DNA of 64,000 nt. Source: Caenorhabditis elegans. Lineage: Eukaryota > Nematoda > Chromadorea > Rhabditida > Rhabditidae. The stretch spans positions 4,092,001 through 4,156,000 of the forward strand of contig NC_003279.8 in assembly GCF_000002985.6 (NCBI RefSeq). The letters are read 5' to 3'. Numbering within the stretch: position 1 is the stretch's first letter; each line of letters begins with the position of its first letter. Of the stretch, positions 1 through 64,000 are shown piece by piece. The translations under genes and the position numbers were made by a program. The notes under the pieces are model-generated. The model was not told the DNA's origin, ran no database searches, and worked only from the letters and a program-made list of their open reading frames with translations.

Positions 1-2178
1 ATGGGGGAAATATTTTGATCGGAAGCTTCTGGGATCATAAGGTTCAAAAGAGGAAATCTATGAAGGATGCTACGGGCGGAATTTTTTGGACTTGCTATAC
101 TAATTTTTCTACCAGAAAATGATGGTGTTACATTTTCAGACAAAGACTAAAGAAAAGAAGGATTTTTTAAAAGTACATATAGAAAAACATGCCCAAAAAA
201 TCAAAAAGTAAGAATAAGCACAACAGGAAATATTTTTATTCTTTTTCCATTTTCTCGAAATATATACTGTTCCCGAAAAGTGACGCCAAGTTGATAAATG
301 AACCTTTAATAAATGATATCATTCCATTTTTTGGAGAGTAATTAGTCGATGTACTCGACAATTGAAAATAGGAACGACGCAGACCAAAATTCAAGGTTTG
401 AAGCATTTTTATACGATTTTTGGTTTCTGATTTTATACGGTGGGTCTCTTTAGAACATGGCAGATTTTATAATTTATTCAAATTCTAGAAATTATGTCAA
501 TCTCATTTTGATGCTCTTTGATTATGAACCTGGTTCGCACGGAAATCAAGCTTTCCGTTGCATTTCTTGTTGGGGTTTTCTGCTATTTTTATATTTGAAT
601 TCGGTTTTAATTATTTGGAATCAAATGTTATAAAAGTTCAAACCTGATGCAATGTTCAATGTTTTTTTGGAAATTTACCAAAACTCTCGGAAAAATTAGT
701 TTTCGCACAACTTCCAAAAATATTTTACATCCAAATTCAATACAGTTCCAATGAGCAGCAAAACCGAAGAAAAACCGTGAAATGTCAGGTGCTTCAAATT
801 GTTTCAAAAAATGACGTTACTTTCCCGCCGTTCCAACTAGAAATGTCTGGAATCTGACCCTTACTCGCTGTACTCGTCCAAAGTTGAAAGTAATTTCAGG
901 TTACCGTCAACGCCGTCTGCTATCAATCTTCTATTATCAACTGGTGATCTCGTTATAAGAATTTTCAAAATTAATCAGAATCATTTCCTTTTCTTTACAC
1001 TAGATCATAATCATTTTCACTTTCATTATGATAATTTTCGCATAAATCGGAAATGATTTCACTTCTTCTTATTCTTGAATTATTTTATGATCAGCTCATT
1101 GATCAGCTCATGTAAATATGATTTGTTTGCTGCTTTTCAATTTTCAAATTGTTTATTTTTCTGGATCACTAAAACATGTCTAGAAGAGTATTTATACTAG
1201 TTTGTGCAAAAAGGGGGAAGTAGTGAAATATCACAGAATACTTTGAATTTTTAGTTTTTGAACTTGCCTTGCTACTTGAGATAAACAATTTTATGGTCTT
1301 AACTGATCGAATATCTTTCAACCTACGAAATTTTGGTTTTTGAATTACATTCTATTTGGATGATTTGAAAGACCAAATAAATTATGCATTATGCATTAAA
1401 AAAGTTCAACACTTATAGATTTCCGATGCTTCAAATATAATTGTGAAGAAAAGTAAGCTGAAAATCAATTAATTTGGCAAACCACTTGAATATGCTGTAC
1501 TTATTTTTGTGATCTGTAAAAAATGATATAGTCCATACATTATGCAAAAGTACTCAAATTCCGAGCGTAAAGTTGTTTTGGATGCTTAAAAATTTTCACA
1601 TTCCAAAACAGGTGCTAGACTTTTTAATGAACCGAAGAATGCCAGGCCGATAATAGTTGAGTAATAGGAGTTCCATAACAGTACGTCATCAAGGTAGGCA
1701 CTAGGCAGGCATAGGTTAGCATGACGATTTTTTAATAGGAGCAGGATTATAGATAATCGTCTCCCGGAATCCCTTGCCTGCTCCCTTTTCTGAACTTTGA
1801 TTCTACCGTACACCTATTTTCTCCAGTAAACACTGGAACACATAACATCTGTTTATATTTTTTGTCAAGATTCATGTGGTTTCAGTATGATGATAGTAGT
1901 GCCTAAAAATAGGAAAATCATAAACTATGAACTTTCTTCCAATTAGGCAAGTGAGCCCACAACAATCCAAACACAAATATTTCAACTTCCGATTGGTTAT
2001 CATTTGCCAATCAGCCGATCAAAGAGACACCTTTGATTTCAATTTCTCTCAACTCGACGCCTCCTCCTCTCCTATTCCATCTCTATCTTGTGTAGTTGTC
2101 AACGTTGTCGCCTTGCAACCACTACTTTGATTTTCCCCCCATAATCATCGTTTGACCGGTCATTTTCAGTCATTGATC
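1..2178. other. Intergenic, no gene seen
   Basis: AT-rich sequence with no reading frame that looks coding on either strand. It contains a short direct repeat of GATCAGCTCAT near 1090-1111 and, near 1690-1720, one instance of the TAGGCAGGC-type dispersed motif that recurs through the window. The last few hundred bases presumably hold the promoter of the degenerin that starts at 2179; a TTTTCAG acceptor at 2163-2169 lies just before that start codon and could be a trans-splice site. Confidence 0.6.
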
Positions 2179-5100
2179 ATGCATCTCGAGGACGGTCCTT
2201 CAACGAAACCACCAGATTTTGAGAACGAAAAAACACAAGAGACATCATTGTCGGGAGAAGAGTTTGAAAATAATTCCACATTAGGAACCATGCGTGATGC
2301 TAAATCGTGGTGAGTTTTGATGGTAGCTCTAACCTTTAGAAGTACTGCATAGCGCCTAAAATGTATCTTATTGTTTCCCGTAAACCTCCAGATTGATAGC
2401 TTGATCCTTCGAAACCATTGAGATTTTCCGAATATTTATACCCTCTGAATAGACAAGAGGCCACAGAAGGAAAAAGGAAATATAGAGCCAGTTTTGATAA
2501 TATTTAATCAAATTTCGACCGGTCAATGGCAATGGTCAAGAGAAAAGATGACGTGAGAAGAAATCTAAACATCCCTGTGTCTGATAGTAGAAATTCTTAA
2601 GGGGTTTTCATGTTTCAAAAATCTGTTTATTTCAACTCATTACTTTCGAGTCTTGGAATTTCTGCCATTTTCGAAATAAAGTTGGCATACTAAATAGATA
2701 TCTGCGTTATCCTACGTTCAGGTGTGGACTAGCCAGGCGTGTAGGCATAAGGCAGGCGTAGGTTGCTTTGAACGCAGAGCATATTGTACTGTAATTTTCA
2801 AACACCAAAAATAGAATCAGTATGCGATAAAGTTCGCAAATAGGAAAGAGGCCATAACTTTGGCAAACATTAGGTTTTTGTTGCATTTCCATCGAAAATT
2901 CTGAAAATCAGTTAGTTGGCAGAACTGACTAGAGCAGCCCTTAGATCACCTTTTATGTCGATTTTAGAACGGTGAGTTTTACCCCGCTCCCTTTTTGACG
3001 TGCATTCTTAAAACTTCAATTATTTATAAACTCAATTCCAGGGCGGCAGCGAACAAGCAGTTTGCCAATCAACTAGTGATACAAGTTCCAGTAAATTCCT
3101 TCAAAAATGGGAAAAAGATTAAAGGAGTCGGGTCGGCTTTTCGGGAAACTAAACATTTCTCAAGTAAGTCATGTTTTTTGTTATAAAAATTTGCACTGAA
3201 AATTGAAAAATGCAAGTTTTGGAAAAGGTAAAAATTGGAAATATTACTGATTTCGAAGAAAACATTTAAATTTTTAAGTGACAAAAATGCCATTTTGAAA
3301 GTTGAATTTCGGAAAGTTGTTCTATGTTTTTTATTAAGAAGAATTAAGGAACTCAGCTTGAAGTTGTGTATCTTCACATTTTGCAGCTTTAAAAATTTGG
3401 TCCCCTAGTTTCCAAAAAAAAAAAAGATTTTTTTTCAAACTTGTACTTCCAAGAATCTTTGAACCTTACTCTTTTTCTTCTTTTTAAAAGTCGTGAACTC
3501 GTTTTTTCTTTACAAATACATATCAAAGAAGAATCATGAAAAGTACTTTTAATGGTTGCACCGAGTCCCCCTTCACTCAAAAATCTTTACAGGTACAACT
3601 ACAATGCACGGTCCAAAACGAATATTTTATGGGAAAGGAGTCGCGCGTGCCTTTTGGATGCTTATCGTCGGACTTGCGTTGGCAATGCTTTGTTTTCAGA
3701 TCTTCATTCTCCTCCAGATGTACTTCTCAAAACCAACACTTTCACAAGTTTCATTTATTGTCAACGAAGGAGGCATGGACTTTCCAGCGGTCACAGTGTG
3801 CAATTTCAATCCAATCAAAAAATCATATGTTAGAGAATTGAATGTATCTGGAGATCTTACTGGGGAAACATTGGAATATCTTTTACAAACAAATATGGAT
3901 GCAATGTTTCTGTTTAGTAACTTAGATAGACATAATTTAAAAGAAAGTAAGAAAAATATAATTAAACGGCAAAAAAAGTCTTCAAATCTTTCAGCTCATG
4001 ACGAAGCGGAAACATATTTCCAAAATCACACCGACTTCCAAATTATCAAATTTCTACGGACGGCAGGATACGATTGTGGGGAAATGTTCATGACATGTTA
4101 CTTTGGAGGAAGAAGGTACTTTTTTCAAAAACAAAAAACAACATGGTCTTTCAGTTTCAAATTTTCAGTTTGAACCAAATTTTGCAAAACTCTACTAACT
4201 TTCGGGTATTTCAATGTTGATATTGGAAAATTTAGTTTTTGAAGAATTTTTTAAATTTCCATTAATTCCAGATTCGATTGTTGCAAGTACATGAAGCAAA
4301 AAGTGACGTCACTTGGAAAATGTTGGGAGCTTGATCTCCGAAACTTGGCGCCCGAATGGATGAGAAAACAAATATCGCCGGGAAGTGAAGCAGGACTTCA
4401 AATAGTTGTAGACGCTCAATTAGAAGAGGAATTAAAAGGAGAAAATGATGATGCAAAAGCTATCTTCTCAGATATCTATGAAAATGGATTTCGTTACTTT
4501 ATTCATCCACCTGGGACCAATGCTCAACTGACTTCCGAGGGAATAAGTGTTTCGCCATCTCGAACTGTATACTCTGCTATCAAGACCGTTACTGTAAGTG
4601 TTGTTTTCAAACTGCAAGTTTAAAACTGAAAATATTTTCAGCACAATCTCCTAAACCGTGGCAACTGGGGAAATTGTTCAGAAAATTGGCCTGAAGGGTA
4701 TAACACGTTCCTGTCTTACTCTGCATCTGCCTGTCGAGCATTGTGCATTGCACAATTCTTCAATGATACTTGTGGTTGTGCGCCGTTTACCTATAATGTT
4801 GATGGAAGTGAGTTACTAAATCTAAGTTATTTCTTAGATAGATATTTGTTTTTAACTGAAATTATTTTTGTAACCGGATTTTTGAATCTATTAACTAAAA
4901 AAAACAGATTTCAGTCAAATAGTTCTTCCTAGTTACATACCCACCAAAATCAATTTTATGATAAATTAAAAACAGATCCTTTTCCAGGAAAGAAGATCTG
5001 TGCTCCATACGAATCAATAACCTGTATGGATAATCATATGCTCAAAAAAGTCAACGGAACTGATTATCTTGAGCTTCCCGACTGTGAAGAGTGTCATATG

Positions 5101-6110
5101 GAATGCCAAAGCACAAGCTACACATCATACAACTCCTATGGAGATGGCTTTAATCGTGGGTCTCTCGAATGGCTCAAGAAGATCAGCAATAAATCGGAAA
5201 CTCATATCAAGAACAACGTGGCAGTCATCAATATCTTCTTTTTGGAAATGTTCTACACATCGTATTCTCAGGTTCAAGCCACCTCATTAACTGAAATTCT
5301 ATCAGACATTGGTGGTAATATGGGAATGTTTTTGGGAATGTCAGTGATCACAATCACTGAACTTTCTCTATTCTTTTCGAAAATTTTCTGGATTATGGTC
5401 TCGAAGCGAAGAAGGCAGTACATGTACTCCAAGAAAACTCATGAAAAAGAAAAAGAGCATCAATTGGATGAAGCGGTTAAGGAGTTTCAAGAGAGAAGAT
5501 CCAGAAGAAACTCGAGAGAAAATATCTCAGCACTCGGGCACTACAGTAATCGAATCACGCCTGTTGATGATTTTCAGACTAAGTTCGGATACAAGAATGC
5601 GTTTTCTGAAGGGAATATGTCGAATTCTAGTTTAGATAGTGTGGTGAGTTATTTTTATTTTTATTTTTGTTCAAAAGTTTTGAAAAAAACTTAAAATTTC
5701 CCACAGTTTCTAGAGGTAGAATGGTGCAGCTTAGACCGGGTTGTTCATGGTGGTCTACGCCTGCGTAGGCATGAAGATATTCTGCACACCATGCATGGTT
5801 ATCTGCATAAATTACCATTTATAAAAATCCAATTAGTTGTTCAAAGATCTGCCTTTTTCAAAAAAAAACATTAATATTTTTCATTCTCCTTATTTTCCAG
5901 ATGGAGCTGAAATTCGACATCAACGAGCTGCGTCGTCAACTGAACCAGCCTTCAACTGACGGAATCGCCCGTATCCGCCTTCCCCACCAAACGAGTCGAC
6001 AGAATTCTACTGAAAACTACTATTCATCCTCTCCACCAATCTTCACAATTGAGCCAATGTCTCGAAAACAATCGAAAACCTCTTTACCATCATCCTTGTC
6101 TCCTCGTTAA
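2179..6110 (+). CDS. DEG/ENaC (degenerin-type) channel subunit, gene 1
   Basis: Predicted amiloride-type sodium or cation channel subunit of the DEG/ENaC family, acting in the plasma membrane as part of a trimer. Exons: 2179-2309, 3042-3163, 3593-3946, 3995-4115, 4272-4593, 4642-4807, 4988-5643, 5901-6110; phases agree and give 693 residues. The N-terminal gating motif HG is seen at residues 89-90 (TMHGPKRIF). TM1 covers about 103-127. A large cysteine-rich extracellular domain follows, with FPAVTVCNFNP just after TM1. TM2 begins near 514 with GGNMGMFLGMS, the family's G-x-S selectivity-filter signature. The cytoplasmic tail is long, charged and serine-rich. The 48-base intron 3947-3994 is a multiple of three without a stop, so retention would add 16 residues. 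From memory, C. elegans has an acd-1/acd-2/delm-2 group on chromosome I that this cluster may match; I cannot say which member this is. Confidence 0.88.
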
Positions 6111-6359
6111 TTAATTGTAAATAGCTTTATGTACCTATGTATTATGTCAGTTGGTAACCAGATTTAGCTGGTTGCCTTTTAACTTGTTCCCCACACACTT
6201 CCATGATCATTTTTTACGGGTTTTCGCTTCAAAACAATTTCACTTTTTTTCGCCGGATTCCAAAAAAATGTTAAAATCAAGTTGATTTTTATTATTAAAA
6301 CAATAATAATAAACATTTTCTTTTCTGAAACAAGTTAAATTCAAAAATTAATAATATTA

Positions 6360-6383
6360 GGCTGTCGGGAAAGTCCTGTCCTA
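6360..6383 (+). repeat. Left terminal inverted repeat of mariner element
   Basis: Starts GGCTGTCGGGAAAGTCC and is the reverse complement of 7311-7334. It follows a TA dinucleotide at 6358-6359. Confidence 0.85.
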
Positions 6384-6679
6384 TTTTTTTGTTTTGTCCT
6401 TGTGGGCTGGGCTGAATATCAATTTTGGTGTTTATGGGCTCCTAGTGTTTGATAAGCAGAAAAAAGTCTTTGCAGAAATTAACCCAGTATTGCATCGGAT
6501 CCATTTCAAATTACCCATGAGCTTGCAAGCACGTTTGGGGTCTCTCATAACTTTATACCAGATAACATGAAATTGCTCGGCATGAGGAAAATTCTTCGTC
6601 GATTCCTACCTCATTAATTGACCCGTTCCAACCTTTTTCACCAAGTCAATGTTTTATAAACTCTTCTCACTCTCCAGCC

Positions 6680-7268
6680 GGCGACGGTTGGTTGGGCCGG
6701 CTTATTATTGAAAACGAGAAGTGGGTGTTGTACGCTAATCACCATATACAAGCTCAGTGGATTGGAGAAGGACAAACCGCACAGGATGTTCCGAAACTCG
6801 GCCTGCGCTCGAAAAACGTATGCTCTCTGTTTGGTCGGGAGTGCATGGCCCCTCTACTGGGAGCTGTTACCTGAGGGTGAAACCATAACCGTAGAGACAA
6901 ACTCTAGATAACTACGGAATTTGAGGGAAACATTCGATCGTTCAGTCTTACAGGATAAGAAAGTATATTTCCAACATAATAACGCTCAACCATATGTTAC
7001 AAAACATGTGAAGGAGGATCTGGCAAAATGTGGATGGCCGATTCTCACTCAACCACCGTATTCTCCTGACATTTCTCCAAGTGATTGTTGGCTTCTCTCC
7101 AATCTGACTTGTGCCCTCCGAGGTAGATCCTTCCCAACACGAGAAAATCTCCAAACTGATATCGAGCTATACTTTGAATCCCTGTCAGCTGGATTCTACA
7201 GGCAGGGAATCCACAAGTTAAATGAATGTTGGCAGGACATTGTTGAACATGATGGAACATATAACTGA
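6680..7268 (+). pseudogene. Mariner transposase remnant
   Basis: Broken DD34D-type transposase. The part near 6692-6870 reads ENEKWVLYANH, where active mariners have an acidic residue in GDEKW, so the first catalytic aspartate appears lost. The frame then shifts and hits a stop near 6908. A second piece, 6921-7268, carries QHNNAQPY (normally HDNARPH; second catalytic aspartate replaced by asparagine) and PPYSPDISPSDCWLL, which keeps the third aspartate. Two of three catalytic residues are changed and the frame is broken, so it cannot encode an active enzyme. The N-terminal DNA-binding part is not recognisable upstream. Confidence 0.8.
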
Positions 7269-7310
7269 TTTCTTGTTTGAGTTTGCTTCGAGAAATAAAT
7301 GATTGAAAAA

Positions 7311-7334
7311 TAGGACAGGACTTTCCCGACAGCC
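7311..7334 (-). repeat. Right terminal inverted repeat of mariner element
   Basis: Reverse complement of the left end at 6360-6383, ending CTTTCCCGACAGCC. A GA microsatellite follows 13 bases later. Confidence 0.85.
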
Positions 7335-10300
7335 TGATAGTTGTAAAGAGAGAGAGAGAGAGTGACCACAATATTACCGCAATGTGTCTTGGGCATACAC
7401 TGTCGGTTCTTTATTTTTTCTAATTAAATAATAACTCCATAAAAGAAAATTGGTTGTAGGCAGACATGATGCCAGTGCAGACGCCTGAAGACTTTTTTGC
7501 CTACCTGCATTACAGAACTATTCTAAAAAACTTCCTGCAATTGAAAACAATTGTGCTCACGGAGCCTACCGTACTCCCCCGCACACTGCACATTGCTCGC
7601 TGTCACTGATCAAAATTTTTATTATCTCCTATCACTAGATTCCACGATTTCGAGCAGAACATTCTGGCCGGAAACAATTTGATTCAAAAGTGACCGGTCA
7701 GTTAAAAACGTGAGAAGAGGAGTCATCATACCAGCACACCCTTCACACGTTCTTATCAGTTCGTAACTGGTTTGTGATATTATGTGATAACAGCAAAAAT
7801 AGCTGTCTATTTTTAGCCAGGAGCTCGTTAGAAATAGCTTAGGTACCGTTGTTTTTTGGTTGAGAAGAGAGTTGACGCACAGGGTTCACATGGATTGAAA
7901 TATTGGAATATGAGTGTATAAAATTCTTGAATGTATAACTGGATGCTTCATTGAAGTATTTCTCCTGTCTGCAACAACGAAACAATGTCTGATAAAACCG
8001 TTTTCAGAATTTTTAACTCGTAGTCTGCTTCTATGATGTAGTTTGAAAGTTCATGTGGACTTACACGTGATCAAAAGAATTGAATGATTGTACAATGGAG
8101 GCAGAAAAACATTGAAGTTTAAGTGCCACCAAATTACCGTATTACCGTATTTTACAATTCTCTTACATTTCACCAGTCTTCAGCGTACTTCTCTCTTTTT
8201 TTAAATTTTAATAGACACTGCAAGTTGAAGTTTCGACTTTGTTTTTTTTTAAGATGAGATCTCTAGCATTTGTTTAGAATCGTTCTCCAAATTTCAGAAT
8301 TTTTCAAGAAGGTTTACAGGCCTTTTTTTGATTGGAGAAACTAATTTTTTAGAGATGTCTTCGGTCTGATTACTGTAGAGTGGCACATACATCCCTTGGA
8401 AAAAGGTATACTGAAGAAGCCTCGTTTTCAAAATCTATCCCTTGTTGCCACCAATCTCAACTTCCTGCGTTCCTCGCCGCATATCATTACTGATTAAGTT
8501 TTGAACTAGACAATCAAAAAATGAACAGACAAAAGATGAAAGTTTCAAGTTCTAATAGGAACACGTCAATGATAGCTTTTTTGGGAAAACGAATGATTAA
8601 ACCGTAAACCAAACAGCAAAAAATAATACCAGTTATGATATGTCTGTGTTGTACCCAAATCGTTGAATTTCAATAGATATTTGCAACGTGTAGCAAAAAA
8701 TAACAAATTACCAGTTTTTTTTTGTAAGTGATGAGATTTGAAGTTGGGGTCCTTTAAACAGGATAAGTCGGTTTCACATTCACTACAAGTCAAATATATC
8801 TACTTCCTGCATTACAATTGTCTACAAAATATGATAAACGGTTGATGACTGAGCACATATATTTGTGGACGATGCTTCAAGTGACCAAATCGTAAAATTA
8901 TTATGTCTAGCAAGGTGAGGTGCACAGAGTGGTCAGTTCCACACTATTTTTATCATCTTTATTTGGTTGTGAAAACTTGTACGAGTTCAAACTCTCAATT
9001 CGGTTACTGTAAATTGTTGACCGGTCGTGGTGATTTTGTTTGTCTGATTACATGCTAGTGGTATGATATTTATTTTATGGCAACCGACAGAAATAAATCT
9101 GATTTTTGAGAAGTTGATCTAGAAGCAGCACTACGATTTTAGGACAGTTTGAGGGCTGAAATTTTGAAATCTTGGCTGCAAACAATAATTTTCTGATTGA
9201 CTAACTTAAGGAGACAACAAAATAACGCCTAATAAAAAATACGGACAGGTTGGCAAAATTAAAAATTTTTAGCTAGATTTTTAACCGTTTTCCAAGTTTA
9301 AACCGCCTATGGAACCGTCCTGAACAGTTTGTGTAAAATCTCACTGTAAAATTTGGTCTTTTAAGTATTTTGAGTCCATCCAAGAAAAAAAATACATAAT
9401 TACTAATTACCTGGATCAGTCTACATTTAAAAATTGAATAAAGGGAGTCATTTGGAAGATATACTTGGAAAATAAATCATCTTGTGAGCGAACCAGAAAA
9501 TCCAGATCCGGAGGATGGTGTGATCATCGAGCATCATATTTATACCTAATTTCTCTTTTTTTTCAGATTATCACATTCCTCACATGTTCCCTTCAAGGTA
9601 TACTTTGACACGGAAACTACTGAACAAGCAATCAGCAATTAAAACATTAAAGCTGAGCACCGCCTATTTGCTCCACTGAGCTCGTAAAACAATTTAGCTA
9701 TTTAATCACAGTAACACCTCCACCGATAGTTCAAAATTTTGAATTTTATCTAATTTGTAATGTTTAAAATATGAGTTTGAAATATGAGCCAATTGACTTA
9801 CTAAAGTTTAGCACATCGATCCCTGCAACACATATAAAAAATTTTGATTATTGTACTAGAAGTATGACCCTTTAAACGATGGAGTACTGTAGTTGTGTTC
9901 ACTTTTCTTGGGATTCCTTTGTTTGTTCTGAACTTCAGTACCAATAGAGGTTAAATGAAAAATGCCCAAACTTGTGTCCGGTTTACCATAGAAAACATTT
10001 AATTGAGTGTTTTTCAGCGTGTGTAATTTCTCAGACCTTTCTGATATTTGGTGACCCGCTCAATTTATGAGCTCTCCGATCGAACATTCTGATAAATCAA
10101 CTGCCTAGGCATTCATCGAATTTATTCAAATAAATTCTAGAGTAACAAGAAATATCAACAAATGTTTGCTCAAACCTTATTTCTCCGCCTCTCTTTCGAG
10201 TTAACATGCACCCAGTTATATAAGCAGTTTCCCGCCAAAGAAGAAGAAGAAGCTTCTCCGTTTTTGTTGATTTTTACACCATGGTTGTTTTCAGACGGTT

Positions 10301-11712
10301 CGAGAAACACCAAAAGAAAATAAACCGAATAGAGAAGTCGAAACCAAAAAATCTGTAACTTCATACTTTTCCCTATTTTATGAGAGCTTCTTATCACCAA
10401 AACCTTAATCGTAGGAAGTTCGATCTTTCAAATAGTATTTCTAGATATTAAGTTTGTCGAGAAAAGTTCAATTGATAAGAATTTTTAAAACAATTAAACT
10501 TGATGCAAAAAAGTGGGAGGGTTACTGTAGGAATACTGATAACGACTTTTGACTCATTTTTCCATGAATCATTTTTGGTTTCTTGTTAGCTGCAAACCGA
10601 ACGCTTTTTCGTTTTTTTTTAATTTATTTAAAATTTAAAAAACTTATAAATGTATTTTTTTGAAGTATATGCTAAACTTAAACTTAAACTAGCAATTAAA
10701 AAATAATGGCTGTTTTCAAAAACCGTTAAATATTATAATTTCATCCATAACATTGTCTACATTTCTGACTATTATTATTTCACAAACACTGTTTTGAAAA
10801 GTCACAGAGGTGTTCTTGACATGGAATCCGCAATCATCTGTCACTAAAAATTATTGTATCAATAAAATGATCTTCATGATCTTTTCTTTTATTTTCAATT
10901 AATCTTTATTCTTAACCCACCACGAAAGTAGTGATATAAGACCAAACTAACATCCATCAGGACATCGTTTAGAACAGCAGACCCCTTTGATCAAAAAGAT
11001 GGTCCAGGATTTATAAATATTTTTAGATCTTAAATTCAGTTCTGTTGAATAACCGTGCTGTACATATATTTTCAATTGAATACACTTTCTTGTATTATTC
11101 TCGTACAAAAAAATAACTGTTTTCAAAATAAACTTTTTCGGAGGCTTTTTGAAAATAGTGTACTTGGAGCAAGTTTGTTGAAAATTTTAAAATTACAAAA
11201 ATAGTATAAGATTCCCATAAATTAACTGTTATACATTTTGACCCGGAACTTCACTCCCCCCGTAATAGTTATTCAAAAAAAAACAAAAACATACATACAT
11301 TTTCCATCGACCTGCACTCCCTCAAAAACCGGATATTCTCATATTCAAAGTCAACCTTTAAAAATCAAAAAAATCGCAAATCCAATTACAAAACCGTTTT
11401 TTATATTATTTTAGCGCACAGACACATTTTCATGTAGAACTTTTTAAAAAACGATCAATGGGTATTACATCGGATTTCGAAAGGATTTATTTTTCAATGA
11501 AAACAAAAAAAATTGAACCTAACTGTTGAATCTGTTCGTTTCAAATTGTTTTGTTTCACTTTTTAAACTGTCTTATCTTATCAGCTTTATATCAATATTT
11601 TGTTAATTTTACTCGTTTTCCACTTCGACTCTATTGCCTTGTTATCTATTTTTATAATGTCTTGCATTCCTAATGGTTACGGTATTCTAAAGTTATATTT
11701 TTTCAGAGAAAA
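7335..11712. other. Long intergenic region, no gene seen
   Basis: About 4.4 kb with no convincing coding exon on either strand. It holds a GA microsatellite at 7347-7362, a copy of the TAGGCAGGC/GCCTACCTGC dispersed motif with an inverted partner near 7455-7510, and runs of plain AT-rich sequence. The 3' end is presumably the promoter of degenerin 2, with a double GATA-type site at 11571-11584. Confidence 0.55.
11571..11584 (-). promoter_or_regulatory. Double GATA-factor site upstream of degenerin 2
   Basis: On the minus strand this reads CTGATAAGATAAGA, two overlapping TGATAA/GATAAG cores. Such TGATAA sites are the known binding motif of C. elegans GATA factors such as ELT-2. It lies about 130 bases before the start codon at 11713. 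Function here is inferred from motif and position only. Confidence 0.4.
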
Positions 11713-14700
11713 ATGGAGCCAACTTTATCTCCAAATTATCGAAATGAAGCTTTCGAACACGATGATTCATATTTGGTCAACTTTGTAGCCGGATCTTCTT
11801 CTGGAGAATCTTCAACTCCGTGGGTTTTGTAGGATAAATACTGTTTTTTTACGGTCGAGTGATTCTCACAGACAATTGTGAAAACAGTTATGTTGGAAAA
11901 CGATAAAATGCTGGATTATTTATTTATTCGGAAGTGCAAAGTGCAAAGGGAAAATTTCTAAAACTGTCCTAGAATTAAAAGAATACCCCCCAAAGTGTTT
12001 AAAGTTTTTTGAAATTTGTTTTGTTTTTCTGTGAGGTGTATCTAAAATCTAAAAAGGGTCTCACATAAATATAGTATAGTTTTTTTGTTAGAATAAAAAA
12101 ATTATCTTCTTTTCTAAAAACTAAAACTATTTTTAAAAAAGTCGCTCTGAAAGTTGACTCGAGTACTTTTTCCTTAGAATAAATTATAGAAAACGCCTCA
12201 GAAAAATTATTTAAGCCTGGTATTTATTTTATAATGTTTCGTGAAATTGGGAGCAATTTGAGTTGTCTTCAAAATATATTAAATTTTCAAAAAAAAGAAC
12301 ATTTCTAGAGTCGAGTGGAAAATTTATAAGTAACCAAAATTCCAAAAAACTAAAAATATTTTTGTTCGGTGTCACCTTTCCGTATGTAACTTTTATAAAA
12401 CAGCTTTTTTAGTTTCCAATTTTTCCATGAAAAAACCAATTAATTCCGTGAAGAGTTTTCAAATTTAGTATTTAAAATTTCCAGGCCACCTTCCTTTGTC
12501 CCAAAATGCAATTTCCGCTACAACCAATCTCGATCTCAGATGATAATCGAAGTTCCAGTTGCTCAACTAAAAAAGCTCAGAAAACTGGAAGGAACCGTTT
12601 CAATAAAAAGGGAAACTCAACATTTTTGTGGTAAATTTCCAAAAGTTGAAGTTTACAAAATTAGTGTTTTGCAGAAACTACAACAATGCACGGACCAAAA
12701 CGAATATTTCAAGGAAAACGGTAATTTCGTTTTAGCTTCTTTTCTGTTTTCCAGAAAAAAAAATTCCAAAAAATGCAAAAATTTCAGTTGGGCAACGTTA
12801 TTCTGGCTCATAATGGTGTCGTGTTCCCTGGGACTTTTGATCACTCAAGTTTTTATTCTAGCCTCCGAATATCTCTCAAAACCAACTGTTTCAGATGTGA
12901 GACTTCATATGTTTTGGAGAATTGAAAATACAACATTTATACTTTCAGGTATCATTTCTAATTAATGAAGATGGAATGGACTTTCCTCTTATCACAATTT
13001 GCAATTTAAATCCAATTCGGAAAACTTATGTTAATGGTTAGAATTGTTTTTTCTGACTATACATAATTTCAATATTTTCCAGAAATCAACAAAACTGGTG
13101 AAGTGAGTCCTCCAATGATAAACTACATGATGAAATGGTTCACTGAAATTCCTACTCTCATCGGTGGTGCTGACAGGCCGACCTTGCATGAGGGAAACGA
13201 GGAGTTGAAGCTGTACATGAAAAATCATCTGAATTTCACTGTTGACAGTTTCTTTATGAATTCCGGCTTTAGTTGTCCTGATATTTTCAAGCTCTGCAGC
13301 TTTCAAGGAGAAATGTGAGTTTTTTTTTGAAACTACATAGAAGTGATGTATTATTTCCAATTTTCCAATGGTTTGGTTGAAAATACCATTCAAAACATAT
13401 AGAATGTATTATGTTGTTAAAAACATTTCAATGCAGTAAAAATATACTTTTAAAAGGCCAGCCCAGTTTTGGCACCGGGAGAAAATGTGTACGGTTTATT
13501 GAAACTGAGTCAACCCTACCTTGCCACTAAAACACTGTTAAAATACATTCTGGAAACTTTTTTTACAGTATTTTGCCACTGGCAATCTGTTCTTCGCAAG
13601 ATTTATATTCATTTACAATAGATATTAAACTTCAAATAAAAATTATGAAGTTCAAATTTTTTTTATTTTAAAATCCATATCTGTGGTTTCTATACAAAAT
13701 TTTTTTTCATATCAGATTTGATAGTTTTTTAAACAGTGCAAAAACACAACCATTTTAAAGATAATATAAATAACTGTTTATTTAGTATGGTGCTGAACTA
13801 ATGGGTGTTTTTTTTCAGATTTGACTGCTGCACCCTTTCGACAGAAGTTCTCACCCCTCTTGGGAAATGTTTCACATTGGATCTTTCAAGTAGTACAAAA
13901 GCAAGCATGCACAAACAAACAGAACCTGGAATTCAAGCGGGTCTTGCAATTACCCTGGATGCACATCTTGAGGAGCAGTTTGATGGCTCAAATGGAATGG
14001 ATGCACTTTTTACAAATTCATTTGTGAATGGATTTCGATATTTCGTTCATCCACCTAACACTATTCCACATTTGTCATCTGATGAGTTCACAGTTTCCCC
14101 GAACACTGTGGCGTTTTCAGCAATTTCTAGCGATCGGGTGAGTAATTTTATATAGTCTCCTAGGAAGCTTAAAATTTTGTTCAATAATGCTCCGAGATAT
14201 TTTGGTTTTGATTTTCAGTAAATTTTAAGTGTTGAAAATTATAATCTCCGTCTGAAAGTGCATGTTTAACTTTTTAAAGTTTTATTTGCAAAACTAGGTT
14301 TCTGAAACTATTCAGAAGGAAAAGATGTCGAAAGAATTTTGAAACTTTTTCAAAAAAATTTTCAATAAAATTTTCAAATTGTGTTGACTTCAACTTTTCC
14401 CTGCATAAATTCACAGGAAAATATTCTTTCTCACTAAATGTTTTTACTTTTTCAGTACGTGCTCCTACCTACTCATCAATGGGGAAACTGCACCGAAAAT
14501 TTTCCAGATGGAATTCAATCCAACTTATCGTATAGTTCTGGTAACTGTCTTTCACTCTGCAAAGCTAAATTTTACATGGAAAATTGTGGATGCACACCTG
14601 CCTTATATAATATTGAAAATAGTATGTTTTTTTTTTGTTAAAGTTTGTTTTTGTGTTTTTTACCTTAAATTTCCAGACCTCAAAGAATGCACCCCGTATG

Positions 14701-15967
14701 AAACAACAACGTGTCTAGACAATATTCTTGCTAAACCTAACAAAGGTATTTCAAAAATGAAAAATCTATATTTAAAAAAATATATTTAGAAACCGGAAAG
14801 ATAGAATTCCAAACTCCAAATTGCAAGGCTTGTGCTCAACAGTGTAACAGTTTGGTTTACCGTGCCTATAATTCATATGGTAGTCAGTTTTCCGCTGGAG
14901 CATTCCATTATCTTAAATCTATAAATCCGGAATGGACTGATGGACACATGAGGTAACGAGACTACTATGTTTGAAATATTCTGGAGATCAACTGGAATTT
15001 TCATGATATCTTATTATGCAATTCATGTTTTTTGTTTCAGAGCAAATTTTCAAATGATCAACATTTTCTACCGAGACATGTCTTACACAGAATATAATCA
15101 AGTTCAAGATGCATCTGTCACGCAACTTCTCAGTAAGAGCTCACCCCAATTTATGATTTTCTAACTTTTATTTCCTAGGTGACATTGGTGGTAATATGGG
15201 AATGTTCTTGGGAATGTCAGTCATCACTATCACTGAAATTTGTCTCTTCTTCTCGAAAATGTTCTGGTTAGGATTTTCGAAAAAACGAAGGGACTATATG
15301 TATTCGAAAAGAGTTAATGAGAAGGTATAATTGTTGAAATTAAAAAAAAAACTTAGTGGTTTTTCAAATTTTCAGACTCATGAGAGAGAAGTTTGCGAGA
15401 CAGTTGAGAAAATGAAAGCGATAGCGTCGCAGGGAAATTTGTCGTGAGTTTCTTTTTAACTAACTTGTGCCGGTAAAAGCCTGAGAATTCACTCAAAAAT
15501 CTGAAAACTAACATCTAAAATTTTGAAATTTCACTCTTAAAGATTTTAAAATTTACGTAGGAATCTGAGTATTCTGAAAATCAATAAATTAAAAAATTAT
15601 TCTGAAATTTTGAATGGAAGTCTAGTGATATTGTCTTCAAAATTTACATATCCAGAACATTATTTTTATATTTTCAATGAAAATATTCTGGATTTTTAAG
15701 ATTTTCAGACTCAAAATTATAAATGGGAAAACTGGTAGAGTTCATCTAAAACATTAAATTCGAATTATTTTCAATCAGGAGCACTAAAACACGTAATCTG
15801 AAAATTTCAGCTCCATTGCCGGCACCACTTCCGCTAAAAATTCGATTCCAAATGACAATGTTGAATTCCGGATAAACTTGAAAGACTTGGCCGATCAGCT
15901 GGATTCAGACTCAGGATACAGCCAAAATCAACCTGACTCCCGGAACGCGAGTTTTCAAAAATATTAA
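11713..15967 (+). CDS. DEG/ENaC (degenerin-type) channel subunit, gene 2
   Basis: Second degenerin-type channel subunit. Exons: 11713-11828, 12485-12630, 12675-12720, 12788-12896, 12949-13036, 13083-13314, 13819-14137, 14456-14621, 14677-14745, 14790-14952, 15041-15132, 15179-15324, 15376-15443, 15811-15967; 638 residues with all phases consistent. The HG gating motif lies in TTMHGPKRIFQGKR, TM1 is about 103-127, and the extracellular loop is cysteine-rich (FDCC, WGNC, NCGCTP, CKACAQQC). TM2 begins near 519 with GGNMGMFLGMS, followed by a basic cytoplasmic stretch KKRRDYMYSKR. Exon 1 uses a weak GTAGGA donor at 11829, chosen because it alone gives the needed phase. Exon lengths match those of gene 3 almost exactly, so the two are tandem duplicates; an almost identical block in exon 7 suggests gene conversion. 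Confidence 0.88.
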
Positions 15968-17406
15968 TTTTTTCGATCTTATGTTGTATTTGTTATACAT
16001 AATTGTCATTTTACTGCAGGTACATTTATTCGGGTTCTTTCTAATATTTCGGTTAATTTTCAAATAAAACGTCCAGTAAAAATTGTCAGTGTTGAAATTA
16101 TTACCACATGTAGAATTCAAAAAACTAAACATTTGTTCCGAGAAATAAAGTAAAGTTTCATTCAAAACCATATATCAAACATTCAAAAAAATTCACAATT
16201 TCCTTCAGACGACGGATAATCGGAAAACCTGTTATACAAGCGTTCATGCACTTTTCTGTTAAAATAAACATAGAGCATACCTAGTAGCAATGGTAGCAAT
16301 GGTAATAGGTTGATAAACCAATTTTTGCTTTTTGTGAGCCTATAGGTAGAAACCGTCTACCTCGGTGCCTACAAGGCAGACGTAACTCCTAAAATTCTCT
16401 TTTGACTACTAAAAATATTGCGAGTCGTGATGTGAGTGCTTGCAGCTCTAGAAAAAAGTGCATTGACTGTAATAGCTTCTATCAATTGGCTCTGAATTTA
16501 CCTACATTTCCTACTTACTTACTTACAGTAGTTTTCACTACTGAATTTTTCAAAAAATTTCAAGAATTAAAAGTTTGGAATTGGTCATTGAACAAAGCAC
16601 AAAATATATTTCAACGAGAAGAAAAAAATCACTTTCAAAAGTTCATTTGTGACTTGTCCCAAAACTTCCGACTCTTTTTCATTTTCCACTCAATGATCCG
16701 TGAGCTCGCTCACCGGTCAAAATTCAAAAATCTGATAAATCAAAGGAGAGTCATTCTCCTCTCCATTTCTACAAAAGGTGTTCACGGGCGTGAGAGAGCA
16801 TGTGAACATAAGAGACGCCTTGTTTGCCAATGCCTTTTACCTACTGCAACAGCTCCTTTGATCTAGACGTAGTCTGAGCTAGAACTATAAAAGGATGCTA
16901 TAAATTACGGAAAATGTTGTTGTTTTGTGTTGTAATAGGGTTTGGAGCAACAACAAAAATTAATTAATAAGAAATACAAACTTTTTTGTAATTTTTTAAA
17001 TGAATTAAATATCGAATTAATTTCCTCTCGATTGTTTTAAAGTAAAAATTGAAGATTCTGTGTTACACCTGGTGTGGTCTTAAGACAATTTCAAGCAGTC
17101 AGCTTCTCGTTATATTTCAAGGTTTTTTTTTAATCTAAATTCAAAAAATTCGTATATAATCATTGACAGTTAGAATAATAATGAGTAAATTGTTGTATAT
17201 GCAGAAATACAAGAAGAAATTGAGCAAACTCTTGAATTTACAAATAAAAATCTAGTCAAACATTAATTGTATTTTCTTAATTTTTCTAAATGAAATTGTG
17301 CTCCAAATTTGGTTTCTAGTGTGCTTTAAAATATATAAACTCAAAGTTTCAAATTTATCATGATTTTTTCTATTGGATTACTGTAGGTATTATTTTACAG
17401 ATAAAA
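15968..17406. other. Intergenic between tandem degenerins
   Basis: No convincing gene. The first part is the 3' flank of degenerin 2. Near 16340-16390 there is a TAGG/GCCTAC dispersed motif with an inverted partner. The rest is AT-rich and should hold the promoter of degenerin 3. Confidence 0.5.
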
Positions 17407-20385
17407 ATGATTCCAACAATATCGAAGCCAAAAACCAACCAATCTACAAAATCTGCAAGAAAATCTTCTAATGAGAGCCCGTAAGTCAGATAAAACATAT
17501 TTTTCTTTCAATAAAAATTTCAGGTACCCCAGTGTAACATTCCGCCCTAATTCTTCTCTTTCTCACTTGATAATTGAAGTTCCGGTAGCTCAGCTAAAAA
17601 AGTTCAAGCATGCTGGGGAAACTGTTTCCGTAGAACGGGAGACCCAGCATTTTTGTGGTTTGTTAAACAGTTGTATGAAATGCAAAATTACATTTTTTGC
17701 AGAAACCACTACAATGCATGGACCGAAGAGAATATTTCAAGGAAAACGGTTAGCATTTTTGGATCTTCGAAAAAATTGAATGGTTGTTTCAGGTGGGCAA
17801 CATTATTTTGGCTGATTATGGTATGCACCTCCATTGGACTTCTGATTACTCAAGTGTGCATTTTGGCATCAAATTATCTCTCAAAGCCGGTTGTATCTGA
17901 TGTAAGTGTTACATTTTTTTGCAAGGTGCGTCCGTCTCATTACTGAGAAATTAAAGTTGAATTTTTAAAAATGTATGAACTTTTTGAGGCCAAAAGCTAA
18001 AATCTTCCAGGTATCATTTCTAATCAATGAAGAAGGAATCCAATTCCCCCAGATTACCATTTGCAACTTTACACCAATTCGAAAAACTTTTGTTAATGGT
18101 ATCACAGTTTTACAAGCTTCTCAACTGCTCAATCGAAAGTTTCAGAAATGAACAAAACCGGCCAAATAAGTCCTAATATGATCAACTACATAATGCATTG
18201 GTTCACTGAAGTTCCAATTTTGATTGGCAGCTCGAATTGGCAATTGTTGCATGAAGGAAATAAAGATTTGCAAGAATATCAGAAAAATAACCCAAATTTC
18301 ACAGTACAAGGATTTTTCATAGATGCTGGTTTCAGTTGTTCCGATATTTTTAAACTGTGTAGCTTCCAAGGCGAAACGTGAGTTTTAGAAAACTCTCCTG
18401 TGCTTCCTTAAATAATGATTTCAGATTTGATTGTTGCTCAATTTCCACTCCGGTTTTGACACCACTCGGTAAATGTTATACTTTGGATCTTTTGAGCAGT
18501 ACAAAACCAAGTATGCACAAACAAACAGAACCTGGAATTCAAGCAGGTCTTGCAATTACATTGGATGCACATCTTGAGGAGCAGTTTGATGGCTCAAATG
18601 GAATGGATGCACTTTTTACGAATTCATTTGTAAATGGATTTCAATATTTCGTTCATCCACCTAACACTATTCCACATTTGTCATCTGATGAGTTTACAGT
18701 TACTCCGAATTCTGTAGCGTACACCGCTATATCAAGTGAACGGGTATGATCATTCGGAATGTAGCGTCAACTTCTTCTCCAACTTTTGCCCAAAAAATCC
18801 CAACTATGTTTATAATTGCCGAAGCTTGAACCAACGTTGGGCAAGACTTGGGCAAAACAACACCCAAATGTAACTGTAGTTTGAACAAATAATTTACAAA
18901 GTTTTACACCGAAACTACAATTTTCGACTAAACTTGGACAAGGTCAAAGTTAAGTCTTACCCTACTTTTGCTTCAACTTTGACAATTCTGAACCAAATTT
19001 TTTTATTATTTTCTTTCACAGTTTGAACTTCTGCCCACCAATAAATGGGGTAACTGCACGGAGCATTATCCAAGTGGAATCAAGTCTGATCTACCTTACC
19101 TCACTGGAAATTGCGTTTCACTTTGCAAAGCTAAATTTTTTATGGAAAACTGTGGATGTACACCGGCAGTCTACAATAATGAGCGGAGTATGGTTTACTT
19201 ACTTTGATGCTCATCACCTTCTTTTTTTTTTGAAAATTTCCAGATTTGAAAGAATGCACGCCATTTGAAACGTTAGCCTGTGTCAATAATCATAATGGGT
19301 CTAACAACGGTAAGCTAAAAAGAACTTCTGTAAAAGTTGGCGAAATTTCAGCAACAGGGAAACTGGAGTTCAAACTTCCACGTTGTGCTCAATGTGCTCA
19401 GCAATGCAATAATCTGATATATCGAGCGTTCAACTCCCAGGGTAACCAGTTTTCGGCGAGAGCCTTTGAATGGTTTCGCACAAATAACTCAAATTGGACA
19501 ATGGCACACATCAAGTGAGTTATTTCGAATTTTTCTGTTTTCAAGTTCAGTTCGAGTGTGGCTATGTTCCAGGTAGGCACTGACATGCCTACCTACCTAC
19601 TTTCAACGTGGCATGTTTTGTGCTTACTTCTAATGTAGACCAGTTATTTGAATTGAACACTGTTTATCAAATTTATTTTGGTTTATTGGTGATTTCTCAA
19701 AAATTTCCAATAAGACTACGTCAAAAAATAATATTTTATTCAATAACTTTTAACTAACAGGTAGGCCCACATGCCGAAAAACGTGCCTACCTCTATATTT
19801 AATTTCAGAACCAACTTCCAAATAATCCACATTTTCTACCAAGATATGTCAAACACAGAGTATAATCAAGTTCAAGATGCATCAATTTCAGATCTTTTAA
19901 GTGAGAAATTGAATTGCATTTCATCCAATTTGTCTCAACTATATTCAGGTAACATTGGAGGAAATATGGGAATGTTCTTGGGAATGTCACTTATCACAAT
20001 AACCGAGATTTGCCTTTATTTCTCGAAAATCATTTGGTTAGGAATTTCAAAGAAGCGACGGGAGTACATGTATTCAAAACGGGTTCATGAAAAGGTATTT
20101 CTGAAAATTCGACCGGAAAATTATAGAAATCAAATAATTTCAGACTCATAAAAAAGAAATTGTCGAGACGGTTGAGAAGATGAAAGTTATTGAATCGAAA
20201 CGAAAATTATCGTGAGTAAACTACCTATTTTTGGTTTTCTAATTGATGAATTCTCGTTCAGATCACCTATCGGTTTTGAAAATCAAATTTCGTGGAATTC
20301 GAACGACAACGTTGAATTTCGAATAAATCTTAACAATTTGGAACGGGAATTTGAAGCCGTCGGATCAAGGAGCGTTTTGATCTGA
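17407..20385 (+). CDS. DEG/ENaC (degenerin-type) channel subunit, gene 3
   Basis: Third degenerin-type channel subunit, tandem paralogue of gene 2. Exons: 17407-17480, 17524-17657, 17703-17748, 17793-17901, 18011-18098, 18146-18377, 18425-18743, 19022-19187, 19244-19309, 19352-19514, 19809-19900, 19949-20094, 20144-20211, 20262-20385; 608 residues with consistent phases. Internal exons of 46, 109, 88, 232, 319, 166, 163, 92, 146 and 68 bases are the same lengths as in gene 2. It has the HG motif in TTMHGPKRIFQGKR, TM1 around 89-113, the same cysteine pattern, and TM2 starting with GGNMGMFLGMS near 500. N- and C-termini differ most between the two. The intron 19515-19808 holds two copies of the TAGGCA dispersed motif. 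Channel properties cannot be read from sequence. Confidence 0.88.
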
Positions 20386-20812
20386 ACTTTAATTGATCTG
20401 AGCTGTAAATTTTGAAAACCATTTCTGAAACATTTATGGCCGAGTTTTGTTTGGCTAGGCCATGTCGCTACTTACAATTTTTATGTCGGGTTTAGTATTT
20501 TTTCGGGTTTTCCAACTTTTTTGAGAATAACATCTTCTTAATTTTTTAATTTCATTACTAAAGTGTTGTGGAAGTTAGAATGGAACAAGGATGAGCTTGG
20601 TACATGTGATGTCTGAAAAGATTTTTTTGAGAATCGAAAAACGGAGTTTTGATTTCTCGTCATAGCGCAGAAAAACGGCGTGAGGCGGGTAGATCGGAGG
20701 CAGGCGTCAAGCCTTGAAACCTGGTTTGCCTCCCATGGAGGGCCTACTTTTCTAATTGCCTATTCGTTTTAACTTTTGTTCATGAGAACTTTGAAAAAAT
20801 GAAAGTGTAAGG
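20386..20812. other. 3' flank of degenerin 3
   Basis: No gene seen. Around 20685-20755 lies a GC-richer copy of the GGCAGGCG/GCCTCC dispersed palindromic motif. Confidence 0.5.
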
Positions 20813-21003
20813 AAAGACGCTCAGCGGACCAAATAACTTCCAAAACTCGCTAAAGTATCTTCAAACTGGCGTAACTCAAAAAATACACGTCTGGAGAACA
20901 ACTCTCCAACTAACAAAATGATCAAAAATATTTTTTCTTTTTATTTCATTAATTTTTATTTTAATACATCAACTATTTGTAGAGTTGCACAGAGTCAAAG
21001 CTA
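20813..21003 (+). repeat. Dispersed repeat, copy 1 (inverted partner at 26577-26770)
   Basis: The stretch beginning GACGCTCAGCGGACCAAATA and ending GTTGCACAGAGTCAAAGC is a clear but diverged reverse complement of 26577-26770, which ends GGTCCGCTGAGCGTCTTT. It directly abuts the large inverted repeat at 21050-22048 and may be the outer end of the same mobile unit. Confidence 0.75.
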
Positions 21004-21049
21004 TTTTTCCAAAATTCACGAAAAATTTTGAGAACTCTTTTGTTGTACC

Positions 21050-22048
21050 CTTCATAACTCAACTTCCATTAAATTTTAGAAATTGAAATTTATTGAGTAG
21101 TGAGTAAAAAATATTTCTCCACGTTTTATCAGTTTCAAAATTTTTGATATTTTCATGTTCCGCCAAGTTATAGACCGTTTTCTGAAAAAATCAAATTTCA
21201 GCCATAAAACTCTTCATATCCAACGCGTACGTAGAAACTTGAAATTTAGACGAAACATCGCACTTTTTAGTGCTCTATCAGGTTCCATCAGAAATTTTTG
21301 AAAAATATTGCTCATTTCCAAAATCGTCCTTCGTTCCGAAAGATGAAATCGGACTGTTGCTTTTCGAAAAATAGGCGAAAAAATCAATTTGCGATTTTTG
21401 GGTTTTTGGGATATTTTTAGAAAGCTGAGAACACGCTATTTACGAATTTCATATTCATTTTAGGTGAATTCTTGCTTAAAAGGACCTAAAAATTAAACAA
21501 AAAGAACATAATTTTAATTCTCACGTGAAATGTTTTGGTAACTTGCTCTGTGCTTCAATTGTTTTATTGCAAATAAAGATTTCACGTGAGAATTAAAATT
21601 ATGTTCTTTTTGTTTAATTTTTAGGTCCTTTTAAACAAGAATTCACCTAAAATGAATATGAAATTCGTAAATAGCGTGTTCTCAGCTTTCTAAAAATATC
21701 CCAAAAACCCAAAAATCGCAAATTGATTTTTTCGCCCATTTTCCGAACAGCAAAAGTCCGATTTCATTTTTCGGAGCGAAGGACGATTTTGGAGATGAGC
21801 AATATTTTTCAAAAATTTCTGATGGAACCTGATAGATCACTAAAAATTGCGATGTTTCGTCCAAATTTCAAGTTTCTACGTTGGATATGAAGAGTTTTAT
21901 GGCTGAAATTTGATTTTTTCAGAAAACGGTCTATAACTTGGCGGAACATGAAAATATCAAAAATTTTGAAACTGATAAAACGTGGAGAAATATTTTTCAC
22001 TCACATTTCAACAAATTGTATTTTCTAAAATTCAATGGATGTTGGGTT
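21050..22048. repeat. Large inverted repeat (foldback), arms about 470 bases
   Basis: The left arm runs from about 21050 to 21528 and the right arm from about 21577 to 22048, with a spacer of about 50 bases. The inner ends match well: ATTCTCACGTGAAAT on the left mirrors ATTTCACGTGAGAAT on the right. The match weakens toward the outer ends (CTTCCATTAAATTTTAG against CTAAAATTCAATGGATG). A transcript across it would fold into a long hairpin. No transposase frame is visible, so a foldback or MITE-type element is the simplest reading. Confidence 0.8.
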
Positions 22049-22082
22049 GTTATATTTCAATATATTTCAAATATATTTAATG

Positions 22083-22136
22083 TTGCTTTGAGAAGTATAT
22101 GATTGAAAAATAGGAGAAGGCTTTCTCGCCAACCTA
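22083..22136 (+). mobile_element. Solo right end of the mariner family
   Basis: GCTTTGAGAAGTATATGATT followed by GAAAAATAGGAGAAGGCTTT closely matches the right end of the 6360-7334 element (GCTTCGAGAAATAAATGATT, then the terminal repeat). Only about 50 bases remain. Confidence 0.6.
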
Positions 22137-22290
22137 ATACTTTTCTGAAATAAACATGTAGAATTCCATTGCATTGTTTTCCAGTTAACACGAAGAGTTG
22201 TTAGAAGGCCTGACATTCCAACTATAAATGAACTGAAGTCAGTCATACTGTGCTATTTACTCCAGTTTTTATTTTTATATTGTCAGTACC

Positions 22291-22413
22291 ATGGAAAGAA
22301 CGCCATCTCTGGTCAAATTGCTCGAGCTGCTCAAGCATAATTACCTGAGACTTCGTTTCTTGTGTTCTATAGTTGCTATAATTTCATCTCTCAATTCAAT
22401 TTCAACTTTTCAG
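22291..22413 (+). other. Possible orphan coding exon
   Basis: An ATG-led open stretch of 41 codons ends exactly at a strong CAG/GTAAGT donor at 22414. The phase is 0, which would fit the acceptor at 24844 before the BTB gene but would place cyclin B inside the intron on the same strand. It could be an alternative first exon, an exon of a lost gene, or chance. No homology recognised. Confidence 0.25.
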
Positions 22414-22877
22414 GTAAGTTTTATCCATATCTTTTCTTAACCAAAATTCATAGACAATCTGAAAGGAATATTGAAAACTGTCATTTGTTTTTTTGAAATT
22501 CAAAGCAGCGACTTATACACTGTAAAAAAATAATATGAAAATTTGAAGAAGTTATGTCCAATTTAAATTTATTGATAATCTAGACTTGAAATTCTAACCC
22601 GCTACAGTAAACCACCACACCTGCGCATCATACCTGGAAAAAAGTTTTTTTTTTCTCGCGCGCGCGCGGCACAATTTGTATTCAGTTTTTTGTGTGTGGC
22701 TCCTTTTTCATTTTCCTAAATTTTTGGCGTTTCAATACCAATTTATCTATTTTTCCTGATAGTTGCAACTTGCCTATATTTTGTTAAATACTAATTCTTC
22801 CTTCATATATTTTTATCTAAAGTTTCGTGTAATACTTTTTTTAAAGACTAATTTTTGCAGCCGGAGGTCTCGATAAA

Positions 22878-24073
22878 ATGTTGCGAGCTACTACAAGCAT
22901 TAGAAAAATCACGAAAAATTTGGAAAAAAGGAGCTCCGTCAAGAATCAACATGAAAACGGATCCTCGACGCCAGTCAATACCGAAGGTCTTGCCGTTGGG
23001 CCAAGAACAAAACTGGAGGAAGAGTTCAATTGCATGGCTGAAGACATTTACAACTACCTTGTTCATCACGAGAAAAAATATGTTCTTGACGACAGCTTCA
23101 TAAATGGAGGAAATGTTAATTCTAAGATGCGCCGCATCCTTGTTGACTGGCTTGTCCAAGTTCATCTTCGCTTCCACCTCACCCCTGAGACGCTTCACCT
23201 GACGATTTTCGTTCTGGATCGAATTATCGTGAAGAACATTGTCTCCAAGGCGGAATTCCAGCTTCTCGGTGTTGCAGCTTTGTAAGATCGTTTTTTTTTT
23301 GTAAAATTATAGATAATCTTTTGTAGATCAGAAAATTAACAATAGTTTTTATGCAATATTAATGATTTCAGGTTCGTTGCCTCCAAATTCGAAGATATTT
23401 ACTTGCCAGACATCCTCGAATACGAGTTGATCACTGAGAACACATTCAGCAAGAAGCAGATATTGGCTATGGAACAGACCATCCTCAACGCCTTGAACTT
23501 TGACTTGTCCTGCCCATCTTCGCTTGTCTTCCTCCGTTATATCTCAAAAACTCTCACAGAGAATGACGTCAATCCAATCGATAAGGAAACGTTCTATTAT
23601 GTGCACAATATCTCCAAGTGTCTCGGAGAACTCGCATTGCTCGATTCGGTCATGTCTACGGTTCCAAGGTCGCACGTTGCTAGTGCTTCGATGATCATCA
23701 CTCTCAATATTATCTCCGTTGATGGAATTAATCCGAAGACTGCTGCATCGATGATTCGGTAGATTCAATTTTTTTCGAAAATTTTACAAGAATTTGTTTC
23801 AGCAAACAATTCGGAGCCTCCAAGCAAGATATTTATGATGCTATCTCTCTGCTCGCTCAAGTCGCATATAAAAACTTCAGACATCAGAAGCTTTGCGCCA
23901 TTAGGGTAATATATTTTTACAAAATGTTTACTCAGTTTTGTTTTCAGGAAAAGTACCAGTCCAGCAAGTTTGGACGAGTATCCTACTTGATGACCGACGA
24001 AATCTTGGAGAAAATTCACCGGATGGGGCGCAACCTTGAGGCTTCAGAAGCTGAAACATCAGAAATGGAATGA
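22878..24073 (+). CDS. cyb-2.2: G2/mitotic-specific cyclin B (CYB-2 type)
   Basis: Mitotic cyclin, regulatory partner of CDK1, driving entry into and passage through M phase. Exons: 22878-23281, 23372-23758, 23803-23905, 23948-24073; 339 residues. The first cyclin fold starts with MRRILVDWLVQVH, the cyclin-box signature, and continues with ETLHLTIFVLDR and VASKFEDIY. The second fold follows, with a basic C-terminus. A candidate destruction box RTKLEEEFN (residues 43-51) fits RxxLxxxxN and would allow APC/C-directed destruction. A TTTTTGCAG acceptor lies 17 bases before the ATG and is probably a trans-splice site. The name cyb-2.2 rests on memory of the chromosome I member of the C. elegans cyb-2 pair; cyb-2.1 is the main alternative. 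Confidence 0.85.
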
Positions 24074-24850
24074 GAACTATACTTCATCACCCAATACGTT
24101 CCTGTGTTCTGCTTGTTTCCCCATTGCACTTACCTTCGGCTTATATTCATGTACTTTTTCTGTTCCATTTCCCCAATCTTCGAAATCTCTAACACATTGT
24201 ATCAAATCTTTTTCGCACCTTCGTTTGTATCGATCTCATATTAACTTATTTAGTCTTCACTCACTGTTCAAATCTGATATTTTAACTAGAATGAGCAAAA
24301 ACTTGCTGATGAAATCTATGTGCTATTAAATATGTTAAATGAAATGAGCATAAATCTTGTACTAAATTGTAGAAATTTACAACATTATTAAAACAACCAG
24401 ATACAAGCAAATCTTGCATTAAATAGTTTATTTGCCTTTTTCTAAAAAAATAAAAAATTGGGAAAGTAATATTTTTTGAACAGCGCGCGTTTTCAAAACC
24501 GACGGCCACATTAAAAGCCTCTTCCATGCTTCGTGTAATCCGCGAGGACTATCATCATATATATTTTTAGCACCTGGCGCGTTCCATTTTTTTCTGAAAA
24601 TTCGAGCGCTTGCGCAGATTTAAAAAATGTTTACTTAAAAGATGTCTTCATTTTTAAACGCTGAATTTTTATGTGCTTGGTAGTTTTCAAAAAACTAATA
24701 AAACTATTCAGCGTTTCTTAAAATCATATCAAGTTCAAAATTTCACTGACTGAGAGTTCCGATCAATAAGTTTTATAAACATCTCATTTTATTTCCTCCT
24801 CATAAATAAGTATTAATTAATAATTATTTTGAGTCCATTTTCAGGTATCA
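24074..24850. other. Spacer between cyclin B and BTB gene
   Basis: Presumed 3' UTR of the cyclin followed by AT-rich sequence. A TTTTCAG acceptor at 24838-24844 precedes the next start codon by six bases, which suggests trans-splicing of the downstream mRNA. The gap of almost 780 bases is long for an operon. Confidence 0.45.
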
Positions 24851-25990
24851 ATGGTGGATGCACCGGGGACTGAGGTGAATGACACTCGAGTAATTATTGG
24901 AAAAGGACTGTCACTCGATTCAATTAAATTCCCTGATTTCCACATGTTCGACACAAACTGGAAAATGAAATTGCATGCCGAATGGAGCGAAGAACTTGAA
25001 ACCGAAGTAGTTTCGATCAAGCTTCGGCACCGAAGGAGAAATGTTGATGATATCTGGAGTATGGATGCAACAGTCAAAATTCATTTTGAACAAGACTGGC
25101 TGAAAGGCGAGGTACAAGTAGATTCCCAATTTTCGAATCAAGGTCAAGAAATTGAGATTCTCAACTGTGGAACGGTTGTAGGCAAATTAAATTCTTCAGA
25201 AATCCATCTCTGTGTTCACATATTTATGCAGGTAATTTTGAATGCATTTTCAAATTCATCTACGTTTTGTGAAAGTGTTCCAGATAAATCAGTCAAAAGG
25301 TATTCAACTTCGGAACTACATCAACTTCGCACGACCAATCCCCATTTTTTCAGACACTATAGTTCTGGTGGATGGCGTGAAATTCCATGTAAATCGAATG
25401 GTAAATTTGAACAACATTAAAATGAAATTCCAATACTATTATTTTAACGATTCTCTCAATGGCTTCGCCTATCTTCTTGGAAGCATTTGTCACTAATTTC
25501 GATGAAAGATCCTTGAAGTTGTGCAATATCTCTGCGCCGGATTTTCGTCGAATTCTTAACATTATCTATCCACCTCATCTGCCTCCAAAGCAGTGGATCA
25601 AAGGTTTTTTGAATTAAAAATGTTGAATAAACCAGTTTTTTTCTAGAGAGCGATTTGGTTAAGCAATTCGAACACATTCAACGGATTCTTCGTATTGGAA
25701 AATCACTTCAAATTTCAATCGTGTTGGAAGTTGCTGACAAATGGCTGGTTAAATACGGACGGCACAAATTGGGAGACACACTTCACTTGGTACAAGCGTT
25801 CGGGCTACGGAAGTTGATGGTGAGTGTTTTTTAAAATTTATTATCAGGTGATGAATTGAAATGATTTCAGGGCTCCAAACTTGCCAAGATGCGATCTTTA
25901 GAAGAAATAAAGAAATGCCAAGACCAAATTCAAGTATTAAGTCGCAAGACGAAAGCCCTGATTCTGGACCGCATTCTAAGCACTCTGTAG
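24851..25990 (+). CDS. BTB/POZ-domain protein (possible pseudogene)
   Basis: Protein with a divergent N-terminal domain of about 150 residues and a BTB/POZ domain, a fold used for dimerisation and often for cullin-3 substrate adaptors. Exons: 24851-25231, 25284-25400, 25450-25603, 25647-25819, 25871-25990; 314 residues, phases consistent. BTB features: DTIVLVDGVKFHVNRM, then ILSMASPIFLEAF, then APDFRRILNIIYPP, followed by the usual helical tail with VLEVADKW. The join across 25401-25449 is needed to keep the BTB fold intact, yet that 49-base intron ends in AACG, not AG. Either a non-canonical acceptor is used or the gene has lost this splice site. C. elegans has a large, fast-evolving BTB/MATH family with many pseudogenes. 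Confidence 0.65.
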
Positions 25991-26576
25991 ACCTGCACAC
26001 GTTATTCATAATTCTAATCACGTCATTATTTTTTTACAAGAAGCTTCTATCAGTTTTATATCGCAAAGACCCTCACCAAACAAAAAAATCTGTCATATTT
26101 TTACCATGCTTACTGTACCATTGTTATTCACTTTGTTTTAATAATGAAATTTGTTCTATTTTCATTGCAGAAAGTTAGAATTGCAACATATGTAGTTCAA
26201 AATGTTCAGAAGAGACAGCTGACAAGTTCTTGTGTGTTCAAAAGTGTGCAATTAATGCAGTTCATTCAATTCATTCAATGATAAGACATTAACTTTGTTA
26301 AATTTCATTTTCGCGGTTTTTCTCCAATTTCGAATTTTATTCGAAATAATATTAGTTGCTGTATTATTATTTCATCTCAAAAATAATAGTTACATCTAAT
26401 AAGGTTTTATTCGCATAGTACTATATAAGAATGAAGTCATTTGGAAAAGTTAACAGAATGAGTTTTTTTTCGGAATTATGAATCATTAAATTTTTTATTT
26501 GAATAATTTCTTCAATCCAAAAAAATGTGTATATATTTAATCCTCTAGAATAAAATTTAAAATTATTTTACTCTCT
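25991..26576. other. 3' flank of BTB gene, no gene seen
   Basis: AT-rich sequence with no convincing frame. It includes short direct repeats of TTCATTCAA near 26262-26280. Confidence 0.5.
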
Positions 26577-26770
26577 GGCTTTGACTCTATGTAACTCTAC
26601 AGATAGTTGATATATTGAAATAAAAATTATTTATTAAAAAGAAAAAATATTTCTCATCATTTTGTTAGTTGGAGATTTGTTCTCCAGACGGATATTTTTC
26701 GAGTTACGCCAGTTTGAAGATACTTAGTTTAGTGAGTTTTGGAAGTTATTTGGTCCGCTGAGCGTCTTTC
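26577..26770 (-). repeat. Dispersed repeat, copy 2 (inverted relative to 20813-21003)
   Basis: Diverged reverse complement of 20813-21003. It starts GCTTTGACTCTATGTAACTC and ends GTCCGCTGAGCGTCTTT. Confidence 0.75.
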
Positions 26771-26799
26771 CCTATACTTTCATTTTTTCAAATTTTCAA

Positions 26800-27120
26800 T
26801 TTTCAGGTCGGCAAAAAACGGGAAAGCGGCAATCACGGTGAGCCGACATTTTGCCGGAAAACGGGTATTACCAAAATTTCAGAATTTCAATTTTAATCGG
26901 CAAAATTGTACGCATCCTATGAATGTTCCTACATCTATTTTGAAAATAAGCAAGTTTTATGAAAATATCTAAAGAATACGGGAAGCGGCAAACCGGCATC
27001 TTGGCAAAAATGAAAATTTCCGGCAAACCGGCAAACGGGAAATTGCCGTTTTGCTAAAATAATTTCAGAACGGCAATTGCCGCCCACCACTGATAAACAT
27101 TATGCTGAGCGGACTAAACA
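26800..27120. repeat. CGGCAA/TTGCCG-rich repeat patch
   Basis: Repeated short words CGGCAA, TTGCCG, CCGGCAAA and AACGGG occur in both orientations between about 26808 and 27090. The patch ends with GCTGAGCGGACTAAACAACC, an inverted match to the outer end of the repeat at 26577-26770. The two matching ends thus bracket the patch. Confidence 0.6.
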
Positions 27121-27124
27121 ACCT

Positions 27125-28120
27125 CTTAAAATCGCTAAACTTCTTTCAGAATTTAAAAACGGCATTCCAAAAACTTTCACAACCGCCAAGCTCAAGCAAA
27201 AAAAGTAAACTTCAGTCATACCTTTCAGAGCAAACTTTGAAATTGAATGAAATAGACCATTTATTTGCAAAATTAGTAGATTTTCCAATTTTTAAAAATT
27301 AATATCTGGCTTCTAAATAACTTTTTTGAAAATCCCCGTAGCCATTTTGTTGCAAATTTTGTGCTCTTTCAGAATTTAAAAACGACATTCCAAAAACTTT
27401 CACAACCGCCAAGTTCAAGCAAAAAAAGTAAACTTCAGTCATACCTTTCAGACCAAACTTTGAAATTGAATGAAATAAATCATTTATTTGCAAAATTAGT
27501 AGATTTTCCAATTTTTAAAAATTAATATCTGGCTTCAAACTAACTTTTTTGAAAATCCCCGTAGCCATTTTGTTGCAAATTTTGTGCTCTTTCAGAATTT
27601 AAAAACGGCATTCCAAAAACTATCATAACCGCCAAGTTCAAGCAAAAAAAGTAAACTTCAGTCATACCTTTCAGAGCAAACTTTGAAATTGAATGAAATA
27701 GACCATTTATTTGCAAAATTAGTAGATTTTCCAATTTTTAAAAATTAATATCTGGCTTCAAACTAACTTTTTTGAAAATCCCCGTAGCCATTTTGTTGCA
27801 AATTTTGTGCTCTTTCAGAATTTAAAAACGGCATTCCAAAAACTTTCACAACCGCCAAGTTCAAGCAAAAAAAGTAAACTTCAGTCATACCTTTCAGAGC
27901 AAACTTTGAAATTGAATGAAATAGACCATTTATTTGCAAAATTAGTAGATTTTCCAATTTTTAAAAATTAATATCTGGCTTCTAAATAACTTTTTTGAAA
28001 ATCCCCGTAGCCATTTTGTTGCAAATTTTGTGCTCTTTCAGAATTTAAAATCGGCATTCCAAAAACTTTTATAACCGCCAAGTGCAAGCAAAAAAAGTGA
28101 ACTTCAGTCATACCTTTCAG
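27125..28120. repeat. 223-base tandem repeat, about 4.5 copies
   Basis: The landmark CTTTCAGAATTTAAAA recurs near 27143, 27366, 27589, 27812 and 28035, giving a period of 223 bases. Copies differ by scattered single-base changes (for example AACGGC, AACGAC, ATCGGC after the landmark). The last copy is cut short near 28120. Each unit has a 64-66 codon minus-strand open frame, but the frames do not join and look like a by-product of the repeat. Confidence 0.85.
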
Positions 28121-28440
28121 AGTTTTTGTTTAAAAATCAGTTCTAGTTTACATCTAACTATCATCAGATAAACCTAGTTTTGATGAATCTACTGTTATCT
28201 CCATACAGTATATATTTTTATGTTTTTTCTGAAAACCCCCCGAAAAATCGGAAAATCAAAAAAAAATTGACCGGAACCTTGATTGCGCCGCGTTGTAGGG
28301 ATGAAAAAAAACATTGCACTCTGAAAATACATTTTTAAAATTAGGAAAAATTCCGATTTTGAAACGTCTAATCCTTTCACAAAAGTTAAAAAATTTCCAG
28401 AAATTTCACATATTCTTGGAGAAAGATATTCTATGTCACC

Positions 28441-31036
28441 GATCGGATCGCCAAGAGACACACCCTAAGTCCCGAGGAGGTGGCGTTGCAGTTTTCCACA
28501 GGACATCTCTGATCCTAACAAAAATCGATTCGCTGGAGGACAAATATTACACAAAACACTACTGTGACATACTAACTATCGAGCACAATCCGTCAAGCTC
28601 AAGATTCATCCTGATCTATAGACCTCCAGGCACGTCGTCTTCTCAAACTTCAGCACTCTATGCGAACATATCGGAGCTTCTCAGTAGTTGTGTGAGACGC
28701 AACTATGTGCTCGGAGACTTCAATCTACCAGGCATTCATTGGTCGGAATCTGAGCGTCTACCGGACTTGCTGCATCATGATCTCTCAGCTCTTATGATCT
28801 CCCACAAGCTCACACAGGTAGTATACAAACCCTCAAGAGTGGCGCTATCAGGATTGGAAAATTTTCTGGATCTCATATTTACCAACAGTCCATTGTCAAT
28901 TACAAATGTCGAATCCAAACCTCCACTGTTGTTGTCTGACCACACCTCCATCAAGTTCTCATTGGAATCAAGCACATCAATTGATTTGCCGCCCCAGAAG
29001 AAAGATACCAGAATTCTTCTCTTCCGTAAATGCAACTTCCCAGCCCTCAATCTACACTTGCTATCTTTCAACTGGTCGCGCCAATTTGCATATTTTTCAA
29101 ATAGTGAAACAAAACTGATTCACTTTCTGAAGATCTTCAACGAACTCATACGGGAATATACACCAAGCAACGGGCAGGCATCTCATCAAAATATAAGAAC
29201 AACTTACGCAAAAGGATTAAGAAACGACGCTCCATAAATTCTACCGTCGATACGAAAACAGCTGTGAAAGCACGATTACTTGCTATCAGAAAAATGTTGG
29301 CCAGACGTGAAACTCAGATCATCGACTCAAAGAATAGCCAAGAACTGTTCAACCTGGTGAAACAGCGAATATCAAAGCCAAATGCTATCACAAGTCTTCT
29401 GATCGAAGGACAAACGACCACTGATCCATTGGAAATTGCAAATGAATTTGCAAAAACATTCGCCAAAGCATTCACTCCTTCCTCGGAACCGTTTCCAGCA
29501 CTTCCTGCTCAGAAGCCATCAAGAATCACTCCGGATTTTTCGCCAGTCAATATCCACAGGATTATACAAAGGTTGCGACCGAAGATAGGTTACTCACGAG
29601 ATCTCGTAAATTTCTACGTGGTCAAGAACTGTGCCCATGCGTTAACAATCCCACTGTCATTGTTGTTTTTGGAATCCTACGATTCAGGACGATTCCCGGA
29701 AATTTGGAAGACGTCTGTTGTCATACCAGTTCATAAGAAAGGCAAGATGTGTGATGCTAAGAACTTCAGACTTATTTCACTGACCCATCCGTTGTCAAGG
29801 CTCTTTGAGAAACTGATAATGGACAAACTACGAAGTCAGTCTATATCGAAACTTTCACGCTTCCAGTTTGGATTTATGAATAGCCGTTCCTGCACCCTTG
29901 CACTTCTGAACTCCATCTCAAAAGCCTACGAAATACTATCCAACCGCTCCAATTACGTTGACATGGTGTATTTCGACTTCCGCAAGGCTTTCGACTGTGT
30001 CCCGCACAACCTACTTCTATGCAAGATGCAACTCTTCGGAATGGATCAAAAGATTTGCAATTGGTTCCAGTCATTTCTCTGTGGTCGTAAATCAATAATC
30101 AAAATTGGAGATTATGTATCAGATCAGAATTACATCGATGTGATTTCGGGAGTGCCCCAAGGATCGGTCAGTGGACCGTTCCTCTTCTTAATATACATCA
30201 ACGATTTATTGGAGTTGATCCCATCTGATGTCCATGTTTATGCCTTCGCCGATGATATCAAGCTACTTGGTGACAATGTCAGCGCTATTCAAAAATCAAT
30301 CAATGTCGTGACCGATTGGTGCGCAAAATGGAAATTGAACCTTGCTGAAAACAAAACCAATGTTATCCACTTTGGAAAGCGGAATCCAAAAAATGAATAT
30401 TATGCAAACGGAATGAAAGTCACCAAAAAGGACTCAGTGAAAGGCCTTGGAATCTTCGTCGACGACAAGCTGAACTTCCAGAAGCACATAAACATCATTT
30501 CGAACTTAGCCCTTCTCAAATGCCGGCAGTTACTTCGATCCTTCCGCTCAACAAATGCCAGCCTTTACTTCAAATTGTACAATATCTATGTGCAGCCAAT
30601 ATTAAACTACGGATGTGAAATCTACAACCCGATCTCTAAAAATCTGATTAAACAACTGGAGTCGCCACTGAAGTTTTTCTCGAGAAGAGTCTTCCAACGC
30701 TGCAATCTATCATACTCATCATATGAAAACCGTCTAGCTCAGATGAACCAAAAGTCAGTTCAACACCTGCGGATTCTTCAAATATTGAGGACCTATCACA
30801 ACATCCTGTCTGGTGAATACCACTTTCCGAATGCCGCATCAACTGTGAGGAAGGCTCGCTCGCCCAGATATCCGTACATGATGTGCCCTTGTGGATCAAT
30901 CAACGAAAGCTTCCTACTAGTCAATCTTCACCTATGGAACCGTATGGCCAAGTTACTTCCGGGGACAATGAGCCGTCAAATGTTTGCATCACGATTAAAT
31001 TCTATCCCGTTTAATTATTTTTCCCACCCAACTTGA
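28441..31036 (+). pseudogene. LINE endonuclease/reverse transcriptase with one frameshift
   Basis: Two frames cover one ancestral ORF. The first (to 29237) carries endonuclease motifs VLGDFNLPGIHW and SDHTSIKF. The second (to 31036) carries reverse transcriptase motifs YFDFRKAFDCVPH, SGVPQGSVSGP and the catalytic core AFADDIKL, then the thumb and a C-terminal tail. The frame change sits near 29185-29195; beyond it the second frame continues upstream of its first ATG without a stop, so a single-base change probably caused the break. The active-site aspartates in the reverse transcriptase are intact. Confidence 0.8.
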
Positions 31037-31137
31037 TCCCCTTAACTACTTCTGGTTTACAGGATCATTCAAATTATTCAAGTCTGTTTCTCCCGGTGAT
31101 TATTCTATACTTTCTGTTTTGCTACGACGATTTGAAT

Positions 31138-31160
31138 AAATATATATATATATATATAAA
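31138..31160. repeat. TA microsatellite at LINE 3' end
   Basis: Alternating TA run ending in TAAA, directly after the LINE 3' untranslated part. It probably is, or grew from, the element's tail. Confidence 0.7.
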
Positions 31161-31426
31161 GCCAAGAACAAACGTTCTCATGAAATATTCAGTAAGCCAT
31201 TTAATTCGAATCTATATCATTTTCCACGCTAATCGTTTATTATCGTATAGCCGGATTCCTGATATCTCTTCAATCGAATACTATATCTCGTATTCACGCC
31301 TCATTATTATCAGAACCATTTCGTCGGCCAACACACAAAAAAAAGTCGACCGAGACAAGTACATTCTGTGGTTTATCGGGTCTCCGTCTCTCTTCATAAT
31401 TCAATTCATCCGGTTAAATCTGTGGA

Positions 31427-31433
31427 TATAAAA
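31427..31433 (+). promoter_or_regulatory. TATA box of CCPP family gene 1
   Basis: TATAAAA, 48 bases before the start codon at 31481. All five family members in this window have the same box 37-59 bases upstream. Confidence 0.65.
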
Positions 31434-31480
31434 GAAATGCCATCGGCTTTTGGCCAGTTATCTCAATCACAACCATCATC

Positions 31481-32704
31481 ATGTATTTGACACAATGTAC
31501 TCTATTTGTACTGCTTTCTGTCGGATGGTCATATGCATGTCTTTCCGGATTGACGGGTGGTGGAGGGGGTGGTGGATGTTGCCCACCAGGACCATCTTGT
31601 CAGCAAGCAAATCACTGGTAAGTCTATTGTTGAAAATCTTTTTAACGCCTCACTGTTAGGAGAAAATATTTAAAACAACTCATGTAATTCTAAACTAGCC
31701 AATTAGTATAGCAAAACTATTCAATAGTTTTCTGAAGTTCAGTGTTCATCTATCATAATGTTTAGCAGAGTTTTATAGTTTAATTTTCGGCATTTCAAAA
31801 TTCTGAAAGTTCAAACTTGAAAGCTTCTCAAACTGTACAAATTCTCAAAAAATTTCGAAACTTGCCAAAACTTTAACTGGAAATATTGATAAATCCAAAA
31901 TGAATTTGTGAGGATGTTCAAATTAGGGCTGTGCAACCGGACGTCCGGTTTTCGGACGCGGGTGCGTCCGGTTTTTTTTGTTTTTTGTTTACATCTCAGT
32001 GAGAATGAGTGAGGTTGTAAACAAAAAACAAATTTTCGGACGTCCGAAAAACCGGACGCCGGACGCACACGCATCCGGACGCCGGACGTCCGAATTCGTC
32101 CGATTGCACAGCCCAAGTTCAAATACATTGTTAAGCATTTTGGTAATTTCCAGCAATTTAAATTCTTTTGCATGTTCGAAACCCTGTAGTGTTCAAATGC
32201 ATATAATTGACCTATAACTAAAATTTACTTGTCAGAAACCATATTTTGAATTCCAAAATTAGGATAGGTGAAGAATGATTGTCACTTTTTGGGCGTAAAC
32301 TTTTGATTTTGGGCGTTTTGATTTTGAAAACTTGTACTAAACTTTACTATTTGACATTTTAGCATCATAATCCGTCTTTCAGCGTGTAGCCTAGGTTTCC
32401 TTTATCGCGGCCACGACAGTTATCTGTGTTGCTTCTCTGAAATATAGAAAACTAGCTCTTCAAATTTTTATTAAACTTAACCACATAATAGCCTATGAAA
32501 TTAATTTTCAGTGCATCCAGCTACGTGTCTATACAAGCTTCTGGACCAGTTAGCTATGCGATCCCACCTCCATCCTACGCTCAGCCTCCTCAGCCATATG
32601 CTCAGTCACCGATTGCTGCAGTTCCTCCACCTCCACCTCCACCGCCACCGCAGCCAGCGCCAGCGCAAGCGCCAGCACCAAAATATCCAAGTCCGGGAAA
32701 ATAA
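31481..32704 (+). CDS. Small secreted Gly/Pro-rich CCPP-family protein 1
   Basis: Short secreted protein of 109 residues, the longest member of a five-gene family in this window; function unknown. Exons 31481-31617 and 32512-32704. A hydrophobic signal peptide (about residues 1-18) ends at SYA-C. A glycine-rich run then leads to GGGGCCPPGPSCQ. The intron splits a cysteine codon in phase 2, as in all family members. The second exon encodes SYAIPPPSYAQPP and a run of prolines, ending YPSPGK. Family logic: signal peptide, Gly-rich Cys-Cys-Pro-Pro knot, then a Tyr/Ala/Pro tail ending in a PxxGK-like motif. The 894-base intron holds a palindromic repeat. Cuticle, extracellular matrix or antimicrobial roles are possible but not shown. 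Confidence 0.8.
31926..32114. repeat. Palindromic foldback element in intron of CCPP gene 1
   Basis: Ends GGGCTGTGCAA and TTGCACAGCCC are exact inverted repeats. Inside are many copies of CGGACG, CGTCCG and CGGACGTCCG, and a central hairpin around GTTTACA...TGTAAAC. About 189 bases, no coding capacity; MITE-like. Confidence 0.8.
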
Positions 32705-34177
32705 TTATAAACGTTTCTTAAATTATTTCTAATTTATGTTTTAAAAATGAAGCCAGTATTTGTTAAGTTTCAATACATTAAAAAATACAAAATCCCAAAT
32801 ATATCAACATGATCAAAATTGCAGATTCGAGGTCGTCGTCGCTTTACAGTATTCCACGTAGAGACATGCATTTATATTGGCAATCCAATCTTGTGTCCGT
32901 TTTTACGATGCGAGACGATTCCTCCCTTTTACCTCCAATTTCGTTTTGATTAGTCAACGGATGGGAGAGTAAAGGGAGAAGGAGGAATGTGTTATGATAG
33001 GGAGAAATTCAATTTCTGGTTAGTCATTACTTTGAGAGAAACCGCTGATCATTTGTTTAATTGTTGTTTACAATTAGTGGAACAATTAAAGAAAGTTGCA
33101 AAAAAAAAAAAACTGACAACCGTGCACTAGACCTTCCACGGGAGGCAGGCGCAAATCAGGCTCTGACGCCTGCCTGAAACCTGCCGCACCTCATGCCGGT
33201 TTCTCACCTTTTCAGCAGGCAGCGCGGGTCGCCTCAAGATCAGGCAGTCGTCTTGACGCTTTTATGGAAGCCTACTTCTTGCGTCATAAGTCGTACTCGC
33301 ACCAGGTTCATAGAAAAGTAAGAAGTTATAGGGGTTTTCTAGACCATGTAGTATATATGCGTAAATCTACACACGTAAATCTACTGTACAGTGTATATAT
33401 ACCGAACATCAGATTTCACGACAAAATGCAGAAAATAAAGGATCGGCAGGCATGAGGGCAGGTGGTCACTGTTTAAGTTAATTCTTATGGATAACTTCTA
33501 CAGGAAAAACGGAAGTTTGCCTCAATCTGCTTTTAAAACTCGCGGGCCAATAAGTAGGACTCTGGCCAATCAGCGATTTTCGCCACGCCCATCGTGCATC
33601 ACTGATTGGTCCGATCTCCTCGATCGCGCGTGAGTTCAAATTTCTAACTGAAACAGCTACAAAAAAGTATTTAAATTCCAAAAAAATCCTTCTCGGAAAA
33701 TGAAATTTCGAAATCAGGGAAATTAGTCATCGCAATAAAAAAAAGTAGGTTCCCCTCGAAATCCACAGTTCTTTTTTTTCGGTTTCTTTTACTCTTTCAA
33801 CAATTAAAAATCGACGGACTTTGTCTCTCGTTTATGGTTTATGGCATAATTGGGCAGTCAGAAGGGACTAAATATTCCAATGCGCCGAAAAGATGAAGAC
33901 AGTGGAAGAGCAATAAAATGTGTATCTTCACAAGAATACGAGAAACAGACAGAAAGACCCGCTTTTCACGTCATAAACCTCAACCCGAAATTAAACAAAT
34001 CCCACCTTTGGCTCCGCCCATTTGTTCACCCTCAAGCGTGCCGCCCGTGGCGTACAGTATGCCCCTTTGGCTGAAGACGGAAATAGTGTGTGGATGAGAG
34101 AGCGGTAGACAGAGAGAAAACATCACAAACGAAGAAGAATCAAGAAAGAAACGCACTTTTCGAGGTGACACAGCGTG
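32705..34177. other. Intergenic, upstream of lin-44
   Basis: No gene seen. Contents include a GC-rich palindromic zone with CAGGCAGGCG/CGCCTGCCTG words at about 33135-33260, an inverted CCAATCAG/CTGATTGG pair at 33566-33609, and AT-rich sequence. The last kilobase is likely lin-44 promoter. Confidence 0.5.
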
Positions 34178-37101
34178 ATGCGAGCAGCTCCTTTTGATTT
34201 CTTTTTTCAATCGACTGCTCTTTCAACTTTTTTTATTCTTTGCTCCCTGGCCACGAATGAGATCCCGACGATCAGTGGTGCACCTGCAGGGAAGATCGTT
34301 CAACCACCTAAGCCAAATATTTTGAAACAGGTGAGAATTTTGAGTTTTCTCTTCCTCTCTCTTGAAGATTCTTTAGCCAGCATTTATCCACTTTTTCCTG
34401 TGGGCTCTTCCTGAAAAAAATTATATTTCTTCTGTAATTTCAATTTTTTGGTCTCGACACGGCTGAAAATTTTCAAGTTAAGATCGTGCGAACAAAGTGG
34501 TGCCTTTAAAAGATACAGTAATCTCTGTCGCAATTTGTTTCGAAGTTTTCTTCGATTTTTGTTCGATTTTTTTTGAGAGCCTTGGTTTGTGAGAAAAATA
34601 TACAACAAACTTTAGAAAAATTCATTAAAAGCTTTAATTAAATTTTTTAAAAATGTTTTGTTCGTGGCGAGACCGAGAAACATGTAAGTGCCTTCAAGTT
34701 GCCTGATATTTCACGATTTTCTTCGATTTTTCTTTTTTAAAAATACATAAGTGTTGCTGAAAAATCTAAATTTAAATTTAAATAGACAATGAAAAATTGC
34801 AAAAATCAGGAATGGGTTACTGTATTACTTAAAGGCGCATACTGCGCAAATATTCCGTTAGAGCAAGTTATGCCTGCAGTCAGAAGCCCGAATTCCATCA
34901 AAAATCCAATTTTCTAGGGTTGCCCATCAGATCTTCTGCATTCACGTGCTCTTCGATCAATTCAACTGGCATGCCGTACACATCCTGCTACAGTAATCTC
35001 GGCGTTCGAAGGAGTTCAGGAAGGACTTCAAAACTGTGCGAATCGTTTGAGATTTCAGCAATGGGATTGTTCGGAAGCTGGAAATATTATGCATGATCCG
35101 CCGTTATTGAGACAGGGTAGGTGTGGAACTTTTCTATCACAATGCAATATTTCCATTCAGGTTTCCGAGAGTCTTCTCTGATTTGGGCGTTGTCATCTGC
35201 ATCTGCCGCCTGGGGAGTTGCGACGGCATGCGCACAAGGATGGATTGACGATTGTGCGTGTAACAACCAGATGGGTCAAAATGAATACGAGTTCGGCGGG
35301 TAGGGTCAAAAGGAATTAGATGAGATGAAAAAGCCGGTTTTCTTGTAGATGTACTCATGGTGTTCAACACGGAATAACGGCTAGTCGAAAGCTGCTCACA
35401 AAGGTCGGAGCGGTGAATACTTTGTTAAGGAAGGTGGAGAAGCACAATTTGAAGGCAGGGAGATTGGTGAGTAATCTAAAACTGGATTTTTGATATTTTT
35501 AAAAAGATAGAAAATGGTATATAAAAAGTGGATCTAAATATTGGGTGCTAAAATTATGAACAATTTTTCGGGGAACCGAAACCTATAAGTACCCAATTTT
35601 TGAAGCCAAAAACCCAGCATCGGGTCTTGGCACGAACGAGACTTTACGACTACAGTTACTATATGTCTTCCATTTTCGAACGCTTTTTCCTCTTGATATT
35701 TGAAGTTTTTAGAAGACAATGCACGACAGATCTTAAATATACGTACGTTTAAAAGTGAGGAAAAAATGGAACAAATATTAAGCCCGGGTACGGTAGCTGA
35801 AAAGTTTCGCTCGTGTCAGGACCGGAGGCCTTAGTTGTAGTATATTATACAATTATTCGGGTCTTATCACAAGACACTTCAAAACAAATTTTAACTTTTA
35901 TCGCGGCGAGACCCAACATAATGGATGGTAAATACCAGTGATTTAATAAAGTTTTAAAGTGACTTCAATGAAACAAAAAAAAAACTAAGGCAATTTTTAC
36001 AGGCCATCAAAAAGACCCTAATCTCTTCCTGCAAATGCCACGGAGTATCCGGTTCTTGTCAACAGAAAACTTGCTGGAAACGAACTGCAACCCTTGAGCA
36101 CATTACCGATTATTTAGTGGAAAAGTATGCACGAGCCAAGCTCTATACGGATGATTCGGTGGTAAAGACGACGGATTTGATATATTTAGAAGCGTCTCCG
36201 GATGTTTGCAAGGTACGTATACACGTGTATAATTCTTAATTGATAATATAAATAATTCTCAATTTTATTTTTAATTCTTTTTGCATTTTCAAATTCAAAT
36301 TGCCAATTCATCTCATCTCTATTGTTTTTTTATTAAAAAAACCAAAAAATCCCGACACGACAAACTTTTAAATGAACAAATGCATGCGCCTTTAAAGAGT
36401 ACTGTAATTTCACCTTTTTCAATTTTCTTCGATTTTTCATAGTTTTTTCCTATAAAAATCAATGTATTTATTCAAAAAACTAAATATAACAATAGAAACA
36501 CTTAAATTCCAACAAAAATGAGCAAACTATAAATAATTTATGAAAACTCCGCATTCTTTAAACTACAGTACTCATTAAAGGTGCACACCTTTTCGAAATT
36601 AATTGATTAACAAAAAATGTGTCGTGCCGAGACCCGATACCGTATTTATCGTGCAAAAATGGCAAAATTTTTCGCTTAAATAAATAGATTTTATAATTTA
36701 AAAAATTTACAATTATAATAATTATATCAGTCAAAAAATGCACTCTTCTCCTCGGGTAGTACACGAGCCCCGTAAATCGACACAATGATTTTTCCAAGTT
36801 CAAATCCAAAATTTAAATTTCAGGCAAAATCAGTTGCCGGCAGAGTGTGTGCATGGAGGAATGAGACGCATACCCAAGGTGATTGTGATCGGCTGTGTTG
36901 CGGGAATGGATTCAGCGTGAGTTTATTTAAATATTCTTGGGTCTCGCCACGAAAACTAATTTCCAGATTCGTCACGAAGTGGTCCGTGTGAAGTGTGACT
37001 GTGAATTCGTGTGGTGTTGCAATCTGGTCTGTAAGGATTGTATCCAACATCGCTGGATATCCACGTGTAATGGGACACCGCCGAAAAGCCTAATTTTTTA
37101 A
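34178..37101 (+). CDS. lin-44: Wnt family secreted signal LIN-44
   Basis: Secreted lipid-modified Wnt ligand. In C. elegans LIN-44 sets the polarity of tail cells and guides neurites, acting mainly through Frizzled LIN-17. Exons: 34178-34330, 34918-35116, 35161-35299, 35349-35466, 36003-36212, 36824-36916, 36967-37101; 348 residues. A signal peptide (about 1-27) precedes a typical Wnt body: CANRLRFQQWDC, WGVATACAQGWIDDCAC, and CKCHGVSGSC, whose serine is the site palmitoleoylated by Porcupine. The C-terminal cysteine-rich domain includes CDRLCCGNGF, CDCEFVWCCNLVCKDC. I chose the ATG at 34178 because it opens the signal peptide. Three introns hold foldback repeats. Recognised from the complete protein. 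Confidence 0.97.
34450..34677. repeat. Foldback repeat in lin-44 intron 1
   Basis: GGTCTCGACACGG at the left end and CGTGGCGAGACC at the right end are inverted partners. Same GTCTCG family as other intronic copies between 34 and 51 kb. Confidence 0.6.
35615..35915. repeat. Foldback-family repeats in lin-44 intron 4
   Basis: GGGTCTTGGCACGAACGAGA and CTCGTGTCAGGACC are inverted partners around 35617-35830; a second pair GGGTCTTATCACAAGAC and GCGGCGAGACCC follows to 35914. Decayed copies of the same intronic repeat family. Confidence 0.5.
36350..36635. repeat. Foldback repeat in lin-44 intron 5
   Basis: CCCGACACGACAAACTTT at the left pairs with GTGTCGTGCCGAGACCC at the right. Inner words CTTTAAAGAGTACTGTA and TACAGTACTCATTAAAGG are also inverted. 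Near-complete copy. Confidence 0.75.
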
Positions 37102-37629
37102 TATTTAATTTCTTTTTTTTTGTTTGATTTTTTTTCATAATTTCCAGTCGAAATCAGTTCGTTTTTTTCCATTTTTCCTCCTGCACGGGTCAACCGAAAC
37201 TCTCTCGATTTGTACAATTCATCTTGTTTTCTAATTACTTTTTTTGCCGTCCTTGCATCCCACACCGTTTTCATTTCCTCGCCTTTCTTCAATAAATATG
37301 CTAATTTATCGCCATTTTCAATCACTTTCCCGCTAGAAAGTACAGTACAGCACATCGGAAATGACACCAATTCTTTTTTTTTTGCGTGCGCGCGCCCAAC
37401 GGATCTATGTACATAAAAGAGTGGGGATCGGATGAATGTGTGTCAAAAATATTTGAATTTCCCCCGACTAACTGGCGTCAATCTCAAGGTGAAATTGGAG
37501 TCGGAAGTCATCGATCTGCATCAATCTTAGTACAAACATGTGTTTTAAAGTTGTTGGGAAAAAAAATAGGTAAACATTTAATTATTTTGAAAACCAGGGA
37601 ATGAAACTTTAAAAAATTCAAATGGGGGG

Positions 37630-40192
<2,563 letters not shown>

Positions 40193-40500
40193 CTTGTGAA
40201 TTGAAGTAGAAATCGGCGCGCAATCAAAAAATTCCGGAATTCAATAAAAAAATGATTTCGAAAATGACTGGAGATAAAAAAGAACAGAATTTCTGCGCGG
40301 CGGTGTTGCCGAGCAAGTCTCCGCCCACTTTAACCGTGCGGCGTGCAGCGTTCAAATTGGAAAAAAACATTGCGCGTTCTTTAGCATATTTTTCAGTGAT
40401 TTTCTGCATTTTCTGCTCGCAAAATGTGTTTATTTTGATCCAAATAAATTTGATTTCTTCTGAATCACTTCAATTTATCAAATAAATTCTTATTTACAGA
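40193..40500. promoter_or_regulatory. Shared divergent promoter, let-504/NKAP and ARS2
   Basis: 308 bases separate the two start codons, so both genes must draw on this stretch. It holds a GC-richer core around 40295-40360 (GTGTTGCCGAGCAAG, CCGTGCGGCGTGCAGCG) and a TTTACAG acceptor right before the ARS2 ATG. No TATA box seen. Co-regulation is inferred. Confidence 0.6.
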
Positions 40501-43062
40501 ATGGTGGACTCTGATGATGATGGCGATCGCCGCCGTGACAAATTCGCCCGTGAACGTCGTGATGAGGAGTAAGTTTCTTTCTATTATATTTCAAATACTA
40601 AAAAATCACTCATTCTGTTTCAGTTATCGCCGTGGTGGAGGCGGATTCAATCGCTATGACAACAAGCGTCCTGGAGGACGAAGAGATGATTACCAAGTAA
40701 AGCGGAGTCGTGGAGAGTTAGTATCGTTTTTTGTTTACGTTGAAAATCTATGTTTTTTCAGCGACGCAGATGACAGTTTCGATCCCGTAAGTCGTTCTGG
40801 TAATGGTTCGGATTTACCCACTGAATCGGATTCCATATATTCGGGACCACTTCAAACATTCAAAAAGTTCCTCACTAGCCAGGAAGATGATATCTCGGAA
40901 GAAGATGCTATCAAAAAATATAATGAGTACAAGACAGAACATAGAAAACATCAACTTGAACGGTTCTTCCGTGCCCATAAAGACGAAGAATGGTAAATTT
41001 CAGCTTCGATTTTCAAGACCAGAGGCGCATTATGCCGCGGTCAACGGATTGGTTATATCTTTGAATTTTTCACTCGGCACGGATGCCATTCACATTTTGT
41101 TCCAATACCCGTTGTCTTTTAATATCTTGAGTTCTAATTTTTCAACATCTATTTCAGGTTCCGTCTTAAATACAAACCGGATGATGCGAAGAAGTTGCGA
41201 GAGGCGCATTTGGAAAATGTGCAGAAGCGCTTGCAGGTTTTCAATGAGTTGAAGGAGCAGGGACAATTCAATAAATTCTCTCTGGATTTCGGAGATGCGG
41301 AGGCAATCATTAGAATGCTAGATTCAGGTAGATTTTGTTTTTAAAGGTTTCGAATATATGTTTAATTTTGTTGTATTTTCAGTTGTTGTCAAGCTGGAAA
41401 ATGGAACTGAAGACGAGTTGAAAGCTGTTCTGGCTCAAAAACTAGAAGACGAGTCACTCGCTGACATTAAAAAAGACGAGAATGGGAATGGAACCGAACA
41501 GCCGAAAGAAGAGCCAGAAGTAAAACAAGAATCCGGAGCAACGGAAGAGTTGGAAGAGGGAGCCATTGAAGATGGAACCGAAAAGTCATCGAACAAGGTC
41601 AACATCCACAGAACCTGCTCGGTTTTCTTGAGAAATATCCCACCAGGTCTCACATATGAGGAACTAGAGGGTCTCTGTAAAAAGAGCCCAGGATTTTTAC
41701 GTCTTGCTCTGACCGATGGAATTGCCGAAAGAAAGTTCTACAGAAGAGGATGGGCTACATTCAAGCGAGATATCAATATCAAAGAAATCTGCTGGGCACT
41801 CAACGCACATCGTCTGCGAGAAACTGATCTGAATGCAATCATCAACCGTGACATTACTCGTCGTGTTCGTACCAATAATGGGATTGCATCTCATAAGCAA
41901 GTTGCGATTAACGATCTGAAGCTTGCTGTCAAGCTCACTGTTCTTTATGACAAGAAGATTGGTTTGTTCAACGCTGCTGATGAAGCTGATGCTGATCGTG
42001 AGATGGATATTCGTATGGGCGTTGATTTAGTCGCTGCTTCAACGAATCCGTTGATTAAAGAAGTTAAATCACTTGTTCCACATGATGTTCTCAATGATAT
42101 TAGTGAAGAGGAAGCTGAATTATTGGGAGTCTCGAATGGAGGTGAAGCACCAGCTGAAAAGATTCGGTTTGAGCGCGATGATAATATCCTGAAGGCTCTC
42201 GATCTTCTCATCGTTTACCTTCGCATTGTTCATTCCATCGATTTTTATAATCACGGACATTATGCGCAGGAAGATTCGATGCCGAATCGATGTGGCTTGA
42301 TTCACGTTCGTGGGCAGCCGCCTTCTGGAGTATCAATCACTACTGACGAGGATGGAGCTCTCGTCGTTCCACAGAAATTTGTGAACGATTTTATTTCGGG
42401 ATTCAATAGCCGCATTGAGAAAGGGTTGATTGAAAAGCAGTATGTAAGCGAGGAAGAATTGGAGAAAATGGGCAAGAAGGATGGAGAAAAGTAAGTGAAA
42501 AAATTTGCTTTTTTAAAAATAATTTTTAACAAACCCAAATTTTCAGGGAAGTTGAAGCTTTTATTCAAAAGAATACTGTCGAGTTGGCAAAGGATAAATG
42601 GCTCTGTCCGCTTTCTGGAAAGAAATTCAAGGGACCTGAATTCATCCGAAAGCACTTGCAGTCTAAACATGAAGACAAGCTGGAGGAAGCGAGAGCAGAA
42701 GCTGACTTTTTCAACAATTATCTTGCCGACGCCCAAAGACCAGTCGACTGTGAGCCCAAACAAGCTCCAAGAGATGATCATCGTGGAGGTGGTGGTGGTG
42801 AGCGAGGTGGATATGGAAGAGAACGAGACGATGATCGAGGACCTGGTGGTGGAGGAAGTGAGTTGTTCAACTCTTGAAATTTCATAAATATGATTAATTT
42901 TCAGGAAACTCTTTTGGCGGTGGAGGATATGATCGTCGTCCCCAATTCCCTCCTCGACATTCACTTGGTGGACGAGGTGGTGGTGGACGCTACTTCGAGG
43001 ATGCGCCACGTCGTCAGCCAGTCTCGTATCGCGATTTGGATGCTCCAGATGATATTCCATAA
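40501..43062 (+). CDS. ARS2/Serrate (SRRT) homologue
   Basis: Homologue of ARS2/Serrate, the nuclear protein that links the cap-binding complex to microRNA processing, snRNA and histone mRNA 3' ends and RNA decay. Exons: 40501-40568, 40624-40716, 40762-40992, 41158-41327, 41383-42490, 42547-42857, 42905-43062; 712 residues. The N-terminus is Arg/Asp-rich with [12 protein letters not shown]. The SERRATE/Ars2 N-terminal region ([29 protein letters not shown]) follows, then an acidic linker, an RRM-like middle ([19 protein letters not shown]) and the zinc finger [15 protein letters not shown]...H (Cys-x-x... His-x5-His form). The C-terminal tail is Gly/Arg-rich, ending DLDAPDDIP as in other ARS2 proteins. 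From memory this is E01A2.2. Confidence 0.93.
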
Positions 43063-43329
43063 TTCCATCCTACGTTGAATCCAATTCAAATATATGCACA
43101 ACAAATTATGCTATTTATTTCCCCCTTCTCAATTAAATATTAGTTTTAACTAAATGTTTTTGTATGGCCAATAATAATCTCCTTTTTTAAAAAACGCTCC
43201 ATTTTCAATACGTCCCTAATGAAATATGATTCTGTGTAACTCAACGGAACTTTTTATTAGAAAACAATCATCATAACAAGAAAAGTAAATATAACATTTA
43301 AAATTAACAAAAGTACATGTTTTCCCATC
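43063..43329. other. Convergent 3' ends of ARS2 and diphthine-ammonia ligase
   Basis: Stop codons face each other across 267 bases, which must hold both 3' UTRs. No other feature seen. Confidence 0.6.
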
Positions 43330-45068
43330 TCACTTGTCCTCCAAGTGCATCTTTTTCAGTCGGAGGTAGAACACAGGAGCAATGGGATCATCTTGGTGGG
43401 TTACTGTCTGGAAAAATACAGAATGTTGAAAGTTGGATTTCAAGTATTACGGGAGCTGAGAATGTGTATTGCGCAACATATTTGACGCGCAGATTGTCTC
43501 GTAGCGAAAACTACAGTAATTCTTTAAATGACTACTGTAGCGCTGTTGTCGATTTACGGGCTAGATTTTTTGAGATTAATTTCTTTTCGAATAGTGACAG
43601 GGTTTCTTCACATAATTTTCTATATTTTTTCGATAAATAAAGAATTTTAATTATTTTCGAAAATCAATCCCGTAAATCGACACAAGCGCTACAGTAGTCA
43701 TTTGAAGAATTACGGTAGTTTTCGCTACACGATATTGTGCTCGCCAAATATGTTGCACCATACGCATTCTCAGAATTGTGTAATATCTACCTCCGTTTCA
43801 TCGATAACAATTCGCTTTTTAAAAAGCGGGCAATCTCGTACAAATGACTCGAATTCTCCACCTTCACCGCACGGATGAACTCCATATTTATCCTGAAGAA
43901 CTTTCATAATTGGTGCCATTTCTGACAACGTTTTTCCGAGATGTTGCTCGCCGAGCCCAATGGCGGCCACTTTGATGAGAATCGCGTCGAGACCATTTTC
44001 TACCATTTCGGCAAGAAGGCCCTGGAAAAAATTGTTCGTAAACTTTTTTTAAAGGATTTTAAATATATACCTTCTTAAAGGCGCACCGATTTATCCTCGG
44101 CGTGTCTCGTATCTTTTTTGCAGTTTTTTTCATTTATTTTGGCAAATCAAAGAGAAAAAATAGACTACCATTAACTTTTTTCGCGCCGAGACCCAGCTGA
44201 ATACACCCGTGTCCCTTTAAGAAGGCATGTGAAATGACAATAAATAATTACATTTTGTTCTCTCTCCCATAAAAAGCAAAGTGGAACGAGATCAAGCCGC
44301 CGGCAAATGTCTTCAACTCGAACTTTCTGATAACTCGAAAGAATTGCTCCAGCCGATACTCCTTTTACTTCTGGATGATGCTTTTTCACTTCGCATAACA
44401 ATTCGAACAGATCCTCCACTTCATCTCCATCTGTTTTCTCGTAATCCGACTTTTGATTTTTCGGCTCACCGGTGATTTCTCGTCGATAGAGAGGAAGTTG
44501 CATGGCTTCACCGTACAGCTGAAAATCCATTTTTATTAAAATTTATTAAATTATTCAGACGCGGAATTTTGTGATTTATTGAATAAATACAGGGATCGAC
44601 GCGACAAACTTTTGTTCATTGCAAAAAGGTGTCCGCTTTTAAAGATTACTCTAATTTCAAATTTGAAAATTCATGCATTGTGACGTTTGAGTTTCAAAAA
44701 AATGAATAAACTTTCACGGAAAACTATGAAAAATCGATAGAAGTTACAGAATTCTTTAAAGGCGCGCACCTTTTTGTAATTGAGAAAAAATATGTCGCGT
44801 CGAGACCATATTTTCAGCACAAAAATCCTCTGCGTCCGGGTAAAGGGTGTCGTTTCTTCATCCTTTTCTATCTCGGTTCGTGGCAGGACCCAACCTCAAC
44901 TCCATCTGCTCCAACACTTTGATACATGTATGAATCAAGTTCATCTGATTTTGCATCTTTCGGTGGGTGCAGATTTGCAAGTGCCACGATTTGATGGCCC
45001 TCTCGCACGGCACACATCAGGTTGTAGCAGCTGTCTTTACCACCAGAAATTAGTCCGACTACTTGCAT
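43330..45068 (-). CDS. Diphthine-ammonia ligase (DPH6/ATPBD4 family)
   Basis: ATP-dependent amidase that makes the last step of diphthamide on elongation factor 2, converting diphthine to diphthamide with ammonia; cytosolic. Exons in coding order: 45068-44895, 44518-44252, 44021-43791, 43407-43330; 249 residues, close to the human enzyme (about 267). The P-loop-like SGGKDS at residues 8-13 is the adenine-hydrolase ATP site. Further family blocks: VALANLHPP, DELDSYMYQSVG, GEAMQLPLYRREITG, EVEDLFELL, ILIKVAAIGLGEQHLGKTL, CGEGGEFESF and PVFYLRLKKMHLEDK at the end. The start is the ATG at 45068 because an ATTTTCAG acceptor (probably for a spliced leader) lies 4 bases upstream; an in-frame ATG at 45173 would be removed. 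All three introns carry foldback repeats. Confidence 0.92.
43456..43772. repeat. Foldback repeat filling DPH6 intron 3
   Basis: Arms of about 110 bases: CTGAGAATGTGTATTGCGCA at the left is inverted to GCACCATACGCATTCTCAG at the right; inner words GTCGATTTACGGG and CCCGTAAATCGACAC mirror each other. It fills nearly the whole 383-base intron. Confidence 0.85.
44068..44226. repeat. Foldback repeat in DPH6 intron 2
   Basis: CCTTCTTAAAGGCGCACC at the left pairs with GTGTCCCTTTAAGAAGG at the right; CGGCGTGTCTCG and CGCGCCGAGACCC are inner partners. Confidence 0.75.
44588..44808. repeat. Foldback repeat in DPH6 intron 1
   Basis: GGATCGACGCGACAAACTTT at the left pairs with TATGTCGCGTCGAGACC at the right; AAAAAGGTGTCCGCTTTTAA pairs with TTTAAAGGCGCGCACCTTTT. 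Confidence 0.8.
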
Positions 45069-45796
45069 TTCGCTGAAAATTCTCGAGACTAGAGGGGAGA
45101 ATTTCGATTTTTGGTGTATTGATCGAATAAACGTTTTTTTTAAAGCAATTTCCACAACGATTCTTCGAAGCACTCTTTATTTAAAACGATGGAAAGCGAA
45201 AAAGTAGCAATGGGAGATAATGAAACATAGTGGCAGAAAAAGGGGGAATAATAAAATAGATGGTCACACAACGAAAATTATCGATTAGGGGAGAGGAGAT
45301 TGGTGGGAAGTGAGCAGGGTCAATTTTAGATTGGAAGGTGGAAATGCTCACAAATAATATCACATTCACAATGAAAGGGTGGGTGCGAGCACAAAAAAAG
45401 GCCAAAAAGAAGCTGTAATGTGTAAAGGAAGCTACGAAAATCTAATCTCTTTTTAATTTCATAATAAAAACCTCGTACAGTCAATGCCTATTGAGAGGTA
45501 AAAGAAAAGGTCAAAGGCGATGGGAGTGGAGGGAAGCGGAAAAATGAGGGAGAAAACCATCAGAAAAACCGCATTTAACTTTGAAACATACCAGTGATCA
45601 AGAAACTGTGGAGGGGAGGGGGAGAATGACGATTAAAAGTTCAAATTATACGAAAAAAAGAAAGTAGAAAAGACTTCAAAAAGCAAGTAGTTTCAACTTC
45701 ATTTAGTTTTAGAAATTTTTGTTGAAATGTTGAGAAAAAAGCAAATTGGGATTATGAACGGATGTTTTGCTGTTTTATCGGCCGACCATGATTGAT
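45069..45796. other. Spacer and probable akir-1 3' UTR
   Basis: No second gene seen. The side next to 45797 should be the akir-1 3' UTR. Purine-rich sequence on the plus strand (GGGAGAGGAG, GTGGAGGGGAGGGG) marks it, that is, pyrimidine-rich on the transcribed strand. Both flanking genes are on the minus strand, so a shared transcript is conceivable but not shown. Confidence 0.5.
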
Positions 45797-46945
45797 TTAG
45801 GAGAGGTACGAATAGGAATAGTCATCCCCAGTGCTCACACATTTGGAGTTCAGCTGCTCGGCAGCAAATTGGACGTATTGCTGGTGTTGCTCTGAAAACG
45901 TTAATTATAAAATAAATATTATTCATGGAAAATCTTACCATCAAGCTTCTTAGTCAGAACCATTTCGAACTCATTTCTCAGACGGATTTCTTGTTGTTTG
46001 AGCAGACGTTCGCATATCATTTGAACATTTGCCATTGTAAATTCCCTCTTGGCGCTGGAACGATCAGTCACAGATGTTGATGGTGCTTCACCCTCGGAAT
46101 CCGATCCAGACTGAAAATTCGATTTTAACAAAACCATAGTTAATTTCAAAACACTGAAGATATTTCAAAACACTGAAGATAAATTTGTTGTATACTATTT
46201 TAATTTAATTGTAGTCAGAAATAAGTATAGCCGGTTCGATGACAAGGAACCAAACTAGTTGCTATCTGCCGTCTCTATAGTGTCCGATTGAGCTCAACGA
46301 AATAATGGATTTCGCAAAGGAATAACAGACACAACTAAAAGAATAGCTCAGCTATAATCCTACCTTGGGAGAAGAAGGAGCTCTGTAAGCTTTTGAGTAG
46401 TTTGAGCTGCATCCGTCTCCTCTTTGATCTCCATCATCATCAAAGTCATTGCTGCGTGGAATGGCTTTTCGCTTGCGCAGGTTTTTCACTTCCGAACTGA
46501 GATATGTTTTGAGCTGATTTCGAGACAAACGAGTCATAAGTGTAGCTGCTTGGAAGACGCTTTCCTCCTGAAAAATGAATAATTTTCGATATTAGGTAAA
46601 ATAAATGTGGTCAGAAGAAAGTATAGCCACGATCAAGTAGAACGCAACTAGTTGCAAATCTGCCATTGCTTTTGTGTCAGTATGAGCTCGAAAAGGAACA
46701 AATATCACTATCCGAGGAATAAATGACACAAATCTAAACATATTATATCAATTATCTACCTGTTCTTTGAACTTCTGAGCAAATGTGCTGGTTGACGGCA
46801 GTGTAGCGGCAATAGTTCCCATTTGAGCACGGAAAGGAGGGCATTGCGTTCTGGCTCGCTTTGCTTCTCCGTTGTATGTCTCATCAGTTAAAAAAGATTC
46901 ATACTCGTGTTGCAGAGGTCTTTTCAGTGCGAGTCCGCAAGCCAT
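45797..46945 (-). CDS. akir-1: Akirin
   Basis: Nuclear akirin, a small adaptor that links transcription factors to chromatin remodelling and, in C. elegans, also affects innate immunity, meiosis and proteasome import. Exons in coding order: 46945-46760, 46567-46364, 46110-45939, 45891-45797; 218 residues. The conserved N-terminus MACGLALKRPL is followed by the basic AKRARTQ nuclear-localisation stretch. The middle contains the conserved LKTYLSSEV and an acidic serine-rich linker. The conserved C-terminal helix region REFTMANVQMICERLLKQQE leads to the end SYSYLS. A CTTTCAG acceptor lies 7 bases before the ATG, so the mRNA is likely trans-spliced. Introns 1 and 2 each contain a related H/ACA snoRNA-like block. 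Confidence 0.95.
46207..46337 (-). ncRNA. Probable H/ACA snoRNA in akir-1 intron 2
   Basis: About 131 bases inside the akir-1 intron, on the coding strand. First hairpin: base stem GTGTC (near 46332) with GACAC (near 46286) and a perfect upper stem GCGAAAT/ATTTCGT. Hinge: ATAGAGA, an imperfect H box (ANANNA). Second hairpin: base stem CAGA/TCTG and upper stem GGTTC/GAACC. It ends CTGACTACAATT, so box ACA is at 46210-46212, three bases from the proposed 3' end. The related block at 46603-46735 keeps the same layout. Target RNA not identified. Confidence 0.65.
46603..46735 (-). ncRNA. Probable H/ACA snoRNA in akir-1 intron 1
   Basis: About 133 bases inside the akir-1 intron, on the coding strand, similar in sequence to the block in intron 2. 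First hairpin: base stem TTGTGTCA with TGACACAA (8 pairs). Hinge: AAAGCA, which fits the H box ANANNA. Second hairpin: base stem CAGA/TCTG, with the word GCAACTAGTT shared with the other copy. It ends CTGACCACATTT, placing box ACA three bases from the proposed 3' end (46606-46608). Intron hosting is common for snoRNAs. Confidence 0.65.
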
Positions 46946-48665
46946 TTTACTTCTGAAAGAAATAATTTGTGGTTACGAGAAGTAACATTTCTTACACAAG
47001 AGTTGAAGACATTCGAGATAAAATCGAGAAATACGAGAAAGGCCAATCTTACGAAATAATCGATAGAAAATGAGTTAGTGACAATTTTGGAGAACATTTG
47101 AACTGCTCGCGTGAAAAAACACAATATTTTTAAAAGATAAATCTTTTCGATGTGGTAGAAACTAAGAATATTGACGTGAAATCTTGCAAGAAATGAGCAG
47201 ACTAGTCGTAGTGTAAAGCAGCGGGAGGCCACACATCGACCCAAAAATCGATAAACGTCAGGCGAAAGAAAAAAGCGTCTTGAAACAACACAATGGCATG
47301 CTATTTTCCAATATTTTTCAAGAGAACTGGCCTAAATCGAGCGATAATTAAGAAAATCAACGAAAATCCACGCAACAGAACGCCGGATGAGTCGATAGGA
47401 AAATGCGAAAATCGATGAATGAACTGAATGAGAGAGAGGGAGAGGGGAGGAGGGGTACGGTAGAGAGAACCTGCAGATCTAACTGCGCCGCCAGTTCAAA
47501 CACCGCCCACCACGCCTCTTCATTTTCCATCCTTTTCCGAACGGAATTTTCGTTGAAATGCGACAATTTGCAGGGTTTTTCGGTAATTATTGCAACTAAA
47601 ATTGATGAAAATGAAAAAAGTCAATTTTTAAATATATTACTCCGAATTTTTGATTTAAAAAATACAACATTTTTTCAAAAATTCAAAATTCCTTTTAAAA
47701 TAGCAGTGATTTTTTATATTTGAAGCCGTGATTTTGAGATAAAAAGAAGATAAACTAATTTTTTCGTCAGAAAACGAAACTGATCATTTTCGAAATGACG
47801 AAGAGACGGAGAGAGATATTTCTCTATCCGTTTTAATTTTTGTTACAATAAGAATTTGATTTTTGCAATGGAAATCTTGGCTTATCAAAAAAAAACTTAA
47901 AGGAGAAGTAACGGTTCTAGGTATTTTGAAGGTACAACCTCAAAATGGGCTCAAATCAAACTTCTCGAATATAAAAATATCTAAATTTCGAAAAAAAAAA
48001 GAAAATTTCAGCTGAAATCTCCAAATTTGGTAATTTTTCCGTGTCGCAGCGGTCGGATGTTGATATTTTGAATTGTCCACGGGTAAAGTGACCAAAACTG
48101 AGGATTTTAGCAAAGCTTGGCTGAATTTTTGAAAAGTTTTATCACAAAATTCGTTTATTTGAGCGCATTTTGGGGTTTATTTTTAAATTTTTATTCAAAA
48201 TACACAGTACCGTTTCTCCTTTTTTTGCTAAATTCTATCGATCATTCATTAATGTTAGGTTTTTTTTGTCTATACAACCCCTAATATATCCAAACAATTC
48301 CTCTCCCGACGAGTGATGTAATCGAGATCGCAATCACATCAAGCAATTCTGTGTGTGGTTTTGGTTTCCAATGGAGGCGAAATGAAAATAAAGGTGGTGA
48401 GAGAGATGAGAAATCGGAGACTTTAGGCGAAGAAGCATGTGAAAAAGGAAAGAAAGAGAATTAGAGAGCGCCGAACTAAAAACGATGACAATTCCATTTT
48501 GTCATGTTGTTTCATTCGTCATTTCCGCGAGAGCAAGACTGCTGCAGTTGCTCTCTATCGGTGTTCATCCCGGAGAGCTCTATTTGTCTCTTATATACCT
48601 TTCTCAATTTTCGTCGACTTTTAAAGTGTGTACGTCCTTTTCTTTCAGTGCAGCACATTCGAAAA
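46946..48665. other. Divergent intergenic between akir-1 and GCLM
   Basis: No gene seen. It holds the akir-1 promoter side (GC-rich GCGCCGCCAGTTC and CACCGCCCACCACGCC around 47485-47518) and the GCLM promoter side. A purine-rich GAGAGAGGGAGAGGGGAGG run lies at 47431-47449. A TCTTTCAG acceptor at 48642-48649 precedes the GCLM start. Confidence 0.5.
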
Positions 48666-50270
48666 ATGACGTACTGCCACCAATTTCTGAGCAATCTCTC
48701 CTCGTTGACCCGATTTCGTCTTCACACCGGCAACGTTAATGGATACACACAATTGAAGGTAAGATGCACCGGGCGGCACCAAGTGACCCTTATGAAAAGA
48801 CGAAAACGAATGGAGGCAAGAGTGTTGTGTGTGTGTGTGTGTGTGATAAAAACCTGTCAGAAAACAGGCTTGAGCGGGACGAAAGACGGCGTCCAGATAG
48901 GCCAATTCATGCTTTTTTTGTGTCGGAAAACGCAACGGGGGTTGGGAACGGGGAACAGTTTTTGTTATAACCGATGGGAAATCGACAAAAATGATCGATA
49001 ATCGTTGAAAAACTGAAATTAGCACGAAAGAAAGTTACCGAGTAAATAAATATCGTAAATCCTACGATGCAAGCGCGCTCCACTGAGAATATTTTCTGCC
49101 GCGCATTTGAAAAATCTCATGGGACGCAAATGAAATTCGCCATTTCAAGCTGTAAAATAAATTTTCAACTTCTTCATTTTCAGGTTCGTCGATTTGAAAC
49201 TTCTGCGGAGGAACTGGCGGCTTGTCTCGATCTTCAATTGAGCTCCAATCCTATCGCTGACGACTTCAAGGTAGATCAATTAATTTTTAAAAGATGCTCA
49301 AATGAGCAAATTTCAGGAAAACAGCTGCTTGTTGCTCTGTGATAATGACCATATCGACAATTACGAGAGAGATGAGATCAAAATCACCATGAAGGTTTTC
49401 CTGTCGGCTTGGGATGTTCAGCAAATTGATCAAGCCGTGACAAGTCTGAAAGAGCAGCTGAAAACGAAGGATATTGAGGTTTTGACTTTTAAATTCATTT
49501 TTAAATGTTAATATTATATTTTATAGGTTCTCATTTTGTCATTCCCTGAACTTGACCTCATCGACGGCGAATCCGAAGAGGACGAGAACAATCGATGGTT
49601 TGAGAAGGTGAAGCCTTTGTACACCTACATGGAGAAGCTCGTCGAGACATCCGAGATCGCGTCAATTGGAGTTTCCGATTTCTCTGCTCGTCAACTTAAA
49701 ACAATTATCGACCATTTCGACGTGAAGCCGAGTATCAACCACGTTAGATTGGATGGATGCTGTCAAGTTCCTCCAGAGCTGCAAGCACTGGCGAATGATA
49801 ATGATGTGCAGCTTCTAGTTCACAACGATCCAACTCCATTCCCAACAAATAATATTTTCAAGACTTTCTGTGAGGTAAGAAATTGGTTTATGAATTTGAA
49901 AAACTTCACTAAATACACCTAATAGTAGAAATATTATTGGGAATGCTCAATTGAAATCGACGTGGAAACGCGCTCCGCCCCCAAACCATGGGTCTCGATA
50001 GGTTTTTGGCGGAAAAATCGTTTCCATTTCATTTCAAAAATTTAATATCTAGTTAAGTTCTCTAAACTAAATTTAAATTATTTAAAACTTTTATACATTT
50101 AACCCTATAAAAAATTGAATTAATTTCAGATCGACAGTGGATCCCAGAAAGCCGTTTGCAGCCCGCTCTTCGAAACGACATGGCTCTCCCGATACTCAGT
50201 TTGGGTGCGAAAGCGTTCGATTATGACTTCGAAAGGATATATTGTACAATTCTTCAGAAAACATGACTAA
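48666..50270 (+). CDS. Glutamate-cysteine ligase modifier subunit (GCLM)
   Basis: Regulatory light subunit of glutamate-cysteine ligase, the rate-limiting enzyme of glutathione synthesis; it binds the catalytic subunit (GCS-1 in C. elegans) and eases feedback inhibition. Exons: 48666-48758, 49184-49270, 49317-49478, 49527-49874, 50130-50270; 276 residues, the same size as the human protein (274). It has the aldo-keto-reductase-like fold of GCLM. Seen matches: FRLHTGNVNGY near the N-terminus, EIASIGVSDFSARQLK, VKPSINHVRLDGCCQVPPEL, VQLLVHNDP, and the C-terminal TWLSRYSVWVRKRSIMTSKG with YIVQFF. A GT microsatellite sits in intron 1. From memory this is E01A2.1. Confidence 0.93.
48826..48845. 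repeat. GT microsatellite in GCLM intron 1
   Basis: Ten GT units, within the 425-base first intron. Confidence 0.85.
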
Positions 50271-50342
50271 TTCATTGAGATCTTTGTTTAATCTATTTAT
50301 TCATTCATTGTGATATTTTTAAGTGAACCGTTGCCATAATAT

Positions 50343-52567
50343 CTAGTATAAATTCAAAGAAACATTGATATCACAGTGAATAGCAGGGCGGGCTACTGTA
50401 CCAACAATCATTTGTTTCCCGTCATCAAACGGAATTGCAATTGTACTCGCACTGACGAATCTTCCATCATCAGCCAAAACTTCAACAATCTCCGCCGTCT
50501 TCAGATCCTTCGAAAAAGAAACTCGCAGAACTTGAGATGGTCCATAAAGTGTCGAATCAGAAACATTTCCGAGATGGCCGGCAGCGTCCTTCACAACTGG
50601 ATGACAACCTGCCCAAAGATGATCCTGAGTGTCCACGTAGAAGTTATCGCATCCAGTGAGAGTTTCAATTTCAGAAATTTTTTGAATCTCTCCGTCTTTT
50701 TGATTCCAAGTGTACACTCCTATCGTCTCCTGGTTGATATGAGAAACGAATAGAGTTTTCTGGTCCCGAGATAAGATTATTCCATTGGCAATATTGTTTT
50801 CCATGAGGAATTGAGATTTCTGAAATATTAGATAAAAATTGTCGTGTCGAGACCCAAAGCCATATTTTAGACGCAAAATTTACAAATTATGCCATGTTTT
50901 ATTACAGGATCATACAGTTCTGAAAATGCGTATTGCGCGACAAATTTGACGCGCAAAATATCTCGCTGCGAAAACTACAGTAAATCTTTAAATGAGTACT
51001 GTAGCGCTTGTGTCGATTTACGGGCTCGGTTTTCGAAATAAATTAAAATTATTTATTTATCAATAGAATATTAAAATTTGGCAAAAATATCACTAAGAAA
51101 CGATGGAAAATTGATTATCGATGTCAATATTCAAAATTAAATTCAAAACACTTTCGAAAATCGAACCCGTAAATCAACACGCACTACAGTAGTCATTTAA
51201 AGAATTTCTGTAGTTTTCGTTTCGAGATATTTTCAAATTTGTCGCGCAATACTTATTTTCAGAATTTTGTGTTCTGCAATGTGAAATAAAGTTTTTAAAA
51301 AATCAGAAAGTTCTCGATTTCTCTTAACTAACCTTTCCATTATAATACACTAATCCTCCTTTATAAAAACCACTTAAAATCTCCCAAACGTTTCCCAATG
51401 CTGTCTGAGCTCCACCATCATTCGATACGAGGAATGAGTTCTCCCCAGTTGCCACAATATCATTTGGACGAACAAATTTCTCGCCTCGAATTGTTTTAAC
51501 ATGGTTCAATTCACGTTTTGCTGAATTGTAATCCAATATTACAATTGAATGTTTAAAAGTTTTCGAGTGAACAACTACGAATAGTCGAACAGTTCTATTG
51601 TTCAAAATCCAATGAGACAATCCGTGTGGATGGAATCCATCCACGTCTTCTAAATTCAGCACTGGAATCGGTTCGGCTTTGTAGCTCCGTTTTGTTAGGT
51701 CGTATAAGAAGATTTGTCCCTTCCATTTCACATCAGAAGCAGAGTTTGGAAGATATACAAGACCAGATGAAATGAAAGCAATTTGCAGTTTATCGATGAC
51801 TTCGATATCTTCCGATCCATGAACTGAAACAAGTGAAACTGGTGAATATATAAATCTATGAATTGATAAAACAAATATAATTATAATTATAATTATATGT
51901 ATAAATGAACACTAAAAACTACGTTGGCACAAAAGTTTCCAACTTCATAGTCTTGCAACTTTTTACCCATCGTCAATTTTTATCTCTTTTGAAGGGGTTT
52001 GCTTCAAAGTCAAAAAATTTCATTTCTGTTTAAGATAAAGTAGGCATAGGTCAGGCAAGTTTAAAACTAAAAGAGAAAGAACTGTAAAGTCACCTGGGCC
52101 TTCGATCTTTCTGCACTCTCCCGGCCGATGGTTGTATACTCGCTTATTTATGTCAAGTGTTAGTCTGGAAGTTTTTTGAATGAAAACTGGAACATTTAAG
52201 AAGGTTGCTAAGTGATTCAAAATATCTTGAAATTATTTGATTTGGCTACCAGTGCAGTTTCTAGGCAACCTTTAGGTGCACAATATTTATAATGCTGCCT
52301 AAATATATACTCTGCTAAAATCGAATATCTGGCTTTAAGTTAGAATTTTGTCGCATAGGCAGTAGGCAGGTAGTCTGGAACCGTGCCTGTCTCTCATGGA
52401 AGCCTACACTTGAACATTTGCAAAATCTAAATATTTCATTTCATTTTATTTCAGGTATAAAATTTAAGTTTATTTCTTATTTTTCAATCAAAAGAAACTC
52501 ACAGTGTATTAAAAATAAAGTGAATGGAAACACCCAACAATCCGAATAGCACAACTTTCACGAGCAT
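50343..52567 (-). CDS. Paraoxonase/MEC-6-like membrane protein 1
   Basis: Member of the paraoxonase (PON) family, closest in layout to nematode MEC-6 and POML proteins, which sit in the ER or plasma membrane with one N-terminal membrane anchor and help assemble DEG/ENaC channels. Exons in coding order: 52567-52503, 52164-52094, 51823-51333, 50819-50343; 367 residues. The anchor is about residues 4-20 (VKVVLFGLLGVSIHFIF). The six-bladed propeller shows PON calcium-site blocks: GSEDIE, FHPHGLSHW, RPNDIVATGENSF, NNIANGIILSRD and TGCDNFYVD, followed by LWAGCHP. Its 72-base downstream neighbour is the convergent GCLM gene. From memory this locus corresponds to poml-3/poml-4-type genes of cosmid E01A2; which is which is not certain. 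Confidence 0.9.
50919..51263. repeat. Foldback repeat in intron of PON-like gene 1
   Basis: CTGAAAATGCGTATTGCGCG at the left is inverted to GTCGCGCAATACTTATTTTC at the right, with inner GTCGATTTACGGG against CCCGTAAATCAAC. Same family as 43456-43772. It fills most of intron 50820-51332. Confidence 0.8.
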
Positions 52568-53350
52568 TTTTGATTATATCGATCTGAAAAATATCTTGTT
52601 GAGTTAAAGTAAACAATGTTTCTGCTGACAAACAAGAGAAAGCATAGAGACTTATACAAATAAAAAACTGAAATTAGTGAGATCCCTAGAGAGCACTGAC
52701 TTTAGCCGAGAGCATTTACAACCACTCGTGACGTCACTTATCTTTCATCCAGAATATTTATATTACGAGTTTATGAAAAAATATGATTTTTACCCAAAAT
52801 TACGGGAAATTTTTAACAACTTTGTGGGCCTTAAAAAATTTTTTTGGAAATTTCTGATCAAATTTTTGATTTTAATTTTAACTTAATTTTATAACAATTT
52901 TATAAAATTTTATAAAATTACAGGGCATAATAATTATTGTGATGTTCTTATTTTAGTGGGGAATAAATGTCAATTTCTCAGAGAAAAAATTACAGTTTCC
53001 AGAAAAAATATATAAATTATTTGAACATGTTTTCTAGAAAAAATATTTTAATAGCACTTGTGTAATTTGGTAAGCTGTACACACTTTCACTCCGTATTAT
53101 ATTTGTTTAATTTTGTTATTGTAAACATGGAAAATACCGAGAAAATATTATCAAACCTCTCTTGCTCTCTTATCAGTTACCTGACCTCTACCACTATGGT
53201 GCATCAAACACAATGATAAAATGAGAACAAGTTGAATGAAATACTAGCTGTCATTGATGCTATCTTCTTTTAATTTGTTGTTTTTTTTTGTTTAGCTACA
53301 CGATAGTCATCAATCAATTCTCCTACAATTCATTTAAACATTCAATACAA
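52568..53350. other. Intergenic between the two PON-like genes
   Basis: AT-rich, no convincing frame. It must hold the promoter of PON-like gene 1 (next to 52567) and the 3' UTR of PON-like gene 2. Confidence 0.5.
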
Positions 53351-55095
53351 TCAAAAATCAAGTGGTACATCAATATCACAATGAGTTAGATCACGGAAAA
53401 CGGTTCCGATCAAAAGTTGTTTTCCGTTGTCAAAAGTGGCAGCAATAGCACTTGCTGCAGTAAATCTTCCATCATCAGAGAACACTTCTAACATTTCTGT
53501 ACTTTTTAGGTCTGATGAGAATTTGAAACGAAGAACTTGAGATTGGGAGTAGAGGTTTGGATTGGTGGCGTCTCCGAGGTGACCGACAGCGTCTTTTAGA
53601 ACTGGATGGCATCCCTGAAATTAATTTGCTCGTGAAATCAGGAAGCTCTTAGAATTGACATTTTGACACCAAAATCGGGCGTAATGTGCACTAAACCATC
53701 CGCAAACGACCAAGGGTGTCATCGAAAGTTTATACGATTTTGGAGTTTTTAGAAAAAAAACGTTTAGGTTTATTTTTAGTTTTAAAATCTTGATTTTTTT
53801 CGAGGTTATCACAAAGTTCAACTATGAAAATAGAGAAAAATATTATACCAAAAATTCGCCAATAAAAGTTTTTCTTGCAAAGGCAAGATTCAACCAAGAC
53901 ACAAGCTGTCAAATTTAATAAATACTTCAATTACTTCAAAAATTCCGAATATTTTCCACTTACCGACCAAAGATTATCCTCATTATCAATAAAGAAATTA
54001 TCACATCCAGTTAAAGTCTCAATTTCTGAAATCTTCTTGATAGTGATTTTCTTCTGATCCCACGCAAACACTCCAATAGTTTCTTGATTAATATGTGATA
54101 CAAATAACGTTTTTCTATCTCGTGATAAAATAATTCCATTTGCAACTGTATTCTCCAAAAGGTAATGGGAGTTCTGAAGCTTTTATATTTTTTAGAGGAT
54201 CCTACTACTTGAGGATTACCATTCCATCAAAGTACACGAGACCACCTTTGAAAAATCCGGTGAACATTTCGATAGCATTTCCGACAATAGTTTGAGCACC
54301 TCCGTCATTGGAGACAAGGAATGAGTTTTCTCCAGTTGCTACAACATCGTTTGGTCTGAAAATTGGAAAATGTATCCCAAAATATTTCAAAATTAGTAAA
54401 AAAAGGTACAAAACCCAGTGCTCTGTCAACCAGGGTTTTCCGGAAAAAAGGATAAGTTGGCCACATGTGTGTGAACAAAACCCAAGTTCCCAACTCACCT
54501 CACAAACTTATCGTCTCTGACAGTCTTTACATGATTCAATTGCCACTTGGTCTTATCAAAATCAAGAATAGCAATTGAATGCCTAAACTGTTTTGAATGA
54601 ACAACTACAAACAATCGAACACTTCCATCTTTCTTTATCCAATGAGATATTCCATGTGGATGAAATCCATCTCCATCTTCCAAATTCACAATTGGAATTG
54701 ATTCAGCTTTATACGTCTTTTTCGACAAATCATATGCAAAAATTTGGCCCTTCCATGTTACTTGTGTTGGATCTTCAATTAAATACACAAGTCCTGAAGT
54801 AATAAATGCCAAATTGAGTTCTTCTACAATGGCAATATCTTCTGATCCATGAACAGGTCCATCTACTTTTCTGCACGGTCCTGGACGATGGTTATATGTT
54901 CGTTTGTTGATGTCAAACATCAATCTGGAATCGTAGAATTTTGGAAAATTTTTAATTTTTATTTTTCGAATTTTTCGCTTATTGGTTTTCTTTTTCTAAA
55001 CGTTAATAATTTTTCAGAATTAAAAAAACTCACAATGTCTTGAATACATATTGCACGAGAAACGCGAGCAGCACTACTAGAACGATTTTCAACAT
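53351..55095 (-). CDS. Paraoxonase/MEC-6-like membrane protein 2
   Basis: Tandem paralogue of the gene at 50343-52567. Exons in coding order: 55095-55034, 54924-54499, 54355-54220, 54173-53964, 53614-53351; 365 residues. It has an N-terminal anchor (IVLVVLLAFLVQYVF), then PON blocks VHGSEDIA, FHPHGISHW, RPNDVVATGENSF, VANGIILSRD, TGCDNFFID and LWS-GCHP. It has two introns more than gene 1 in the body and lacks gene 1's second one, so introns were gained or lost after duplication. Calcium-site residues by analogy with PON1 (Glu-Asp, two Asn, Asp-Asn) are all kept; whether it hydrolyses anything is unknown, and MEC-6-type proteins act as chaperones. Confidence 0.9.
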
Positions 55096-55377
55096 TTTTG
55101 AAGACCGACCGGGAGTCGATTAGGAAAAACGTTGTCAATTACAAATCAACAATTGGGTATTTATATCTGATAAGATGATATTGATAACCGCCTCTCCTGG
55201 GCACGTGTTCTCTGATTTCTGTTCACTTCAATTTAACATCACTTTTATTTTGTTTCAAGTAACTTGAAATTTGAGGGACTAAGAAGTTCATTGAAATTTT
55301 CGAAAACAATCAATGTGGAATCAATTTGAAAAAAAATAAATTTAGAAAACAAATCTTGAGATGAGTTTCTAAAAGTT

Positions 55378-56276
55378 TTAGGCTTGTTCTAGACCCAAAA
55401 TAGTTTCGATTCCAAATGGGAGAGGAGCTTTTTTTGATGTAGATGTAGGTTTTTGGATTCTGAAAATTCCAATATTTCTTCCAATAAATTCAAAAGAAAC
55501 GTACTGTCGCTCTGTTTCAATATTGGATTTTAGATTTTCGTCGTGTTCGGAGATTTTTTCTTCTTTAATCGGCTCCACGTCGCAAAAACGGTAGCCACTA
55601 TTGAAAAAATTGAAATTTACCGTTTCATTGGGCGTATTTCTGAAAGTTAAAAAAGTTTGTAAATTACAAAGTGATACATATGAAAAAAATCTCAGCTACC
55701 GTATTTTTTAGACAATTTTTTTATTTTCACAAATTTATTTTTTGAGGTTTAAAAAGCATTTTATCAATTTGCCGAATCTTAATTTCAGAATTCCTGGCAG
55801 GCACATACATTTGAGGACATGCTTGCCTACTCGGCATTCGCCGCCAGCTTCTTTCCCATGTTTCACCAGCTTTTAATTTAAGTTTCGCCAAAAAAAATTA
55901 ACTTGGATTAGAAGCTGGCCAAACTTGGGTTAAACTTGGGTAAGAAGCTGCTGAGAGCTAAAGTTGGGCAAGAAGCTGCAGGCAAATGCCGAGCACCACT
56001 AAAGTCCTAGCTTGTCAATAAAAGAACTCACTGTGTTGTAGATTTTCCAGCGGTGATCCCATCACTTTTGGTGTTCTGCTGATTATCATTGAGAGATGAT
56101 GAGCATGGATGACTTGAATATCTCTCAGATAATTCAACAGTTGGTTTTATCATCAAAAGATTTGAAGAGTTATCAGGCTTGATAACATCATTGAAGGAGT
56201 ACGAATTTGAAGTGAAATAACGCTGGTCTCCATAATATTGAGATGTTTGGAGCATTCTTGAGAGAGTGAACAAGAA
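55378..56276 (-). CDS. Unidentified gene model, eh1-like C-terminus, 5' end unresolved
   Basis: Two exons join in phase: 56276-56032 and 55639-55378, encoding about 169 residues from a TTCTAG acceptor to a stop. The protein is Ser/Asn-rich with no recognised domain. Near the end it has LPFGIETILGL, which fits the eh1 (FxIxxIL) Groucho-binding pattern found in several transcription factor families. A further exon upstream is suggested by a donor at 56373 (GATTGG/GTGAGA, phase 0), but its frame meets a stop soon above and I found no start codon. It could be the 3' part of a regulator gene, a gene fragment, or a young gene. Confidence 0.4.
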
Positions 56277-56589
56277 CTAGAAGAAAATGCAAAATAGAAG
56301 AATGAAGGGATCTCTCCATGCTTGGGGATGTTTGGTTAAACGCTGGTAACCGAACATTTCGAGCATTTCTCACCCAATCATAAACCGGAAGCGGGCCTAT
56401 TAGGTGCAAATTTTCAGTTCCAGATCCATCACCACACCGGGTTTATGACCAAGGGGGTCGTAAAGTTATTTTCTGTACCAGAAATTAAGAATATCGATTT
56501 GAAAAGAAACATTTTGGACTAGAAAAATTTCGATTAAAAAATGTTTTCTCTTTCGTATATACTTGAAAATCTTAAGACATGATTCATGG

Positions 56590-56705
56590 AAAATATGGAA
56601 ATTCAAAACTTCACTGGTTTTCAAAATTTTTAAAACTGAACTTTATAAAAAATATGAAAATTCAAAACTTCACCGGTTTTCAAAATTTTTAAAACTGAAC
56701 TTCAT
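56590..56705. repeat. 59-base direct repeat, two copies
   Basis: ATTCAAAACTTCACTGGTTT at 56601 recurs as ATTCAAAACTTCACCGGTTT at 56660, each followed by TCAAAATTTTTAAAACTGAA. Confidence 0.85.
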
Positions 56706-56940
56706 GGGTTCAGTGGGATGGTTCTCGCAACAAGATAAATTGTAAAACTTTTAAATTTTTGTGGAAGTCTCTCTCTAACACTGATCGATCATTTTGGGTG
56801 CAAGTCTAAAAGGGAAAATACTGACCCTCTTTTCTCTTAAAAAACAAAATCAAATAGGAAGAAACATTTGAATGCTGAATAATTTATTTCATTTTTTAAA
56901 TGATATGTTCCAAATATACAGATAAATTTCTTCAAGCTGA

Positions 56941-57411
56941 TTATTTTCCAGCAGTTGGGTATGCTCCTCCTTGTGGTGCAGCAGCGTACTGTGGTGGTGG
57001 TGGTGGAGCAGCAGCGTATTGTGGTCCGGCTCCTTGGCTGAAAATCAGGAAATGTCAGAAAAAAATTGTGTCAAATGTGCGTAATGATAGCTCAAAATTC
57101 TAGCAAAACTATCATTAAATAAATTGATGCTTGAAGATAAAAATTTTGAAGGTAAATTTTTACAGTAAACATATTTCCCGGGATATTTTTAAGTCTTCAG
57201 ATAACAATAAAGAAATCAGGCATCTAGAGTGGCAGACCAGACTTTTTCAGTCGATTCGAATATCTCAAGAAATCGTCCCTTACCATGGATTTCCACATCC
57301 TGGCTGAGCTGGTGGGCAGCATCCACCGGCGCCTCCTGCTCCTCCTCCGATGCAAGCGTTACCAGAGGCAACAAGAGCGGCGACGAAAGCGGCGGCAGAG
57401 AAGAATTTCAT
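56941..57411 (-). CDS. Small secreted CCPP-family protein 2
   Basis: Secreted protein of 74 residues, function unknown. Exons in coding order: 57411-57284 and 57037-56941. Signal peptide MKFFSAAAFVAALVASGNA is followed by CIGGGAGGAGGCCPP and CGNP, where the phase-2 intron splits a cysteine codon. The second exon encodes QGAGPQYAAAPPPPPQYAAA and ends YPTAGK. Nearly the same protein is encoded on the other strand at 58000-58562, only 589 bases away, so the two form an inverted, divergently transcribed duplicate. Confidence 0.85.
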
Positions 57412-57452
57412 GATGACCAGTGAGGTTATGCTGGGAATGACGCTTTCATTTC

Positions 57453-57459
57453 TTTTATA
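57453..57459 (-). promoter_or_regulatory. TATA box of CCPP family gene 2
   Basis: TATAAAA on the minus strand, 42 bases before the start codon at 57411. Confidence 0.65.
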
Positions 57460-57950
57460 CCGAGTGGATAATGGGCGGACCCTGGCGCTTAAGAGATAAC
57501 ATTTTATTTTTTGAAACAAAAACCCGTTATTGCATTGGGATTTATCTTTTTCACTTTTTTAATGTCAAATATTTGCAGCTTGGTGTATCAAAAGTTCAAA
57601 CGTGAAGTGTTAAATAGGAATTTGAAGATCCAAGGTACTTTTACAACTCAACTTAACGCATATTTCTTTCTCTGCAATAACTATATCTCATTCACACTTT
57701 CAATTTTATGAGATCCACAGTATAGGCAATTTATGATATCGTGCGTGATCATTCACAGGTATACGAAAGATTCCGATCAAACTTGCTTTAGCCGCCGACG
57801 CAGCCAGCCGTCGTATGTAGTCTTCTCATTACGCAACGTTTTACCGCATGATTTCACTCTTACGATTACGTAAAAGATGCCGGTTTTTCGTAAAATAATA
57901 GAGGAGACAGATTTATCAGATATCTCTTTTTCCCTCCCCCTAACCTTGGG

Positions 57951-57957
57951 TATAAAA
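57951..57957 (+). promoter_or_regulatory. TATA box of CCPP family gene 3
   Basis: TATAAAA, 43 bases before the start codon at 58000. A CTGATAA GATA-type site lies on the minus strand at 57913-57919. Confidence 0.65.
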
Positions 57958-57999
57958 TGGCAATTGGAAATATTCAAAATAGTGAAAGACCTAGTCATC

Positions 58000-58562
58000 A
58001 TGAAATTCTTCTCTGCCGCCGCCTTCGTCGCCGCTCTTGTTGCCTCTGGAAACGCCTGTCTCGGAGGTGGAGGTGGTGCCGGTGGATGCTGCCCACCAGC
58101 TCAGCCAGGATGTGGAAACCCATGGTAAGTGTTGGTTGGTGTTTAATAAGTCTAGGGATCCCCTGGGATTCTAGAAATGATAGGGAGTGACTGGCGTTGC
58201 AACCAGAATTTTAGACTACACCGAAAGCTCTTGTAAATTTTGTTCAGAAAACCCTTTGACTAGCTTTGGACCTTGTTTATTATTCATTCTTATAAAAACA
58301 AATAAGTAAAAACTAGTCCAAGTACAGAAATTGATTTTTTTTCCGAAATGAATTTAAATGCCGTTCAGCTATATTTTCAGAAGTTTAGTTAGTGTTATTT
58401 GATAAAATAATATTTAAATACATATAGATACTCATTACCTCATATTAACATCCTAATTTCAGCCAAGGAGCCGGACCACAATACGCAGCTGCTCCACCAC
58501 CACCACCACCACAGTACGCTGCTGCACCACAAGGAGGAGCATACCCAACTGCTGGAAAGTAA
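58000..58562 (+). CDS. Small secreted CCPP-family protein 3
   Basis: Secreted protein of 74 residues, function unknown. Exons 58000-58124 and 58463-58562. It starts MKFFSAAAFVAALVASGNA, then CLGGGGGAGGCCPPAQPGCG, then the split cysteine and QGAGPQYAAAPPPPPPQYAA, ending AYPTAGK. It differs from the gene at 56941-57411 by only a few residues: one glycine-run residue fewer and one proline more. Coding sequence is more alike than the intron, as expected if the copies are kept similar by selection or conversion. Confidence 0.85.
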
Positions 58563-59207
58563 TCAGCTCGAAGAATTTTATCTGTATATTTGAAAAAGTT
58601 TCATTTGAACGATCAAATAAATTATTCAGCATTCAAATGTGTTTTGTTTTGTTTTGTTCTGATCTAGGTGTTCACCCACAGCTTTGTATGCAACTTCATT
58701 TTTGTGTGCAACTCGCTTATAGTTTTCAAGAATTGTTTCTTTCGAAAAAATATAAGTTTTAAAAAGCTAAAACTTTATGCAAGAACCAACTCAGCGTACT
58801 AATATGAAAAACTATTTCTTCGAACACGAAACGAAAATTAAATTTTTTTTTTGTATTCACAGGTATAATTAATCATAAAGTGCACTCCTAGAACGAAGTA
58901 TCAAATTTAAAATGTTATACATTTTCCAGAAATTTTTGGTATTTTCTTTGATTTTTTTGTTCACTTTTTCTCGAAAAATGCAAATAATTAATTTTTCGCC
59001 AAAATCACGAAAAAGCATAACGAAAAGCAAAAACTCTCTAGCCCTATATATACATAGCTGTCTGACATTTTTTTGCTAATAGGTAAAAATAAAACTCCCG
59101 ATGATGATTATTTATTTGTGTTAAATTTGAAATTGAATAAAATATCCCAGATATACAGAAAAATGAACATGGCAAACATTGCGCACGGTATCAATTGAGC
59201 CAAACAT

Positions 59208-59746
59208 CTACTTTCCAGGAAGTGCATAACCGTTTGGTGGTGGTGGAGGGAGAGCATATCCAACTGGACCGAATGGTGGTGGTGGTGGTCCGAATCCTCC
59301 TCCGCTGTAAATTTTAGAATTCTCAGTAGTTTGATAAGGTTTTTAAGAGAAAAACAAATTTGTTACAAAGTAGTGAAGACATCACACGGGATTTTTAGAC
59401 GAACCGAACATTGAAACTTTTTGCCGTATTAAAAATTATTCGGAAAAATTAGAAAAAAAACGAAGACGACTTCAACAGCTAATAGAATATCGAGGGCTTA
59501 GCCTTTTAAACAAACGTAGGTTGAACATCCCATTCTGACCCATTTAAACATTTATAGGAAATAATAAGAAAGGCGGATCGTAGACTAGTTTTCTCCTAAT
59601 TCTATCCTTTCAACTTACCATGGATTTCCACACGCTGGAGGTGGACCACAGCACTGTGGTGGAGGACAGCATGAATTTTGAGTTGCTCCACCGAAGCAGG
59701 CAGAAGCATAGGCGACGAAGGTGAAGAAGAGAATGAGGAGTTGCAT
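59208..59746 (-). CDS. Small secreted CCPP-family protein 4
   Basis: Secreted protein of 74 residues, the most diverged member. Exons in coding order: 59746-59619 and 59304-59208. Signal peptide MQLLILFFTFVAYASA, then CFGGATQNSCCPPPQCCGPP and ACGNP with the phase-2 intron in a cysteine codon. The second exon encodes GGGFGPPPPPFGPVGYALPP and ends YALPGK. It has an extra Cys-Cys pair compared with the other members. A TATA box lies upstream. Confidence 0.82.
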
Positions 59747-59782
59747 GATTGATTGAACTGTTAAGAAATGCTTCTGTCATCC

Positions 59783-59789
59783 TTTTATA
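59783..59789 (-). promoter_or_regulatory. TATA box of CCPP family gene 4
   Basis: TATAAAA on the minus strand, 37 bases before the start codon at 59746. Confidence 0.65.
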
Positions 59790-62067
59790 CCCGAACATTT
59801 TTAATTTAAACAGAAGAAGGGAACAATCTCATTTCCTCTCAACACAAGTCCGATCGGCTTATTTAATTGATACATGAGGTGTGGTTTACCTGAAATTTAT
59901 GGATTACTTTTGGAATTGGATACTTAAAATAATGAATCTCATGCAATATATAAAGGGAGGTTTTGAGGAGCTTGACGGCTCCGGTATTCTTACTTCCTTG
60001 CGCCGAAAGCAGGAACAGCGCTTTTTTCTAATTAAAAAAGTCTATCCCATTAAAAATTTTTTAGATAACTGAACAAGCTATATTCCACAGCCTCATAACA
60101 CGGCTAAAGCCTGATTTTATTTCTTTCGAAAAACATTCGAAGAAACTTTTGGAAAAATATTTCAAAGTTCTCAAATGTTCTTCAAATATCTAAGTGAAAA
60201 TTTTTGCCAGTATGGCGCAATTCTACTAAAAGTTGAAAAAATTTAAACTTGATTATTGTAAGACTTACTTTTTACTTAGTTAGTTGTAAAAATGTTAGTA
60301 GCTAGAATGCACATATGTTTAATTTATTTGCTCTTTTTTTGCTTTTCTCATGTTTCTCGCTTCTGAAAAAGAGGTTTCTGGTGCTTGAAAAATGCAAATT
60401 TATTTTTGAAACTTTTGAAAAATAAATTTTAACATTCCTATATCGCAATTATTTTAATTGTTCAGTTTGTTTCCAATTGATTTTTAGAACTCTTTATTTT
60501 TAATCCGAACTTCATTAAACACATCTTCCTGTTTGCTTCCAATAATCTCTCTTATTGCAGGATAGCTAATTTAAAAGATCGGTAGTTCATGAATTACCTG
60601 AACGTCTATACGATGAAAGAGAGAAAGAGATTGAAAGAACTGTATCTGATGTTACGCAATCCTTTTCTTCTTTTTGATTAGTTTTGTAACATGAAAAAAT
60701 GTTGGATTTCACTAGCTGGTATGCATGTCTAGCCATTTGATATCCACCGCAATTTTCAGAGAGAAAAAAAAACTATAAAATTACCTGGGCATCTATCAAA
60801 CATTGCTAAAATGTAAAAAAAAAGTTTTTTAGTCAACCACAAATGTTTTTCTACCGCTTTATAATATTAAATCTACAATTTTTAAAATCGTGTCTCAATT
60901 GTCCGTATTCAAATATCACAAAAATTCAAACCTGCAGCAATCTTGGAGTCACAAGAAAATCCGCAGAAAAATTCCATACTTTTGGAAAGTTTGGCAATCT
61001 CCCAAAACTTTGACTGGATGTTGTTAGAATTTTTTTTGAGTATTTTAGTATAATATTCGGTCGCTCTGTGATAAGTGTATGTATTTAAACAAAATTCCAC
61101 CTTTAAACATATAAAGATATTAAAATTGTTAACTTCAAAAAACCGTAGAAAAGTAGATACAAATATTTTGCTAGTTATCAATTTTCTGGCAAATTAAAAT
61201 ACTTCTGATAAATTGAAATGAGACCTAAGATTAGTCCTGAGAAGGCTAGCAGAAAAATGGGGCATATAAATTTTTTCCATTAAAGTCATGCAAGATCCAA
61301 TTTACAAAAAACTATTGTCTCTTCCCGTTTAACGGCATTCAGACTTCTTATGAATGTACTTTGAACATCCCGCGGACTACTTTATTGTCCTATCTCACTA
61401 TTGCGTCTTCATTGCCAAGGTGTACTAAATCCGCTTGACTAACAAAAAAAATTAGCGGTGACGCCACTTTCTCTTTGAAAACAAGATTTTGCAAGTCATG
61501 TGTTTTAATCTTACGGTATTCAGATTTGGGGTGATTTAAGTCTCAAGGATGAATAAATTATCGTCTGGAATGTCAAAGATTTATTGGATTTTCAATAAAG
61601 AAGTTAACTTGAGTTGTGAGAACTTGTAAAATCCAATAGAGTATACCAGATCCGCGCGAGCACTGCGTAACTAGTCTTGGAGCCGGCCTGACCTAGAACT
61701 ATAGTGTTGGCAAAGCAGACATAGTTAGTTTTTCTTTTTGTCGAGTCATCAAGGACCGCTAAGCACGTAGGCAGGCATTCTTGTGCCTATGTGAAAAGTT
61801 TTGATTTTCTAAACTTGGCAGTGTGCCGCAACTTTATAAATGCCACAAAAGCTGGGTAAGCTTGATTTAAAGGCTGTTAAAGTTGCTAAAGTTTGCGCTG
61901 AGGATTCTGCAAAATGCCGAGTAAGATCCATTCCGGAATTCATTTTAAATTTCAGCCTAAACATTGAATGCGATTTTTTATTTGAGTTTAGAAAAAACAA
62001 TGAAAGACAAAAAGTTAAACTTTTTCAAAATATACAGAAAAAGAAGGTTCTTAGTTCATGGCATCAT
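59790..62067. other. Intergenic, no gene seen
   Basis: AT-rich, with no exon I would support on either strand. A TAGGCAGGC/GCCTA dispersed motif pair lies near 61768-61795. Confidence 0.5.
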
Positions 62068-62404
62068 TTACTTCTTTCCGGCAGTTGGGTATCCACCGGC
62101 TGGTGCAGCGTAGGCTGGTGGTGGAGCTGCGTATGATGGTGGAGCAACTGGGTAGGCGGCTGGGCCGGCTCCAGCTGGACCAAGACCTCCTCCGCTGAAA
62201 TTGTATATATTGAATGACAAGTTATCAGGTAAGAACAGACAAAAGTCTTTTGATTCTAGATCCCCAAGAAATCCCAACTTACCATGGGTTTCCGCAGCTT
62301 GGCTGAGCCTGTGGGCAGCATCCACCACCTCCGGATCCTCCGAGGCAGGCGTTTCCAGATGCAACAAGTGCTGCGACAAAAGCAGAAGCAGAGAAGAATT
62401 TCAT
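62068..62404 (-). CDS. Small secreted CCPP-family protein 5
   Basis: Secreted protein of 82 residues, function unknown. Exons in coding order: 62404-62283 and 62194-62068. Signal peptide MKFFSASAFVAALVASGNA, nearly the same as in members 2 and 3, then CLGGSGGGGCCPQAQPSCG with the phase-2 intron in a cysteine codon. The second exon encodes GGGLGPAGAGPAAYPVAPPS, then YAAPPPAYAAPAGGYPTAGK and a final lysine. The 88-base intron is much shorter than in the other members. Confidence 0.85.
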
Positions 62405-63593
62405 GATGATTGAGATGTGTTGAAACCAAACTTGGTATGCCGAACTGATCCCATTTTGTTCATTTTATAGTATCCACTTTTGAGGCAGCGCAAGGGCGGG
62501 ATCTACCACCTGCCGTTGGCATTCGATGGCCTTCAGCTTCATCTCCCAACGTCTTGATCTCGTTACCTGTTGTATTTTGAATGGGCGTTAGTATTCAAAA
62601 GGAAAGGCGAGAGAAGAAAAAGAAGCCACTTGATTGAAAAACGGAGAGCGGCAGAGGGGTGCCACTTTTAGAAAGCAACCCGCTAAATGTATGCAAATTG
62701 AACGAAATGAAAGAAATGTGACGCCTTTTTGTCATTTTGCCAATGACGACGTTTTTATCCGGATTTTGATTGGAATTTGGAATTTCTTGTCAAATTATTG
62801 ACGAAAATTATTCCACATGTTTCAAGTATTTTTGATGCAAATGGACGAAAAGCGTATATAAATGTGCTTGGGATTTCAGAAATGTTGGAATAATTTTTGT
62901 GATTGTGAGAAAAATTAAGAAATGCTTATGACAAAATTAGTTAGGTTTCAGGAAAAATTTTGAAAAAAAATCACAAGGCTATGAAATTTGAGCTAAAATA
63001 TTTTTAAAAGTCACGAATCTAGTATTATACTTTTACCCTTATACTTAAAAATGCTCCTCTAAATTGCTTTTTACAATAAATTTAGCGACATTTTTACCTA
63101 AAAAAAACGGATCTGAAGACATTTTGAGGTCCGTAATATTGCTCCAAGTAGATTTTGGCAGACTTAATGATTTCAAGTGTGTCTAATGGCAAACATTTTG
63201 GAGAATTCTTGGACTTTTTTATTTTTAGGAGCATCTTGAACTGGAAAAAAATCGTTCTGAAATTTTTTTCACTACAGTTTTATTACCCCCGAGTCAAATT
63301 GCTCCAAATTGCGGATATTTTCAGATTTTTTTTTTGATATTCTCAAGAATGCAAATTTATGAAACTTTTTTTAATCAAAAACTTTTTTCGACCAACTAGA
63401 TCAATGTTGGAAAATTAAAATTTCTTGAGAGCAATTCTTTGATGCAGTTTTTCAATTATTTATTTTACTTTTTTATAAACCAGAAAAAAAAACGTTTTTT
63501 CACTGATCTACACCAAAAACAATATATTCATACCTCATCACATTAATAAATCCTTTTTATTTTCCAATTTTCAAATAAAGATATTTTAAAAAT
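62405..63593. other. Intergenic, no gene seen
   Basis: The promoter of CCPP gene 5 occupies the first part. The rest is AT-rich; no exon seen. Confidence 0.5.
62463..62469 (-). promoter_or_regulatory. TATA box of CCPP family gene 5
   Basis: TATAAAA on the minus strand, 59 bases before the start codon at 62404. Confidence 0.6.
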
Positions 63594-64000
63594 TTAACAA
63601 TTTTTATTCTTTCCCATTGAGTAGATTTTATCGTACGGATACTTGCAACATTGTTTGGTTTTGTCGTATTGCTGAAAATAAAGACGGTTATCTTATCAAC
63701 TGATAATCAATTAACACTCGAGTACTAACACTCATAAAATCCAATAAAACAAACCGTATCGATAAATTTGCCATTTTCTCTTCGAAGATAACAACATGCT
63801 CGGACAGTCGATGCCTTTTCTAGTGGACCGTCACAGCAAACATGAGTTGAAGAGTGATACGGACGGGATGATGTTCCATTGTTTAGTTGGCAACAGGAAT
63901 TGAATTCCGTAGAGTCAAATACAGAATTTCCGCAGCAAATTTGCTGAACTCCACCGTCATACGTGGCATTTCCGCAGCAAATATCATCTGGTGTGGATTT
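63594..64000 (-). CDS. Di-cysteine repeat (galaxin-like) protein, partial
   Basis: The last two exons of a gene that begins beyond the window. Exons in coding order: (64000 onward)-63755 and 63671-63594; 107 residues seen. Repeats of ICCGNATYDGGVQQICCGNS, FNSCCQL, HVCCDGPLE, RACCYLR and YDKTKQCCKYPYDKIY show paired cysteines spaced 15-25 residues apart, as in galaxin-type and related nematode extracellular proteins. Such repeats are usually secreted. I used the GTTTGT donor at 63754 because it keeps the YDxxxQCC repeat in frame in the final exon; the alternative reading runs into a stop (C-FIGFYEC). Confidence 0.65.

Follow-up and report, generated by a model that had tools for sequence, protein, structure and literature searches.

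Intronic box H/ACA snoRNAs have been described in Caenorhabditis elegans, for example CeN46 and CeN104, and the available portion of that study depicts them with a pair of hairpins, a hinge, an ACA box and pockets (PMC2442092). The same portion reports that the levels of worm H/ACA RNAs drop upon depletion of Nhp2 and Nop10 and less so of Cbf5, but not of Gar1. H/ACA rules given in the accessible text of PMC7277114 place the pocket approximately 15 nt from the box, call for at least 8 pairs and define the hinge as ANANNA. In our study we analyzed a 64-kb stretch of C. elegans DNA, referred to as the window, in which the akirin gene akir-1 has, in each of two adjacent introns, a block that fits the hairpin pair, hinge, ACA and pockets of these worm snoRNAs. 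The comparison with the catalogued CeN RNAs was made at the level of the class description.

We put the probability that the two akir-1 introns harbour tandem box H/ACA guide RNA genes at about 0.88, and we hold it just as probable that both RNAs descend from one duplicated gene. The pair belongs to an ordinary and known kind of gene, and the two loci may already be annotated or catalogued. The added value of the analysis lies in the concordant target predictions and in the pattern of divergence between the copies.

The shared block and its host introns

The akirin gene is encoded on the minus strand of the window and is, according to the available part of PMC10520889, the single akirin of C. 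elegans. Joining the exons 46760-46945, 46364-46567 and 45941-46110 yields a partial reading frame on the minus strand that stays open over 186 residues and matches a solved Akirin-2 chain across query residues 1-186 (E 5.3e-9); a Pfam search of the host protein returned 0 matches. The copies are named upstream and downstream by their order along minus-strand akir-1 (Table 1), and the exon that separates the two introns also falls within the span 46207..46735 marked in the earlier note. In coordinates of contig C1 (chromosome I), the upstream copy occupies 4138603-4138735 and the downstream copy 4138207-4138337. The intron of the downstream copy additionally contains a perfect 19-base tandem duplication (ATTTCAAAACACTGAAGAT, present twice, 46143-46180), located between the RNA block and the 3' splice site.

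The earlier note had claimed a diverged block of approximately 130 bases in the same orientation in adjacent akir-1 introns, and we recovered such a block with a length of 131-133 bases on the minus strand, which is the coding strand. Aligned locally, the copies scored 42 with an identity of 90/125 bases, while dinucleotide shuffling resulted in a mean of 8.9 and a maximum of 15, and none of 1000 shuffled pairs reached the true score. The regions outside the block stayed at shuffle level, with 1000/1000 shuffles as high for the 5' flanks and 866/1000 for the 3' flanks; the same was observed for two neighbouring exon stretches (310/1000 and 404/1000). Since the similarity is confined to the block and absent from flanks and exons, the shared unit is an RNA-sized block and not the whole introns. 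In both introns the similarity does not extend past the predicted RNA. At its predicted 3' end each copy reads CTGAC(C/T)ACA and three further bases, in line with the ACA plus three bases of the earlier note; the ACA directly follows the 3' stem in both copies, and the similarity fades at that point.

Identity is distributed unevenly along the block. It amounts to 39/44 in the stems, 23/29 in the pockets, 3/3 in the ACA, 3/7 in the hinge and 19/38 in the apical parts, omitting gap columns (one in the pockets, six in the apical parts). Stems and pockets are better kept than the apical parts (Fisher p 0.0001 and 0.013, respectively). The copies thus differ mainly in their apical parts, with the stems and, within the pockets, the halves nearest to the uridine remaining fixed.

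Table 1. Host introns and predicted H/ACA features in the window
Feature	Position	Strand	Length or sequence	Basis or pairing
Host intron, upstream copy	46568..46759	-	192 nt, GTAG...TTTCAG	
Upstream box H/ACA guide RNA (predicted)	46603..46735	-	~133 nt	own fold, lowest-energy scan match; ends inferred
Upstream 5' pocket, left guide	46717..46723	-	UUUAUUC	consensus fold; 5 contiguous Watson-Crick pairs, 18S U492
Upstream 5' pocket, right guide	46680..46686	-	CUCAUAC	5 contiguous Watson-Crick pairs, 18S U492
Upstream H box	46667..46672	-	AAAGCA	sequence
Upstream 3' pocket, left guide	46651..46658	-	UUUGCAAC	8 contiguous Watson-Crick pairs, 18S U1075
Upstream 3' pocket, right guide	46616..46623	-	UACUUUCU	4 contiguous Watson-Crick pairs, 18S U1075
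Upstream ACA box	46606..46608	-	ACA	sequence
Host intron, downstream copy	46111..46363	-	253 nt, GTAG...TTTCAG	
Downstream box H/ACA guide RNA (predicted)	46207..46337	-	~131 nt	90/125 identity to upstream; ends inferred
Downstream 5' pocket, left guide	46320..46326	-	GUUAUUC	5 contiguous Watson-Crick pairs, 18S U492
Downstream 5' pocket, right guide	46286..46292	-	CUCAAUC	4 contiguous Watson-Crick pairs, 18S U492
Downstream hinge, one base off ANANNA	46273..46278	-	AUAGAG	sequence
Downstream 3' pocket, left guide	46258..46264	-	UAGCAAC	5 contiguous Watson-Crick pairs, 18S U1075
Downstream 3' pocket, right guide	46220..46227	-	UACUUAUU	4 contiguous Watson-Crick pairs, 18S U1075
Downstream ACA box	46210..46212	-	ACA	sequence

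Fold, hinge and base-pair changes

Folding both copies to a consensus, with no target as input, produced a pair of hairpins whose internal loops, open on both sides, form the pockets, followed by the ACA. The upstream copy adopts this two-hairpin form with pockets on its own as well (-35.9 kcal/mol, 0/200 shuffles as low, z -3.87). For the downstream copy we obtained -29.8 kcal/mol with 19/200 shuffles as low and a z of -1.45, and its own lowest-energy fold contains the 5' hairpin with the 3' hairpin shifted. The two hairpins and hinge that had been proposed by eye for both introns hence find support in the consensus and in the upstream copy alone, but less so in the downstream copy with its weaker fold and displaced 3' hairpin. 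A plus-strand reading of the block folded more poorly than the minus strand in both copies and was rejected.

At the hinge, the upstream H box fits ANANNA, although the common structure engages its first A in a pair at the base of the 5' stem; the downstream hexamer at the same place is one base off. In both copies, pocket and box lie 14 nt apart in the 5' half and 15 nt apart in the 3' half, which agrees with the spacing given in the available text of PMC7277114. Against the rule of at least 8 pairs, the contiguous Watson-Crick guide pairs number 12 (3') and 10 (5') in the upstream copy and 9 and 9 in the downstream copy.

Pairing holds in 43 of the 44 cells of the common structure, as compared with at most 48.7 percent after sliding the partners, a difference to be read in the light of the structure having been derived from these same sequences. 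Eighteen of the 22 consensus pairs are invariant, two vary on one side, one is broken in the downstream copy and a single one changes on both sides (A-U vs U-G). The statement that paired changes keep the stems was therefore overstated, as GTGTC/GACAC and CAGA/TCTG are identical in both copies and only 1 of 22 pairs covaries. A shuffle control of the covariation (257/500) is uninformative with two sequences, and we rejected covariation as proof of the structure because two sequences offer too few changes.

Predicted 18S targets

The target set comprised 1632 uridines of 18S, 5.8S, 26S and 5S rRNA and of U1, U2, U4, U5 and U6. The rRNA was taken from the end of contig C1 and bounded by Rfam models, and 5S, U1, U2, U4, U5 and U6 were represented by one copy each from the same genome. 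The right pocket strand had to pair upstream of the uridine, and pairing of the left strand started two bases downstream of it, with one mismatch allowed and at least three positions on each side. Pocket boundaries follow the consensus structure, but they were fixed after viewing a target scan over many boundaries, in which the best matches varied, some lying in spacer DNA and some scoring above 18S U492. In the earliest target scan the 5' pocket had been taken to end in CC.

A search of rRNA and snRNA uridines with the 3' pockets, put forward as a check in the earlier note, ranked 18S U1075 first of 1632 for both copies, with scores of 29 (upstream) and 22 (downstream); the runner-up had a joint score of 14.5 compared with a true joint score of 22. 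For the 5' pockets, 18S U492 was top of 1632 in both copies (23 upstream, 21 downstream). Here the runner-up was U2 U83, ranked second in each copy, with a joint score of 19 vs 21 for U492. The suggestion that the guide may be partly kept thus gains support, as U1075 and U492 come out on top for either copy. In 18S, U1075 lies in the context AGUA-U-GGUUGC and U492 in AUGAG-U-UGAAUA. The GGAAUAAUG stretch of 18S was rejected as a 5' target, as the left strand of the pocket fits it and the right strand does not. A map of modified positions in C. elegans 18S did not turn up in the literature searched. The human 18S pseudouridines 572 and 1136 presumably sit in stretches equivalent to C. elegans U492 and U1075.

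Permutation of the pocket columns, carried out jointly in the two copies, reached the true joint score in 16/5000 cases for the 3' pockets and in 22/5000 for the 5' pockets. For the upstream copy alone the counts were 2/2000 (3') and 58/2000 (5'), and for the downstream copy alone 109/2000 and 338/2000. When the guides were taken slightly longer in a preceding run, the 3' pockets gave 0/500 and 62/500. As these counts are uneven from copy to copy, it is the 3' target of the upstream copy that is strong, while the downstream targets are persuasive only through the agreement with the sister copy, which is itself not independent. In the control with the antisense target strand the joint scores were 15 (5') and 21 (3'), the latter being uncomfortably close to the true 22.

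By analogy with their class, each RNA would be freed from the spliced and debranched akir-1 intron by trimming and would be bound and protected by the H/ACA proteins dyskerin/Cbf5, Nhp2, Nop10 and Gar1. The 3' pocket would then direct dyskerin to pseudouridylate 18S U1075, and the 5' pocket would do so for 18S U492. The upstream copy is canonical. In the downstream copy the core of both guides is intact and the outer pairs and the hinge are not; the kept core guides together with the imperfect hinge and the shorter pairing point to a redundant second gene or to one that is starting to decay.

Searches, alternative readings and known RNAs

A covariance-model search, which had been recommended in the earlier note, yielded no Rfam hit at gathering scores anywhere in the window. 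At E values up to 10, Rfam returned two unrelated families across 46000-46900, both below threshold. Across the whole genome (100,286,401 bases, 7 contigs) the pattern GCAACTAGTT-N8..30-GGCTATACTT occurs at these two places only, with a control count of 0; a second exact pattern from the block is also restricted to the same two places, and the exact block pattern is absent from viral contigs. DNA searches of the genome returned the query itself and no other copy, the sister included. As the sister copy was missed, these searches are insensitive at this level of divergence, and diverged relatives elsewhere could escape them. An RNA model built from both copies and run over the 64-kb window at E up to 10 found its two source copies and nothing else.

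A structural H/ACA scan of the window on both strands with a relaxed hinge, covering 1942 ACA occurrences without overlap or 2050 with overlap, gave five matches. The upstream copy, matched with the relaxed hinge, had the lowest energy among them, and the downstream copy was not recovered. The next match is a plus-strand fold at 13963, with a relaxed hinge and an energy sum of -24.9; it seemingly falls into a coding exon of a different gene and probably arose by chance. Regarding prior reports, we recognised no paper naming these RNAs among the open-licence papers searched, and a literature search with short sequence words from the copies retrieved one unrelated rice paper.

The earlier view of an intronic snoRNA that duplicated into the next intron is supported by the confined similarity, the two-hairpin fold and the concordant 18S targets. 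The same features bear on a reading in which the block is no RNA gene at all and represents the remnant of a transposon, or a duplicated element that acts in splicing or transcription from within the intron, with a fold due to chance. Covariation is nearly absent and H/ACA-like folds do arise by chance, as the four other window matches under relaxed rules illustrate. However, the similarity stops at the predicted RNA ends, stems and pockets are the conserved parts, the two pockets agree on their targets in both copies, and two exact patterns are unique to these places genome-wide, unlike those of a repeat. We therefore regard a non-RNA element as highly improbable. Somewhat less remote, though still improbable, is an H/ACA pair whose 5' pocket serves U2 snRNA U83, alone or alongside 18S U492. 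U2 U83 is the second-ranked 5'-pocket target both jointly and in each copy, but its first left-side position is mismatched, and it scores below U492 in both copies. The 5' pockets (46680-46723 and 46286-46326, minus strand) may have a double target in U2 U83 and 18S U492.

The strongest competitor concerns the downstream copy, which could be a decaying pseudogene next to one working snoRNA, the upstream RNA, which alone would be processed and act as a guide. Its hinge deviates by one base, its fold is weaker, one stem pair is broken, and its guides form 9 and 9 pairs as compared with 12 and 10 upstream. Nevertheless, stems (39/44) and pockets (23/29) are kept better than the apical parts (19/38), and the best targets of the downstream copy are the same two uridines. 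Such constraint could in part predate the decay or rest on the upstream copy alone, and we consider this account possible at distinctly less than even odds. Beyond our preferred reading of two guide RNA genes derived from one, the pair might stand for a nematode H/ACA family that has yet to be described, with a single RNA guiding two 18S sites (U492 and U1075), two diverging tandem akir-1 intronic genes encoding it and the second gene surviving on the core guide pairs alone; we rate this as rather unlikely.

If the two guide RNA genes are confirmed, guides would be assigned to two pseudouridine sites of C. elegans 18S, and the pair would constitute a small natural experiment on the divergence of a duplicated intronic snoRNA. 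Moreover, akir-1 deletions spanning these introns may then remove snoRNAs besides the protein.

With respect to known systems, 18S-572 is tabulated beside human SNORA42/SNORA80 in the available part of PMC6466398. The akir-1 5' pocket may have the same role as these human RNAs, provided that human 18S U572 and C. elegans U492 are equivalent positions; no Rfam family matches the copies at threshold. The C. elegans telomerase RNA, which is encoded in an nmy-2 intron, is likewise intronic and uses the dyskerin complex according to the accessible text of PMC12921731. As described there, it differs from the akir-1 copies in its host gene and in its role.
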